Part shown: positions 1-49,977 of the stretch, piece by piece
Layout of the letters: each line of letters starts with the position of its first letter
How positions within the stretch are numbered: position 1 is the stretch's first letter
Origin: a virus
Length of the DNA: 49,977 nt
Reading direction: 5' to 3' (one strand)
Virus record (IMG/VR): IMGVR_UViG_3300047554_000625
Span: 1 to 49,977 of that record
The notes under the pieces: generated by a model
The model's input: the letters and a program-made list of their open reading frames with translations, nothing else
Told to the model about the DNA's origin: nothing
The model's database searches: none
Program-made: the position numbers and the translations under genes

Positions 1-121
1 CAGCAAAAAGCTTGTCAAGCAAGCGTACTCGTTCCTTCACTTCATACTCATGATACTCATCTCTGAGTCGAGCAAGACGCTCACGGTCAAGCAGAAGTTG
101 TTCTTTATCTGTGAGTTTCAT
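1..121 (-). CDS. hypothetical protein, N-terminal part (runs off window)
   Basis: The first 40 residues of a leftward gene start at ATG 119-121. A GGAGG ribosome site lies at 128-132, just past the stop codon of the endonuclease I gene. The fragment is highly charged and heptad-like (MKLTDKEQLLLDRERLARL...), which suggests a coiled coil. The rest lies outside the window and I do not recognise the family. It is the last visible gene of the primase-helicase/endonuclease I operon. Confidence 0.7.
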   Translation of the reverse strand, partial: MKLTDKEQLLLDRERLARLRDEYHEYEVKERVRLLDKLFA

Positions 122-122
122 G

Positions 123-614
123 TTACACCTCCATCATACAGCCTACACCTTGTCTTGTACGGCGTTTGTGTTTAACTGGGGTAGTGTCAACTTTGGTCAG
201 ACCTTTGTATTCTACCCACTCATCTTCGGGCATATCGGCTTCACGTTGCCACCGTTCAAATTCATCGGCAGCACACTCAGGGGTTACACACTCAATACCC
301 AGTTTATTTGCCCAGTCCCAAATGCTTTGCCGAACGAGTTTGTTGTATCGTTGGGAAACCTTTGTGACTACTAACTTCAGGCAAGCCCTCTCGTGTGGTT
401 TCAAGTGAGCCAGTTTCCTTTGCATCTCGTAGTCCAGTCTCCCCTTCGCTTCCACATAAATCGTCCTGTGTAGTCCCACCAGTTTGAAGTCTGGGTTGTA
501 GTTCTGCACCAGTGTCACTTGGAATATGCTCGGTGACGCTTTCTGGGGAAGTCTCTGCAACTTTGGCATTAGACCGTGAATGTATCTTTCTAGGTTTGAA
601 TCGTAGGTCGTCAT
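123..614 (-). CDS. T7 endonuclease I-like Holliday junction resolvase
   Basis: A 163-residue protein matching the T7 gp3 family, which resolves branched DNA and degrades host DNA. The PD-(D/E)XK core is visible: a leading Glu in SNLERY, then YNPDF, about ten residues, then YVEAKG, equivalent to T7 TPDF...FVETKG. The C-terminal half (WDWANKLGIECVTP) also resembles T7 (GEFCEKHGIKF). The start at ATG 612-614 is chosen because AGGAG at 624-628 lies 9 bases upstream; ATG 618-620 and TTG 621-623 are too close to it. The gene lies out of frame inside the 3' end of the primase-helicase gene, sharing 311 bases. As in T7, resolvase and helicase genes are neighbours. Confidence 0.87.
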   Translation of the reverse strand: MTTYDSNLERYIHGLMPKLQRLPQKASPSIFQVTLVQNYNPDFKLVGLHRTIYVEAKGRLDYEMQRKLAHLKPHERACLKLVVTKVSQRYNKLVRQSIWDWANKLGIECVTPECAADEFERWQREADMPEDEWVEYKGLTKVDTTPVKHKRRTRQGVGCMMEV

Positions 615-2217
615 TAACATCAACTCCTATGAATGCGGCTTCATCTTTGTTCCAGAATAATGCTCCCTCACCAACCTCACCGTTGGTACGGTGTTTGAGT
701 ATTTTAAAGTTGGTAGTGTCTTCACCCTGAACACGAGCAAAGCCAAGGACGTTATCGGCAAAGCGTTCAATACCACCACCACCTAACCCGTGGGTCATGG
801 TAGGGACTTGACCTTCTTTCAGGTCGTTGTCACGGCGTGTGTGAGACACGACTAGGGTGTGATGACCGAACTGCTTGCCTAGGCGGACAAAGCCCGTCAT
901 AGTCTCAGCAATTGCCTCTGTGAGGTTCTTGTTAACTGTGGCTGTGTAAGCTGATAGGTTGTCAAATACCACCAACTCAACACCGTTAACTCTCACGGCG
1001 TACTCAATAGCCTCCTCAATTTCATCCCATGTGTACTGGTCTAACCTTGCAACCTCTAGATATTCTTGGGCATAAGCACGGTACTTATCCAAGTCATTCG
1101 GTTTAATTGGGTCAGGTGAATAACGGAAGTCATAACGAGCCACCATGCTCATGATACGTTGCATATACACTCTGAGTGTTTCTTCTAGAGCGAAGTACAA
1201 CACCCGTTGCTTACGTGAAACGTAGTTAGCCGCTATTTGTCTAGCCACACTAGACTTACCAACACTGGCAGCAGCAAACAAGACTGTAACCTCACCGTTG
1301 TCTAAGGTAAATGGGTGTTCAGTGCATCGGTCAATAGCGTAAATACCTGTCGGGTATCCGCAAGACTCAGATTGACTAGAGAATGCGGAGTCAAATAGGT
1401 TAGCCTTCTCCTCTTTACTTAGTAGAACGTTGGTAACTTTACGTTGGGCTTTCTTGATACAGTCATTGAACGTAGTCTTGGCTTCACTCTCTTCAGTAAG
1501 CAGTAGTTCGTTGGCATCCTTATAAGGAAGTATAATACGGAAACCTACCCCGACTTTGAGAAGGTTCATTACGTCATCGGCAGCAGCATTACCAGCTTCA
1601 TCGTTGTCGAAGCAAACGTAAACCCGTCTGAATGACTCTACCCATTTCAGGTTTTCTTTGACTGTCTTGAGTGCCGACCCTGCCCCGCTAGGCACAGACA
1701 CACTGGGTTTACCAGTCATCTGATAAGCAGAGAGCGCGTCAAACTCACCCTCGGTAATGATTAAGGTGTCACGAGAAGTTTGTTGGTGTGGTATTGTCTG
1801 CATCCCAAAGAAGGGTAAAGACTTACCATTACCGTCAATACGGAACTCTTTGTTTTTGTTTCTTAACTTGTGAGCAACAAGAACACCATCCTTGTAGTAA
1901 GGGAAGGCTACCTCGTTGGTGTCTAGTGTTACTGACACACCATAGGTTCTACAGGTGTGTTCATTAAGCCCTCTGGTTTTTAGTTCCACTAATTTTGTCG
2001 GGTGTTCAAGTGTGTGTGTCATGTGTGTAAATTTACCTCCTCTAGCTTTGAGGATGTCAGCTTCGGAACGCCTGTTGGTACAACCTTGTGTGTAACAGTA
2101 CCATGTTTCTTCGCCCAACTCCTCTACAAGCCAGACTGATAGGTTATCAGACGACTTGCAGACTGAGCAAGACCGATGACCAATGAAGGTCTTTGTAAAG
2201 TCTGCATAGTCCATCAT
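304..2217 (-). CDS. T7 gp4-like bifunctional DNA primase-helicase
   Basis: 637 residues that unwind the fork and make RNA primers. An N-terminal zinc ribbon is seen (C17, C20, C41, C46). A TOPRIM primase core follows, with ITEGEFDALSAYQ near residue 155 and CFDNDEAGNAAADD near 205. A RecA-like hexameric helicase domain has Walker A AAASVGKSS near 320, Walker B LVVFDNLSA near 415 and VVSHTRR. The normal family end is reached near residue 530 (ALFWNKDEAAFIG). The remaining ~105 residues are a Ser/Thr/Glu-rich, low-complexity tail translated from the same DNA as endonuclease I in another frame. Its ribosome site (GGAG) lies within the end of the upstream gene. Confidence 0.92.
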   Translation of the reverse strand: MMDYADFTKTFIGHRSCSVCKSSDNLSVWLVEELGEETWYCYTQGCTNRRSEADILKARGGKFTHMTHTLEHPTKLVELKTRGLNEHTCRTYGVSVTLDTNEVAFPYYKDGVLVAHKLRNKNKEFRIDGNGKSLPFFGMQTIPHQQTSRDTLIITEGEFDALSAYQMTGKPSVSVPSGAGSALKTVKENLKWVESFRRVYVCFDNDEAGNAAADDVMNLLKVGVGFRIILPYKDANELLLTEESEAKTTFNDCIKKAQRKVTNVLLSKEEKANLFDSAFSSQSESCGYPTGIYAIDRCTEHPFTLDNGEVTVLFAAASVGKSSVARQIAANYVSRKQRVLYFALEETLRVYMQRIMSMVARYDFRYSPDPIKPNDLDKYRAYAQEYLEVARLDQYTWDEIEEAIEYAVRVNGVELVVFDNLSAYTATVNKNLTEAIAETMTGFVRLGKQFGHHTLVVSHTRRDNDLKEGQVPTMTHGLGGGGIERFADNVLGFARVQGEDTTNFKILKHRTNGEVGEGALFWNKDEAAFIGVDVNDDLRFKPRKIHSRSNAKVAETSPESVTEHIPSDTGAELQPRLQTGGTTQDDLCGSEGETGLRDAKETGSLETTREGLPEVSSHKGFPTIQQTRSAKHLGLGK

Positions 2218-2220
2218 AAG

Positions 2221-2721
2221 TTAAACTTTCTCCTCTGAGCATAGTCGGTGTATTCGGCGGCGTACTTCGATTAACAAGTCACGTGGTGTGTCACAGCTTG
2301 GGTCGTCCCATAACACGTAGGATAGTATAGAACAACAAGTAAAGCTTGGCATATAACCTTTGAACAGGTAGTCTACCATGAACCAGTCTGACCAGTGTAG
2401 GGGCATCTGTGCCACCGAGTAAAGTCTAGGCAGGACGTTCATGTAGTAAGGTAAGTCAAACCTTACAGCCAGTACCTCGTCACCAGTGTTCTCCCAGTCA
2501 TCCTCAGTAACAGGCACGGCTGTGATACCGTACTCAGTTAACTCAAGTAACATACTGGTTTCTCCGAACACCGTAGTTGGTATGTGTATCACCGCGAATG
2601 CGTGTGCGTATGGACATAAGTTAACTAAGCAAGCCAGTAATTTAAGTGGCGTATTAGGTAGTTGAAATACCACTGTCGCTGAGTAAGAATGTGTTCTCAC
2701 TCCCGCCTCTTTGTTCGTCAT
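2221..2721 (-). CDS. hypothetical protein upstream of primase-helicase
   Basis: 166 residues from ATG 2719-2721 (MTNKEAGVRTHSYSATVVF...), a mixed alpha/beta protein with PYAHAFAVIHIP and FTCCSILSYVLW segments and no family I recognise. The Cys and His could belong to a papain-like fold, but this is speculation. The reading frame is open further upstream to ATG 2857-2859, which has GGAGG ten bases before it; that form would add 46 hydrophobic residues and overlap the preceding gene by 206 bases. I prefer the shorter form. The stop is four bases before the helicase start, so translation is probably coupled. Confidence 0.65.
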   Translation of the reverse strand: MTNKEAGVRTHSYSATVVFQLPNTPLKLLACLVNLCPYAHAFAVIHIPTTVFGETSMLLELTEYGITAVPVTEDDWENTGDEVLAVRFDLPYYMNVLPRLYSVAQMPLHWSDWFMVDYLFKGYMPSFTCCSILSYVLWDDPSCDTPRDLLIEVRRRIHRLCSEEKV

Positions 2722-3394
2722 ATCCAAGTAGCGCGTCTGCTTTGAGCTTCGCAGCTTGGTAATTAGCATACCGATTGATAAAGCGTTGCAGAGTATGGTA
2801 ATTAAGGTACTTACCTTTGCCCAACAATTCTTTAGCGTACTCAACAGTGAGTTCATCATAGCTTGGATACCTCCGATGTGTGTCTTTGAAATTTCTTGCT
2901 AAACGGTTGGCACGTATTAGGTCACGTAGCACTGTGGAATTTATTCTTTGGGTAGTTGTTTTCTCCTTGTCAAAGTTAATACCTAAACATTCTAGTTCAA
3001 CTAGCATCTCTATCCAGATGAACCTTCTATTGAATGCGAATACCACACCCTTAATCGGTGTGTCTACACTTGACTCATTAACAAAGTCAAAGCAAACATC
3101 CATCCTTTTAAGGTGTCTCTCGTACTCACGGTAATTACCCTTGATGGGTTCATACCACTGTCTAGGTACTCCCTTAACATAGTGACCTGTCTTTTGTTTT
3201 TGTCCGTAGTGTTTACGCGCAAGGTTAGAAACCCAGTCAGAAACACCTAACCATAGTTCCTGCTTCTCTGTGTCAGATAGGTGTAGGTGCTTGCGTAGTT
3301 TGTCAAGTAAAGACAGGAACTTAGAGTCACCATTATCGGTTTTCTCTTTTAGTACCTGTCTTAATTCATTATTGGTTCTTAGTGGCTTCTTCAT
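2654..3394 (-). CDS. hypothetical protein, possible divergent sigma-like factor
   Basis: 246 residues, basic and mostly helical. I do not recognise it with confidence. Two segments fall in the order and spacing of sigma-70 regions 2 and 3: KGVVFAFNRRFIWIEMLVEL, comparable to region 2.3-2.4 (GFKFSTYATWWIRQAI), and later HRRYPSYDELTVEYA, comparable to the region 3 motif REPTPEELAE. This is eye alignment only. It starts at ATG 3392-3394, overlapping the preceding 44-residue gene by 26 bases, and its end overlaps the next gene, so it sits within a tightly coupled leftward operon. Confidence 0.7.
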   Translation of the reverse strand: MKKPLRTNNELRQVLKEKTDNGDSKFLSLLDKLRKHLHLSDTEKQELWLGVSDWVSNLARKHYGQKQKTGHYVKGVPRQWYEPIKGNYREYERHLKRMDVCFDFVNESSVDTPIKGVVFAFNRRFIWIEMLVELECLGINFDKEKTTTQRINSTVLRDLIRANRLARNFKDTHRRYPSYDELTVEYAKELLGKGKYLNYHTLQRFINRYANYQAAKLKADALLGYDEQRGGSENTFLLSDSGISTT

Positions 3395-3503
3395 ATATTT
3401 TTAACAAGACCTCTACTTGTTGCTTGGTTAAGCCTTGAACCGATATAGGGAACTCTTCTGGTATGTATTCCCTTAGAGTTTCAATAGCGGACTTACCACT
3501 CAT
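3369..3503 (-). CDS. small hypothetical protein (44 aa)
   Basis: Starts at ATG 3501-3503 and overlaps the end of the ParB-domain gene by 11 bases (ATGAGTGGTAA). The acidic helical sequence contains LTKQQVEVLLKIYEEATKNQ. The start is chosen because the frame extending further upstream is only the antiframe of the ParB gene tail. Function unknown. Confidence 0.6.
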   Translation of the reverse strand: MSGKSAIETLREYIPEEFPISVQGLTKQQVEVLLKIYEEATKNQ

Positions 3504-4533
3504 CGAATCCCACTGGCTCACTTGGTGGTAGTGTCTCGGTTTCAGTGACTGTTGGTTGTGCAACTGGTTTAACTTTACTTGCACGGGTTTTGTTAGTCGT
3601 GGCTTTTCTTTCAGGTTTAGGTTGTTCATCTTGTTTAACCTCTGGTACTTTCTTAACGTTGTTCATTACCTCGTCTGCTTCAACAAACCCATCCAAGGTA
3701 GCATAAAGTTGGGCAAGTATCTCACCTACTTTCTCACGTTGGAAGTTAGACTTACCATCCCAAGCAAACCCACCATCCTCACACACCTTAACTACCACGT
3801 CTTGAATTAACTGGTAGGCAGCTTGAAATACCTCTCTGTTTTGGCTCATCAAGGCATGGTGTACGTTGGGGTAGTATCGGGAGATGTGAGCCAAGAATGT
3901 GCCGAACAGAACGTTAAAACTGTTACGGAGTATCTTGGTGTTTGGTAGTTGTTGTTTCGCTATGTCAGCAAACTCAATACCAAAAGCTTGTTTAAGAGTC
4001 TTGGTATTACTTACTCTGTCAAACATGGACAGTGAGTTGCTTGACGCAGATAACACTAGGTCATCACGCTCAGTCTTGTTCATAGTTCTGTTGGTGTTAA
4101 AGGTAACACAAGCCAAGCATAATTGTTTCATGTCAGTGAACATCATGCGCGTTACTTTAACTTTTACTGAGTCATGAGGAACACCTAGTGCATCGGCTAC
4201 TAGAGCCAAGCCTATTACTCGGTGACGACCTGAAACAATGTACTCAGTACCGTCATCGGTGGTGGTAGCTAGTACCACTGGGTTTAGCAACATACCGTAG
4301 TTAACTAGACCAACCTCTGGTTTAAACAGGATGGTTTTAACTTTGGTTATGAATATGTCCTCTTGGTTGGTGTCTTCTGTGAGTAACAGTTCACCAAGGT
4401 CTACTACGTCACCATCAAAGATAGGTTGGAAGTGTTCAAAGAAGTTTTCAAACTTAGCTGGGTCAACGTGTTTAACTACGCGTTTAACTTCGGCATCAGT
4501 AAGGGATACTTTCTCAAGTTGTGTGGATAACAT
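3493..4533 (-). CDS. ParB/Srx-domain protein
   Basis: 346 residues. The motif YIVSGRHRVIGLALVADALG near residue 100 is typical of the ParB/Srx N-terminal fold (GxHR box). Some phage members of this fold act as nucleases or nucleotide-dependent DNA-binding proteins. The C-terminal ~70 residues are Lys/Pro/Thr-rich and probably disordered. The start at ATG 4531-4533 has AGGAG seven bases upstream; a GTG 18 bases earlier lies before that ribosome site. It lies upstream of replication genes. The role is unknown: host-DNA nuclease, partition-like or transcription factor are all possible. Confidence 0.8.
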   Translation of the reverse strand: MLSTQLEKVSLTDAEVKRVVKHVDPAKFENFFEHFQPIFDGDVVDLGELLLTEDTNQEDIFITKVKTILFKPEVGLVNYGMLLNPVVLATTTDDGTEYIVSGRHRVIGLALVADALGVPHDSVKVKVTRMMFTDMKQLCLACVTFNTNRTMNKTERDDLVLSASSNSLSMFDRVSNTKTLKQAFGIEFADIAKQQLPNTKILRNSFNVLFGTFLAHISRYYPNVHHALMSQNREVFQAAYQLIQDVVVKVCEDGGFAWDGKSNFQREKVGEILAQLYATLDGFVEADEVMNNVKKVPEVKQDEQPKPERKATTNKTRASKVKPVAQPTVTETETLPPSEPVGFDEW

Positions 4534-4535
4534 AT

Positions 4536-4931
4536 CTATTCTCCTAACCACGTTGTGTACGTGGCAACTAAGTTGTAACGTGTGTTGTGTTCACCCTCGG
4601 GGGATGTTGATGTCTCAAAGCTGCTCAATACGTAGGGGTATATGAACTGCTTGTCAGCCTCATCCTTGACTAAGCGTAACATATTGTCACGTATTCTGTC
4701 AAGTGCTTGTGGCTCAACTTGGGTAACTAAAAGTAGTGTGTTTACGTCAAGTACGGTTGATATTACTATGTCCTGAGTGACCTTGGTAAACTTACGTTGA
4801 GTTACCTGTTGGGGTGTTGCTGGTGAAAGAAGGGGTGTTGGCTCAGTATCTGGTAGTAGTATCTCGTCAATAAACAACGAGCCTACAAGCAACCTTGCTA
4901 ACACCTCGTTATGAAACTGCTTGATAAGCAT
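4536..4931 (-). CDS. hypothetical protein (131 aa)
   Basis: No family recognised. The predicted helical N-terminus is followed by a Pro/Thr-rich stretch (PDTEPTPLLSPATPQQ) and a mixed C-terminal domain. Its ATG overlaps the preceding stop codon (TAATG at 4929-4933) and it ends just before the ParB ribosome site, so it is translated as part of the same operon. Confidence 0.65.
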   Translation of the reverse strand: MLIKQFHNEVLARLLVGSLFIDEILLPDTEPTPLLSPATPQQVTQRKFTKVTQDIVISTVLDVNTLLLVTQVEPQALDRIRDNMLRLVKDEADKQFIYPYVLSSFETSTSPEGEHNTRYNLVATYTTWLGE

Positions 4932-5242
4932 TACACATCCTCAACAGTGTACAGATTAATTTTCCAACCAGTGGTGTCATCCTCTTGCCTCCATTGTTCT
5001 GTTACGTGAGGCATGGTGACAACTAAGCCACCGTCACGAACCATAATACCAGAAACCTGTTCAACTAGCTTGGCACTTACTTCCTCTATCAATTCATAGG
5101 GAAGTCCGTACTCAGCACAGTCTATGGTTGACAGAACAAACTCAAGCCCGTGTTTGGTTGTGACTCGGTGTGGTAAAAACTCTGAGGGAACGTTATCGAG
5201 TATTGACTGTAATACCTTGTAGGCATACAATAACTCATCCAT
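4931..5242 (-). CDS. hypothetical protein (103 aa)
   Basis: An acidic small protein (MDELLYAYKVLQSILDNV...) ending in a beta-rich segment. It is not recognised. A ribosome site AGGAG lies about 11 bases upstream of ATG 5240-5242. The preceding gene runs 121 bases into it in another frame. Confidence 0.65.
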   Translation of the reverse strand: MDELLYAYKVLQSILDNVPSEFLPHRVTTKHGLEFVLSTIDCAEYGLPYELIEEVSAKLVEQVSGIMVRDGGLVVTMPHVTEQWRQEDDTTGWKINLYTVEDV

Positions 5243-5457
5243 ATCTGGTTACTCTCCTGTTTAGGTTGTACTTGGGGTTGCATGACTCGGTTAGCCAAGG
5301 TAAGTGATAGAGCCACGTTGATAATAGTGGCTATGCTACCCACTGTCCTTACCACCTCAAGCCTCATGTGCAAAGCTTCCATTCGTTTTTTGTGGAGCTT
5401 CTTAAGGGCTTTTACATCGTCAGACCCACCACCCGTCTCATGAAGTTGGCTTGACAT
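5122..5457 (-). CDS. small membrane-associated hypothetical protein
   Basis: 111 residues with a strong ribosome site (GGAGGTG about 8 bases before the ATG). The basic, helical N-terminus (KALKKLHKKRMEALHMRLEV) is followed by one likely membrane helix (VGSIATIINVALSLTLANRV), a layout seen in small phage spanin- or holin-like proteins. No function can be assigned. The last ~40 residues are read from the next gene in another frame and may be only a run-on tail. Confidence 0.6.
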   Translation of the reverse strand: MSSQLHETGGGSDDVKALKKLHKKRMEALHMRLEVVRTVGSIATIINVALSLTLANRVMQPQVQPKQESNQIWMSYCMPTRYYSQYSITFPQSFYHTESQPNTGLSLFCQP

Positions 5458-5705
5458 TGTATTGTCACCTCCTGTTTAGTGTTGTCAAATTCAAAACTCA
5501 ATACCAAGTCCTTGACAGCCCCTTGGCACAGGTGTTCTATCTCGTCTGCCTGACTTGATGTCACTGGCTTAAACTTAACTAGGGTGTCGTATTCGCCAAT
5601 TACCTCATCGGTTAACACCCGTTGTTTGTTCTTCACTGTCCAGTTGTACCGTTTGGGCGCGTCTTTTACTTTTTGGATAAGACACTTTACGTCTACGTTT
5701 TTCAT
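5412..5705 (-). CDS. hypothetical protein (97 aa)
   Basis: A basic N-terminus (VKCLIQKVKDAPKRYNW) is followed by an acidic, beta-rich C-terminal part. TGGAGAAAAGAAATG gives a good ribosome site. It overlaps the next gene by 46 bases and is itself overlapped by the preceding gene's tail. Not recognised. Confidence 0.6.
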   Translation of the reverse strand: MKNVDVKCLIQKVKDAPKRYNWTVKNKQRVLTDEVIGEYDTLVKFKPVTSSQADEIEHLCQGAVKDLVLSFEFDNTKQEVTIQCQANFMRRVVGLTM

Positions 5706-5859
5706 TTCTTTTCTCCAAAATGCGTGTGTCTAGTACCTGCCAAGCGGTGTACTCATAGGCAAGCCAAGCAGAATACTCAGGCAAGCCTATGCTGGTGGCT
5801 AGTTTCATCCATATAGGGAACAAACCACACAGCACGAGTAACACCACCTTTTTCTTCAT
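5605..5859 (-). CDS. small membrane protein with N-terminal helix
   Basis: 84 residues: KKK, then a hydrophobic stretch (VVLLVLCGLFPIWMKLA), then a strongly basic C-terminal half (EKRNEKRRRKVSYPKSKRR). This suggests an inner-membrane anchor with a cytoplasmic nucleic-acid-binding or RNA-contacting tail. The start lies two bases from the upstream stop. The last third shares DNA with the next gene in another frame. Confidence 0.5.
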   Translation of the reverse strand: MKKKVVLLVLCGLFPIWMKLATSIGLPEYSAWLAYEYTAWQVLDTRILEKRNEKRRRKVSYPKSKRRAQTVQLDSEEQTTGVNR

Positions 5860-5861
5860 TC

Positions 5862-6149
5862 TTACCCCAACTCAACTTTACGCATGAACTTGTGGAATAC
5901 ACCGCGCTTGATGAATTTGTGTAGGCGGCGTGAGTAGGACTCAATAGTAGGTCTTGCCCAGATAGGCAACCATAATCCGTTCTCTACACCACGTTCAGCA
6001 AGAATACGGGTTTTGGGGTGTTCAGTCATAAAGTTTTTGTACTCCTCACTCCGAACTACTTTGTGTAACGCTTCGGCAAAGTGAGTACCTTCGGTGGTAA
6101 ATACCAAGGAAGCTCGTTTAGCAAGCAAAGTCATTCGATAGAGAAACAT
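5862..6149 (-). CDS. hypothetical protein behind repeat element copy a
   Basis: 95 residues, basic and helical (MFLYRMTLLAKRASLVF...). The start at ATG 6147-6149 is chosen for the GGAGG four bases upstream; the longer frame lacks a ribosome site. The 26-bp repeat element (6162-6187) lies 12 bases before this ATG, the same place it occupies before three other early genes. Function unknown. Confidence 0.65.
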   Translation of the reverse strand: MFLYRMTLLAKRASLVFTTEGTHFAEALHKVVRSEEYKNFMTEHPKTRILAERGVENGLWLPIWARPTIESYSRRLHKFIKRGVFHKFMRKVELG

Positions 6150-6161
6150 AATAACCTCCGT

Positions 6162-6187
6162 AAATTTTTTCAAAGAAGCAGCAAAAC
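6162..6187 (-). repeat. early leader element, copy a
   Basis: One of four near-identical 26-bp intergenic elements. On the minus strand the core is GTTTTGCTGCTTCTTTG followed by an A/T block. It sits 12 bases upstream of the start codon of the 95-residue gene, directly before the ribosome site. Confidence 0.7.
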
Positions 6188-6189
6188 AG

Positions 6190-6792
6190 TTACCAGTCTA
6201 TAGGGTCAGGTAGTGGGGAATAGTTGGTATAGTCAATACCTTTCATACGCCCACTACCATCGGGAAGCCAAGGGTTGTACGGTTCATCATCCTCAGCGTA
6301 CCAGTCTTCATTGTCGTCTGGCTCACTATCACCATAATGGTTATAGTTAACCTTAAACTCAGTAAGAGCTTGGTCATAAGCCGCGTCACGGGCAGCCCAC
6401 ACCTCTTGGGCGTGAACACGCTCTAACAGCTTAGTCACTAATTCCTCAAGCTTGGCTAGGTATTGTATCAACTCAAGTTTAAGGTGTCGGATGTGGTCAG
6501 TGTTCTTAGACAAGGTTAGAAGTAGCCGACTGTGGTTTACATTGAGTCTGTAGGTTGTGCTTAGTACGCCCTTTGTACTATAGCGCGAGATATTTCGCGG
6601 TATCCCTAACTTGCCCAGTAGGTCTAAGTTATCCTCAATGAGCTTGTTAAAGTCTCTGGAACGTTGACCCAAAAACTCAGCAAGTGAGTCAGAGTCAATA
6701 CCCCATTCACCATTCTCGTAAGTATACTCGATACTAGAGAATGAGGCTAAGTCTTGTCTTAACTCATCAAGATGTTTGTGTGTTAGTTGCAT
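6190..6792 (-). CDS. hypothetical protein, possibly Rha-like regulator
   Basis: 200 residues. An N-terminal domain resembles phage Rha/antirepressor N-termini in outline: SLAEFLGQRSRDFNKLIEDN, then STKGVLSTTYRLNVNHSRLL, then helices. Its C-terminal quarter is very acidic with many Tyr, Trp and Pro (PDDNEDWYAEDDEPYNPW), a DNA-mimic-like or disordered tail. The Rha resemblance is weak and by eye. It is preceded closely by the 116-residue gene, so it is probably operonic. Confidence 0.6.
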   Translation of the reverse strand: MQLTHKHLDELRQDLASFSSIEYTYENGEWGIDSDSLAEFLGQRSRDFNKLIEDNLDLLGKLGIPRNISRYSTKGVLSTTYRLNVNHSRLLLTLSKNTDHIRHLKLELIQYLAKLEELVTKLLERVHAQEVWAARDAAYDQALTEFKVNYNHYGDSEPDDNEDWYAEDDEPYNPWLPDGSGRMKGIDYTNYSPLPDPIDW

Positions 6793-6794
6793 TA

Positions 6795-7145
6795 CTATTC
6801 AACTCCTGTGTATTGTCTTACTATCGGTTCGTCTTCAAACTCGTAGTTGCTACCTGAATGCCAAGCAAAGAACACTTGACGTTCTGGGTGTCGTGCTGCT
6901 TCGAGCTTAACAAACTCTAGACTATGGTTTTCTAGTACTCTCAGTTTGTGGGTGACTAACTTATCTAGCCAGTACCCACCACCGAATACCTCTACCCACT
7001 GCTTATCGTAGGCATGAACGCAGACGTAATCTAGGTAGTATTTACCGTCATCAGTGTTGCCTATCTCGTAGTAGTGTAGGTCGTTACGTGGCTCGGATTT
7101 TAGTGTGGCACGTTCGTGTGATAATTTTGCAAAGTTACTAAACAT
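6795..7145 (-). CDS. hypothetical protein (116 aa)
   Basis: A mixed protein with aromatic-rich beta segments (YYEIGNTDDGKYYLDYVCVHAYDKQWVEVFGGGYW). No family recognised. It is tightly packed between two early genes, with the next start three bases after its stop. Confidence 0.6.
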   Translation of the reverse strand: MFSNFAKLSHERATLKSEPRNDLHYYEIGNTDDGKYYLDYVCVHAYDKQWVEVFGGGYWLDKLVTHKLRVLENHSLEFVKLEAARHPERQVFFAWHSGSNYEFEDEPIVRQYTGVE

Positions 7146-7146
7146 C

Positions 7147-7275
7147 TCATTTACCTCTAACTATTTTGTGTGTTTTGTTTGCATGATGAATAAGGATGGT
7201 AACGTCACGCTTACTTGACTCAATATGTATTGTAACGTCACCTAACTCCCATAACCATTGTTTTGTTTTAGCCAA
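7147..7275 (-). CDS. small hypothetical protein with TTG start (42 aa)
   Basis: AGGAGG lies four bases before TTG at 7273-7275. The protein (MAKTKQWLWELGDVTIHIE...) is basic and beta-like. The longer open frame upstream crosses the repeat element and lacks a ribosome site, so the short form is preferred. Repeat element copy b sits 12 bases before the TTG. Confidence 0.55.
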   Translation of the reverse strand: MAKTKQWLWELGDVTIHIESSKRDVTILIHHANKTHKIVRGK

Positions 7276-7287
7276 AATACCTCCTAA

Positions 7288-7313
7288 AAATTTTACAGAC
7301 GAGCAGCAAAAAC
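7288..7313 (-). repeat. early leader element, copy b
   Basis: The second copy of the 26-bp element (minus-strand core GTTTTTGCTGCTCGTCTG). It lies 12 bases before a TTG start. This is the most divergent of the four copies, but its distance is conserved. Confidence 0.65.
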
Positions 7314-7315
7314 AA

Positions 7316-7633
7316 TTACCACGAGTCACCAGAGGACTTAGTAGAACGCCCACGTTTAGTGGTGGGTTTAGCTTCTTCTTCTTCGTCTTGTTCTTGGCTA
7401 GTAGGTTGTTCTTTCATTTCTTTAAGAAAACCGTAGTAGTCAGGGGAACGGTCTGACTTCTTGTTGGCTGTCTCGTACAGGTACAGGCGCATGACACTAC
7501 CATCAGCTAGGGTAACTAACCCCGAGGCAATGTGGCTACCTTTACCGTGGTTGACCCACAGGCTAACAGAGCCAAGGTCTTCTGCATATTCTTTGGTTTC
7601 TTGTTTGGGTTGTTGTTTCTTGAACATAACCAT
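7316..7633 (-). CDS. hypothetical protein with acidic/basic tail (105 aa)
   Basis: The central part (SVSLWVNHGKGSHIASGLVTLADGSVMRLYLYET) looks like a compact beta domain similar in outline to small phage single-strand-binding or DUF736-like proteins. It is followed by a disordered tail, first acidic (QEQDEEEEAK) and then basic (TTKRGRSTK). GAGGT six bases before ATG 7631-7633 supports the start. The function is not established. Confidence 0.6.
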   Translation of the reverse strand: MVMFKKQQPKQETKEYAEDLGSVSLWVNHGKGSHIASGLVTLADGSVMRLYLYETANKKSDRSPDYYGFLKEMKEQPTSQEQDEEEEAKPTTKRGRSTKSSGDSW

Positions 7634-7675
7634 ACCGATACCTCATAGTGTGAACAGGGCTTGTTATACCCACTA

Positions 7676-7701
7676 CACTAGCCTAGTTGCCTAAGCTAGT
7701 G
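7676..7701 (-). other. GNRA-capped hairpin H1
   Basis: A perfect 11-bp stem: CACTAGCCTAG, loop TTGC, CTAAGCTAGTG on the plus strand. In the minus-strand transcript the loop is GCAA, a GNRA tetraloop. It lies seven bases after a minus-strand stop codon (7709). No U-tract follows, so a processing or 3'-end stability site is more likely than an intrinsic terminator. It shares its apical core with H2 and H3. Confidence 0.7.
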
Positions 7702-7708
7702 GCTGTCG

Positions 7709-7858
7709 TTATAAGAAGTCCTCACCTTTAGCATAACGTTTAGTGTGGTGACAGTACACAAAGGGAGCATGGTATTCTCTCACTAATGACCAGACGTGAC
7801 TAAGGTGTAAAGTAAACTTGGTAGAACCATCTCTGAATAACACTGTGTAGCCTAGCAT
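7709..7858 (-). CDS. small hypothetical protein (49 aa)
   Basis: An open frame from ATG 7856-7858 with CAGGAG upstream, reading MLGYTVLFRDGSTKFTLHL and ending KRYAKGEDFL. It overlaps the preceding gene by seven bases. It is beta-like, with several His (HHTKRY). Function unknown. Confidence 0.6.
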   Translation of the reverse strand: MLGYTVLFRDGSTKFTLHLSHVWSLVREYHAPFVYCHHTKRYAKGEDFL

Positions 7859-8028
7859 TTTAGTAACTCCTGACCTAGTAGGTCGTACAGTTCATTAAGG
7901 TAAGTGGCTCTCCCAAAATCAGTGTTACGTTGGGATATGCCCAGAGAACGTGGTATAATTCTGTAGTTGTCATGTGTCTCGTAACCGTACACAGAGAACC
8001 AGTTGTATAGATAGTAACTAATTTCCAT
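7852..8028 (-). CDS. small hypothetical protein (58 aa)
   Basis: Starts at ATG 8026-8028 with GGAGG seven bases upstream (MEISYYLYNWFSVYGYETH...). It is aromatic-rich at the N-terminus. Its ATG overlaps the stop codon of the preceding gene (TAATG), so it is coupled. Not recognised. Confidence 0.6.
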   Translation of the reverse strand: MEISYYLYNWFSVYGYETHDNYRIIPRSLGISQRNTDFGRATYLNELYDLLGQELLKC

Positions 8029-8240
8029 TACATTACCTCCCATTTGTTTGTTTTAAGGTTAAGTCTGAAACCATCTATTCTGTTCATTACAACGGTGGTA
8101 TAACCAAGTAGTTCAACTCGTTGTAGCAGGTATTTAATTGAATAGAAACCACCGTAGTTGGTGTGTTTAGTTAGCCAATACTCACCATCAATTGTGGCTA
8201 CTTGGCATGGGTCTTGTACATCTAGGTTATAGACTTTCAT
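8028..8240 (-). CDS. small hypothetical protein (70 aa)
   Basis: A beta-rich small protein (MKVYNLDVQDPCQVATIDGEYWL...). Start and stop codons overlap those of both neighbours, giving a translation-coupled string. Not recognised. Confidence 0.6.
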   Translation of the reverse strand: MKVYNLDVQDPCQVATIDGEYWLTKHTNYGGFYSIKYLLQRVELLGYTTVVMNRIDGFRLNLKTNKWEVM

Positions 8241-8476
8241 TATAGTTCTCCTAATGGGTATTCAGGAACATTAATTTCACTTATGGTTAATACTGGTTGT
8301 TCATGAGTGTAACCATATCGTCTTGCATCAAACTCGTTGGTAAACTTGTTGTAACTTCTGAGTTTATTTTCGTCAACTATTACTAGGTAGTTGTAAGAAC
8401 TAGCCCAATCTAAGTAGATGTTCAACTCAGTAGGAAGGTCAGCAAGTTTCCATTCTTCAAATAATACGTAGTACAT
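8240..8476 (-). CDS. small hypothetical protein (78 aa)
   Basis: An acidic, aromatic small protein (MYYVLFEEWKLADLPTELNIYLDW...). GAGGTAATTATG gives a clear ribosome site. It is the second gene of the coupled 8.5-7.7 kb string. Not recognised. Confidence 0.6.
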   Translation of the reverse strand: MYYVLFEEWKLADLPTELNIYLDWASSYNYLVIVDENKLRSYNKFTNEFDARRYGYTHEQPVLTISEINVPEYPLGEL

Positions 8477-8478
8477 AA

Positions 8479-8592
8479 TTACCTCGATTGTTCAATAACA
8501 GTTTGTTCAGGAAAATACACTGGCTTACCACCATCTACTAACAGGAGTAAGCCAAGCATAAGTAAGAGTATCGTAGCAAATAACTTACACAT
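8479..8592 (-). CDS. tiny single-span membrane protein (37 aa)
   Basis: An open frame from ATG 8590-8592 with one strong membrane helix (FATILLLMLGLLLLVDGG) near the N-terminus and a short polar tail. No clear ribosome site is present, but its ATG follows the upstream stop by one base, so re-initiation is likely. The function is unknown; small early membrane peptides in phages often target host envelope or energy functions. Confidence 0.5.
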   Translation of the reverse strand: MCKLFATILLLMLGLLLLVDGGKPVYFPEQTVIEQSR

Positions 8593-8593
8593 A

Positions 8594-9232
8594 CTATTTA
8601 TCGGTGGTAGGGTGTAGTTTGTTACGAATAACTATCCACGTTACAGCTTGTAGAGTTGATACTTCTAAGCCAAGTAGGTTAGCCACTACAGAGTAGTCAG
8701 ACCAGACGCTTATGTATTGTTTTCTTGACAGGCTAGGAGTTTTCATTTCAACTAATCCTAACCCGTGTTTCCATACTCGGTAAGCGTGTCTGTCTATCGT
8801 AGCATACTCAGTTTCACCGTAAATGTTGTGTGCGAATGACCACGTTTTGTGACCACTACCTAACTCAGATACTTCTGCTTCAAACCAAGCAAAAGCTTTA
8901 GTTGGGTCATTGATAAAGTCTAACGCTTTTTGGGCATTAAATTTATAGGTAGTGTACATATTGTCTTCTATAGATACTGAGTCAGTAGTGTAGTCTTCTA
9001 AAAACTTCTCACAGTACTTGACATTGTTTTCCCAAGAAGTAGCGGGGCTTAACACACTCATGATAATACATACAAGCTTGAATGACTTGTTGTAAGTATC
9101 TGCCAATTCTTGACAGACATCATGAGCAGTAGTATACCAGTCTTTACCTTGTCTTAGTTCTAGTTTAGAAGCTTCTAGGTATACTGATACAATGTGTTTT
9201 TGGTTAAGAGAAAGTTTAGTTAGGTCTAACAT
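8594..9232 (-). CDS. phage protein with HhH-GPD glycosylase-like motifs
   Basis: 212 residues. Motifs in order are VLSPATSWENNVKYCEKFL, then GSGHKTWSFAHNIYG, then ATIDRHAYRVW. The G-hydrophobic-G-K-T pattern followed by a V/I-D-R/T-H segment is reminiscent of helix-hairpin-helix DNA glycosylases (G.G.KTA...VDTH). It also resembles a phage-wide family of unknown function. A DNA-binding or base-recognition role is possible but unproven. AAGGT seven bases before ATG supports the start. Confidence 0.7.
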   Translation of the reverse strand: MLDLTKLSLNQKHIVSVYLEASKLELRQGKDWYTTAHDVCQELADTYNKSFKLVCIIMSVLSPATSWENNVKYCEKFLEDYTTDSVSIEDNMYTTYKFNAQKALDFINDPTKAFAWFEAEVSELGSGHKTWSFAHNIYGETEYATIDRHAYRVWKHGLGLVEMKTPSLSRKQYISVWSDYSVVANLLGLEVSTLQAVTWIVIRNKLHPTTDK

Positions 9233-9257
9233 TTTAATTACCTTAGAATAAACACTT

Positions 9258-9283
9258 GGTCAACCTAGTTTCCTAAGTTAACC
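9258..9283 (-). other. GNRA-capped hairpin H2
   Basis: GGTCAACCTAG, loop TTTC, CTAAGTTAACC: an 11-bp stem with U-G wobbles in the minus-strand RNA and a GAAA tetraloop. It sits 15 bases after the stop of the 67-residue gene and before the glycosylase-like gene. It has the same apical core (CUUAG-GNAA-CUAGG) as H1 and H3. Confidence 0.7.
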
Positions 9284-9297
9284 TGAGCAGTTCTAAG

Positions 9298-9501
9298 TTA
9301 CATTTGAGCCAAAAGCTTACCTACTTCTAACACTAAGTGTTCTGGTAGTAGTTCGTACTGAACAGCCTCACCGTTAACATAACTGGTATGTTCACTACGT
9401 ATGTCCATTATTAAGGTAGTGGACTTGGGTATTACCCATCTGTGACCAGTGTACTTAACTATTAAGCAGTACCCTTTGTGTTCTAGTATTAAGGGAAACA
9501 T
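9298..9501 (-). CDS. small hypothetical protein behind repeat copy c (67 aa)
   Basis: Starts at ATG 9499-9501 with GGAGG seven bases upstream (MFPLILEHKGYCLIVKYTG...). It is beta-rich. The longer upstream frame is only the repeat element translated. Element copy c lies 14 bases before this ATG. Not recognised. Confidence 0.6.
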   Translation of the reverse strand: MFPLILEHKGYCLIVKYTGHRWVIPKSTTLIMDIRSEHTSYVNGEAVQYELLPEHLVLEVGKLLAQM

Positions 9502-9515
9502 AACAAACCTCCATA

Positions 9516-9541
9516 ATATTTTGCCAAGAAGCAGCAAAAAC
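9516..9541 (-). repeat. early leader element, copy c
   Basis: The best-preserved copy: GTTTTTGCTGCTTCTTGG followed by CAAAATATT on the minus strand, then the GGAGG of the next gene. Confidence 0.7.
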
Positions 9542-9542
9542 A

Positions 9543-9649
9543 AGGGATGTACAAGCGTTCATATTGTCAGGCAGTAGATACTACTGAACCTCTATCCTAC
9601 CATTTCTTGTACAGCCCCTGTAGTAGCCTAGGACTATGTTACCTAGGCT
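9543..9649 (-). other. gene-free stretch with nested inverted repeats
   Basis: An outer inverted repeat TGTACAAG (about 9547-9554) / CTTGTACA (about 9606-9613) encloses a perfect inner hairpin CAGTAG-ATA-CTACTG. A further 8-bp pair, AGCCTAGG 9625-9632 / CCTAGGCT 9642-9649, overlaps the stop of the next gene. The outer structure is about 76 bases, tRNA-sized, but has no T-loop or anticodon arm. Probably structured leader or intercistronic RNA. Confidence 0.4.
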
Positions 9650-9783
9650 TTCTTGTGTTTGTACATCTCGTACCCAGTTGAGCCAATATAGAACCATTCA
9701 CCCTTGATGTGAGAACCATTGACTATGGTTTCCACAAGAATACCACAACCAAAGTCAGTGACTCGTTTAGTATAGGTCTTCAT
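9643..9783 (-). CDS. small hypothetical protein (46 aa)
   Basis: An open frame from ATG 9781-9783: MKTYTKRVTDFGCGILVETI, ending MYKHKKA. It looks like a small beta-barrel (GEWFYIGSTGYEMYK). It overlaps the end of the preceding gene by 17 bases and has only a weak ribosome site, so coupling is likely. Function unknown. Confidence 0.5.
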   Translation of the reverse strand: MKTYTKRVTDFGCGILVETIVNGSHIKGEWFYIGSTGYEMYKHKKA

Positions 9784-9946
9784 GGTGATACCCGTGTTGT
9801 ACTTTTTCGATTAAGGTTAGCTTACATCCTTCGGCTTTGGCTAGGCAGAAGTCTAGTCGTCTAGCTGATAGACATAACGTAGGGTTAAGGGTAATAAGAC
9901 CTACGAACCAAGTAATAGTGATAATTGTTTCAATAGTGGATAACAT
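9767..9946 (-). CDS. small membrane protein (59 aa)
   Basis: Starts at ATG 9944-9946 with GGAGG seven bases upstream. An N-terminal membrane helix (IETIITITWFVGLITLNPTL) precedes a polar tail with three Cys. Not recognised. Confidence 0.55.
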   Translation of the reverse strand: MLSTIETIITITWFVGLITLNPTLCLSARRLDFCLAKAEGCKLTLIEKVQHGYHHEDLY

Positions 9947-9981
9947 CTGTCTACCTCCATGTTTAAGGTAGTTAGCGTGTG

Positions 9982-10074
9982 TTAGTAATGTTTGCGAACG
10001 TGAACACCTGTACATTCAGCAAGAAGGTGTCCATAGGAATGATACCATTTTTTGTAGGCTTGTTTAGTTGTCAT
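9982..10074 (-). CDS. very small protein (30 aa)
   Basis: ATG 10072-10074 follows AGGTAGAG. The peptide starts MTTKQAYKKWYHSYGHLLAE and ends VHVRKHY; it is basic and His/Tyr-rich. It is too short for family recognition. It is supported only by the ribosome site and by the fit between its neighbours. Confidence 0.4.
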   Translation of the reverse strand: MTTKQAYKKWYHSYGHLLAECTGVHVRKHY

Positions 10075-10078
10075 CTCT

Positions 10079-10261
10079 CTACCTCACGTGTTCTAGTAAT
10101 TCCTGTTGATGAATAATGTAGGACTCTTCTTGGTAGGTATTACTTCTAGTGTATATCTGAGCAGAACGAGCAGACAAGAACAGAAGCAACAAACCAAGTT
10201 TAACTAATTGACCTAAGCCTCTAAGTATGTCTAGGCTTATTTGTTTGTTAGTGTATAACAT
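10079..10261 (-). CDS. small membrane protein behind repeat copy d (60 aa)
   Basis: Starts at ATG 10259-10261 with AGAGGT upstream. It contains a membrane-like stretch (LGQLVKLGLLLLFLSARSA) and a polar C-terminus. The longer frame upstream crosses the repeat element and lacks a ribosome site. Not recognised. Confidence 0.55.
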   Translation of the reverse strand: MLYTNKQISLDILRGLGQLVKLGLLLLFLSARSAQIYTRSNTYQEESYIIHQQELLEHVR

Positions 10262-10273
10262 ATTTACCTCTAA

Positions 10274-10299
10274 TAATTTCCACAAGAAGCAGCAAAAAC
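10274..10299 (-). repeat. early leader element, copy d
   Basis: GTTTTTGCTGCTTCTTGTGG plus an A/T block on the minus strand, 12 bases before the ATG of the 60-residue membrane protein. Confidence 0.7.
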
Positions 10300-10380
10300 T
10301 AATCTCTACATTATCACCTATCAAGCGTTTACCTATTGACTTCATCAGTCATAGTATTGTTAAGTGACTCGGTACATTAT

Positions 10381-10404
10381 CCTTGCATGAGGAATCGAAC
10401 CTCA
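10381..10404 (-). other. orphan tRNA T-arm-like segment
   Basis: On the minus strand, TGAGG, loop TTCGATT, CCTCA matches a tRNA T-arm exactly (TTCRANY loop), followed by TGCAAGG as a possible 3' acceptor strand. No matching 5' acceptor (CCTTGCA-like), D-arm or anticodon arm is found within 100 bases. It is either a tRNA remnant or chance. Confidence 0.3.
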
Positions 10405-10433
10405 ACTCTTGCCCCAATAATGTAGAGACATTA

Positions 10434-10459
10434 GACTAACCTAGTTTCCTAAGTTAGTC
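10434..10459 (-). other. GNRA-capped hairpin H3
   Basis: GACTAACCTAG, loop TTTC, CTAAGTTAGTC: an 11-bp stem with a GAAA loop in the minus-strand RNA. It starts seven bases after the stop of the 124-residue gene and may be enclosed by a further pair, CTAATGTAG / CTACATTA. It is the third member of the H1/H2 family. Confidence 0.7.
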
Positions 10460-10465
10460 GGTGAA

Positions 10466-10840
10466 CTACATTAGAATAGTTTCCATATTGTTTAGGTCAA
10501 AGTATGCAAGTTGGTTTCTTTGTTTAGAAATACAACGAGCATTTTCTTCTTCTTGGAAACATTCAGAGATGTCAAGGAATAGATGACCAGCATCTACCCA
10601 AGCACCAATGTAAAAGTTATCAACGTCAAGAATAAACTGATGACTTTCTAGGTAGTCATCAATGACTTTAGTTAAGTCAATTTCATCTAGACTTACCATT
10701 AATTCATAACCTTCTAAGCTAACCATGTAGCCAGTAGTAGGAGTAGGAAGCCCGTATCTGTAAGTAAAGCCTTGGTATTGTTCAACTTCACTAGCAAGTT
10801 TAAGAGAGTCTAACCATTCGATAGTAGTGTGAGTACACAT
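10466..10840 (-). CDS. conserved-type phage hypothetical protein (124 aa)
   Basis: First gene of the leftward early operon. The C-terminal half (FYIGAWVDAGHLFLDISECF, then ISKQRNQLAYFDLNN) matches a pattern I know from many phage proteins of unknown function: GAW.D.....D.S......A......Q.A.FDL. AAAGGT before ATG 10838-10840 supports the start. A 73-base hairpin lies just upstream in the leader. It is likely among the first proteins made. Confidence 0.7.
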   Translation of the reverse strand: MCTHTTIEWLDSLKLASEVEQYQGFTYRYGLPTPTTGYMVSLEGYELMVSLDEIDLTKVIDDYLESHQFILDVDNFYIGAWVDAGHLFLDISECFQEEENARCISKQRNQLAYFDLNNMETILM

Positions 10841-10867
10841 AATGCTTACCTTTGAATTGAAAACTAG

Positions 10868-10940
10868 GACTAGCCTACAACGAAGGTTAACAAGTTTGTT
10901 AGTGTGCTTAACCTTGTGGCTCTAACCTGATAGGCTAGTC
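10868..10940 (-). other. 73-base leader hairpin
   Basis: A perfect 10-bp outer stem, GACTAGCCTA 10868-10877 / TAGGCTAGTC 10931-10940, with a perfect 8-bp inner stem, AAGGTTAA 10883-10890 / TTAACCTT 10908-10915. It ends 15 bases upstream of the ribosome site of the first leftward gene, so it lies in that mRNA's leader. There is no U-tract. Possible RNase III or attenuation site. Confidence 0.5.
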
Positions 10941-11026
10941 TTGAGTAATAATCAAAAGTTAGGTACATCTAGTTAAGGTCATGTACCTTGACAAGTAAAT
11001 GCTAGGCAGGTTTCAGTAAGGACTTA

Positions 11027-11055
11027 TTGAACATCTTGTTAGACTCCATTATCGT
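11027..11055 (+). promoter_or_regulatory. weak sigma70-like promoter before the RNA array
   Basis: TTGAAC, 17-base spacer, TATCGT. Each box has about four matches to consensus. It would start a rightward RNA about 50 bases before the first pseudoknot-like unit. The matches are modest. Confidence 0.25.
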
Positions 11056-11114
11056 AAATACCTCGTGCATCCTAGGCATAAGTTAATTGAATTAAGTCTT
11101 TATTTGTGTTGTTT

Positions 11115-11380
11115 CTTGAGAGTGTGTTAGGTGAGTCTCAAGACTTCCCACCTTGTTTAACAGAGAATATCAAGTGAGTCTCTGTACTTCCCACTATCTA
11201 GCCAAGCATTGTGTTAAGTGAGTAGGCTTGTCATCCCACTAAGTAATACTGAGATGTAAACTCTCTCAGTGCAAGTCAAGTAAGTTAACTGGTAAACTTG
11301 TCACCCAGTCGTAACCAAGCAAGTTATCTGGTAAGCTTGTCACCCAGTGAGTATAGAACTAAGATGTAAAGTGTCTTAGT
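11115..11380. ncRNA. tandem pseudoknot-like RNA array
   Basis: Seven structured units. Unit 1 (11115-11153): stem CTTGAGA/TCTCAAG, whose loop AGGTG can pair with a downstream CACCT. Unit 2 (11160-11195): stem ACAGAGA/TCTCTGT, loop AGTG with CACT. Both share the linkers AG and ACTTCC. Unit 3 (11203-11240): CAAGC/GCTTG with AGTG/CACT. Units 5 (11277-11309) and 6 (11316-11348): CAAGT/ACTTG and CAAGC/GCTTG, each with CTGG/CCAG and linkers TAA and TCAC. Units 4 (11248-11270) and 7 (11358-11380) are plain hairpins, ACTGAGA/TCTCAGT and ACTAAGA/TCTTAGT, both with loop TGTAAA. Stems differ between units but pairing is kept. Strand and function are unknown. Confidence 0.6.
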
Positions 11381-11411
11381 GGCACAAATGAGTCAGAAGC
11401 TAGAAGACTTA

Positions 11412-11474
11412 GGCAAGCTGTCTAACATTCGTTGGTTAGACTATTATCTGTGACGTGGCAAGCTGTTAAACATT
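11412..11474. repeat. imperfect 18-bp direct repeat
   Basis: GGCAAGCTGTCTAACATT at 11412-11429 and GGCAAGCTGTTAAACATT at 11457-11474, 45 bp apart, the same spacing as units of the adjoining RNA array. The first copy is followed by GTTAGAC, making a 7-bp hairpin with GTCTAAC. Confidence 0.6.
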
Positions 11475-11690
11475 ATCTTTGTTGCTTACATTGTGTTTCC
11501 TTTTTACCGTGAGTCATTAGTAAATTCTGACTGCGTGTTGTGTGTTTCCTTAGCGTAGGCTGTGTTCAACTAGGTTACGTCTCTTAGAGTCTTACTACTG
11601 TATCTACTCATCACAGGAGCTTCTTAAGCTTATTTCTTTCGGTGGCTTGTCTTGAGGTCTTCTCCTCTCGACATATTCAATCTAACAAAC

Positions 11691-11896
11691 CTAGGCTGTT
11701 TTGACAAGGTGTTGTAACAATTCGTTACAATACAGTCTGTGATATATAGAACGCGTGTGTGTGCGTGTGTATTAACTTCACGTGCGCGTGTGTTAATTCC
11801 TTGTAGAATACCAGTCAAGCTAAGACTAGCCAAGTCTCTTAGGTAAGTTAGGCTAGGCTGTAGTATCTAGGCTGTTAGGTAAGGAATGTCTAGGCT
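11691..11896. repeat. iteron-like CTAGGCT repeats
   Basis: CTAGGCT occurs at 11691, 11853, 11867 and 11890, three of them within 44 bases. They may be protein-binding iterons of an origin or regulator. Short motifs, so moderate confidence only. Confidence 0.35.
11701..11731 (+). promoter_or_regulatory. sigma70-like promoter with overlapping palindromic operator
   Basis: A perfect -35 TTGACA (11701-11706) is followed 19 bases later by TACAAT (11726-11731). A palindrome, TTGTAAC-AATTC-GTTACAA (11712-11730), fills the spacer and overlaps the -10, as a repressor operator would. It points toward the late operon, leaving a ~590-base leader. The 19-base spacer is long for a strong promoter, so an activator may be needed. 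No repressor gene is recognised in the window. Confidence 0.45.
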
Positions 11897-11995
11897 TGCC
11901 TCTTGCTTGCCTGTACTGTAGAGACTTAACCCACCCGAGTAATGTAGAGACTCAACGGGGGGGAGGCGTGTGTGTGTGTAGTGTGTATTACTTAC
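11751..11995. repeat. GT-rich tracts and TGTAGAGACT direct repeat
   Basis: Alternating CGTGTGTGTG tracts at about 11751-11795 and 11967-11987 flank two copies of TGTAGAGACT(T/C)AAC (11917-11930 and 11943-11956) and a run of seven G (11957-11963). The same AATGTAGAGA core recurs near 10419 and, reversed, near 10306. Purine-pyrimidine alternation may favour non-B DNA. Confidence 0.45.
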
Positions 11996-12017
11996 TCTGA
12001 AATTTTACCAAGAAGCT

Positions 12018-12163
12018 GTACTGCCTACCCAACACGAAACCTAGTCTGTCTAGGACTAGGTAAGTGTTTGATGTGTTCTACTTGTCTCTGTATTTTAATT
12101 AATTGTTCTCTGCGGAAGCAGTCAGTGTAGAGGTAGGCGGTACAATCTAGTTGCTTCAACTAG
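12018..12163 (+). ncRNA. branched structured RNA candidate in late leader
   Basis: A long-range 12-bp stem, GTACTGCCTACC 12018-12029 / GGTAGGCGGTAC 12132-12143 (one G-U), encloses an 8-bp hairpin ACCTAGTC/GACTAGGT (12039-12061) and a CTGC-GGAA-GCAG hairpin with a GNRA loop (12110-12121). A separate CTAGTTG-CTT-CAACTAG hairpin follows (12147-12163). It lies about 160 bases before the first late gene. The role is unknown: leader control, processing or a packaging or structural RNA. Confidence 0.4.
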
Positions 12164-12323
12164 CGGTTAGCTCATCAACACTAAACCGAGTGAGGCTTTT
12201 AGGTCTATAACAACGACTAGCCGAACGAGGTTTATGGCACACCTAGTTATTTTGTAATTCAGTACAGGTTTTGGGTATTTGAGCGGAAGCCTATGCAGGT
12301 CAATACATACGGAGGTTTAACCA

Positions 12324-12590
12324 GTGGCTACACCAGAACAACACAAGTCTCGTTTACGCTACGAGGCAATTAAGGAGATAGTGGAACTGATGTCGAAGTA
12401 CGATGTTACATGGGATGAAATACGCGAGTTCAAGTCTATGTCAATGGCGGAGCAGCTACTTGCCCACAGACAGGCACAGGCTAAGCGTAGACAACACGCG
12501 GATAATTTAGTCAAGGCTCGTGAAGCCGCAGCAGCCAAACGTCAAGCTAAACAGGAGAAACACAGTGGCACAGAAGCAACCCAAGGTTAA
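12324..12590 (+). CDS. small coiled-coil hypothetical protein, first late gene
   Basis: 88 residues from GTG 12324 with GGAGG eight bases upstream. The acidic helical N-terminal part (AIKEIVELMSKYDVTWDEIREF) is followed by an Ala/Lys/Arg/Gln-rich helix. The segment KYDVTWDEIREF resembles an H-NS-type C-terminal element, but the match is weak. It overlaps the next gene by 26 bases. Function unknown. Confidence 0.65.
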   Translation: MATPEQHKSRLRYEAIKEIVELMSKYDVTWDEIREFKSMSMAEQLLAHRQAQAKRRQHADNLVKAREAAAAKRQAKQEKHSGTEATQG

Positions 12591-12897
12591 GAAAGTAGAC
12601 CCTTCGACATACGAAGCGGCTATTCAGACTAAACGACAGGCTATGGAGTTTGACACAACTCAGCGAGCCAACAGAACACAGGCTGAGGCAGTGGCTTACA
12701 AGGATGCCGCAGTGAAGAACATGAACGAAGGGCTGGGCTTGCTTAGTTCATTCCTAGACCAGCGTATGGAGTCACAACGTAAAGTGAACAAGATATACGG
12801 TGATGCCAACACGTTCGATGTTCAGAAGCTTCGTGAAGAAGCACGACTAGGGGCTAAGCAGATAACGTCTGGCTTCCTCAGTTCTATGAGAGGATAA
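12565..12897 (+). CDS. hypothetical structural-type protein (110 aa)
   Basis: The start at GTG 12565 is chosen because GGAG lies seven bases upstream; an earlier ATG lacks a ribosome site and is the antiframe of the previous gene. The protein is helical and Gln/Lys-rich and ends in a Gly/Ser segment. It was not recognised; its position suggests a virion or assembly role. Confidence 0.6.
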   Translation: MAQKQPKVKKVDPSTYEAAIQTKRQAMEFDTTQRANRTQAEAVAYKDAAVKNMNEGLGLLSSFLDQRMESQRKVNKIYGDANTFDVQKLREEARLGAKQITSGFLSSMRG

Positions 12898-12898
12898 C

Positions 12899-14032
12899 AT
12901 GGGCAAGCAGGTATTTTACGACCGTAAGACAAAGAAATACTACTCTATTAATGAGGACGGTACTAAGACTGAACTTGTAGACAAGAATGCGCCAACGTCT
13001 AACACCCAAACAAAGGCTACACCAGCACCTGCTGCATCGTCAACCCCCAATGCGGATGCTCAAATAGCCAAAGCAGAGGCTGACAGAGTTGCTGCGGATG
13101 CTGCTGCCAAGGCTAAGGTAGAGGCTGAACGTAGTAGACTGGCTCAAGACGCACAAGGTCAACAGGACGCAGTTAAGGCTCGTATTGACTCGTTAATGGC
13201 GGAGTTAGCTGCTGCCACACAGCCCGACTACGCTGCCCAATACCAAGAACTTTATCAGAGTCAGTTAGACGAGATGAAGTCTGTTTGGGAAACACAGCGT
13301 CAACAACAACAGGCTGACTACGAGGCGCGGCTTGCAGAGACTCAAGACAAGTTTAACACAAGTCAGGAGGACTACAAGAACAAGATAAGCGAGACACAGG
13401 GTACTATTAACGACCTTCGTAGACAGATAGAGTTCGAGAAGAACGATACTGGTCAATTTGATGCTTCGGTATTTAACCCAGAACAAGACAAGTACGCCAC
13501 ACAGGCAGAGGCACACCAGCAGGGCGCACTAACTCAGTTGCAGGAGTTAATGAAGGTCTACGCGTTTGACCCAGCTATGCAAAAGAAAATACAGGACGAG
13601 TACTCTGGTCGTATTTCTTCTGGGTACACAGACGTGCTTGGCAATACAATGAATGTTAAGGGCGCATACGAACAAGGTCTAGACAAGTTCCAGTCTGGTC
13701 AGTTCAAGCTTAGTGAGTTACCTTCGTTGTACGGGGCGCAAACAGCGTTTAACCAAAGTCTGCAAGCTAAGCAACAGGGTCTAATCACGTCTATGCAGGG
13801 ACTAGCCAACATTGAGTCAGACCTACAAAGACGGGTCAAGGAAGACGCAGCGAACATTCAGTCACAACGGTTAGCAGAGAAGCAAAGTTTACAGTCTAGA
13901 CAAGCCCAGAACACTGTAGGCAAAGTGTCCCAGTCCAGTATTAATCAGGGTGCTAGTCGGAATGTGAAGAACATACAGAGTCGGGGCTTAGGTACTGGCT
14001 TGTTAAGTAACTACTTTAAAGGAGTAATGTAA
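12899..14032 (+). CDS. coiled-coil virion-type protein (377 aa)
   Basis: A small beta N-terminus (QVFYDRKTKKYYSINEDGTK, resembling a self-binding tag) leads into a long Ala/Gln/Glu-rich coiled coil. The C-terminal part is rich in Gln, Ser and Asn. Composition resembles phage internal or tail-associated structural proteins. Its stop overlaps the next ATG (ATGTAATG). Exact role unknown. Confidence 0.65.
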   Translation: MGKQVFYDRKTKKYYSINEDGTKTELVDKNAPTSNTQTKATPAPAASSTPNADAQIAKAEADRVAADAAAKAKVEAERSRLAQDAQGQQDAVKARIDSLMAELAAATQPDYAAQYQELYQSQLDEMKSVWETQRQQQQADYEARLAETQDKFNTSQEDYKNKISETQGTINDLRRQIEFEKNDTGQFDASVFNPEQDKYATQAEAHQQGALTQLQELMKVYAFDPAMQKKIQDEYSGRISSGYTDVLGNTMNVKGAYEQGLDKFQSGQFKLSELPSLYGAQTAFNQSLQAKQQGLITSMQGLANIESDLQRRVKEDAANIQSQRLAEKQSLQSRQAQNTVGKVSQSSINQGASRNVKNIQSRGLGTGLLSNYFKGVM

Positions 14033-14589
14033 TGGCTAAGGGAGAATACGGATTTCAACAACGTGAACGTGACCACGCAATTCTTTGGAGAGCGGCTGCT
14101 GACGGTACTAACGTGCGCATTCGCTGGGGAGGTTTTGGCGCATTAGCTCCTACTGCCACTGACAAGCGTTTATGCAGAATGGGTACAGAAGGTGCTGCTA
14201 GTGGAACTAACTCGTTAAGCCAGTGCCTGTACATTCCCGAAGGGATGGCGTGTTTTATTGAGTGTATTTTCACTATATGGGACGATGATGGTACTGACAC
14301 TTACGATGGTACACGTGTTGGTGGCTTCGTTTATCGTGCATCAGGTGGAAACGTAACTCTAGGTACTGGTATTACCTCGGTAGCAGTGGACAACCGTACT
14401 GTGTTGTTAGTCGCCAATACCACAGTACAAGGTATTGAGTTCGAGGTCGCTGATACTGCTGAGACTAACAACATCGGTGTTTGGGTAGAAATGTTAGTAA
14501 GACCTGTGGACATCACCACCGAAGGTTTGACTCACTTACCCGCCCTTAAAACTGGTGCTTTGTCGGCTGTTGAGTCTACTGCTTACTAA
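14032..14589 (+). CDS. beta-rich virion protein (185 aa)
   Basis: Gly/Thr/Val-rich, predicted mostly beta (GGFVYRASGGNVTLGTGITSVAVDNRTVLL). It is likely a head decoration, baseplate or spike-associated protein by context, since it sits in a block of similar proteins before the terminase. GGAGTAATGTA precedes the ATG. No family recognised. Confidence 0.65.
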   Translation: MAKGEYGFQQRERDHAILWRAAADGTNVRIRWGGFGALAPTATDKRLCRMGTEGAASGTNSLSQCLYIPEGMACFIECIFTIWDDDGTDTYDGTRVGGFVYRASGGNVTLGTGITSVAVDNRTVLLVANTTVQGIEFEVADTAETNNIGVWVEMLVRPVDITTEGLTHLPALKTGALSAVESTAY

Positions 14590-14596
14590 TTTTAGT

Positions 14597-14612
14597 GGGG
14601 GCTTAGTCCCCC
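14597..14612 (+). promoter_or_regulatory. GGGGG/CCCCC hairpin before ribosome site
   Basis: A 5-bp all-GC stem with loop CTTAGT sits between the stop at 14589 and AGGAG at 14614. There is no U-tract, so it more likely affects mRNA stability or translation than termination. Confidence 0.35.
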
Positions 14613-14627
14613 TAGGAGTTTAACTTT

Positions 14628-15224
14628 ATGGTTGTTAATAGACACGCAGGGCGAGTTGAAGGTCAGGAGTACAGAGGAGCAGCAATTTACGCAGGAGCAG
14701 TTAGTTCCCGTAAACAAGCTGTTTGGGGGTATTTAACTGATGACGGTTCTGACTCTAGTTTAAACGAAAACTACGCTTCTGCTACAGACTGTTACTACAC
14801 AGTGGCTACGTCCCCGCTAGTTGTAACCTCTATATGCGTATCTGTTGAAGATACTGACATTGCCCAAGCAGCGTATGGAACGTTTTGTGGAGCAGTTGCC
14901 GCAGTTACTAACGGGTTTAAGTTTAAGTTTGTTGACTCTGCTGGTGGTACTACCCTTGACTTAACCACTGCCACAGCTACTGGAGGTTCACTCAAGTCTA
15001 AAGCTGACTTTAAGTCTGTAGCCAAGACGTTTTCCGAGGTACTTATCAACACCAGTGCCACTACTGCTCAGAACGTACACTCTTGGACGGCTGAGTTTTG
15101 CTTGAATAGTTGGCTAGGAGCAGGTGTACTTCTTAATGTTGGTGACAAGCTTGTGTGTACTCTGCAAGACAACTACTCTGGCTTGACGAGCATGACCATC
15201 ACCTTTAAAGGTTACAGAGTATAA
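14628..15224 (+). CDS. beta-rich virion protein (198 aa)
   Basis: AGGAG nine bases before ATG. A short basic N-terminus is followed by a beta-sandwich-like body (TSICVSVEDTDIAQAAYG, FKFKFVDSAGGTTLDLTT). Context and composition suggest a virion surface or fibre-associated protein. No family recognised. Confidence 0.65.
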   Translation: MVVNRHAGRVEGQEYRGAAIYAGAVSSRKQAVWGYLTDDGSDSSLNENYASATDCYYTVATSPLVVTSICVSVEDTDIAQAAYGTFCGAVAAVTNGFKFKFVDSAGGTTLDLTTATATGGSLKSKADFKSVAKTFSEVLINTSATTAQNVHSWTAEFCLNSWLGAGVLLNVGDKLVCTLQDNYSGLTSMTITFKGYRV

Positions 15225-15231
15225 CGTAGTG

Positions 15232-15248
15232 GGGGAGTTAAGCTCCCC
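15232..15248 (+). promoter_or_regulatory. hairpin overlapping the only SD-like sequence of the next gene
   Basis: GGGGAG (15232-15237), loop TTAAG, CTCCCC (15243-15248). The following gene (ATG 15257) has no ribosome site other than this buried GGGGGAG, 19 bases upstream. Translation may be low, coupled or switched. Confidence 0.35.
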
Positions 15249-15256
15249 TTAATTCA

Positions 15257-15559
15257 ATGGTTTCACAGAGAACATCTTTCACATTTCATCCGTGTGGGGC
15301 GCACACCGTCAACAGTGACCCCAACGTAGTTACACTAACTAGACCTGCTGGTTCTGCTGGTATTCTTATTCAAAATACAGGTACTACAACCAATAACATA
15401 TTCTATGTACTGGACGAGTCTACTCCCGCGTCAGGCACGGGATTTTTGCTTGCGCCAGTGGTAGATGGTGGGGACGTAGTTAGAGTGGACTTCAGAAACA
15501 ATGACTTCAAATACCATGCGGCGGCGGACGCGGTTCTACAGTACCAGTGGTTCGACTAA
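15257..15559 (+). CDS. small beta-rich virion protein (100 aa)
   Basis: Reads like a compact beta domain (NVVTLTRPAGSAGILIQNTG, FYVLDESTPASGTGFLLAP), similar in style to small phage fibre-tip or decoration domains. It lacks a normal ribosome site. The stop is followed one base later by the next ATG. No family recognised. Confidence 0.6.
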   Translation: MVSQRTSFTFHPCGAHTVNSDPNVVTLTRPAGSAGILIQNTGTTTNNIFYVLDESTPASGTGFLLAPVVDGGDVVRVDFRNNDFKYHAAADAVLQYQWFD

Positions 15560-15560
15560 T

Positions 15561-15935
15561 ATGTTGTACAGAGTTAAAGTCTTACATACCACGCCTGAAA
15601 AACTTCAGGCTTTTATTTACTCGTTAACCTCTAAGCAGGAGGCATGGGATAGAACTTCCAAGACGTTGTTTCCTGTATTTGACGGGGATATTATAGTTAG
15701 TGACTATGACCTAGACGAGGTAAGAAATGTAAGTGTTACTAAGGAGGGTATGAGGTATCTTGCTTCCCCGTTCAACAACAATACCCAGTTGGGTAGACAG
15801 ATAAACTCAACTTTGTCTGGAGACTTGGCTGTACGAACTCAGTTCCGAATTAGAGACTACTTACAGGCAGTGGCTACGCAGGGTCTTGCTACAGTTGAAC
15901 CGTTTGAATACCCAGTAACGGAGATACCAACATGA
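15561..15935 (+). CDS. hypothetical virion-region protein (124 aa)
   Basis: Starts at ATG 15561 (MLYRVKVLHTTPEKLQAFIY...), one base after the previous stop. The 60 bases of open frame before it are antiframe to that gene. The protein is alpha/beta with an acidic middle. Not recognised. Confidence 0.6.
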   Translation: MLYRVKVLHTTPEKLQAFIYSLTSKQEAWDRTSKTLFPVFDGDIIVSDYDLDEVRNVSVTKEGMRYLASPFNNNTQLGRQINSTLSGDLAVRTQFRIRDYLQAVATQGLATVEPFEYPVTEIPT

Positions 15936-16087
15936 GAGTATTGAAAAATTCCAAGATACTTGGATTTGGTAGTAGCGGCGGGGCTTTCACTACCGTTCTT
16001 ATAGAGGATACCCGTATTATTCCAGAAGGTGTACCAGATACCCGAGTTACACCAGAAGGTGACACAAGAATAATTAAACATACCTAG
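15932..16087 (+). CDS. small repeat-containing protein (51 aa)
   Basis: An open frame starting in an ATGA overlap with the previous stop, with GGAG eight bases upstream. After MRVLKNSKILGFGSSGG it contains a short internal repeat DTR-x-x-P-E-G (DTRIIPEG, DTRVTPEG, DTRII). Function unknown; probably a virion component by context. Confidence 0.5.
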   Translation: MRVLKNSKILGFGSSGGAFTTVLIEDTRIIPEGVPDTRVTPEGDTRIIKHT

Positions 16088-16096
16088 AGGTGAAAC

Positions 16097-17587
16097 GTGG
16101 CTAATGTAACAATTTTTGACTTAACAGCTACATCCAGTCTGTCTGATGCCTATCTATTTGAGTTAGACACTGGCTCTGGTGTTGCTTCACGCAAGATAAC
16201 AGCCCAGAATGCTCGGACTTACTTTCAGACTGGTTTAACTCCGCAGAGTATTGGCTGCGCCGCAACGCTCACTACTACTGAGTTAGACTACATGGACGGT
16301 GTAACTTCAGGAGTTCAGGCTCAGCTAAACGCCAAGGTAGGAACTGGTGTTACCATATCTGCTGGTACAGGTCTTACTGGTGGTGGTGATTTATCCGCAA
16401 ACAGAACACTGTCCTTGGACATTAACGGTCTTAGTGTAATTACCCCCGTAGCGGGTGATAGTATCCCCTTCTACGACCTTTCAGGTACTACACAAGGTAA
16501 GACGACTATCACTACTTTGAACGGGCTTATAGACCACGGTACGTTGGCTGGCGTAAGTGATGACGACCATACCATGTACTCTAAAGCGGATGGAACTCGC
16601 TGGACAACGACACCAACAGCGTCTCGGGCAGTTATATCTAATGCCTCTGGTAACTTAGTTGTGTCCAGTGTAACAGACACCGAACTAGGCTACGTTAGCG
16701 GTGTTACCTCGGCTATTCAGACACAGTTAGGTGGCAAGGTTGGAACAGGTACAACTATCACTGCTGGTACGGGTTTAACTGGAGGTGGGGACTTATCCAC
16801 TAATAGAACACTGGCTATTGATATTACTGGGCTTACCTCGACAACGGTGGCTAGTGATGATGAACTTGTGGTCTATGATGTGTCCCTGTCTGGGTACAGA
16901 AAGATAACTGCGGCAGCCTTTGGTGTTGGTGGTACTGACCACGGAAGTTTAGGCGGGTTGTCCGATGATGACCACACTCAGTATTCCAAAGCTGACGGTA
17001 CAAGATGGACAACTACCCAAACAGCCTCACGAGCAGTTGTAACTGACGCTTCTGGGTACTTAGTAGTGGCTAGTGTAACTGCTGCTGAGTTAGGTACTTT
17101 ATCTGGTATTACTGCCTCAACTGCTGAGTTGAACATTATGGATGGGGTAACTGCCACCACAGCCGAGTTAAACAAGATTGACGGGTTTACTGGGGACGTT
17201 GACGACCTGAACGAAATAGCTGGTTTAGCTGACTTTGACCAGACAATACGGGCTGGAAGAAACGTAGTCAGTGTTACCTCTACTGGCGCAGTTACTTTAG
17301 GTACAACTCACCAAAACGCGTTTCTGTACTGTACCAACAGTTCCACTGTGACGTTCACAATACCACCAAACAGTACTACAGCTTTTCCTACTGGTACAGA
17401 AATCCAGTTCTGGCGTGGAGACACGTCTGTTGTAGTTACCGAAGGTAGTGGTGTAACTCTTAATGGGCATGACGGGACAAACGCCGTCACGTCTACTGCT
17501 ACGATTGGAACACAACACACAGGTTGTTGCATAAAGAAAGTGGCTACAGATACTTGGGTAGTATTTGGTCAGTTCACATCTAGTTAA
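16097..17587 (+). CDS. tail fibre-like structural protein with internal repeats (496 aa)
   Basis: GTG start with AGAGGTG upstream. Contains two copies each of GTGLTGGGDLS-x-NRTL and DHG-x-L-x-G-x-SDDDH, then three TAEL(N/G) repeats near residues 330-355 (TAELNIMDGVTATTAELNKI). These modules are common in phage fibres and baseplate-proximal proteins and imply a long trimeric beta rod. The C-terminus forms a separate beta domain. It lies upstream of the terminase with other surface proteins. Confidence 0.75.
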   Translation: MANVTIFDLTATSSLSDAYLFELDTGSGVASRKITAQNARTYFQTGLTPQSIGCAATLTTTELDYMDGVTSGVQAQLNAKVGTGVTISAGTGLTGGGDLSANRTLSLDINGLSVITPVAGDSIPFYDLSGTTQGKTTITTLNGLIDHGTLAGVSDDDHTMYSKADGTRWTTTPTASRAVISNASGNLVVSSVTDTELGYVSGVTSAIQTQLGGKVGTGTTITAGTGLTGGGDLSTNRTLAIDITGLTSTTVASDDELVVYDVSLSGYRKITAAAFGVGGTDHGSLGGLSDDDHTQYSKADGTRWTTTQTASRAVVTDASGYLVVASVTAAELGTLSGITASTAELNIMDGVTATTAELNKIDGFTGDVDDLNEIAGLADFDQTIRAGRNVVSVTSTGAVTLGTTHQNAFLYCTNSSTVTFTIPPNSTTAFPTGTEIQFWRGDTSVVVTEGSGVTLNGHDGTNAVTSTATIGTQHTGCCIKKVATDTWVVFGQFTSS

Positions 17588-17598
17588 GGAGTAAGCCT

Positions 17599-18456
17599 AT
17601 GTCTTTCCATTCTAATATGATGATGCGCAGAACAAGCTCAGGAGGAGGTAGTTCAAACCTCACTCTAGACGACTTAACAGCCTCGCCTATACTAGCTATA
17701 TCAACGAGGAAGCTAGACAAGGACTACACTGGCTACTGTATGCGCGTCCGCAGGTCAAACGACAATGCTGAACAGGACATAGGCTTTACTTCTGGCGGAG
17801 ACTTAGACACGTCCAGTTTAACTTCATTTTGTGGTAGTAACAGTGGCTACGTTACAACTTGGTATGACCAGTCAGGTAACACAAGGAACTTGACTATGAC
17901 CACTACTGCTAATCAACCACGAATAGTAAACGCTGGCACAGTGGAAACAAGCGGTGACGTGGGAGGTAAGGCTGGTATAGCGTTTAGTACAGGTAGTTAC
18001 TGGATGTCCCTGTCTTACACAATAAGCTTAACCACGCTTACCGTGGCTATGGTAGTAGACCTTGACGCTTCAGGTTCGAGGATATTTGACCATTACACTG
18101 GCGCAAATGACTACACGTCAGGAAACTTAAGCCTGTACAACTCAAGCAACAAATTCGCCTGTTATAGTGGTGCTGCTCGGGCTATATCCACAAACACAGT
18201 AACTGGTTCAGCCAAGAGTATAGTTTTTAGGCGTGACGGGGCAAACTCAGTCGTGTACGACAACAACTCTGCTGGTACTACAGACACGTCTTGGGGAACA
18301 ACAACTTTGACTGGCGAAACACTTAGACTTGGTAATGCAACTTCAACAGCTTGGCTTGGTCACTACTACGAGTTTATTTACTTTGGCTCGGCTATAAGCT
18401 CAACAGACAGAACCACTATCTACGATGACGTTGTATCCTACTTTGGTATTAACTAA
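17599..18456 (+). CDS. arabinofuranosidase B/LamG-like carbohydrate-binding virion protein (285 aa)
   Basis: The motif chain STRKLDKDYTGYCMRVRRS, DNAEQDIGF, YVTTWYDQSGNTRNL and PRIVNAG is characteristic of a concanavalin/LamG-like domain that phages share with alpha-L-arabinofuranosidase B. It usually serves as a sugar-binding module on tail fibres. Whether it hydrolyses anything is unknown. A Gly/Ser linker precedes the domain. The stop overlaps the terminase ATG. Confidence 0.75.
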   Translation: MSFHSNMMMRRTSSGGGSSNLTLDDLTASPILAISTRKLDKDYTGYCMRVRRSNDNAEQDIGFTSGGDLDTSSLTSFCGSNSGYVTTWYDQSGNTRNLTMTTTANQPRIVNAGTVETSGDVGGKAGIAFSTGSYWMSLSYTISLTTLTVAMVVDLDASGSRIFDHYTGANDYTSGNLSLYNSSNKFACYSGAARAISTNTVTGSAKSIVFRRDGANSVVYDNNSAGTTDTSWGTTTLTGETLRLGNATSTAWLGHYYEFIYFGSAISSTDRTTIYDDVVSYFGIN

Positions 18457-20174
18457 TGTCTAGACGTAAGAACACAGAACGAAGAACACCAAGTCAACGT
18501 GACTTAGTAAGAGCCTTGGTAGACCCTTGGTTCTTTCTTGACTTGATTGGGTTTCACGGAGGTATGTCTAACTTCGGTGAAATACACCACGAGTTAGCCG
18601 ACTGGTTGTTCAATGATGAACGACTCGAAAAGAGAAACCTCGTTATCATGCCACGGGGACACCTAAAAACCACAATAGCCACTGTAGGCTCAGTCCTGCA
18701 CGACATATATGTTAATCCCAATATTCGTATCTATATTGGTTCTGCTAACCAATCACTTGCCAAGGCTATTCTCCGTGAGATAACTGCCAACTTAGTTGAC
18801 CCTTGGGCGCAAGAGAACGTTTGGAACAACAGACCACACTTTGATGGAAGACTAATACCTCTGATGGATAGACTTGGACAACAACGAAGACAAGTTAAGC
18901 GACTCGAAGAGTCAGGGGAGTATTCTGAGTATGACGACTCTATGCCTATGGATGGTGATGAACAGGACGACCGTAAGGTTATCTGGCGGCAAGACGCAAT
19001 ACAAGTCATACGTCCGTACAAGTTAAAAGAACCCACAGTGGTTATCGGGTCGTGTGAGTCACCTGCCACAGGGTTTCACTACGACAAGATATATTTTGAC
19101 GATATTATCAACTTTGAGAACTACGATAAGAAAGAGAAGATAGAACGGTTGGATGTTTGGCGGAACGATATGTACTCCGTCTTGGACAATGAATACCTAG
19201 ACGAGGACTTGCTTGGTGTTCTTAAACCGTTAACTCGTTCAAAAGAGTACCACAAGGTCATGGATAGGCTTTCACACGTTGGCGGAGACGTTACCGTGGT
19301 TGGAACTAGGTATTTCAAGCATGACTGGTACAAGCAGATAATGGATGACCCTGAGACTGAGTACCGTATATGGTGGAGAAACATCTACAAGAACGGTACA
19401 GACGCTGACGGTGGTTACATTTGGCACGAACGTTGGAATACTGACGTTGAACGTAAGAGACGTAAAGAACAGTCAAAGAAACACTTTGCCGCACAGTACT
19501 TAAACTCAGTAATTATTGATGAAGACCAGATTTTACCTTGGTCTAAAATTAACTTTGTTCATGCCTCGGCAATCGAACACCACGGAAACAAGTGGACAAT
19601 AAAGGTCGGAGAAGAAGTACGAGAAGTTAAACTACACTGCGTAGTTGACCCTGCTGCCACCTGTAACAAGGACAGTGACTTTACCTGTATTGTCATCGGT
19701 GGTAAAGACAAGAACAAGAACCTGTACGTCCTAGACCTGAAACTACTCAGAGTTCCGTCAGACAAGTGGATACACGAGATGTATCAGTTGCTTGACAAGT
19801 ACGAGGTACAGGCAGTGACTATTGAGACTGTAGCCTTCGCTGTGACTTTGAAGGACGCTATTAAGGGTAAGTTTGGTCAATACCACCCCGTGGCTATTCG
19901 AGACTACAAACCGAGTCAGGCTTCTACCAAGAAGGAAAGAATAGAGTCTGGACTAGACCCACTTATGAGTAATGGTATGTTGTACTTCACAAACTGGTTA
20001 GGTAATAGTGCCGAGTTAGTTGACCAGTTTAACTTCTTTCCGTCTGACACAGTCCATGATGACGGTCTAGACGCTATTCAGATGTTGAATGAGGTGTCAA
20101 AACCTATTATTGATGCCACGATGAACAAACAGCCAAACTACAAGATTAATACCAGATACGGGGGATACCGATGA
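18456..20174 (+). CDS. terminase large subunit
   Basis: 572 residues, the DNA-packaging motor. The ATPase has a Walker A-like MPRGHLKTT (residues ~65-73) and Walker B IYFDDII (~212). The RNase H-like nuclease is seen as CVVDPAATCNKDSDFTCIV (~394), IETVAF and HDDGLDAI (~534). The Walker A has Leu where GHGKS-type terminases carry Gly. The size fits podoviral large terminases. It overlaps the portal gene by four bases. No small terminase was recognised beside it; one of the 12.3-13 kb genes is a possibility. Confidence 0.9.
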   Translation: MSRRKNTERRTPSQRDLVRALVDPWFFLDLIGFHGGMSNFGEIHHELADWLFNDERLEKRNLVIMPRGHLKTTIATVGSVLHDIYVNPNIRIYIGSANQSLAKAILREITANLVDPWAQENVWNNRPHFDGRLIPLMDRLGQQRRQVKRLEESGEYSEYDDSMPMDGDEQDDRKVIWRQDAIQVIRPYKLKEPTVVIGSCESPATGFHYDKIYFDDIINFENYDKKEKIERLDVWRNDMYSVLDNEYLDEDLLGVLKPLTRSKEYHKVMDRLSHVGGDVTVVGTRYFKHDWYKQIMDDPETEYRIWWRNIYKNGTDADGGYIWHERWNTDVERKRRKEQSKKHFAAQYLNSVIIDEDQILPWSKINFVHASAIEHHGNKWTIKVGEEVREVKLHCVVDPAATCNKDSDFTCIVIGGKDKNKNLYVLDLKLLRVPSDKWIHEMYQLLDKYEVQAVTIETVAFAVTLKDAIKGKFGQYHPVAIRDYKPSQASTKKERIESGLDPLMSNGMLYFTNWLGNSAELVDQFNFFPSDTVHDDGLDAIQMLNEVSKPIIDATMNKQPNYKINTRYGGYR

Positions 20175-22156
20175 TAGACAAGCAAATTAACCCGCAAGAG
20201 TTCCAGATGACCCTGTTATGCTCCGAGAAGGGAGACTATAAGACACGTTACACCCACGTAGTTTCTTGGGTTAAACAGGCTATCACCGACTGGTCGTACA
20301 TGAGACAGTCCTTAGAAACAGACTGGCGGGACTGTTGGGCTGAGTATTTCTCCAATGATAGAGGTGCAGAGGTTCTTCGCCTATCGGCACTAAGTAAAGT
20401 TGGTGATGTTGACGCTGACTGGAGACACAAAGTACCAACAGGTAAAGCCTTTGAGTTAGTTGAGACTGTTAACGGGTATTTACAGTCGGCGTTCTTCCCT
20501 AACCAGCAGTGGTTTGACTTGTACCCAAAAGCCTTCATTGATGCCCCAGACTGGGAAGATGTACTCAGTGTGGTAACTAAGTTCATTCTACACAAGTTAG
20601 AGGACGGTAACTTCCGTGACTTCTGGGACGTATTCTGTAGACAAGTTCTAGTAACAGGCACGTCTGTGTTGGCTTTACCTTGGCGTTACGAAACCATGCC
20701 CACGTTTAAGAACGTCAAAAACAAGAAAGGTAAATACGTGCCACAAGAAACTACCAAGGTCATTAAGAATGGTCTAGACTTTGAGGTTGTAGATATGTTC
20801 GACTTCTACCTAGACCCGTCAGACAAGAACCCACGTGGTAACGGTAACTGTATTCGCCGTTTGGTCAAGACTAAAGGTGAAGTCATACGAATGATAGAGG
20901 CTGGCGTTTATCCACTAGGCGAGGCTGTTATGGTAGAGCGTGAGAAAGCCTACACACTGCCCAGTGTTTCACACACCAACATTCAGGACTTAGAATACCT
21001 AAACGGGTTTACTATTGACACAGCCAACCCCCAAGCCAAGGTAGAACTGTACGAGTATTGGGGAAACTTGGTAGTTGATGGTGTGGAGTTCATTGACGTT
21101 TGCGCCGTGATAATGGGTGACAACTTACTCATGTTTCAGCCTAACCCGTACTGGGGAGGTAAGCCCTTTGTCGTGGGTACTCTTACCAACACACATGACA
21201 GTCCTTATGGAACTGGTTTACTTCAGCCTGTGTTGGGTCAACTTCATACCTTGTACATTACGTCTAACCACAGACTTGACTGTTCTGAGTTGGCAATTAA
21301 CCCTATGTGGTTAGTAGTTAACGATGGTAGTGTGGACTTAAGCCAACTGTACTCTCGTGCTGGTAAGATAATACCAGTTGAGGATGTGGAAACTTCCATT
21401 CGCCCAGTAGAGATGGGTGGTCAAATTCAGGTGGCTGTTCAAGACGAACAACTCATGGAGGCTCGTGTAGACAAGATAACTGGTGTCGGCGCGTATGTCG
21501 GTGTTAACGGTGGTCGTCAAGCAGAACGTGTCACTGCTGAGGAAATTAAAGCCCAACGTGATGCAGGTGGTAATAGACTTGGCAGATACCACAAACACAT
21601 AGAAGACACAGCCTTCAAAGACCTGCTTAACAAGTCCTACAGCTTTATGCAGCAGTTCGTCATTGACGATGAGACAATACGTATTCAGACCTCTGTACAG
21701 AAGTCCATGCGTGACCAGTATGAGTTCTTTACTGTTGGTCAAGAAGAACTACAACATGACGTAGACATAGTTCCAATTGGGTCTGACCACATTATCGACA
21801 AAGAGTTTGAACTTCAACAACGTATTGACTTGTGGAACATCGTTTCGCAAAACCAGCAGATGTCTCAGTACATTAACTGGAAAGAGGTGATGAAAGACCT
21901 CGCCAGACGGATGTTAAGACAAGACTGGGAACGTTACGTTGTCTTACCTGAAGAACAACCTCAACAGCCGCAGGAAGCCCCACAACCCTCACCAGAGGAG
22001 CTTATGATGATGCAGCAAATGGAGCAACAACAGGCTCAGCAAAACCCAACGGGCAACCCAGATGCGGACAAGTTCATAAACCAGTTAGGTCAGAGTCCAG
22101 AAGCCGCAGCCCAAACCGTAGCAAACGTAACAGCCAACGATAGGAGATTAGGTTAA
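20171..22156 (+). CDS. portal / head-tail connector protein
   Basis: 661 residues directly after the terminase and before scaffold and capsid. The signature TGVGAYVGVNGGRQAERVTAEE in the C-terminal third is typical of podoviral portals, followed by helical DNA-channel segments and a Gln/Pro-rich tail. It forms the dodecameric DNA gate. Start codon in an ATGA overlap. Confidence 0.85.
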   Translation: MIDKQINPQEFQMTLLCSEKGDYKTRYTHVVSWVKQAITDWSYMRQSLETDWRDCWAEYFSNDRGAEVLRLSALSKVGDVDADWRHKVPTGKAFELVETVNGYLQSAFFPNQQWFDLYPKAFIDAPDWEDVLSVVTKFILHKLEDGNFRDFWDVFCRQVLVTGTSVLALPWRYETMPTFKNVKNKKGKYVPQETTKVIKNGLDFEVVDMFDFYLDPSDKNPRGNGNCIRRLVKTKGEVIRMIEAGVYPLGEAVMVEREKAYTLPSVSHTNIQDLEYLNGFTIDTANPQAKVELYEYWGNLVVDGVEFIDVCAVIMGDNLLMFQPNPYWGGKPFVVGTLTNTHDSPYGTGLLQPVLGQLHTLYITSNHRLDCSELAINPMWLVVNDGSVDLSQLYSRAGKIIPVEDVETSIRPVEMGGQIQVAVQDEQLMEARVDKITGVGAYVGVNGGRQAERVTAEEIKAQRDAGGNRLGRYHKHIEDTAFKDLLNKSYSFMQQFVIDDETIRIQTSVQKSMRDQYEFFTVGQEELQHDVDIVPIGSDHIIDKEFELQQRIDLWNIVSQNQQMSQYINWKEVMKDLARRMLRQDWERYVVLPEEQPQQPQEAPQPSPEELMMMQQMEQQQAQQNPTGNPDADKFINQLGQSPEAAAQTVANVTANDRRLG

Positions 22157-22920
22157 TGGCGACTTATGAAGTTAGAGGTGATGTAGCAGGAGCAAGCGAA
22201 GAGCCACAAGGTGGAGGTTACTTCAACGCTTCCTACTACGCTAACCAAGGTAAAGAACAGACTGAGGTTCTTGCTCAAGAAAGTCAGACTTCTTCTACCA
22301 TTGAAGAATTAAGTAATAAACTGGGAGTAGACCCTACACAGCTTGGCGCACCTCAAGAAGAGGCTGTAGAACAAGCTCCTCCCAGTCAGGATGAGCCAGA
22401 CAAGGAGAAAGAGGACTTCCTTGCCAAGTTTAATACAGAGGAAGGTAAACGGTTTAAAGACCAGTTTAAACAGTTTCTTGGTATTGACCCTGTGGAAGCC
22501 TACGAACTTATGACTGGCACTTCTCAGTTAGTTCAACACCTTGACACATGGAGACGTGAAGTTCAACAAGAACGTCAAGTAGCCCAGTTACGTCAAGAGT
22601 TTGGTTCTGACTTTGAAGCAGTTATGCCTAAAGTTGTGGAACGTTTCCAGCAGCTACCCAAGGCTATGCAAGTTTCTCTAGACAACATTGAGGGCGCACG
22701 TCTGTTAGCTGCTCAGATTAGACAGGAGGAACTGAGTCAACGTAGTGGTAGACCTAACCCGTATGCTTCTACAAACGTCAGACCTCTGCAACGCTCTGGT
22801 AATACTGCCCCAGTAATACGGATGTCAGAGTTCGTTAACTGGTCAGATGCAGAGGTTCAACAACGTATGCCCGAAATAATGAAGGCTAAACAAAACGGTA
22901 CATTCATTAACGACTTATAG
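22156..22920 (+). CDS. capsid scaffolding protein
   Basis: 254 residues, acidic and helical, immediately before the major capsid gene. The N-terminal half is disordered (Glu/Gln/Pro-rich) and the C-terminal part helical with charged ends, as in podoviral scaffolds. Assigned mainly by position and composition. Confidence 0.75.
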   Translation: MATYEVRGDVAGASEEPQGGGYFNASYYANQGKEQTEVLAQESQTSSTIEELSNKLGVDPTQLGAPQEEAVEQAPPSQDEPDKEKEDFLAKFNTEEGKRFKDQFKQFLGIDPVEAYELMTGTSQLVQHLDTWRREVQQERQVAQLRQEFGSDFEAVMPKVVERFQQLPKAMQVSLDNIEGARLLAAQIRQEELSQRSGRPNPYASTNVRPLQRSGNTAPVIRMSEFVNWSDAEVQQRMPEIMKAKQNGTFINDL

Positions 22921-22931
22921 GAGATTAGACT

Positions 22932-23933
22932 ATGCCTTTCTACGAACAAGCCCCGCAGGGAACTCAGTTCACTAACATTACCTCGTCTGTATTTATTCCT
23001 GAAATTTGGAAACGTGACATCATTCGCAGACGTGATGACAGCCTAGTTATGAAAGGTTGTATTTCTATGATTGACTTCCGTGGGGAAAAAGGTGACACCA
23101 TCTATATTCCTTACGTTAGTGACATGGCGGTGAACAGTAAGGTACAAGGTTATCCTGTGACCTATCAAAGTTACAGTGACAGACGTTGGCAAATGGTCGT
23201 TAACCGTTACAAAGAAGTGTCCTTCGCTATTGACAAGCTTCTTGAAATTCAGTCCAGTCATGACCTTCGTTCTATATACACTGAACGTGCTGGTTTCGCA
23301 TTGGCTCGTGACATCGAACACGCTATTTTGGCTGAACGTGCCACTATCAATGGTTATAACTCGGCAAGTAACGTCATTACGTCTGGCGCACCGTTAGACT
23401 ACACTGATATTTTGGCTGCGTCTGAGATTCTTGACAACCTTAACATTCCCCGTGAAGGTCGTAAACTAATCATCTCCCCTAGCCAACACGCTTCCTTGTT
23501 AACTCAGCCCGAGTTTATCAATGCTGACTACAGTAGTGAAAAACGAGTTGAAACTGGTCGTGTAGGTAGTTGTCTTGGTATTCCTATCATGATGACTTCG
23601 TCACTCAAAGTTAACTCTACCTCTGGGTTCGTTAATGGTGAGGGTGCTACTGGAAGCCCAACTGCTGGTATGAGTGGTTCGTTATACTACCCCACTCAGT
23701 CCCCCGCATTACGTGATGGTACAAGTGTTACTGCCTCCGCTCTAACTGCTGGGTATCACACCGCTATGCTAATCCATCCAGACTGGGCTAAACTCGCTAT
23801 GGTTAAGTCTCCTAACGTAGACTATGACTGGTCTGTTGACTACCAAGAACACCACATCGTACTAACTCAAATTTACGATGTAGAGTGTTACCGCCCAGAC
23901 CACGCGGTGCTAATTAACACAACCGAGTCGTAG
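22932..23933 (+). CDS. major capsid protein
   Basis: 333 residues with HK97-fold-type organisation: SVFIPEIWKRDIIRRRDDSL at the start, a helical spine (SIYTERAGFALARDIEHAIL), and a P-domain segment (REGRKLIISPSQHASLLTQP). Strong ribosome site (AGGAGATTAGACT ATG). It follows portal and scaffold as expected. The C-terminus is LINTTES, echoed by the next gene. Confidence 0.88.
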   Translation: MPFYEQAPQGTQFTNITSSVFIPEIWKRDIIRRRDDSLVMKGCISMIDFRGEKGDTIYIPYVSDMAVNSKVQGYPVTYQSYSDRRWQMVVNRYKEVSFAIDKLLEIQSSHDLRSIYTERAGFALARDIEHAILAERATINGYNSASNVITSGAPLDYTDILAASEILDNLNIPREGRKLIISPSQHASLLTQPEFINADYSSEKRVETGRVGSCLGIPIMMTSSLKVNSTSGFVNGEGATGSPTAGMSGSLYYPTQSPALRDGTSVTASALTAGYHTAMLIHPDWAKLAMVKSPNVDYDWSVDYQEHHIVLTQIYDVECYRPDHAVLINTTES

Positions 23934-23970
23934 TGCTAGTTCTAGGCAAGTGTGTTGAAAGGAAACTTAA

Positions 23971-24378
23971 ATGACAAGCCTAGACCAGACAAAACAATGC
24001 CCAGTATGCGGAACAACCCATACTGGGTTTAAACTTGGAAGAAATATATGTAGAGATTGTCACAACAAAGCCCAACGTGACAACCACAACAAACGTAAGC
24101 AAAGTTTGGAATGGGACGCTAAACACAAACTCATTCAACGTAAGAACCACTTAATGAACAAATACGGGTTAACCGTAGAAGAGGCTGACGCTATGTATGC
24201 CAAGGGTTGTGAAGTGTGTGGTTCTACAGACAGGATGTGTATTGACCACAACCACAAGACAGGTAAAGTTAGAGGAGCTTTGTGCAGCAGGTGTAACACA
24301 GCCTTGGGTATGCTACTAGATGACCCTAAACACGCGGCTAGGCTAGTTGAGTATATCATTAACACCACTGAGTCTTAA
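23971..24378 (+). CDS. HNH recombination endonuclease VII-like protein
   Basis: 135 residues. An N-terminal zinc finger (CPVCGTTHTG...CRDC) precedes an endonuclease VII-type domain: CEVCGS, IDHNHKTGKVRGALCSRCN, ALGMLLDDP, with catalytic His in DHNH. It sits as a single cassette between the capsid and lysis genes, a common site for free-standing homing endonucleases; it could also be a Holliday-junction nuclease. Its C-terminal IINTTES resembles the capsid end. Confidence 0.88.
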   Translation: MTSLDQTKQCPVCGTTHTGFKLGRNICRDCHNKAQRDNHNKRKQSLEWDAKHKLIQRKNHLMNKYGLTVEEADAMYAKGCEVCGSTDRMCIDHNHKTGKVRGALCSRCNTALGMLLDDPKHAARLVEYIINTTES

Positions 24379-24397
24379 TTCTGACTAACTAGCTAAA

Positions 24398-24426
24398 CCT
24401 CCCTTGAAATATAGGGAGGCTTTATT
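24398..24426 (+). terminator. hairpin terminator that also buries the endolysin ribosome site
   Basis: CCTCCCT (24398-24404), 8-base loop, AGGGAGG (24413-24419), then CTTTATT. The 3' arm is exactly the Shine-Dalgarno sequence for the ATG at 24427. Its place after the capsid gene matches the T-phi terminator of T7. The U-tract is short, so read-through is expected. Confidence 0.55.
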
Positions 24427-24921
24427 ATGACTACTGTTTCGGAGAACTTCGCTTTACTTGTGAAGTACGCTAAACAGTTCAAGTTTACATTACGTGAGTT
24501 TGCTTACCTGCTTGCAACGGTAGAACACGAAACTGCGGGTACTTTCCAACCCATTGAGGAATACGGTGGGAAGAAGGCTCGTTATGCTCCTTGGTACGGA
24601 AGAGGCTTTGTTCAACTTACTTGGCTAGGTAATTATAAGAAATACGCCTTGTTACTTGGTGTTCCACTAGGTGACGGGTCTTGGGCTTTAGATGCAGACA
24701 AAGCAGCTTTCATCATCTGCCACGGTATGCGTCATGGTGTGTTCACTGGTAAACGCCTTGGTCATTACTTCAGCGAACGTGTGACGGATTACTTACACGC
24801 CCGCAAAATGATTAACGGTATGGACAAAGCTGAACATATCATGGAGCTTGCCCAGAAGTGGGAACGTAAGCTGCTTAAAGGTGAAGTTAAAGAGTTCAAC
24901 AAGAAGGAGTTCAATTACTAA
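24427..24921 (+). CDS. endolysin, glycoside hydrolase family 19-like
   Basis: 164 residues without a signal peptide. GH19 chitinase-type motifs seen in phage lysins: ATVEHETAGTFQPIEE (residues 30-45, containing the catalytic Glu pair), WYGRGFVQLTWLGNY, and DYLHARKMINGMD near the C-terminus. It cleaves peptidoglycan glycan chains at lysis and needs a holin. The ribosome site is locked in a hairpin that may delay synthesis. Confidence 0.9.
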   Translation: MTTVSENFALLVKYAKQFKFTLREFAYLLATVEHETAGTFQPIEEYGGKKARYAPWYGRGFVQLTWLGNYKKYALLLGVPLGDGSWALDADKAAFIICHGMRHGVFTGKRLGHYFSERVTDYLHARKMINGMDKAEHIMELAQKWERKLLKGEVKEFNKKEFNY

Positions 24922-24922
24922 A

Positions 24923-25066
24923 ATGAAACTAGACCCAAGCGTAGTATGTGTTGTGTTAGTAGTCGGTTGTCTTGTGCTTCTTGGTGTAGACAACAAGCTT
25001 GACGTTAAGGACGTTATGATAGGGGCTACTGCTGGTTACTTCGGTTACGTCTCTAATAAGGAGTAG
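24923..25066 (+). CDS. holin candidate (47 aa)
   Basis: Starts at ATG 24923, one base after the endolysin stop. One strong membrane helix (VVCVVLVVGCLVLLG) is followed by a charged turn and a second weaker hydrophobic segment (VMIGATAGYFGYV). Size, topology and position beside the endolysin suggest a holin. A second candidate is the 81-residue protein at 28919. Confidence 0.6.
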   Translation: MKLDPSVVCVVLVVGCLVLLGVDNKLDVKDVMIGATAGYFGYVSNKE

Positions 25067-25069
25067 TCC

Positions 25070-25771
25070 ATGCCTACGTCAACTAGAACCAAGTTACAGG
25101 TAGTTAACAGTGTTCTCAACTCAGTCGGGGAAAGAGCCTTGGGTACGTCTGGTACTCAGATAGGCAGCATAGTCGTTGACTGTATTCGTGAAGCACTGTT
25201 CGACTTGTCTACCTCAGCAAGTTGGAACGAGTTACGTAGCTTTGTCGGGGGTACTTGGTCTACTGACCAATGTACTCTCGCCTCTAATGTAGTCAAAATA
25301 GCGGGGGTTTACTGGTATTCCTCCCCTACAGGACTTCCCGAGTCAAGCTACGACTATTCTCGTTACCCAGTCCAGTTCGTTACGCTAGAGGAGTATCTGT
25401 ACTTCCCGTTATACCCGTACACGAACTCAGCAAGAAATTATCCTAAATACTGGACACAGGTAGAGTCCAACGTTGTCAGAGTAAACCCTTACCCGAATGA
25501 CGGTACAGAACAGGCTAAGTTAACCTTTGACGTTTATTCATTCCCGCCAGTACCAACTAACGATTCAGACACGTTTACTTGCTCAGACTTTTTCGTTAAC
25601 CTAGTCCAGATGAAGTCAACTTCACTGTTCTCACTTAAATACTTAGGAGACGTGCAGATGCACAAACTCTGGGACGATGAGTACGAGAAACTGAGAAGAA
25701 AACAACTTGTCTACCAAACAGGCTTACCTAGTGGTGGTTACACCATGTTCAGAGGACGAAGAAATGCGTAA
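25070..25771 (+). CDS. tail tubular protein A-like (T7 gp11)
   Basis: 233 residues. The N-terminus VVNSVLNSVGERAL is the hallmark of gp11-type gatekeeper/adaptor proteins, which connect the portal to the nozzle. A beta segment in the middle and a C-terminal helix (LWDDEYEKLRRKQL) fit the family. It lies directly upstream of tail tubular B. Confidence 0.85.
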   Translation: MPTSTRTKLQVVNSVLNSVGERALGTSGTQIGSIVVDCIREALFDLSTSASWNELRSFVGGTWSTDQCTLASNVVKIAGVYWYSSPTGLPESSYDYSRYPVQFVTLEEYLYFPLYPYTNSARNYPKYWTQVESNVVRVNPYPNDGTEQAKLTFDVYSFPPVPTNDSDTFTCSDFFVNLVQMKSTSLFSLKYLGDVQMHKLWDDEYEKLRRKQLVYQTGLPSGGYTMFRGRRNA

Positions 25772-28700
25772 CGAGGATAACAAGTTCATCCAGCAGCAGA
25801 ACCAGTCAGCAGGACGTACCACTGATAAGGATATGTTTGTATTGGATAATTACGGTGGTGTTAACAAGACATCATCCCCGATTAACATTCCATACACAGA
25901 CTCACCAGACATGATGAACATGGACATCACGCTGAGTGGTCACGTCAAGAAGCGCGCTGGAAGTATCCTACGTAAGTTTCTTAACTACGGTACTGCGCCT
26001 AAAGGGATGTGGATGGGTACGTTTCTTTTACCTAGTGGTGAACTACTTCTACTTGCCAAACTAGAAGAAAGTTTGTTAGTGTACCTGTGTCCAGAGAAGG
26101 AAAGTAATGACGAACTAACTCTAGTAGAAGGTAAGTACAACATCTGGTCAGAAAGAGCCAAGTACGTAAAACCAAGTGTGGTATTAACTTCCGAAGCTAC
26201 GCCTAGGTTCATATTTGCTACTGGTGTTGACCCAGTCGTGGAATTAAACCTAGTGTACAAGAAGTTACTTACTAACAGTAGTGGTTATCCTTATGAGACA
26301 AGCCCATCACCACAGTCCTACGACACGTTCATACAAGGTACTACCCAAACTACCTTAGTGTCAACTTTGTCTGTAGGAAATACCACTACGTACACTACTG
26401 CTGTGGCACTTACGCCAAACTCAGAGTGTACCACCATAAGCTTTGTTGCTACTAGGTGGGGCGCAGCTATGCGAAGGACTGCCGACCAAGTAATGGGACA
26501 AGGTTACAGGTTTAACCTCTACACTGGGGCTAACCCGAACATAGAAGAGAAATTAGTTCAAATACCTGTGGAGATACAGAGAGGTGTTATTGAGGACGCG
26601 GCAGCTTTCACAATGGGCTACGGTACACTTCCCATAACCCTATACTACCAGAACACGTCCACAAGCACAGCGTTTACCTACGCTAATCCTCCAGCAACAG
26701 CCACTGAGTACGCATTCTCGTCTGGTATTGTACCTGCTGCAACTACAGACTACGTCACATTCGGCTCTACCTACGTAGCTTTTGGTGCATTAGCCGCGTC
26801 TGGTACTGCTGCCACGTCCGTGTACTTCCACAGACAACACTTCTTGTGGTTAAACGGTGGGAGGTCGCTTTACCTAGACAACCTGTCTGTAGTGGACAAT
26901 CTAGGTGTGTCTTGGGCGCAAGAGACTGACACAACTAGACAGGCTCACTCGGCTGTGTCTAAAAAGTTCATGTTGTACAACAACACCACTCAGGTTACAT
27001 CTACCAGTGGTGTAACTTGTAACGGTATAGGGTTCACTGCGGACTACCCGCAAGGTCTTAACTGTGACTGGGTGGAAATACTAGACGCTTCTAGTACTGG
27101 TTTAGGTATTCTGTGGTTCTCTAACAAGTACAATATGAGGTTGTTCTCATTAACCACCAGAAGTTACGATGGTCTTGTTCGACCCGTGTACGGTTTGGGT
27201 ATGTACCAGAACGCTGAGATTAGTGCTTATCCACGGTACTTAGCTTTGTTCCAAGGTAGGTTATACCTGTCTGGGTTCAGTAACGACCCAATGTTGGTAC
27301 TTGTAAGTAACGTCACCGACAATGGTTCTTACTACAGTTACCAGAATTTTGACGTATTATACTCAGACTCTACGTTAGCCTACAACCCAGTAGAACTACG
27401 TATTGACTCTGGAAGTGACGACTTAGTCACTGGTATGATTAATTGGCAAAACAGCCTGTTCATATTTACCAAACACTCAGTTAGACGGTTGTTTGCAAGT
27501 AATGGAACTATAACCCCGACAGACGTTCAGTTAAGTTTAGTTGGTAGTGTAGGATGTGTAAGCTTCGATACTATTACCAAGACAGACCGTAACGTACACT
27601 TCCTTAGTGATTCTGGGTTCTACAAAGTAGACCTGATAGTCGAGGTAGGAAACTACTACGTAGAGGATGTTGGTATTAAAGTTAACAGGTACTTTACTGA
27701 GTCGTCCGACCTAAGCAGGTCTTGGGCATTCTGGAATCAAAAGACGGACTCTATCTGGTTGTGTATTCCTGACAAGTTCGAGTCAGAATACGCAAGGGAG
27801 ATGTTAGTGTACTTTGCTAAGAGAGATGCTTGGAGTGTTTACTCTACGTACAAAACCTACTTTAATGCTGCTTGTGGAACTACATCAGAGGGTAGGGTGT
27901 TTCTGTATATGATAGAACGGGTTAATACCGTGGTAGACTCAGAACTAACCTATGACGTTAACGGGGCATGGGGGTTTATTACTGAGTTTGATAGAACAGA
28001 CTTGGCAGTAGACTTCTACCAAGAAGTTACTTATGCTGAACTAGCTGCGGGTTACAAGCCAGTTGGTTTGTTTAGTCCCAACAATTACAAGACCTTATCT
28101 AGTGGTAAGTACGTGTACAGCCTACTGTCTGTCACAGACGTTGACGGGTTTAGAATCCTACCAGTAGAAAACTACTACGACTACCTAGATATGTCTATAT
28201 GGGACAGTACAATAACTACAGTTAAAGAGTACCTTACTGGCGGAGAAGACTACACACTGAACTACGTGACTAATACAGTCAAAGTACTGACAAGCTTCGC
28301 CGATGGAGATAAGCTGTTATTTAGTACCAGAGTTCCAGATAACCAGTACGGAAGTTGGGTGTCTATCTACGAGAACACTACTGAACTAACTGCTGGTACT
28401 GAGTTTAACCTCGTTACTGGGTCTAGAACTAACGGTGGTAACTCTACTGTTACGTTTAACTCAGGGTATGGAGACTCAACTGCTTCCTACTCTCTTGGCG
28501 TAGTTTACCCGTGTTGGCACGTAACACCATCCTACACTAGGGATAACCCAGACAGAATGAAACAAGCTGTCCACTATATAGGGTACTACAACAACAGAAA
28601 TTTCTCTGAGTTGAATGACGACAGTACCTATAAGGTGAACGTTGAGGTTGATGTAGCCTTCATGTACAACGATACCAGAACAGGCTATACATCTGCTGAC

Positions 28701-28919
28701 GTGTACCGAGGCACTGACTTGGTATGGGATATGTCCATATTCGGCACTGGTGAGTCAATAGTTCAAGAGACAGAGGTTTCAAGAATACGCGAACCTATAC
28801 TTGGCAGTGGTTACTCATTGTCCGTGTGTAACTTCAACATGAGTCCAGCCAGTATGGAGCTTGTCGGGTACGAGATAGAAACCAAGACTAAAGGTAAAAA
28901 TAGTAGAGGACACTGGTAA
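25764..28919 (+). CDS. tail tubular protein B-like nozzle protein (T7 gp12)
   Basis: 1,051 residues from ATG 25764; the earlier frame is antiframe to the previous gene. Large, beta-rich. NYGGVNKTSSPINIPYTDSP and MDITLSGHVKKRAGS match gp12-type openings, and FTKHSVRRLFASNG the beta-propeller core. Longer than T7 gp12 (794), so extra surface domains are present. It forms the tail nozzle. Confidence 0.82.
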   Translation: MRNEDNKFIQQQNQSAGRTTDKDMFVLDNYGGVNKTSSPINIPYTDSPDMMNMDITLSGHVKKRAGSILRKFLNYGTAPKGMWMGTFLLPSGELLLLAKLEESLLVYLCPEKESNDELTLVEGKYNIWSERAKYVKPSVVLTSEATPRFIFATGVDPVVELNLVYKKLLTNSSGYPYETSPSPQSYDTFIQGTTQTTLVSTLSVGNTTTYTTAVALTPNSECTTISFVATRWGAAMRRTADQVMGQGYRFNLYTGANPNIEEKLVQIPVEIQRGVIEDAAAFTMGYGTLPITLYYQNTSTSTAFTYANPPATATEYAFSSGIVPAATTDYVTFGSTYVAFGALAASGTAATSVYFHRQHFLWLNGGRSLYLDNLSVVDNLGVSWAQETDTTRQAHSAVSKKFMLYNNTTQVTSTSGVTCNGIGFTADYPQGLNCDWVEILDASSTGLGILWFSNKYNMRLFSLTTRSYDGLVRPVYGLGMYQNAEISAYPRYLALFQGRLYLSGFSNDPMLVLVSNVTDNGSYYSYQNFDVLYSDSTLAYNPVELRIDSGSDDLVTGMINWQNSLFIFTKHSVRRLFASNGTITPTDVQLSLVGSVGCVSFDTITKTDRNVHFLSDSGFYKVDLIVEVGNYYVEDVGIKVNRYFTESSDLSRSWAFWNQKTDSIWLCIPDKFESEYAREMLVYFAKRDAWSVYSTYKTYFNAACGTTSEGRVFLYMIERVNTVVDSELTYDVNGAWGFITEFDRTDLAVDFYQEVTYAELAAGYKPVGLFSPNNYKTLSSGKYVYSLLSVTDVDGFRILPVENYYDYLDMSIWDSTITTVKEYLTGGEDYTLNYVTNTVKVLTSFADGDKLLFSTRVPDNQYGSWVSIYENTTELTAGTEFNLVTGSRTNGGNSTVTFNSGYGDSTASYSLGVVYPCWHVTPSYTRDNPDRMKQAVHYIGYYNNRNFSELNDDSTYKVNVEVDVAFMYNDTRTGYTSADVYRGTDLVWDMSIFGTGESIVQETEVSRIREPILGSGYSLSVCNFNMSPASMELVGYEIETKTKGKNSRGHW

Positions 28920-29164
28920 TGTTCCAACTTAGTGACGACCAAAAGAAGTGGTTAAAGATTATCGGTGTGGCTTTCATCGTTGTAGGTAACGTTGTCATGT
29001 CTATCCTAGGCTTTGCCACGGGGACAGGTAAGCTCATGTCTAGCCAGTGTGAGGAGTGGCTACTTACCCATGACGAGTTTACTGCTCCCCCGCAGAACTG
29101 TGGTCAGGAGATTAAATACCTGAAAAAGAGGTGTGACAAGGAGGTGAAGGAACATGGTTTTTAG
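28919..29164 (+). CDS. small membrane protein, possible holin or spanin (81 aa)
   Basis: An N-terminal amphipathic segment, then a membrane helix (IIGVAFIVVGNVVMSILGFA), then a Cys-containing, charged C-terminal part (CEEWLL...NCGQEIKYLKKRCDKE). A single-span protein between tail and ejection genes fits a T7 gp17.5-like holin or an i-spanin. The start overlaps the preceding stop. Confidence 0.55.
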   Translation: MFQLSDDQKKWLKIIGVAFIVVGNVVMSILGFATGTGKLMSSQCEEWLLTHDEFTAPPQNCGQEIKYLKKRCDKEVKEHGF

Positions 29165-29378
29165 CATGATATTGTGTTGGTTATTCTTTACTGGTATTAA
29201 GGAGGTTCAGGATGGGGGCGGCATTACCTGTGATTGGTCTGGCTATATCGGGGATTGGAACAGTGGCTGGCATAGCTGGTCAAGCAGGGAGTGGCGGAGG
29301 GACAATATACACTGCCGACTCGAAAGCGAAGTACCAAGCAGACCTAGAAGCACTGAAATTAGCGGAGTACAACGCTAA
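29154..29378 (+). CDS. possible overlapping small membrane peptide (up to 74 aa)
   Basis: ATG 29154 has a very good ribosome site (GGAGG nine bases upstream) and encodes a hydrophobic start (MVFSMILCWLFFTGI), then runs 167 bases out of frame into the next gene. It may be a genuine Rz1-like or leader peptide or simply an open frame. No lipobox is seen. Confidence 0.3.
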   Translation: MVFSMILCWLFFTGIKEVQDGGGITCDWSGYIGDWNSGWHSWSSREWRRDNIHCRLESEVPSRPRSTEISGVQR

Positions 29379-30915
29379 GCAACGGGAGTCGTTAATTGCC
29401 CAAGAAAGACTGGCTGCTCAGGACTTTGCTAAGTTTCAACACGAACAGATGCTTATGCAACTGAATAGTGAAACTGAGTTAGCCACCCTAGGACTTCAAC
29501 AACAGTGGGAGGCAATTAACTACGCGAGAAACATCGACAAGCAAGTCGGGCAAATGGAGAAGTTCATGTCTAACGCCTCGCTTGAGTCAGCAAGACAGGG
29601 TGTAGAAACCCAGTATGAACAGACTAAGCGGCAACTTGGCTTAGACCAGTTTGACCGACAGTCTCAGCTTGGCTTCAAAGACAGAGGACGTGACTTGCAG
29701 GGTGCTGGCTTGTCTGCTCAAGAAGCTGGATTAGCTTTGGAAGAAAACAAACTAGGTACAAAGAAAGCCCAGTTAGACCAACAGGGTGCAGAGGCTCGAC
29801 AACAGATAGGCAACCAAGAACTAGACCTAGGCTTAAAAGAACAGGAGTTTGCTCAGGGTCAGTTCCAAGCAGAACAAGGTCTACAGAGTCAAGAAAGCCA
29901 AGCAAGTACAAGTAAGAACCTAGCCTTGGCTCAGGCAGACGAAGCTAAGAGACAAGCCCTTAACGAAATGTTACGGGTATTCTCTGGTAACGAACGAGAC
30001 TTTGCCAAGTATCAGGCTATGCTAACTGCTAACGGAGTTAACCTTGGTGGTAACGTTCAGTTTGACCAAAACATGAACCAAGAAATACAGGGTCAGATGC
30101 AGGGTATCCAGAACCAAGCCAGCATGAGTAAAACCTCTGCGGGCATTCAGCAAGGGTACACCCAGTCTCAGATAGGTCAACAACGGTCTGGCTTAGCTGC
30201 TCAGGCTAACTTGGCTAATCAAGGTTTCAGTCAAGCAAGACAACAGTTTGGTCAAGCTAGGCAGAACATTGATGTAAACCAAGCTTTGGCTAACCAGCAA
30301 CTTAGTCAAGCCCAACGTGGTATTGACTTGTCTAAGAGTGGTCTTCTACTAGACAGGCACAGGTTGGACTTAGACAGAGAATACGATGTGTTCTCTATGT
30401 CGATACTTCCTGACCTCCGTATGCAACAGGCACTAGAACAAGCCAAGACCCAGAAGGTTCAGAGTTTGTTTGGTATTAACTCACAACAAGTGGGCGAAGA
30501 CTTTGCCCGTACAACACAAGATACAGTAGAGGACAGACAATATGAGCTTGACAGGACTGGTTATGAAGAAGGTCTTAAAGCTGTGCCTAAGAACTATGAC
30601 TACCAAAGGAAGGCGGCTGATAGTTCGTACCTTTCGGCTCTTGGCTCATCGTCAACTCAAGCGGAAGCCGCACTCGCTATGTTGGCAGCTAATCAACATG
30701 GTCTGTTGTCTGGTCTTGGACAAGGTCTAGCCAACGGTACACAAACTGGGTACAGACCTTCATCTAACACTGCTGCGGGCATAGCTAATGCTTTGGGCAG
30801 CATCGGCGGGTTTATGGGGCAGCTACAGGGATACCTTGGCGCACGTAACATGAACTCGTCTACTGGAGGTTCTTCTCAGTTTATGGGTATGGACTCTGGG
30901 CATAGTTGGAAATAG
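29212..30915 (+). CDS. internal virion protein, T7 gp14-like
   Basis: 567 residues. AGGAGG before ATG 29212. A Gly/Ala hydrophobic N-terminus (LPVIGLAISGIGTVAGIAGQ) resembles membrane-inserting ejection protein starts; long Gln/Ala/Leu-rich coiled coils follow (SAQEAGLALEENKLGTKKAQ). T7 gp14 forms the outer-membrane pore of the ejected tunnel. It is about three times longer than T7 gp14, so the match is by layout and position. Confidence 0.65.
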   Translation: MGAALPVIGLAISGIGTVAGIAGQAGSGGGTIYTADSKAKYQADLEALKLAEYNAKQRESLIAQERLAAQDFAKFQHEQMLMQLNSETELATLGLQQQWEAINYARNIDKQVGQMEKFMSNASLESARQGVETQYEQTKRQLGLDQFDRQSQLGFKDRGRDLQGAGLSAQEAGLALEENKLGTKKAQLDQQGAEARQQIGNQELDLGLKEQEFAQGQFQAEQGLQSQESQASTSKNLALAQADEAKRQALNEMLRVFSGNERDFAKYQAMLTANGVNLGGNVQFDQNMNQEIQGQMQGIQNQASMSKTSAGIQQGYTQSQIGQQRSGLAAQANLANQGFSQARQQFGQARQNIDVNQALANQQLSQAQRGIDLSKSGLLLDRHRLDLDREYDVFSMSILPDLRMQQALEQAKTQKVQSLFGINSQQVGEDFARTTQDTVEDRQYELDRTGYEEGLKAVPKNYDYQRKAADSSYLSALGSSSTQAEAALAMLAANQHGLLSGLGQGLANGTQTGYRPSSNTAAGIANALGSIGGFMGQLQGYLGARNMNSSTGGSSQFMGMDSGHSWK

Positions 30916-30924
30916 AGGTAACAA

Positions 30925-33900
30925 ATGGTAAGACGCGCTGGAACAAATTCACCCAGTGGTTTAACGGGGAGCAACGTAGGAGTTGACCTCCCCGATTATG
31001 CTAACGAGAACTGGGAACAGGTTATACAGAACACTCAGGCTGGGTTTGGTCATGCTGCACAGGCTCTAGATGCACAAGCCCAAGTGTTTAACCAAGAATA
31101 CCAAAGAAAGGTACAAGAGTGGAAAACCAAAGAAGAACAACGCCTAGCCGAGTCTCAGTCGGGCGGTGGTGGTATTGGTGAGATAGGTCAAGCCTTGGCT
31201 GGTATTGGTAAACAGCTTCTTGCTGGGTACACTCTACAAGAGGAAATTAAGTTTAAAAATACCCAACAAGCAAAAGAGAACGACTGGCGTGAACGGTCTG
31301 TCCGCCTAAACGAGAAAGAGTTTGACTTCCGCCAAAACGAGGTAGCAAGACAAGAACAAGCAAGACAAGCAAAGGCTGAACAGGACTACCTTACCCAGAT
31401 ATGGGAAGCCAAGTTAACTGAAACACAGTCTCAGATTAACGAGTATATTGGTCAGTACGGTAGAGCCAACGGTGTTCAAGCTGCCAAGCAGAAGTACAAT
31501 GAGTTCTTGGGTTCTCCCGAATATCAAGCTTTACCTGAAGCAGTTAAGTTCGACATAGCCCTAAAAGCCAATAAACAACTTGAAGAGTTAACTGGTGAGT
31601 CTGCTGACAAAATCTATGAGGAGCAGACCAAGATAAAAGAGGAGGCTGCAAACACAGGTGTTCAGCAGTTTAAGCTAGAATACTCTGCTGGTCTACAGAG
31701 ACTTAGAACAGGTACTGACTTAACTGCTGACGAGGCTATTGAGTTAAGCCAAGAACTACTTTACGGTGGTCAAACCTTAGTTCAGAACAGTCCTCAGCTA
31801 CAAGCATCGTTGTCTGACCCACGGGTACGGTTACAGTACCAAGCCGCTATTGTCAAAGAAGTTGGCGACTCGCTTAACTCGTATTACGGAACTACTGGGC
31901 AGCAGGGTGCAGAAGCACAAAACTTCATTTTGGCAGCAAATGAACTCCGAGCATTAGAGGCTTTCAGAGACTCTGGGGAAATTAACGATGCTCAGTACCA
32001 AGCCAAAGCTAAGGAAGTTCTACTTAGTCGTGGTATTCAAACTGACCCAGACAAGATGCCCAATGCTGGTGTCCAGATAATGGATGCCAAAATCAAAAAC
32101 CTAGAACAACGAAACCAGTACACAGAACTGCTTCAACGTGACCGTAACCTCGAAACTATCCTAGGTGAGAAAACACCACAGGGTCAAGCCTTGGTTAGAC
32201 GTAACATAGGGACTTCCCTGTACAACAACATCAACGGGCGCAATGTCGAGGTTCGTATTGCTGAGTTACGCAACCTAGAAAGAAACAACCCCAACGTTGC
32301 TCAGGCTGTTCATGCCCCAGCAGAACGTGAAATGTTAGAGGGGTATCACAAAGACCGAACTCGCCTAGCTGAGTTAAACCAGAGTACAGCCTCGTTAGAA
32401 GCAGAAATTCACAAGCTCGGTTACGCAGTTAATCCTCCAAAAGCCAAAGAGTACACTGTTGACCCTAATACCCCGTTAGGAATGGGTCAGGGTGTTGCTG
32501 CTCAACCAGAGGTTATACTGATACCTGCGCCAAACAGAGTACCAGAAGCCCCTATAGAAGCATTGGAAGCTAAGCGGGAGCAGTTAGCCGCATTGTACCA
32601 AGAACGTGACATAGTAATGTACCGTTGGAAACAGTACGGTGTTAACCTTGCTAACCCCAGTGACCAGTCGTACTTGAAACAGCTAGAAGCAGACACACAA
32701 GCTTCTGCTGACGAAATAGCCAGACGAAGTGCCGCAGAGGGTATCGGTGGTAACTTAGACCCGTCAATGATGAAAAAGAACGAGCCAACACGTTCTGACG
32801 TTGACAGAGTCCGCATTGACCAAGGTGTTATTGGCGACTTGCAACGGTCAGGTAAAACCGCCGTGTACCTACCACAAAACACGGGTAATAAAGAGCTTGA
32901 CGAACAAATCAAGTCTGAGTACGGTAACTCCCTGAAAAACGTTGTACAGTTGACACTGGCTGGTCAGTACAAAGAAGCTGAGGCGTTTATTAAGTACCAT
33001 GTTAGTGAGGTTGACAAGAAACTTTCCCCGTCAGCCAAAGGTACAAAGGAAAGTATATCGTTAAGAAACAACTTAACTCTTCAAAAACAAGAGTTACAAC
33101 GTGTGTACGAGTACACAAAAGAGAAACAACAGTGGTATAGGCAGAAGTTTGAAGGACAGTCAAGACCTGCGGAGCGTCCAGTCTCAAATTTTTCTAAGGG
33201 TAGTGCCACACCTCCCCAAAGGGTACTACCCGAAAACGAGGCTATGTACAGACCCGCTATGCCTATGTCTGGGAACTTAGCGACTTCTCCTCAACTTGGG
33301 TACGTTCCGTTTAAGGGTGGTAACGTCAGAGTAACATCACAGTACGAAGAAAAGCGTGGAGACAAGGTTCACCGAGGTTTAGACCTTGTTAGTGATGACC
33401 CACGCGTAGCCACTGTTCAAGGCGGAACTGTGGTATTTGCTGGTGAGTGGAGTACCTACGGTAACGTAGTCATGGTAAAAACACAGGACGGGCATACCGA
33501 GGTTTACGCCCACCTAGATAAGTTAGGAGTACGAAAAGGTGACACACTGACACCAGCCCAACAAGTCGGCATTATGGGTAATACTGGTAGAAGTAAAGGG
33601 GCGCATTTACACTTTGAAGTGTGGACAGCCGACTTTAAAGACCACCCATCAGAGGTGAAAGAACGTGGGTACGTTAGTCCTGTGGACTACCTACAACGGT
33701 TTCAGGGTAAAGCTACGATGCCTGTAGGTGGTGGTGTACGTAACAGTACGAAACAACAAGTAAGTTACACTGGCGCAGTTAAGATGTCGGAAAACCTAGT
33801 TTACTCTAACGGGTACATCATCGACAGAAATACTATGCAGATGAGAAAAGCCACTCCGCGTGATGACTTACTTATCCAGAACGGTGTTCCGCTTGCTGAC

Positions 33901-34989
33901 AGACGTAACGTGCCTCAGACAGCTACGTACCTAAACTCACCTGCTGGTAAGTCTGTTACCTACTACGAGCCGCCAGCAGAGGCTGCTACTAAGCAGCACT
34001 ACGTGTTTGTTCGTCCTGCTGGGTACAAGGACAAGAACGGTAAAGACGTGTTTTATCTTGAGGGGTACGACAAAGGTAGACGTGTGTTCAGTAAACCAGT
34101 GACAGACGGGAAGATTCCTGATGGTAGTTACAAGGTAAACTCTACTGGCTCATCAGTTACTGGTAACGTTAGTTTCTACGATGAACGTGACAAAAACCTA
34201 GTCTCCCAGTTTATTAAGAGACGTAACGGGACGGATATGTACGTCAGTACAATACCCAAACAAAAGTACGTCCAGTCTGGTATTAACGACTACACAGGCA
34301 AACCTATGAGTTCCAACGCCCTGTCCATTTACAAGGAAGACTACGCCCCGTCTAACCCAGATGACGACTACGGAGTAAAAGAACTTAGAGATGACGCTCG
34401 ACTCAGGCAGTCGTACCACAATGCTGCCAAGAAACTTGGTGTTCCAACTGTGTGGCTAGTTGACCAAACACTAGGTGAGTCAGGTCTAAATAAGGCGGTT
34501 GAGGGTGGTAGAAACAACGACTACATCGGTCTTATTCAGATGGGTGATGCCGCCCTGCATGACGTTGGGATGTACCTAGAAGGTAGACCGTACACCAAAG
34601 AGGACGTGCGCAACCACGACATCTATTGGCAAATTGAGGTTCTAATACCTGCCTACTTTGAAGTTCAACTTAAGCAAGCCAAGGCGCAAGGTAACAACAG
34701 AGGAATACAGACCTACGAGGATATGCTTATGCTTGTCTGGGGTGGTGCTGGTGGGTACAACCGAAGCTTGAAGAGTCGTGAAACCATGAACGACTATCAT
34801 GGTGGTGGTGGTGTTAACTGGCAACAGTACAGAGAGAACGTGGTAACGGGTGGACGTAAGTTAGGTAGACGTTACGCTTGGTCACACAAGCAGAGTGTTA
34901 CTTTACACGCCGCCCCTAGGGACAATTGCCCAGTATGCCAAGGGATGAACAGGAGCGGGAGCTTTACTAGCCACTATTACTATGGTTAG
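30925..34989 (+). CDS. ejection protein with M23 peptidase and transglycosylase-like domains
   Basis: 1,354 residues. A Gln/Glu-rich coiled-coil N-terminal half (to ~750). A LytM/M23 metallopeptidase domain: VHRGLDL (H816), YAHLDKL (~862), GAHLHFEV (H894, H896), all expected zinc and catalytic residues. A possible lytic-transglycosylase-like domain follows: LGESGLNKAV (E~1185), then YIGLIQMGD. The C-terminus has a CPVC motif (1335-1338). It probably opens the cell wall during DNA ejection, the role of T7 gp16, but with two cutting activities. Confidence 0.8.
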   Translation: MVRRAGTNSPSGLTGSNVGVDLPDYANENWEQVIQNTQAGFGHAAQALDAQAQVFNQEYQRKVQEWKTKEEQRLAESQSGGGGIGEIGQALAGIGKQLLAGYTLQEEIKFKNTQQAKENDWRERSVRLNEKEFDFRQNEVARQEQARQAKAEQDYLTQIWEAKLTETQSQINEYIGQYGRANGVQAAKQKYNEFLGSPEYQALPEAVKFDIALKANKQLEELTGESADKIYEEQTKIKEEAANTGVQQFKLEYSAGLQRLRTGTDLTADEAIELSQELLYGGQTLVQNSPQLQASLSDPRVRLQYQAAIVKEVGDSLNSYYGTTGQQGAEAQNFILAANELRALEAFRDSGEINDAQYQAKAKEVLLSRGIQTDPDKMPNAGVQIMDAKIKNLEQRNQYTELLQRDRNLETILGEKTPQGQALVRRNIGTSLYNNINGRNVEVRIAELRNLERNNPNVAQAVHAPAEREMLEGYHKDRTRLAELNQSTASLEAEIHKLGYAVNPPKAKEYTVDPNTPLGMGQGVAAQPEVILIPAPNRVPEAPIEALEAKREQLAALYQERDIVMYRWKQYGVNLANPSDQSYLKQLEADTQASADEIARRSAAEGIGGNLDPSMMKKNEPTRSDVDRVRIDQGVIGDLQRSGKTAVYLPQNTGNKELDEQIKSEYGNSLKNVVQLTLAGQYKEAEAFIKYHVSEVDKKLSPSAKGTKESISLRNNLTLQKQELQRVYEYTKEKQQWYRQKFEGQSRPAERPVSNFSKGSATPPQRVLPENEAMYRPAMPMSGNLATSPQLGYVPFKGGNVRVTSQYEEKRGDKVHRGLDLVSDDPRVATVQGGTVVFAGEWSTYGNVVMVKTQDGHTEVYAHLDKLGVRKGDTLTPAQQVGIMGNTGRSKGAHLHFEVWTADFKDHPSEVKERGYVSPVDYLQRFQGKATMPVGGGVRNSTKQQVSYTGAVKMSENLVYSNGYIIDRNTMQMRKATPRDDLLIQNGVPLADRRNVPQTATYLNSPAGKSVTYYEPPAEAATKQHYVFVRPAGYKDKNGKDVFYLEGYDKGRRVFSKPVTDGKIPDGSYKVNSTGSSVTGNVSFYDERDKNLVSQFIKRRNGTDMYVSTIPKQKYVQSGINDYTGKPMSSNALSIYKEDYAPSNPDDDYGVKELRDDARLRQSYHNAAKKLGVPTVWLVDQTLGESGLNKAVEGGRNNDYIGLIQMGDAALHDVGMYLEGRPYTKEDVRNHDIYWQIEVLIPAYFEVQLKQAKAQGNNRGIQTYEDMLMLVWGGAGGYNRSLKSRETMNDYHGGGGVNWQQYRENVVTGGRKLGRRYAWSHKQSVTLHAAPRDNCPVCQGMNRSGSFTSHYYYG

Positions 34990-34991
34990 AA

Positions 34992-37900
34992 ATGTCTGAT
35001 ATTTTAAATCCCAAGGACGAACAAGAAGCAGCAGAAGGTAGACAAGTCAGACCGATTAAGTCATCCTCTGCTGATTCTCAATCTCAGCCTAGTTCTTCTA
35101 GTGCTGCCCCAGTTGAACAACCAGTTACACCAACGCCTCCACCCGCTCCACAACAAGCCCCAGTAGGTGAAGACTTGTTCGGGGGTATTCGACCAGTTCA
35201 CCCGTCACAGTTTTTAGAAGCCCAGTCTGGTAACATTGGGGCTTTAACTGACCCAACAGAGTCCACTAGAATGGACGTGGAAAACTTCCTCGGAGGATTA
35301 ACGCCAGAACGTGTTGCCCAGAAGTTATCCGCCCAGTCACTATATAGTCAACCTGACTTAACAGGTAATCCAGACCAGACTTGGGAAAGAGTTAACAGTA
35401 CCTACGAGGCAGCCAAGAAAGAGTATGACAGGTTTGTTAAAGAACCTGTGTTTGGTATGCCAAGCCAAAACTACACTGTGTTACCTGATGGTAGTGTAAT
35501 ACCTAAAACTCCTGCAACTGACACTGGTATTGCCTCACGAGGGTTAAACTCGGAGTTAGGTAAACACCTTCAAGACAACGTAGACCCAGAAGGTAAGTAC
35601 AACACCCAGAGAACCATTACTCAGTTCCTGTTTGAGGACGCTTGGAATTTACTGGAGAAGGGCGCACACGGTGTAGCTACTTGGACAGGACTGAACAGAC
35701 TAGAAAGAACTTTAGGTATTAAAACCCAAGCAGAACAGGATGTAAGACGAGAAAGAATTAACCAAGAGTTTCAACAGACACTGGCTAAGCTAAGTGACAA
35801 AAACCAAGGGTTTAACCTAGCAAGCAGTGACTCAACTGAGAGTATAGGTGACTACGGTAACGCTGGTATGGTGTCAGCCCTTATATACGGTCTTAACACA
35901 ATACCATCGGCTGTTGTAGGTGGTGTGTATGACGTAGCAGATGAAATCATTCGTTACCGTACAGGTAAAGACCCATACGAGGGGAGTCGTGCGGCAGACG
36001 CTATTATCAAAGCCCGTGACTGGGGTTTGTCTAACAGATGGTCTGAACAGAACTACTTGTCCTTACAAGAACCAGAAGACCTAGAAGTCGGTACTATGAC
36101 TGGTAATTGGTATTGGGATGCACCAGAACATCTAAGCAAAGCCACGGGTGGTGTTATTTCGCCAAAATACGCCCACTGGATAATTCAGATGCCACTGGCA
36201 ATTGCTGGTGAAGTTGTGGGGGATGGTATAGTGGACACAGCCCTGCTCCGTGCCAACAGCGTGATAGGTAAGGCTGACTTAGCTTCTAAGATGGATGGGT
36301 ACATTCCACCGACTAAGACCAACTTGTCTGGTAACTCTATGCGCCAAGAGTTAGTAGAACAGGCTACGGAGTCTAACGGAGTTGTAGTAAAAGCTGTTGA
36401 TGGGCAACAACCCCAGTTAATAGTACCACCAGCAAAGGACGACATAACCACAGAGGTAGTTCACGTTGAGCCAAAAAATCGTAGGCTACAGTTCGTAACA
36501 GAGGACGAGTACAACCGATACGCTTTAGAAAGACAGAACACAGAGATAGTGCCTGTTGAAGGTAATCGGTCTGTTATGGTAGTTAACCTTGACGGAGGAC
36601 AGTCTCAGGCTATTCAAGTCAGACCAGTACCTAGACTACCCAGACTAGACGATGTTGTAGCAAAACCCCATGATGTAGTACCTTACGTAAACCAAGCAGA
36701 GGTTATAGTTAGACCTCAACCAGAGGCACTACCATCGTCCGTGGTTAGTCTACACCCACGAAACAACGCCCAACTAACTGAGGTGGCTCTTAACTCTGCT
36801 GACCCGTCTACTGGTAAAGGCTTACTTAGTCCCACATTTGGTGGTGTATTAACTGACAACGAGATACGGGCTTTACGTTCGTCTAACCCCGTGGCACTGG
36901 CTCGTTATGGTACAGACGTTAACCCAATGTTAATGAATGCCAATACCCTAGCATTACCTGACGGGTCTGTGTTGGATATACCTAATGTACGAGTACCCGC
37001 AGAGTACATGGATGATGTAAACCCAGTATTACTTGGTCAGTCTCCTAGTGACACCTTGCTTGACAACTACATGAACATTCAAGCAGAGGCAGCTAGGAAG
37101 CGTTTTAAGCTTGTTCAGGATATGAATGAAGGAAGACTGTCTCCGTCTACTGCCAAGCGAATACTGACCGATATTCAGACGCTAGAGGCACAAGGTAAAG
37201 TCGTGCTTGCACAGGCTGTTGACCGTGGTGAAGGTTATAAACTGTTATCACCAGCATTACCTGACGAACTGTTGTCCAGCACAGACGAGGCGGCGGAGGT
37301 AGGTAATCAAATAGCCCAGTCGGTATTAATACTTGAAGACCAAGCAACCACCTTAGTTACACTGAGAACACAGGTTGATAACCTTGCTGACTTGACTCGT
37401 AAGCTAGACGGTCACATAGACAGCCTAGGCAGAGTTGGCAGACAGGACATATCAATAAGTGAGTTCACTGGTGACTGGTCTACAGACGGTGGTAAACTAA
37501 GTTTGGCTAACGGGGTAGATGGCGGGGCTTTACAACCGTTCGACCCAGACCTGCCTACTGACACGATGTACGACCATTTTGACGATGTGTACGAACCAGA
37601 AAAGATGTTCGGGGACACACCCGATGGTTACGTGTACGACCCAGATACAGACGGATTTCTTGGTGTTTCTGTAGACCTAGAAACTGGGGAGTCAGTCGTA
37701 CACAGGATTGATGCTGGTCGCAAGCCTATAGATGCTGACTGGGAGAGACGTGTAGACGCTACTGGTAAAGAGTACTATGTGTCTACTGACGACAGTAGTG
37801 AGCTTGGGGAGGACTTTAACTTTGACGATATTCTCAGTGATGAGAACACCATCAACATAGGAGCGGAGGAGGGTGTAATAGACCCAAACGGGGCTGTCGA

Positions 37901-40421
37901 TGTTGAGACTAGAGAAGTTCCGCCAGAGGCTTTAGCCGAGGCAGACGAGGTGGTAGAGGAGTCAGTATTTGCTAGACGGGGGCAGGGAGGTAAAACTGTT
38001 GCCGATATGTGGGCAGAGGCTGAGAAGGAAGCAGAAACACTAACCGAAGAAGTAACAGAGGAAGTACCAAGCATACTGTCGTCCGAGGTAATGGATGAAG
38101 CAGTAAAACAGTCTAGTGAAGCTGGTGGCAACACTGAGTTTGGTTTACCTGACCAGTCACTAAACCATAACCGTGGTATTAAAAAGGGTGACATATTCCT
38201 AGGTGAAGAGAACGGCGACCCAGTGGTGTTAATGAAAGACGGTACAGTCAAGTACGTAAAGACTAACATGATGGGTCAGTCAAACTACGCGGCGTTTATT
38301 CCCAAGTCACCAAGACACAGAAAATGGTTGGGTATAGCTGAGCAGTATAAACTGAGTCAAGAAGCTGCGGAAAACGTCACAGATACTGTGCAGCAGGTTG
38401 CCAAGCAGGTAGACGAGTCACCTATGCTGGGTGCTGACATCGAAGTTAAACCCACCGAGTCGGTACAAAATACCACTGAAAGTGTCATAGATACAAACTT
38501 CGACTCATCCGTGAAGCCTGATGACTTTAGACGCTACATAGTCAACTTTGCCGCCGACATAGCCCGTAAAGAGGGAGTAACCAACCTAGATGGGTTCTTT
38601 GATGGGTTGTACAAGTCTGGGGCTTCTGGTATTGACGATGTAGAGGCGTACATACAAGCCAACGCCCCAATAAAATTAGAAGGTAAGTTTGGCTTTAGTG
38701 ACGTTGCCTCTGACATTCGTGACTACCTAGACAACGGTAAGTCTAGAGCCAATTCTAGTTTTGATTGGGATGGGTACAGTAAAGGCGGCTTACCTGAGTT
38801 AACCACAGAGGTACAACAAGCAACAACACCCAAGAAGGTAGTAGACCCAAGGCGGAAGCTTGCCCCACTGTCGCCAGACCAAGGTAAAACTATATTCCAA
38901 CGTATTTCCTCAGATTTCAGAAAATTGGGTGTAGAGTTCAAGCCTATGCCTGACGATATGAAAGCCAAGTATAAAGGTAACGTACCCAAAGCTTTGTTCA
39001 ACAAGGCGGATAACGTTGTGTATTTTGATTTCCAAGGGTTAGCAAAGGCTAGACCAGAGGAGTTAGTGTACCACATGAGACACGAGAGTGTTCACGCTAT
39101 GCAGAACATGGGCGGAATGAAGGCTTTAGGTATAGACATACCAGACGAGTTCCGTAACTTCGTGGATAGTATTTACAAGGGGAAAGTTCCTGATGACCAC
39201 TTACCTCTAGAATACGAGGCTTTCTACTTACAGGAGAATCCAGAGCTTTACGAACAAGTCCTAAAAAACAAGATGCAGGGTGTTCAAGCCAAGCCAGACG
39301 TACTGGTAGACGAGAAAGCTTTGGCGGCACATAGGGAGATGATGCGCAAAGCGGCTGAGGCACACAAGAAATTCAAGCCTAGTGCTGACCCAGCACAAGC
39401 TAAGCCAATAGGCAAAGTTACGCCAACCAAGACAAAACCTGTAGCCAAGGTTGAAGCTGAGTGGTTTCACGGTACACGTACATCCAAGAAACTACCTGAT
39501 GTTGACCCCGTGGTAGGTGGTGCTTCAGCAGAGTTTGGTAAAGGGGTGTACTTAACCCAAGAACCAAAGTTAGCCGAAGCCGCCGCACGTAAGGTACAGG
39601 CAGTTAACAAGCCCAGTGTTGCTGATGCCACATTCTCAGCAGAGAACAGTAGGGTTGTCCGTGTGGATGTTAGACAGTACAACGAAGGTAACATACTAGA
39701 CCTGTCTACTGTTATGACCAAGAAGACCTCAGCTAACCCACGTGGAGTTGCTGGCTTCATGAACAACACGTTTGTTGAGGCAGCCAAAGCCGCTACAGAC
39801 GATGGTTCATTTGCTTCCTTCTATGGATTCCGTATTGGTGGTAAACAGGTTGCAACAGGCTGGGATGAGTTCCGCACCGCCTATGCCGCATTTAACGGTG
39901 GCAAAGCTCCGTCAGAAATTATCGTGGCTAAATTCCAAGCCAAGGTAAACGAGTTAATGCGCCAAAAAGGTATAACTGCGGGTACATTCACAGGTAAGGA
40001 CGGAAGTAAGACACTGGTTATCTATGACCCACGTAAGCTTGTCGAGGTAGACGAAATACCAATAAAGACTACTGGTGACTTCATGGAGGGACTTGAGAAC
40101 CAACGTTTCTTAGACCAGAGAACCTATGACCAGATGCCTGACGATGTTACCCTGTCCAACCTTAAACAGAGTCAGAAGGCTCAGGCTGACTGGGCTTTGC
40201 AACAGAACGCTGAGGCACTGGCTGACGAGCAGTTAAGGACTGTTGACGAGGTCGATGCGTACTTCGATGCGCGTAGGGAGTTACAGACACAAGTTGTCGA
40301 AACTAAGAGACGCGTAATCAAAAACTTAGAGGACAGTCTACCTGATGTGGAAGCTCAGAAGGCGGCTAAACAGAGAGCGGCTCGATATGTAAACCGTAAC
40401 ATAGAGATTAACCCCTGTTAA
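34992..40421 (+). CDS. giant virion protein with zincin and ADP-ribosyltransferase-like domains
   Basis: 1,809 residues. A disordered Ser/Pro/Gln N-terminus, long helical and acidic middle, then two enzyme-like domains. First, a metalloprotease-type segment: YHMRHESVHAMQ (HExxH at 1363-1367) with a downstream acidic LEYEAFYLQENPE that could give the third ligand. Second, an ART-like segment: AEWFHGTRTSK (H near 1493), FGKGVYLTQEP (Y near 1519) and VIYDPRKLVEVDEI near 1690, compatible with an H-Y-E triad. It lies between two ejection-type proteins, so it is probably packaged and injected. Domain calls are by eye. Confidence 0.72.
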   Translation: MSDILNPKDEQEAAEGRQVRPIKSSSADSQSQPSSSSAAPVEQPVTPTPPPAPQQAPVGEDLFGGIRPVHPSQFLEAQSGNIGALTDPTESTRMDVENFLGGLTPERVAQKLSAQSLYSQPDLTGNPDQTWERVNSTYEAAKKEYDRFVKEPVFGMPSQNYTVLPDGSVIPKTPATDTGIASRGLNSELGKHLQDNVDPEGKYNTQRTITQFLFEDAWNLLEKGAHGVATWTGLNRLERTLGIKTQAEQDVRRERINQEFQQTLAKLSDKNQGFNLASSDSTESIGDYGNAGMVSALIYGLNTIPSAVVGGVYDVADEIIRYRTGKDPYEGSRAADAIIKARDWGLSNRWSEQNYLSLQEPEDLEVGTMTGNWYWDAPEHLSKATGGVISPKYAHWIIQMPLAIAGEVVGDGIVDTALLRANSVIGKADLASKMDGYIPPTKTNLSGNSMRQELVEQATESNGVVVKAVDGQQPQLIVPPAKDDITTEVVHVEPKNRRLQFVTEDEYNRYALERQNTEIVPVEGNRSVMVVNLDGGQSQAIQVRPVPRLPRLDDVVAKPHDVVPYVNQAEVIVRPQPEALPSSVVSLHPRNNAQLTEVALNSADPSTGKGLLSPTFGGVLTDNEIRALRSSNPVALARYGTDVNPMLMNANTLALPDGSVLDIPNVRVPAEYMDDVNPVLLGQSPSDTLLDNYMNIQAEAARKRFKLVQDMNEGRLSPSTAKRILTDIQTLEAQGKVVLAQAVDRGEGYKLLSPALPDELLSSTDEAAEVGNQIAQSVLILEDQATTLVTLRTQVDNLADLTRKLDGHIDSLGRVGRQDISISEFTGDWSTDGGKLSLANGVDGGALQPFDPDLPTDTMYDHFDDVYEPEKMFGDTPDGYVYDPDTDGFLGVSVDLETGESVVHRIDAGRKPIDADWERRVDATGKEYYVSTDDSSELGEDFNFDDILSDENTINIGAEEGVIDPNGAVDVETREVPPEALAEADEVVEESVFARRGQGGKTVADMWAEAEKEAETLTEEVTEEVPSILSSEVMDEAVKQSSEAGGNTEFGLPDQSLNHNRGIKKGDIFLGEENGDPVVLMKDGTVKYVKTNMMGQSNYAAFIPKSPRHRKWLGIAEQYKLSQEAAENVTDTVQQVAKQVDESPMLGADIEVKPTESVQNTTESVIDTNFDSSVKPDDFRRYIVNFAADIARKEGVTNLDGFFDGLYKSGASGIDDVEAYIQANAPIKLEGKFGFSDVASDIRDYLDNGKSRANSSFDWDGYSKGGLPELTTEVQQATTPKKVVDPRRKLAPLSPDQGKTIFQRISSDFRKLGVEFKPMPDDMKAKYKGNVPKALFNKADNVVYFDFQGLAKARPEELVYHMRHESVHAMQNMGGMKALGIDIPDEFRNFVDSIYKGKVPDDHLPLEYEAFYLQENPELYEQVLKNKMQGVQAKPDVLVDEKALAAHREMMRKAAEAHKKFKPSADPAQAKPIGKVTPTKTKPVAKVEAEWFHGTRTSKKLPDVDPVVGGASAEFGKGVYLTQEPKLAEAAARKVQAVNKPSVADATFSAENSRVVRVDVRQYNEGNILDLSTVMTKKTSANPRGVAGFMNNTFVEAAKAATDDGSFASFYGFRIGGKQVATGWDEFRTAYAAFNGGKAPSEIIVAKFQAKVNELMRQKGITAGTFTGKDGSKTLVIYDPRKLVEVDEIPIKTTGDFMEGLENQRFLDQRTYDQMPDDVTLSNLKQSQKAQADWALQQNAEALADEQLRTVDEVDAYFDARRELQTQVVETKRRVIKNLEDSLPDVEAQKAAKQRAARYVNRNIEINPC

Positions 40422-40422
40422 G

Positions 40423-43400
40423 ATGACTAACAAACTAGGCTGTAGACTGCCCAGATACACAGACGCTAGGTTCGATATGGGGAAGGTTGACCCAAACGCC
40501 GACCCCACTATTATCAAGCGTATTAACGACTTCCAGAAAATGTGGATGAAGCTTACCCGTACTGCCCCGACTAGCCCAGTCGCTAAGTCAATGAGTGATG
40601 CCTCCGCAGTTTACTGGGAGCGTGTTCACCGTATAGGCAAGATAGTCGAGGCTCGTGCTTACGACCAGAACTACTTCGCCAAAATGATAACACGAACCGA
40701 GAACAGTCTTAGAGAGTTCTTTGGTAAGATGACCGACCTCGCACCCAATACTGAGAAGTACGAACGGTTCATGCAGAGACGGGCGGAGGGGTTTGTTACT
40801 GAGCAGTTGGCTACGCTTGAGTCAGCAAAGGCTATTGACGCAGCTTACAAACAACTTGACGGCGTATTTAAGGAGTACGGTATTGGCGAACAGATGCAAG
40901 CCACGCTAACTTGGAAGTCTGTCGAGGTGGGTAGTGAACCTTGGCTAATTGACTACACAATACAGACTAACCCGCAAGCTGTACGGATGTTAGAAAGAAA
41001 TAGAGATGAGTTTATTAATTTGATGGACAGCCTAGGTATTGATAAAGCTGACCAAGTAAAGATAATTGAGGCAGGTAAAACAGTAACACAAACCTATTAC
41101 GAGGTATTGTCTGTGTCTAGTCAGATAGGAGCAGACACATCAAAGCTTCAAGGTATAGGTTACATGAACCGCGTGTTCTCTAGAGAGGCTGGTAACGTTG
41201 TAGACACCATAGACAACATGGGTGTACGTGTTCGTCAAAAGTACACTGGTGATATTACCTCCGCGTTCTTTCAAAAGTCAAGGGAGTTCGCTGACTTTGT
41301 TCCGCAAGACGAAGCAGTTATGGACTACCTTTTCACTAGAGGTAAAGTGTACGACAGACTAAACAAAGAGTTAGCAAAAAATCCTGAGTTAGCTGCAAAG
41401 ATAGGCAAAACAAACGTCACCCAGTTTTCTGATATGTTGGTAAACGGTGGTGAACCTGTCTTACTTGAGGCAGTAATAAACACACTAGACGAGGATGAAC
41501 TACGCTTTCTTGTTCAGAACGGTTTTCTTAGTAAAATACCTTGGGAAACTGGGAGAGTCTACGAGTACCTCAACGATGTTTACAAATTCCCGTTTGAAGG
41601 TATCAACGAGGTATTTATTAGTGACCCACGTAAAGCTTTCCAACTTTATAAGAACACGTTAGTTAACCTAGCCAGTGAGAGAGGAAGTGTATTCGGCTTG
41701 ATAGACGGGGCAATTAACGAGTTTGGTATTCCCAAGTCCATGTTAGACCCAGTTAAACACAAGGGCTTTGTTAGGCTGAGAGACGCGTTTACTGATGATG
41801 TTTTACAGAACGTTATAGGTAAGTCTAAGGAAGCTATGACCCACATGGACAACGTGTACATTCACCCCGATGTAGCCCGTGTGTTCCGAGCAGACATGGA
41901 AATTGCCACGTCACCTTACTGGTTAGGCATCTTCTCAGACCTATTCAATGCTACCAAGAAGTGGGCATCTGGTTTAGTGTTGGGTTCTTCCCAGTGGTTT
42001 GGTAGACAAGTTGTAGGTAATGCTGGACACCTGATGAGTTACGGGGTATCACCCTTTGGGTATGTTAACGATGTAGGTAGATTTATACAGGGGAGTATAG
42101 AACGCGTACTTAAAGGCGAGTCCCAGTTTGATATGTGGAAGTACCTACCAGACAAGAAGGTATTTGCTGGTGGGACAATGTCAGAGAAGGACTTGTGGAG
42201 ACTGGGTCAGCAACGGGGTTTACTTAACGACTTCACAGCCTTCGGCAAACGTACAGAAATAACTGGCTCGCGTGGTTTACGTGGTATGCGAAGAAGCATG
42301 AACGAGTTTCTTTGGGTGTTAAAAACATACCCAGAACACTTCGGGCGTAATGCCGCAGACCGCGCAGTACAGTACATGAGTGACAACGATAACCTGTTGT
42401 TTAGGTTTATTGGGTGGGGAAACGCCTCGACTGACAACGCTATGAGGTACAATATGCTTAAGGCTGTGATGTCTGATAACAGACTATTCCATAGACTTGG
42501 CATGGGTGGTATTGATACAGTACCCTACATAAAAGACCCTACCGAGGCAATTAAGTGGGTAGAGAAACACGTCTATATGTTTGACGAAATACCAGTGGAC
42601 AAAGACCTGCTTAACGTAGCCAACTCAGTTGTACCGTTCATGAATTGGCGTATCAAAAATATGCAACAGACTGTACGGTTTATGACTGAGCGTCCTCACT
42701 TGTTTGGCACTTACCTTGAACTAGCCAAAGAACCGTATGACGAGTTTAAGCATGACGACCCGTTGGCTTGGAAGGCTATGACTAACGGTTGGGTAAAAGA
42801 GTCTGACTTCCCAGTACCTTGGGTAATACCTAGTTCTAAGTCTGCTTCTGGTAACGATGAGGTGTTCACCTTCCCCCTGTCTAACATCAACCCAGAGTTG
42901 GGGGGTGTGTCTGAGGTAGCAAACTGGTTGGATATTCTTGGCTTGTTCACTGGTGAACGTGACCCACATGAGAGACGCGGAAACCCCTATGCCAAAAACG
43001 AGAACTTAGTACTACGTACAATTAATGAGGAGTCGTCACCACTTGCCTCCATAGCCACGTCACTACTTACAGGTAAGGACAAGTTTGGTAATGACCTAGC
43101 CAACCTACAGAGGGGAGTAAAACACAGAACCATGTTCGGCGTGGAAGTTGACCCAACGCTGTATTACTTTGCTACCACTGTCGCCCCGATGATACGTAAT
43201 GCTGAGAAGACTTACTCTGCTGTTACTGGTGGGGCTGGTCTTGGTGGCGCGCCAGACCTAGACGTTACCACTGGTGACTTTAGACCTTACGAGGAGACAT
43301 GGACTGGGGCTAGAACAGACCGAATGACACCCAAGCAAGAACCTGACTGGCTACCGTACAGACTTGCCCCAATAGAACGTCTTGGTGATATACTCGGGTT

Positions 43401-43764
43401 CTCCCCTATTCACGTTAACCACTTAGTTCAGATGGGATATACCCAGTCTGACATTGAGATGCAACTACGTGAAGCCAAGAAGAGACTTAACTCGTTCAAG
43501 TACAAGTTGGCTATTGAGACTGACCCAGAGGCGCAACAGAAGCATATTGAGGAGTACGAGGACTTGCTTATGTGGGCTATGCTCATTGAGTCTGAGTGGA
43601 AAATCTACGAACAGTGGAGAAAAGAACTAGGTATTCCATCCAGCAGAGCCTTACAGATAATTAAGGAGCAGGATATGAAGGTTGATGAGATGCTCCCTGA
43701 CGGGGAACAGCAAAGGATATACAGAGAAATTTACAAAAAATATAACACGGAGTTCTTACGATGA
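40423..43764 (+). CDS. large internal virion / ejection protein (1,113 aa)
   Basis: Mostly helical, starting one base after the preceding gene's stop. Segments such as WFGRQVVGNAGHLMSYGVSP and VVPFMNWRIKNMQQTVRFM look like membrane-interacting parts of large phage ejection or polyvalent-type proteins. I saw no polymerase, nuclease or peptidase motif. It corresponds by place to the last ejection protein before the tail fibre. The stop overlaps the fibre's ATG (ATGA). Confidence 0.65.
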   Translation: MTNKLGCRLPRYTDARFDMGKVDPNADPTIIKRINDFQKMWMKLTRTAPTSPVAKSMSDASAVYWERVHRIGKIVEARAYDQNYFAKMITRTENSLREFFGKMTDLAPNTEKYERFMQRRAEGFVTEQLATLESAKAIDAAYKQLDGVFKEYGIGEQMQATLTWKSVEVGSEPWLIDYTIQTNPQAVRMLERNRDEFINLMDSLGIDKADQVKIIEAGKTVTQTYYEVLSVSSQIGADTSKLQGIGYMNRVFSREAGNVVDTIDNMGVRVRQKYTGDITSAFFQKSREFADFVPQDEAVMDYLFTRGKVYDRLNKELAKNPELAAKIGKTNVTQFSDMLVNGGEPVLLEAVINTLDEDELRFLVQNGFLSKIPWETGRVYEYLNDVYKFPFEGINEVFISDPRKAFQLYKNTLVNLASERGSVFGLIDGAINEFGIPKSMLDPVKHKGFVRLRDAFTDDVLQNVIGKSKEAMTHMDNVYIHPDVARVFRADMEIATSPYWLGIFSDLFNATKKWASGLVLGSSQWFGRQVVGNAGHLMSYGVSPFGYVNDVGRFIQGSIERVLKGESQFDMWKYLPDKKVFAGGTMSEKDLWRLGQQRGLLNDFTAFGKRTEITGSRGLRGMRRSMNEFLWVLKTYPEHFGRNAADRAVQYMSDNDNLLFRFIGWGNASTDNAMRYNMLKAVMSDNRLFHRLGMGGIDTVPYIKDPTEAIKWVEKHVYMFDEIPVDKDLLNVANSVVPFMNWRIKNMQQTVRFMTERPHLFGTYLELAKEPYDEFKHDDPLAWKAMTNGWVKESDFPVPWVIPSSKSASGNDEVFTFPLSNINPELGGVSEVANWLDILGLFTGERDPHERRGNPYAKNENLVLRTINEESSPLASIATSLLTGKDKFGNDLANLQRGVKHRTMFGVEVDPTLYYFATTVAPMIRNAEKTYSAVTGGAGLGGAPDLDVTTGDFRPYEETWTGARTDRMTPKQEPDWLPYRLAPIERLGDILGFSPIHVNHLVQMGYTQSDIEMQLREAKKRLNSFKYKLAIETDPEAQQKHIEEYEDLLMWAMLIESEWKIYEQWRKELGIPSSRALQIIKEQDMKVDEMLPDGEQQRIYREIYKKYNTEFLR

Positions 43765-45407
43765 GTACACAGGCAGTTTCGTTTACCTCTACTACCAACA
43801 ACTGGACAGGCACTCTGGACGTTACTGATTGTAACTTGTTAAGCGACACCACAGTTAAGGACTTCTCAGTGTTTTACGGGGGAGTTATGCAGGGGGACGT
43901 GGAAAAAGCTCTATGGGCAAAGACATCCCAGACGGTGTTGACTTACTCTGGTACGAATGTTGACAACGGTACAATAGTACGTATTCAACGAAAGACACCT
44001 ACTGACATGGTACACACCGTGTCTAACGGTGAGATAATACGGGCAACTGATTGGAACAGTGAACACGATAGACACATAAGATGGAAAGAGGAAGTAGACG
44101 CATTCGGGGCTGATGTAACCTTAACTGGGGCTGTGTCTGACGAAGCCTACGGAACTGGATGGAACGGGGTAACTTCTGTAGCCCCAAGTAAGAACGCGGT
44201 GTACGACAAGATAGAGACTGTGGTATCAGGCTCAGTTAGTGACACGACTTATGCTTCGTCTTGGAATGGTGTTACTACGGTAGCCCCGTCTAAAAACGCG
44301 GTGTACGATGTAGTTAACGACCTACTAACAGGTACTGTGTCATTCAGTGGGGCTAAGTCCTTCACTGGTACTTTTGATACGGGTAGTGCCACATACGTGT
44401 ACGTCCCTAACATATCATCTACTGTTGCCACTGCTGCTACTGGCTCGGCTATTGGGTATTCCACTGCTGCCTCGTTTGAGTTGAACATGATGTCTGGGAG
44501 GCTTAGCCCAGTGTCAGGCGACCCTATAGGTGACACTGGTGCAAATTCCACAACGTTGTACTACGTGCCTATTCAAGGTAAGCCGCAGTATGTAAGTTTG
44601 TACGACAGTTCTTCTGGGATATGGAGACTTTACCCGTTCACTGCTGAGGTGAGCCTTAGTATGTCTGGGCTTGGTGGTAATACTCGTGACGTATTTCTTT
44701 ACTGGACAGGTTCAGCCTTGGCACTAACTACCCAAGCATGGACAAGCGACCAGAGTAGAGGTTCGTCTAAGTTAACTACACAGAATAACGTACCAGTGAT
44801 GTACTCGGATTCAACTCGTAGATGGGTTGGAGTAATACGCGGGGAGGCAACAACCAACTATCTGAAAAACGCGTTCTATGTTACTGGTACTAGCGGTGAC
44901 GCTATTTGCAGGGTATGGAATGCGTACAACCAGCACCAGATAACCCTATTTCGTGGTGGCTTGGGTAATATAACCATAGGTAACAATGTCTACTACACAA
45001 TTAATAATACATATCCAATAAGCTCAAGTTACTTATCGTTTGTGTGTGACGACTCTACCACCACTGGTCACACGTACTGGCGTGAGAGTTCTATTGTAAT
45101 GTCACAGTGTAGTACTGTAATTGCCACAGACACCGACACTAGCTGGGGTTTGCAGGTGTACCACAACTACAAGGAAGTGGTGGGTGGTGGTACTATACGC
45201 GGTGACATGACTCAGATAACTCACTACGGTTCTGTTTTTAACTCGTTAGAGTCCAGCCTAGCAACGGAAGTAGCTTACAACGCGTTTGCTGGCTGGAACG
45301 TAATAGAGTTGTCACACAAAATGTACATGACTAACCAGACTGGCTCGGCTACATTGACCAGCAGAGATGACAACAGGTTACTTGTACTGAAAGGACTGTA
45401 CGTATAG
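43761..45407 (+). CDS. tail fibre protein with T7 gp17-like N-terminal domain
   Basis: 548 residues. The N-terminal ~110 residues (VFYGGVMQGDVEKALWAKTS, VRIQRKTPTDMVHTVSNGE, RATDWNSEHDRHIRWKEEV) match the particle-binding domain of T7-type fibres. Two repeats follow (TGWNGVTSVAPSKNAVYDKI and SSWNGVTTVAPSKNAVYDVV), then a beta-rich receptor-binding part. It is the last late gene and ends at the bidirectional terminator. Confidence 0.85.
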   Translation: MSTQAVSFTSTTNNWTGTLDVTDCNLLSDTTVKDFSVFYGGVMQGDVEKALWAKTSQTVLTYSGTNVDNGTIVRIQRKTPTDMVHTVSNGEIIRATDWNSEHDRHIRWKEEVDAFGADVTLTGAVSDEAYGTGWNGVTSVAPSKNAVYDKIETVVSGSVSDTTYASSWNGVTTVAPSKNAVYDVVNDLLTGTVSFSGAKSFTGTFDTGSATYVYVPNISSTVATAATGSAIGYSTAASFELNMMSGRLSPVSGDPIGDTGANSTTLYYVPIQGKPQYVSLYDSSSGIWRLYPFTAEVSLSMSGLGGNTRDVFLYWTGSALALTTQAWTSDQSRGSSKLTTQNNVPVMYSDSTRRWVGVIRGEATTNYLKNAFYVTGTSGDAICRVWNAYNQHQITLFRGGLGNITIGNNVYYTINNTYPISSSYLSFVCDDSTTTGHTYWRESSIVMSQCSTVIATDTDTSWGLQVYHNYKEVVGGGTIRGDMTQITHYGSVFNSLESSLATEVAYNAFAGWNVIELSHKMYMTNQTGSATLTSRDDNRLLVLKGLYV

Positions 45408-45411
45408 ACAC

Positions 45412-45454
45412 AAAAAAAAAGAGACCCCCCACCAGCCGAAGCCAGTAGGGGTCT
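45412..45454 (-). terminator. strong intrinsic terminator with UUCG loop
   Basis: In the minus-strand RNA: AGACCCC, UACUGGC, UUCG, GCUGGUG, one bulged G, GGGGUCU, then nine U (plus-strand A-run 45412-45420). The stem has ~14 pairs with a C-UUCG-G tetraloop. It ends the leftward polymerase-recombination operon five bases after its last stop. The plus strand has only a weak U-tract, so it may partly stop the late operon too. Confidence 0.85.
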
Positions 45455-45458
45455 AACT

Positions 45459-45749
45459 TTATTCAGAGTCTCGTCTAAAGTCACAGTAGGCTTTTAGGTC
45501 AGCCACCGCTTGCCTGTGTGCAGCTTTGGCATCCTTGTACAACATTGAGTATTCAGTTATCATAACGGCTAAGTTACTAGCCAGTACCGTGAATACTTCC
45601 TCTTCACCGCGCATCTTCATTAGTGCCTCGTAAGCCCTAGGCAACCAAGCATCAACGTAGTCTGACTTAACTCCGATGGTGTTGTTGTATTCATCACGGG
45701 CTGTGTAAGCTGACTTGTTGAATAGTCTCTCTAGTTCTTTAGTTTCCAT
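45459..45749 (-). CDS. hypothetical protein, last gene of replication operon (96 aa)
   Basis: The start at ATG 45747-45749 is chosen for GGAGG eight bases upstream. Helical, with METKELERLF at the start and MYKDAKAAHRQAVADLKAYC-like heptads near the end. Not recognised. It directly follows the exonuclease gene and precedes the terminator. Confidence 0.65.
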   Translation of the reverse strand: METKELERLFNKSAYTARDEYNNTIGVKSDYVDAWLPRAYEALMKMRGEEEVFTVLASNLAVMITEYSMLYKDAKAAHRQAVADLKAYCDFRRDSE

Positions 45750-45753
45750 GACG

Positions 45754-46695
45754 TTAACCTCCGTTGTGGGCAAGTGCTTGCTCGATTATGTTAGGTTTGT
45801 GTTTTTGAAGATGTTCTGGATAGTTATAGTCTAACACATACAACCTAGCTTTACCATAATCAGTTTTACGTGACTCGGTGATGTAGCACAGGTCTGGGTT
45901 AGCTATGGAACACGGTACGTACATCTTAGGTGTACCATCTTCCCAGTATTTAAGGACACCAGTTCGTGTCTGTTCAATACTCGGTGGTGGTGGTTGTGTG
46001 TACTTGTAGATGTCGTCCGCAGTTTGGCACTTCTCAAAAGCTTTCACCACTGACTTGGCTCGTTTAAGAGTGGCAGTTCGTTTAGCTTTAGGTATTGACT
46101 CAAGGTCAATGACTTGTAGTTCAGAAGTGTTCTTATTAACAAATACCCAATGAGACTGTAAATCGGGATACTTCTCACGCATACACTCATCATACGTGAG
46201 AAGCTGAGTAAGATACCCTCGTTCATCTCCTATCCCCTTCTTGACTTGTGTGAAGTAGTAGTCATTAGCGGACTTACACTCAAGTAGGTGAATAGAACCA
46301 TCAGGAGAAGATACCAAGAAATCAATGTGTCCACCGACACCGTTCCAAGAAACATCAGTTTGCTCCTCTAAAATTGTGTAACCTAGTCGTTTTAAGGTAA
46401 AGCGAAGCCAGCATTCTACATAGTCGCCAATGCTAAACAAGAGTCTATGTTGCTCTGATACAGTGTGTTTGCCTGACTGCTTAAGCAAGCCTACCTTTTT
46501 GGCACAAAGTTCAAAGGCGGGTGTTTTGCCTAATGAACTTAATCGTAATACGGGGTTGTGTGTCTCTTCAAACACATACTGACGTTTGATGGAATGAGCA
46601 ACAGCTTGTCCCATCTCATCAGCAAAAGTCTCGTAGGATGTGTTATAAACCCATTCATCCATCCCACGAGACATGACATCTTTAAGTAGTTTCAT
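45754..46695 (-). CDS. PD-(D/E)XK exonuclease (RecB/Cas4-like)
   Basis: 313 residues. The core GGHIDFLVSSPDGSIHLLEC followed by KSAND gives the D...E-x-K triad. Conserved Gln/Tyr follow (RGYLTQLLTYDE), as in lambda exonuclease/Cas4-type nucleases. Placed next to an ERF annealing protein, it likely forms the resection half of a recombination pair, the role T7 gp6 plays. AGGT precedes the ATG. Confidence 0.83.
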   Translation of the reverse strand: MKLLKDVMSRGMDEWVYNTSYETFADEMGQAVAHSIKRQYVFEETHNPVLRLSSLGKTPAFELCAKKVGLLKQSGKHTVSEQHRLLFSIGDYVECWLRFTLKRLGYTILEEQTDVSWNGVGGHIDFLVSSPDGSIHLLECKSANDYYFTQVKKGIGDERGYLTQLLTYDECMREKYPDLQSHWVFVNKNTSELQVIDLESIPKAKRTATLKRAKSVVKAFEKCQTADDIYKYTQPPPPSIEQTRTGVLKYWEDGTPKMYVPCSIANPDLCYITESRKTDYGKARLYVLDYNYPEHLQKHKPNIIEQALAHNGG

Positions 46696-46703
46696 TACAT
46701 TAC

Positions 46704-47183
46704 CTAGAAAGTTTTGGCTTTAAGACCACCGCCTATACGACCACTAGACGCAGCAGGTCGGGCTTTCGGTTCACTGTCATCCTCTGGTTCTGCCTCAGCA
46801 GTGTCAAGGGCGAACAGCTTGAGTAGACCGTACTTCCGTGCGCCAGTCTCAGCTTTGAACGCGGCTTTGTCACCGTTCTTGTCGGTACTAAAACCAACAG
46901 AGCCTACGCTTATCTGGGAGTTGTCTTCCATGTCTACCAAGGTGGTAGTCATTTGAACACGAGCCTTTGACTGGTAGGTTTTTTCGTCAAGAAACTGAAC
47001 ATCAGCATCACTGGAGTCAGTGGATTGAAATACAACCAAACCTAGTTCAGCGAGGTGAGGACGTACAGCGTCAAGAATATCGTTCAAGGTAACGTAACTG
47101 TACTTCTGAAAATTGTTAACTCCGTTTTTGGCAACAGAGTGAACTTTGGTTTGAATGACATGGAGTTTAGTGTAAACAGACAT
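46704..47183 (-). CDS. ERF-family single-strand annealing protein
   Basis: 159 residues. Typical ERF sequence: KNGVNNFQKYSYVTLNDILD then AVRPHLAELGLVVFQS, and GDKAAFKAETGARKYGLLKL for the C-terminal part of the fold. The last 30 residues are acidic then Gly/Lys-rich, a likely partner-binding tail. It anneals complementary strands during recombination or genome concatenation. Ribosome site GAGGA. Operon partner of the downstream nuclease. Confidence 0.88.
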   Translation of the reverse strand: MSVYTKLHVIQTKVHSVAKNGVNNFQKYSYVTLNDILDAVRPHLAELGLVVFQSTDSSDADVQFLDEKTYQSKARVQMTTTLVDMEDNSQISVGSVGFSTDKNGDKAAFKAETGARKYGLLKLFALDTAEAEPEDDSEPKARPAASSGRIGGGLKAKTF

Positions 47184-47185
47184 GG

Positions 47186-47446
47186 TTAATTCCTCTTAAT
47201 TGTGATGGTTAATTCGCCAGCCTCAATGGGTATTTCTTCACAGTCTTCACGGCGGCGTGAACGTTTTCTGCAAAGAAGCATTACAGGGGCAGGGTTGTTA
47301 TGACCAGCATCCCAGTTCTTGTGGGTGTGGAATGTAGCCACAGCAAAGTTAAAAAGTACCAAAGCTAGGGGAAGCCCAACACACGCTAACATCAGTTCGT
47401 GAGCAGGTGTGTTGAGCCAATTCTCTCGTGGGTTATCGGTGTTCAT
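47186..47446 (-). CDS. small membrane protein (86 aa)
   Basis: One membrane helix (LMLACVGLPLALVLFNFAVAT), then a His/Asn-rich loop and a basic, acidic-ended tail (CRKRSRRREDCEEIPIEAGE). It overlaps the end of the preceding gene by 14 bases. Function unknown. Confidence 0.6.
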   Translation of the reverse strand: MNTDNPRENWLNTPAHELMLACVGLPLALVLFNFAVATFHTHKNWDAGHNNPAPVMLLCRKRSRRREDCEEIPIEAGELTITIKRN

Positions 47447-47843
47447 TTAAGTACAGGGACAACATCATGAGACACCTTGTGGTAATATGTACAAGGTGTT
47501 CTTTTTCGTCACCTTCTCCTACAAGTAATCTGTGTACATGGGATAATACGCCCTCAAGCATAATGGTGTAGCTTTCACAGCGTCTCCAATTATCTTTAGG
47601 GTACTTACCACCGTGGGTTTTACAGTTCTCGGTGAAGCACTTGGCTACCTCGAACAACGCGTCCCACGGTAGGTAGGTAAACATCACTGGTATCGGGGCA
47701 GACATATACCCGTTACCGTGTTCAACTGGTGTCTCGTAGTCGAGCAAGCCAGCGTCATCTAAAACTTTTCCTAATGGTTTCATTGTCATTACCTCGTAAG
47801 TGTCTGTGTCTTGGTTGTAGGTCAACCGTTTGCAAAGTTTCAT
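47433..47843 (-). CDS. dATP/dGTP diphosphohydrolase-like protein (DUF5664 type)
   Basis: 136 residues. The segment GGKYPKDNWRR, then LEGVLSHVHRLLVGEGDEKE and HLVHITTRCLMMLSLYL, follows the pattern of the phage dATP/dGTP diphosphohydrolase N-terminal family (KY..NWRKG...RH......GE..D...HL.H). It would shape the nucleotide pool beside the DNA polymerase. Relatives occur in 2-aminoadenine phages but also in many ordinary ones. It has no ribosome site of its own; its ATG overlaps the stop of the 21-residue peptide upstream. Confidence 0.72.
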   Translation of the reverse strand: MKLCKRLTYNQDTDTYEVMTMKPLGKVLDDAGLLDYETPVEHGNGYMSAPIPVMFTYLPWDALFEVAKCFTENCKTHGGKYPKDNWRRCESYTIMLEGVLSHVHRLLVGEGDEKEHLVHITTRCLMMLSLYLNEHR

Positions 47844-47905
47844 ATAAATAACAGGCTAAGTAATGGAAGTGAAATACCTAACCAAAGAACAAGTAAGTAA
47901 ACCAT
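47840..47905 (-). CDS. 21-residue hydrophobic micro-protein
   Basis: ATG 47903-47905 has a perfect AGGAGG four bases upstream. The peptide MVYLLVLWLGISLPLLSLLF ends with one more Ile before TGA, and is almost entirely one membrane helix. Its TGA overlaps the ATG of the next gene, which lacks a ribosome site. It may be a functional membrane peptide or a leader that couples translation of the downstream enzyme. Confidence 0.55.
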   Translation of the reverse strand: MVYLLVLWLGISLPLLSLLFI

Positions 47906-47912
47906 ATACCTC

Positions 47913-49721
47913 CTAGTGAATTTCAAGCCACGTTTTGCCTATCTTGGCAGTAGCTTTGAGTCTCAACTCAGGCAACCAGTCGAAGCCGTTGATGTACTCG
48001 TTAAGGACATCCGCCACGCACTGGGCTTCACTGTCCTCTACCTCAAAGATAAACTCATCGTGAACTTGGAGAACTAATTTTGCCCCATACTCAGAGAGTA
48101 CAGGCAGCAGGTTGTTTATCCAAAGCTTAATCAAGTCAGCCTCTGTACCTTGGATGGTAAAGTTGAATGACTGTCTTTCAGCACGGCTAGATACAGACCT
48201 GTCTGTTTTAATGATGTCAGGGTAGTAGCCCCGTCTCCCGTAAAGAGTGTAGACATAACCACGGTTTGACTTGGTGTTTGCCCAAACATACTCTTTAAGC
48301 TTCTTGATTGAGGGGAACTTCTCATTAAGCTTCTCAAGATAAGCTTTTGCCTGTTTCTCACTTACGCCCAACTGCCCAGACATCTTACCTGCGCCAATAC
48401 CGAAGATGTTGCCGAAGTTCATTGTCTTACCAACTTTTCGGTCAACACCAAGTAAATTGGCAGTGACGATGTGGGGGTCAGCGTCCTCATTTGTGTTGAA
48501 CTCGTTGAATAGGTTTGTGTCTTGGCAGATGTTGTACAAATACCAAGCGAATATTCTCATCTGGAATGCGTCAATGTCAATACCTACCAAGGACTTACCT
48601 TCGGAGGAAACAAACATAGACCGAATACTGTCGCCAAGTTCTCCTTTACTTGGGATGTTTTGAAGGTTAGGGTTAGAGGAGCTTAAACGCCCCGTTAAGG
48701 TCACGAACTGGTTGAATGAGGCATAGAGTCTACCGTCAGGTTTAACCTTGTCTAGCAGACTTGTACCGTAGGTTGAGACTATCTTCTCAAGCTTAGAATA
48801 TTGGGTAAGTAGGTTAGCCAAGTCATAAGGTAACTCAGTGAGTACGTCCTTGTTAACTGTGGCTTTACCTGTCTTCTCACTAAACTTCTCTGGTTGCCAC
48901 CCGTACAGGTGAGCCAACGCCCACGCTGTCTGGTCATCGGAGTTGGGGTTGTATTCCTCTACTTTCCAGTAGTAATACAGGTCGTCTTTCTGTTCCTTAA
49001 ATACGAACTTTCCGAGTTCAAGTGACTCTGTTGTACAGACTGACTCAGCACTACGTGGGTTCTTTGTCTTAACGAGCTTTGCAGGGGCAAGCGGGACAAG
49101 TCGCTTAATACTCTCAGAGAGTTCACTAAGCTTAGGTTGAAGTTCAGTAATAATATCATTCCATGCCTCCTTGTTAACTTTTATTCCATTGTGTTCCAAG
49201 GCTATGATAGCCCGAATAAAGGGTTGGTCAATGTTGAAGTAACACCAGCGTAGGGCTTCGTCTTGCATAACCTTCGGGTAAAGGTGTTCAAAGACTTTCC
49301 AAGTTAACTCAGTGTCACGTCTAACGTACTCACCCATCTCATCACACCAGCCACGGTCGTAGTCCTTAAAGTCACCTTTAGGGAACTTGAAGAACTCACC
49401 CCACGAACCGAGTGAGTGTTCACCCATTGGGTTGTTCAGGTAGCTGAGGCACATGGTATCGTGAAACTTCTCAGGAAGCTTAATACAGAACCATTCCTCA
49501 AGTACCCAAATGTCGAACGAGGCATTGTGGTATATCGGGATGTATGAGCCTAGGGTGTTTAGTATATCGGGTAAGTGGTAGATACCGTGAATAGTCTCAT
49601 GTCGGTCGTCTTCAGGGAAGTAGAAGTCAATACAATGTACGTCTGTCAACTCCCCATCAACCGCGCCCGAATTAGTTTCACAGTCTATCACAACGTAGCG
49701 GTGCTTAATTTTGTCAGACAT
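47913..49721 (-). CDS. DNA polymerase, family A
   Basis: 602 residues. A 3'-5' exonuclease domain with VIDCETN, YHNASFDIWVLE and YVRRDTELTWKVF (DEDDy). Polymerase motif A is VGIDIDAFQMRIFAW, motif B RKVGKTMNFGNIFG, motif C LVLQVHDEFIF. Motif A carries Gln where nearly all relatives have Glu (T7 E480, E. coli E710). Shorter than T7 gp5 (704), so a thioredoxin-binding insertion is probably absent. GGAGG eight bases before ATG. Confidence 0.93.
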   Translation of the reverse strand: MSDKIKHRYVVIDCETNSGAVDGELTDVHCIDFYFPEDDRHETIHGIYHLPDILNTLGSYIPIYHNASFDIWVLEEWFCIKLPEKFHDTMCLSYLNNPMGEHSLGSWGEFFKFPKGDFKDYDRGWCDEMGEYVRRDTELTWKVFEHLYPKVMQDEALRWCYFNIDQPFIRAIIALEHNGIKVNKEAWNDIITELQPKLSELSESIKRLVPLAPAKLVKTKNPRSAESVCTTESLELGKFVFKEQKDDLYYYWKVEEYNPNSDDQTAWALAHLYGWQPEKFSEKTGKATVNKDVLTELPYDLANLLTQYSKLEKIVSTYGTSLLDKVKPDGRLYASFNQFVTLTGRLSSSNPNLQNIPSKGELGDSIRSMFVSSEGKSLVGIDIDAFQMRIFAWYLYNICQDTNLFNEFNTNEDADPHIVTANLLGVDRKVGKTMNFGNIFGIGAGKMSGQLGVSEKQAKAYLEKLNEKFPSIKKLKEYVWANTKSNRGYVYTLYGRRGYYPDIIKTDRSVSSRAERQSFNFTIQGTEADLIKLWINNLLPVLSEYGAKLVLQVHDEFIFEVEDSEAQCVADVLNEYINGFDWLPELRLKATAKIGKTWLEIH

Positions 49722-49752
49722 CTGGGATACCTCCGAGTTGTGTGTGTTAGTT

Positions 49753-49781
49753 AAGTGGGCTTTGGTTAGCCCACTTTGTTT
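49753..49781 (+). terminator. hairpin with T-rich tail on the plus strand
   Basis: AAGTGGGCT, loop TTGGTT, AGCCCACTT (49753-49776), a 9-bp stem, followed on the plus strand by TGTTTTATTT. In the leftward direction of the surrounding genes there is no U-tract, so it would stop rightward (antisense) transcripts or act as a processing or stability hairpin between genes. Confidence 0.4.
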
Positions 49782-49784
49782 TAT

Positions 49785-49977
49785 TTATACCTCCTGAATA
49801 GTCTTGACGTACTCATCCATATAGTAGTCTATCTGGGTAAGGTCAAAGTCAACGTCATCAGAGTAAGGTAGGTTTACCAGTAACTGGTCTAGGTTGTATT
49901 TAATTCGTGAAAGTCTGTGTGAACGGTTGTCAGAATCACAGATAGGTAGTAAACCCGCGTAGGGGTTTCTATAAACT
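49785..49977 (-). CDS. hypothetical protein, C-terminal part (runs off window)
   Basis: The last 63 residues (VYRNPYAGLLPICDSDNRSH...) ending IDYYMDEYVKTIQEV. The C-terminus is strongly acidic and aromatic. It is the gene immediately upstream of the DNA polymerase in the leftward operon. Not recognised. Confidence 0.65.
   Translation of the reverse strand, partial: VYRNPYAGLLPICDSDNRSHRLSRIKYNLDQLLVNLPYSDDVDFDLTQIDYYMDEYVKTIQEV

Follow-up and report, generated by a model that had tools for sequence, protein, structure and literature searches.

The window analysed here is the whole of a 49,977-base virus record, in which we recognised a primase/helicase, a DNA polymerase, an Erf-like annealing protein and a Cas4-like exonuclease, together with portal/adaptor, major head and tail proteins. 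Its terminase shares 37% identity with those of the freshwater cyanophages Pf-WMP3, PP and Lbo-JY12 and is slightly more distant from those of A-4L and TR020, and gene order matches that of Pf-WMP3, A-4L and TR020 (Saffermanviridae). The virus is a Saffermanviridae-like podovirus, kin of Pf-WMP3 and A-4L. Early genes run leftward (minus strand) and late genes rightward; the early genes continue across both record ends, so that the record probably represents a near-complete genome in circularly permuted form. The DUF7178/phrog_3842 protein encoded at 8594-9232 (minus) weakly matches an N-glycosylase/DNA lyase model, at an E-value of 2e-4 that falls short of the cut-off.

The early and late arms are separated by an intergenic gap at 10841-12323 (1.48 kb, without large open reading frames), which holds an array of seven units on the minus strand from 11385 to 11114, in the 5'-to-3' order C2-B2-B1-C1-A3-A2-A1. 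Stop codons are dense across all six frames of the array, indicating that it is noncoding. The units are given below with their RNA, slashes separating successive stem arms and loops and a doubled slash marking stems with no nucleotide between them; the second name is the number in the original prediction.

11358-11385, minus strand: C2 (unit 7), GUG/CC/ACUAAGA//CAC/UUUACA/UCUUAGU
11316-11347, minus strand: B2 (unit 6), CUGG/GUGA/CAAGC/UUA/CCAG/AUAACUU/GCUUG
11277-11309, minus strand: B1 (unit 5), ACUGG/GUGA/CAAGU/UUA/CCAGU/UAACUU/ACUUG
11248-11276, minus strand: C1 (unit 4), ACUU/GC/ACUGAGA//GAGU/UUACA/UCUCAGU
11203-11240, minus strand: A3 (unit 3), AGUGGG/AUGA/CAAGC/CUA/CUCACU/UAACACAAU/GCUUG
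11160-11195, minus strand: A2 (unit 2), AGUGGG/AAGU/ACAGAGA//CUCACU/UGAUAU/UCUCUGU
11114-11153, minus strand: A1 (unit 1), AGGUGGG/AAG/UCUUGAGA//CUCACCU/AACACAC/UCUCAAGA

The units, about 28-40 nt long, fall into three sub-families (A, B and C), with identities of 74-83% within sub-family pairs only and no base invariant through all seven. Divergence of this order is too great for Tandem Repeats Finder, which reports no array. Stem 1 is short in the C units (3-4 bp) and weak in C2, where 3 bp accompany a 7-bp stem 2 that carries a paired change relative to C1. C1 forms a pseudoknot on the minus strand only and includes a U-G wobble, while the fold of B1 is less certain because scanning that allowed G-U pairs preferred a competing local pseudoknot at 11288-11315. 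Just past the array lies an imperfect 18-nt direct repeat, its copies 45 bases apart (11412-11429 and 11457-11474; GGCAAGCTGTCTAACATT and GGCAAGCTGTTAAACATT), which is possibly an older, decayed unit.

We assessed whether the array was non-random with a strict scan limited to H-type pseudoknots with 5-bp and 4-bp Watson-Crick stems and limited loops. On the plus strand, the scan found five non-overlapping pseudoknots in 232 nt, and two other units (about 11248-11271 and 11358-11381) resembled hairpins.

11116-11152, plus strand: strict pseudoknot
11160-11195, plus strand: strict pseudoknot
11203-11240, plus strand: strict pseudoknot
11277-11308, plus strand: strict pseudoknot
11316-11347, plus strand: strict pseudoknot

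Dinucleotide-preserving shuffles yielded a maximum of two strict pseudoknots (0/2,000 above two), and among 296-nt segments of both strands of the whole genome, counts of four or five were reached only in segments overlapping the array. No 235-nt stretch with at least four strict pseudoknots occurred in 264 other viral and phage loci (2.75 Mb, both strands). Since one knot could be multiplied by tandem duplication alone, we also re-dealt stem arms between units. Re-pairings as good as the real ones numbered 2 of 5,040 for stem 1 and 2 of 120 for stem 2, which equals the number expected from identical arms, such that only exchanges of identical arms pair equally well. By inspection of aligned units, A1 and A2 differ by four paired double changes, B1 and B2 by one, and C1 and C2 by one paired change in stem 2 and two in the short stem 1. 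The original prediction of seven units here was borne out, as were the specific changes it listed: units 1 and 2 have different stems that stay fully paired, units 5 and 6 show a T-A to C-G stem swap and units 4 and 7 a G-C to A-U swap. Pairing that is preserved while sequence changes points to a real RNA device, and these comparisons, drawn from paralogous units inside one genome, support a tandem pseudoknot RNA selected for pairing.

The strand carrying this RNA was assessed by scoring that admitted G-U pairs, using stacking energies and a crude loop penalty that rank folds and do not measure their stability. Six non-overlapping pseudoknots scored 98.0 on the minus strand, compared with four scoring 63.9 on the plus strand, with 0/1,000 shuffles reaching the observed score on either strand. 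The minus strand of the array was the top-scoring 275-nt stretch of the window (next independent stretch 69.0), and both apparent hairpin-only units, 4 and 7, also became pseudoknots on it. Its gain in score comes from stems extended by G-U pairs that are C-A mismatches on the plus strand. In A1-A3, one G-U lets stem 1 run on through GGG/CUC, and one U-G lets C1 form ACUU/GAGU; across four units a G-U pair on the minus strand corresponds to a C-A mismatch on the plus strand, and no pair is broken on the minus strand. Loop lengths were a further indication. By established H-type geometry, a loop of 1-2 nt is long enough to span the deep groove when stem 2 has 6-7 bp but too short for the shallow groove when stem 1 has 7 bp, and on the minus strand A1, A2, C1 and C2 have zero nucleotides separating the two stems. 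The 2-nt loop of C1 and C2 is therefore legal only on the minus strand, where it crosses the deep groove in the canonical manner; on the plus strand, the shallow groove of a 7-bp stem would be crossed by only 2 nt. Minimum free energy was better than that of shuffles on the minus strand (z = −2.5) and no better on the plus strand (z = −0.8). As A1-A3 are paralogues, the G-U pair common to them is partly one event, so the strand call rests on several modest lines jointly, and together they make it very probable that the minus strand is the functional one. While selection on RNA structure, as originally proposed, stood up, the plus-strand reading that went with it is probably wrong, given the wobble pairs, the lengths of the loops that cross the grooves and the direction in which the early operon runs; the plus-strand picture, in which two units are bare hairpins, is the minus-strand structure seen in its complement. 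Assignment to the minus strand would place the array in the 5' leader of an early transcript and not in a late leader.

The array occupies the position of the terminal repeat and early start in relatives, and we used a poly-G landmark common to the window and a relative (L007) to place the genome end.

11954-11966, plus strand: poly-G landmark, AACGGGGGGGAGG

This run is similar to a C-run found in Pf-WMP3, A-4L and TR020, where a run of C/G sits 25-30 bases into the terminal repeat. From the landmark and the position of the run in these repeats, the genome end is predicted near 11985, which would put the array some 600 bases inside the early end; positions within or outside the terminal repeat are both possible.

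On the same strand, the array is followed by the leftward early operon, in whose long 5' leader it would lie; the sequence gives good support to its structure and orientation, and its transcription is predicted. The same leader may hold two further pseudoknots, both suggestive only, the second immediately upstream of the first early gene.

11679-11707, minus strand: candidate early promoter upstream of the array, TTGTCA-17-(TG)-TAGATT, a consensus match only
10962-10992, minus strand: possible further pseudoknot, GUCA/A/GGUACA//UGAC/CUUAACUAGA/UGUACC
10883-10926, minus strand: possible further pseudoknot, GUUAG/AGCCAC/AAGGUUAA/GCACA/CUAAC/AAACUUG/UUAACCUU
10466-10840, minus strand: first early gene downstream of the array, 124 aa, phrog_17808, with an AAAGG ribosome-binding-like sequence

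The score of the segment containing these two candidates (10841-11110) was matched by 24 of 1,000 shuffles on the minus strand and 336 of 1,000 on the plus strand, and no terminator-like site was present on the minus strand between array and gene (11114 to 10841). The candidate promoter (11707-11679) is treated as hypothetical because promoter-like sites in the region were no more numerous than in shuffles; if it is right, the leader would be roughly 830 nt long. It adjoins GTCGAGAGGAGAA, a stretch similar to ATCGAGAGCA..GAAAAC from the terminal repeats of Pf-WMP3 and A-4L (CGAGAG context). Also upstream of the array, a ribosome-binding-like site is followed by a start codon fused to a stop codon (11485-11507, minus; AAAAAGGAAACACAATGTAA). 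In L007, the corresponding early leader carries a perfect TTGACA-17-TATAAT at about 3361-3389 (minus), consistent with early transcription by host RNA polymerase in this family. Phages of Fusobacterium, Gordonia, Rhodococcus and Arthrobacter also carry members of the phrog_17808 family, sited in several cases close to a genome end; structure prediction for the 124-aa protein was unusable (mean pLDDT 39).

Searches of relatives and databases returned no second array. The closest terminase (L001, 75% identity) belongs to a locus that ends before the array region, and L007 (61% terminase identity) spans the region with an unrelated leader. The strict scan found no array in 80 terminase-bearing loci, nor was one found in the reference genomes; a profile search with the first early gene gave 25 loci, none with a comparable array upstream. 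When G-U pairs were admitted, high scores among relatives arose only in GC-richer regions, of which the two inspected (L050 and L034) were coding. IMG/VR yielded no close relatives of the first early gene or the DUF7178 gene, and a terminase scan of genome contigs gave only two remote matches. BLAST of the array region against phages and plasmids gave no match, and no Rfam family reached its gathering score, with only chance-level matches (E 1.6-5). Scans of IMG/VR for three loop patterns gave zero matches for one and scattered single matches (58 and at least 119) without arrays for the other two; the sole in-register match, in L107, lies within a coding gene and was rejected. Absence from relatives that cover the region fits an accessory rather than an essential element.

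We then compared the array with known structured RNAs. Type III antitoxins are arrays of H-type pseudoknots, with ToxI repeats of 34-36 nt, and are laid out as promoter, pseudoknot array and open reading frame on one strand (PMC5086642). The array shares with ToxI, CptI and TenpI the short H-type units in tandem and the downstream same-strand open reading frame, and with CptI a short loop 1 and an A-rich last loop. Each unit folds computationally as an H-type pseudoknot (stem 1 of the C units weakly), while the repeats are not conserved in length and sequence, no toxin of the ToxN, CptN or TenpN kind was found downstream among ten early genes tested (Pfam, PADLOC, NCBIfam), and no Rho-independent terminator precedes the open reading frame; as a PF13958 search of the whole record had no positive control, a toxin of an unknown family could still be encoded. 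Two expectations from the sequence thus held, namely that no ToxN-like toxin gene lies nearby and that the units vary more than ToxI repeats do. The units, in three sub-families, differ too much among themselves for a ToxI-type antitoxin, in which repeats are near-identical: the array has the shape of a tandem pseudoknot antitoxin and is not classed as one. The nearest phage parallel is pseudo-ToxI of phiTE, an expanded set of noncoding tandem pseudoknot repeats that titrates ToxN (PMC3475682). Pseudo-ToxI is likewise phage-encoded, noncoding and built of tandem pseudoknot repeats, but its repeats are near-identical and clearly match the host ToxI, whereas the array had no antitoxin match in the plasmids and phages searched. 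Other comparisons fit less closely. Several H-type pseudoknots are also strung in one RNA in tmRNA, from which the array differs in having neither a tRNA-like domain nor a tag reading frame, and no tmRNA was detected in the window. HK022 put RNA, which modifies RNA polymerase (antitermination), and the T4 gene 32 leader pseudoknot are likewise structured phage leader RNAs, of one or two elements compared with seven units here.

We favour, with a probability of roughly 0.4, a trans-acting early RNA that binds protein in multiple copies, as a decoy or antitoxin-like RNA, over a leader acting in cis. The leader would be among the first RNAs produced after injection and would act stoichiometrically, each knot sequestering one molecule of an RNA-binding protein from the host. 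Plausible targets are a defence RNase or the toxin half of a system with an RNA antitoxin, and the bound protein would be blocked from acting, as ToxN is when titrated by the expanded pseudo-ToxI of phiTE. The phiTE case shows that phages can use tandem pseudoknot RNAs (PMC3475682), and an early protein-binding RNA is suggested by the speed with which the array is gained or lost, the number of units, their place at the end transcribed first and the conservation of their shape. Pairing kept despite drift in stem sequence leads us to propose that recognition depends on shape and a few loop bases, and the related but unequal units would reflect repeated duplication and tuning. The lack of an invariant base argues against a single sequence-specific partner. 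In a more doubtful extension, the array would be a pre-emptive multivalent counter-defence in which distinct knots titrate one or several RNA-binding host toxins or nucleases, each of sub-families A, B and C being adapted to a target of its own. The ToxI-like decoy of the original prediction is neither demonstrated nor refuted: there was no Rfam ToxI-type match, no type III toxin family among the ten early genes tested and no matching sequence in plasmids or phages. That lack of sequence similarity to known antitoxin RNAs counts against a decoy, as does the 3-4 bp stem 1 of the C units, and the location of the array suits a cis-acting leader equally well.

Such a leader, a credible though less probable reading, would stabilise the 5' end against RNases, control translation of the first gene or modify RNA polymerase (antitermination). 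The array lies in the predicted leader of about 830 nt, on the strand of the first early gene and directly ahead of it, with the two further possible pseudoknots in between. The relative A-4L lacks an RNA polymerase gene and is believed to rely on the host enzyme (PMC9410186), which early control would therefore have to target. Seven tandem units nevertheless exceed the needs of known leader regulators, and relatives have the same operon without the array, with leaders that are apparently far shorter. A functional RNA from the plus strand, for instance an antisense small RNA directed at the early leader or a portion of a late transcript, is unlikely: the five strict pseudoknots do form on that strand, and two more with G-U pairs appear at 11389-11455 (plus; not significant), but it has C-A mismatches in four units, only 2 nt to cross the shallow groove in units 4 and 7, a score below that of the minus strand and a free energy no better than shuffles, and its transcript would head for the predicted genome end, not the early genes. 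Proximity to that end, with several hundred bases between the array and the terminus predicted from the shared poly-G run, could instead suggest a packaging or replication element whose inverted repeats act as DNA or single-stranded DNA. We consider this very unlikely, as interleaved pairing (a b a' b') with preserved complementarity indicates a folded single strand and not duplex sites, and relatives with the same kind of ends lack the array. Least probable, and likewise very unlikely, is a full type III-like module with the array as antitoxin and the adjoining 124-aa gene as toxin. The order of promoter, array and open reading frame on one strand is that of type III systems (PMC5086642), but the gene has no toxin-family match, its family occurs in other phages without pseudoknot arrays, and no terminator-like site lies between array and gene.

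Pseudo-ToxI of phiTE is the only tandem-pseudoknot phage RNA that we found described, with nothing comparable found for freshwater cyanophages, and a diverged seven-unit cyanophage array would be a second, independent case. It also indicates that paralogous units in a single genome can give compensatory evidence and a strand assignment without relatives. The array offers a compact target for tests of RNA-based counter-defence or leader control in freshwater cyanophages.

Follow-up and report, generated by a model that had tools for sequence, protein, structure and literature searches.

The pre-ejectosome of cyanopodophage A4 is reportedly the subject of a 2025 study by Hou et al. in PNAS. In PDB entry 9k3a, titled "Cyanophage A4 pre-ejectosome with C1 symmetry," chain B (1717 aa) is the giant protein of phage A-4L (A4L_27, gp27), and chain A is encoded by the gene that follows it. 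The A-4L protein at the position of the M23 peptidase gene is the "Internal protein" of entry 9k2v, present there in 10 chains. A second related theme is that of the polyvalent proteins, whose ADP-ribosyltransferases (ARTs) have the residues H-Y-D according to passages in Iyer et al. (2017; PMC5512222). Our literature search found no paper on an ART in Saffermanviridae-type phages, and the string "ribosyl" does not occur in the text of PMC10140849. The public annotation of the giant protein of phage Pbo-yong3 reads "mono-ADP-ribosyltransferase-like."

Gene neighborhood of the giant protein

In this work, we analyzed positions 1 to 49,977 of the viral contig IMGVR_UViG_3300047554_000625 (hereafter the window, 49,977 nucleotides). 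The original prediction, made from the letters of the DNA, had assigned a giant protein with a zincin-type protease and an ART-like domain to a podovirus. This ORF is real, running intact from an ATG to a stop codon, and the motif coordinates were correct to within one residue: HESVH lies at aa 1364-1368, HGTRT at 1493, GVYLT at 1518, and SKTLVIYDPRKL starts at 1672. The predicted spacing of about 130 residues between HExxH and HGT is likewise borne out (129 residues).

The portal protein of the window matched 23 phage records with 20-39% identity, of which 21 are cyanophages by name or host; these include Pf-WMP3, A-4L, and TR020, and the annotated records are mostly Saffermanviridae. The gene order agrees with this family (portal, scaffold, capsid, tail tubes, small internal protein, M23 protein, giant, and a protein of approximately 1100 aa), and the giant occupies the slot of the Saffermanviridae giants between the genes of the M23 internal protein and the next core protein (Table 1). 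The podovirus is therefore a Saffermanviridae-like cyanopodovirus, and homology establishes both the family and the gene slot. The giant had also been placed between two wall-cutting ejection proteins, which is correct for the upstream gene with its M23 peptidase domain but not for the downstream gene, for which no match to a wall hydrolase was found. With the whole giant as the query, Pfam, PHROGs, phages, IMG/VR, and PDB gave nothing useful beyond a weak DUF3990 match.

Among the relatives found, the closest is an IMG/VR contig of 9.7 kb, whose portal shares 70% identity with that of the window; a search of this contig for the ART-like domain found none. A portal-like gene was also found in the record of Microcystis phage MaAM05 (MW495066; 273,876 bases) amid many cellular-type genes (metG, ftsH, proS, lepA, and glgX), and this record possibly represents a bacterial contig that harbors a provirus. 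Elsewhere in the window, a terminase-adjacent protein (17599-18456) matches the arabinofuranosidase-B catalytic domain at aa 35-106 (PF09206, 1.1e-9), and a DUF7178 protein (5.8e-40) is encoded at 8594-9232.

Table 1. Positions in the window of the giant gene, its predicted domains and motifs, and the neighboring core-protein genes.
Feature	Position	Strand	Evidence
Internal (gp14-position) protein, no cysteine	29212..30915	+	Position; A-4L equivalent is "Internal virion protein" of 9k2v, 10 chains
Upstream ejection protein, M23 peptidase domain, CxxC at aa 1335-1338 near C-terminus	30925..34989	+	Pfam PF01551, 1.9e-22
Giant ejectosome-type protein P0001, 1809 aa	34992..40421	+	Synteny with Saffermanviridae giants; A-4L homolog is PDB 9k3a chain B
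Proposed variable (cassette) interval, approximately aa 816-1488, holding the zincin-like domain and preceding the ART-like domain	37437..39455	+	Cassette site seen in near-identical relatives
Predicted zincin-like domain, aa 1292-1440; HESVH at 1364-1368; candidate third ligand E1407 or E1409	38865..39311	+	AF2 single-sequence model; Foldseek and VIA-align lists led by zincins
HESVH motif codons	39081..39095	+	
Predicted ART-like domain, aa 1489-1684 (H1493, Y1520; K1673-T1674 at third catalytic position)	39456..40043	+	HMM match, Foldseek/BFVD, VIA-align
Cys1809, sole cysteine and last residue of the giant	40416..40418	+	Single Cys, among the last 6 residues, in 20/20 giants
Downstream protein P0004, sole cysteine at aa 7	40423..43764	+	Homolog of 9k3a chain A

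The ART-like domain and its active-site residues

Searches with the whole protein were nearly blank, and the ART-like domain could be detected only through positional equivalents, against which blastp matched aa 1490-1765 of the giant. A seven-row profile then found the domain in all 20 giants (the window and 19 same-slot relatives), a count that takes in the rows used to build the profile and several near-identical phages. Since several of these giants are nearly identical, counts over the 20 are not independent and represent about 12 lineages. A profile built without the window row scored the window at 49.7 bits (E 9.9e-17), and the other held-out rows were recovered at 4.2e-24 (L013), 7.3e-49 (L019), 1.7e-13 (L014), and 0.0012 (L016); the top score among 500 shuffled giants was 5.2 bits. 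The pattern HG[ST]...Y[LIVF][TS] arose by chance in 0.025% of 20,000 shuffles of the giant. As judged by homology, the ART-like domain is far beyond chance, and it appears common to the whole family, a point that the original prediction missed.

The fold assignment draws on several searches. Pfam ART-PolyVal matched four of eight family members (best 8e-5) and DUF3990 matched two members; the curated cut-off of ART-PolyVal (PF18760, 31.2 bits) was reached by no record, with the top relative at 23.7 bits and the window without a match. Neither the ART-like nor the zincin-like domain of the window matched Pfam above a curated cut-off, and a search of genome contigs for relatives of the ART-like domain found none. 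For the AF2 model of aa 1476-1700, which is of modest confidence (mean pLDDT 56), Foldseek against BFVD listed TR020 and PfWMP3_26, followed by a Yersinia phage domain of the ART-PolyVal-like kind (E 4.6e-5) and other ARTs of polyvalent proteins. The top VIA-align row was 9k3a chain B (Z 11.1), and others included tRNA 2'-phosphotransferases Tpt1 (Z 6.3 and 5.9) and many PARP/tankyrase entries around Z 4. Because the rows with Z 4-7 are mixed with unrelated hydrolases and helical proteins, we relied, with reserve, solely on the 9k3a row and on the recurring matches to the ART superfamily. Foldseek against PDB gave no match below E 0.001 for this model, and its leading rows were unrelated. Together, the structure searches and the Pfam ART-PolyVal matches among relatives support an ART-PolyVal-like fold for the modeled domain, in line with the ART-like domain first proposed.

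The active site is a different matter. In the AF2 model, H1493 lies in strand E14-20 and Y1520 in strand E44-47, which are strands 1 and 2, as in the ART-PolyVal/Tox-ART-HYD2 type. That type has an aspartate in strand 5, but the window has K1673-T1674 there, and the glutamate of the intact H-Y-E triad that had been proposed is absent. Most of the original observation holds, but its catalytic claim was over-stated, and the domain of the window may be inactive. Among the 20 giants, the histidine and the tyrosine are each kept in 19, the exceptions being L016, which lacks the histidine, and L014, which has histidine in place of tyrosine; these two loci form a natural series of active-site decay. 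In the alignment read by eye, the strand-5 position is threonine in 17 of 20 giants, glutamate in L013, and aspartate in L014. The residue before this threonine is aspartate in 11 giants and lysine or arginine in six, the window among them. The lysine/arginine state is seen in all five giants with a C-terminal R-S-E-like ART (L006, L021, L028, L029, and L030), and their relative yong1 (L011), which has no such ART, has aspartate. The change from aspartate to lysine or arginine was probably a single event, because those five giants form one group.

These residues bear on a serious alternative, namely that the ART-like domain has lost its enzymatic function and persists as a building block of the pre-ejectosome, with any enzymatic work done by the cassette upstream of it (a zincin here, an R-S-E-like ART elsewhere). 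The prevailing threonine at the third catalytic position, the loss of the neighboring acid in the window, the substitutions in L014 and L016, and the presence of the domain in every giant are all consistent with such a role, as is the basic residue found wherever a C-terminal R-S-E-like ART is present and replaced by aspartate in the close relative without one. However, the retention of the histidine and the tyrosine exceeds what a pure scaffold needs, and the giant of JY12 has the aspartate alongside an added ART. Moreover, some PARP-type mono-ARTs work without the glutamate. On balance, we regard a purely structural domain as somewhat improbable.

If the domain is active, it could act in the manner of T4 Alt, modifying the host RNA polymerase for the transcription of a phage that has no polymerase of its own. 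This role is attractive because the single-subunit RNA polymerase family PF00940 was found in none of 13 records, including the window (T7 control 9.9e-110), and the family phrog_832, which is matched by the ART-like domain, is named "RNA polymerase ADP-ribosylase." However, this name is a family label that may stem from members with an R-S-E-like ART, which the window does not have, and none of our results points to the target. We therefore consider RNA polymerase modification an unlikely reading.

The zincin-like domain and the proposed cassette site upstream of the ART-like domain

The single-sequence AF2 model of aa 1292-1440 is of modest confidence (mean pLDDT 61) and has an element order of one helix, three strands, the HExxH helix, and a later helix carrying E1407/E1409. 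The first histidine of HESVH is model residue 73, inside helix 64-81, and the two candidate ligands lie in helix 115-124, a low-confidence part of the model. Polyvalent zincins have the same element order in passages of Iyer et al. (2017; PMC5512222). In the Foldseek search against PDB, rows 1-10 were all minigluzincins of the selecase/jannalysin kind (best E 0.024, probability 0.93), with nothing below E 0.001, and VIA-align listed ArdC (Z 6.2), an SprT-type protease (Z 5.9), and others. The model and these ten rows favor the zincin-type domain of the original prediction, and a minigluzincin-like fold of this region is moderately supported at the level of models. Taken with the ART-like domain, the models and structure searches indicate that the giant holds several unrelated effector-type domains in one chain, as expected of a polyvalent protein.

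The motif could instead be a chance HExxH in a disordered linker. HExxH appeared in 1.6% of 20,000 shuffles of the giant, it is present only in the window among the 20 giants, and no sequence relatives of the region were found in phages, plasmids, IMG/VR, or genome contigs. However, a chance motif would not account well for a model with the element order of zincins and with minigluzincins in all ten leading PDB rows, and we consider this explanation quite unlikely. The zincin-like domain is a one-off at a variable site among the 20 giants, which the original prediction did not recognize.

The variability of this site is best seen in the giants of WMP3, LPP-2, JY12, and PP, which are mostly identical at 48-50 of 50 positions per block. 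At the position directly upstream of the ART-like domain, no insertion is present in WMP3 and LPP-2, and JY12 and PP have dissimilar insertions of approximately 210-230 residues. The insertion of JY12 is an R-S-E-like second ART: it matches the Pfam ART families PF01129 (2.3e-4) and PF03496 (3.1e-4), both slightly below cut-offs, and resembles the C-terminal ART of WMP4 (phmmer 6.6e-7), which is itself above the PF03496 cut-off (1.1e-9). The insertion of PP is a different domain. The stretches before the ART-like domain in PP and A-4L match no Pfam family; the ParB-like label of phrog_33290 was confirmed neither by Pfam for these two cassettes nor by PDB sequences for that of A-4L.

These comparisons identify the stretch upstream of the ART-like domain as an effector-cassette site in the relatives. 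In the window, the zincin-like domain adjoins the ART-like domain on its upstream side, which is the place corresponding to the insertions of the relatives. Upstream of the ART-like domain, blastp between the window and its relatives gave short weak pieces only. The left border of the cassette in the window was first set by eye at aa 815; a coiled-coil profile gave only 6.0 bits there, equaled or exceeded by 2 of 500 shuffles, which makes this border suggestive but not significant.

Probable ejectosome partners, cysteine pattern, and comparison with known systems

The profile of alignment A1, which has P0004 of the window as its first row, matches 9k3a chain A end to end with 1541.7 bits. Because the A-4L homolog of the giant is chain B of this entry and the product of the next gene is chain A, the giant is probably an ejected core protein, which agrees with the earlier proposal that it is packaged with ejection proteins. 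From the A-4L entries, we infer that the giant of the window is located in the virion and ejected, and by this analogy it probably enters the cell with the DNA. As a homolog of chain A, P0004 would be an ejectosome protein rather than a tail fiber. Existing labels of P0004 and its homologs are at odds with this homology, namely "tail fiber protein; host specificity" in PHROG and "DNA-directed RNA polymerase" in Pbo-yong3. The polymerase annotation was also checked with PF00940, which matched nothing in the 13 related records, a set that excludes Pbo-yong3. In LPP-1, LPP-2, Dor1, JingP1, and A-4L, the giant itself is annotated as "tail fiber protein" or "tail protein." That it is a tail fiber or another external tail protein is highly improbable: for the A-4L homolog, this is already contradicted by the pre-ejectosome entry, and the gene position is that of internal core proteins. 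These results suggest that the common labels "tail fiber" and "ParB-like partition nuclease" are misleading for these genes.

The cysteines of three adjacent core proteins follow a pattern, with sites at 34927-40443 of the window and in loci L002-L030. Each of the 20 giants has exactly one cysteine, at most six residues from its C-terminal end. All 19 loci that include the next protein encode a cysteine at its position 4-8, and in 18 of them this is its only cysteine (in two of the 19, the gene is truncated at the end of the locus). A CxxC motif close to the C-terminus of the M23 protein recurs in 19 of 20 loci, with two additional cysteines in CHP58, L013, and L019; in seven of these tails, the CxxC is followed by a conserved histidine. 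In A-4L, the cysteines are Cys1715 of A4L_27, Cys5 of A4L_26, and Cys1036/Cys1039 of A4L_28. The exception is TR020, where the M23 protein has no cysteine and the next protein has three. Other proteins of the window, such as gp12, have approximately 1% cysteine. The shortage as such is not special and is common in core proteins, given that T7 gp15 and gp16 have none; the novelty lies in the conserved positions. This pattern suggests, as a sequence-based hypothesis, a joint zinc or disulfide site across the giant, the next protein, and the M23 protein. More tentatively, the Saffermanviridae ejectosome could serve as a delivery frame in which the effector is exchangeable. In such a frame, the three adjacent proteins, which are otherwise nearly free of cysteine, would be held together by one zinc or disulfide site, to which the M23 protein contributes its CxxC...H tail, the giant its terminal cysteine, and the next protein its N-terminal cysteine, and the frame would bring the ART-like domain and a swappable enzyme (zincin, second ART, or other) into the cell. 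We consider this extended proposal possible, if on the doubtful side.

Overall, we favor with reasonable though limited confidence the reading that the giant is the large effector-carrying ejectosome protein of a podovirus, which combines a family-wide ART-fold domain with a minigluzincin-like metallopeptidase at the cassette site. It would be stored in the capsid core beside the wall-cutting M23 protein and the protein encoded by the following gene, to be ejected ahead of, or together with, the DNA. Most likely, the ART-like domain would then act on a target in the host during early infection. The zincin may cut the giant in the cell, thereby freeing the C-terminal domain, or attack a host protein. 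The folds and the cassette site of the relatives come from homology and computation (for the zincin, moderately so); catalysis, targets, and self-cleavage of the giant are what we infer.

This reading connects the polyvalent effectors, a group defined by computation, with a podovirus ejectosome for which a homolog is available as a cryo-EM entry, which makes effector delivery testable in the culturable phages A-4L and Pf-WMP3. The natural cassette swaps in the near-identical giants of WMP3, JY12, and PP provide a clean comparison of the role of each effector, and the three-protein cysteine pattern can be checked directly in 9k3a and 9k2v.

Among the known systems, A-4L gp27 occupies the same gene slot as the giant of the window, carries a homologous ART-like domain, likewise has its only cysteine close to the C-terminus, and is partnered by the protein of the following gene. 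However, it has no HExxH and a different, unassigned domain upstream of the ART-like domain, and outside the latter the sequence match is barely detectable. T7 gp16 is likewise large, is the final core protein ahead of another large gene, and is nearly free of cysteine (zero in gp16), but to our knowledge it has neither an ART nor a zincin. T4 Alt shares the idea of a virion-borne ART with early action; it differs in being an R-S-E ART, a domain absent from the window, where a phmmer search with the R-S-E-like ART of WMP4 gave a best domain of 0.6 bits at aa 996-1054. The minigluzincins (selecase and jannalysin) and the ArdC/SprT zincins are similar in predicted fold and in the HExxH helix, whereas no sequence similarity to them was found and the domain of the window is embedded in a giant phage protein. 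The polyvalent proteins, as presented in passages of Iyer et al. (2017; PMC5512222), also combine a zincin and an ART in one giant chain that is presumably injected, and they differ in that the third ART residue of the window is not their aspartate. The giant is a variation on the polyvalent-protein theme within a family of ejectosome proteins, a setting richer than the original prediction supposed.
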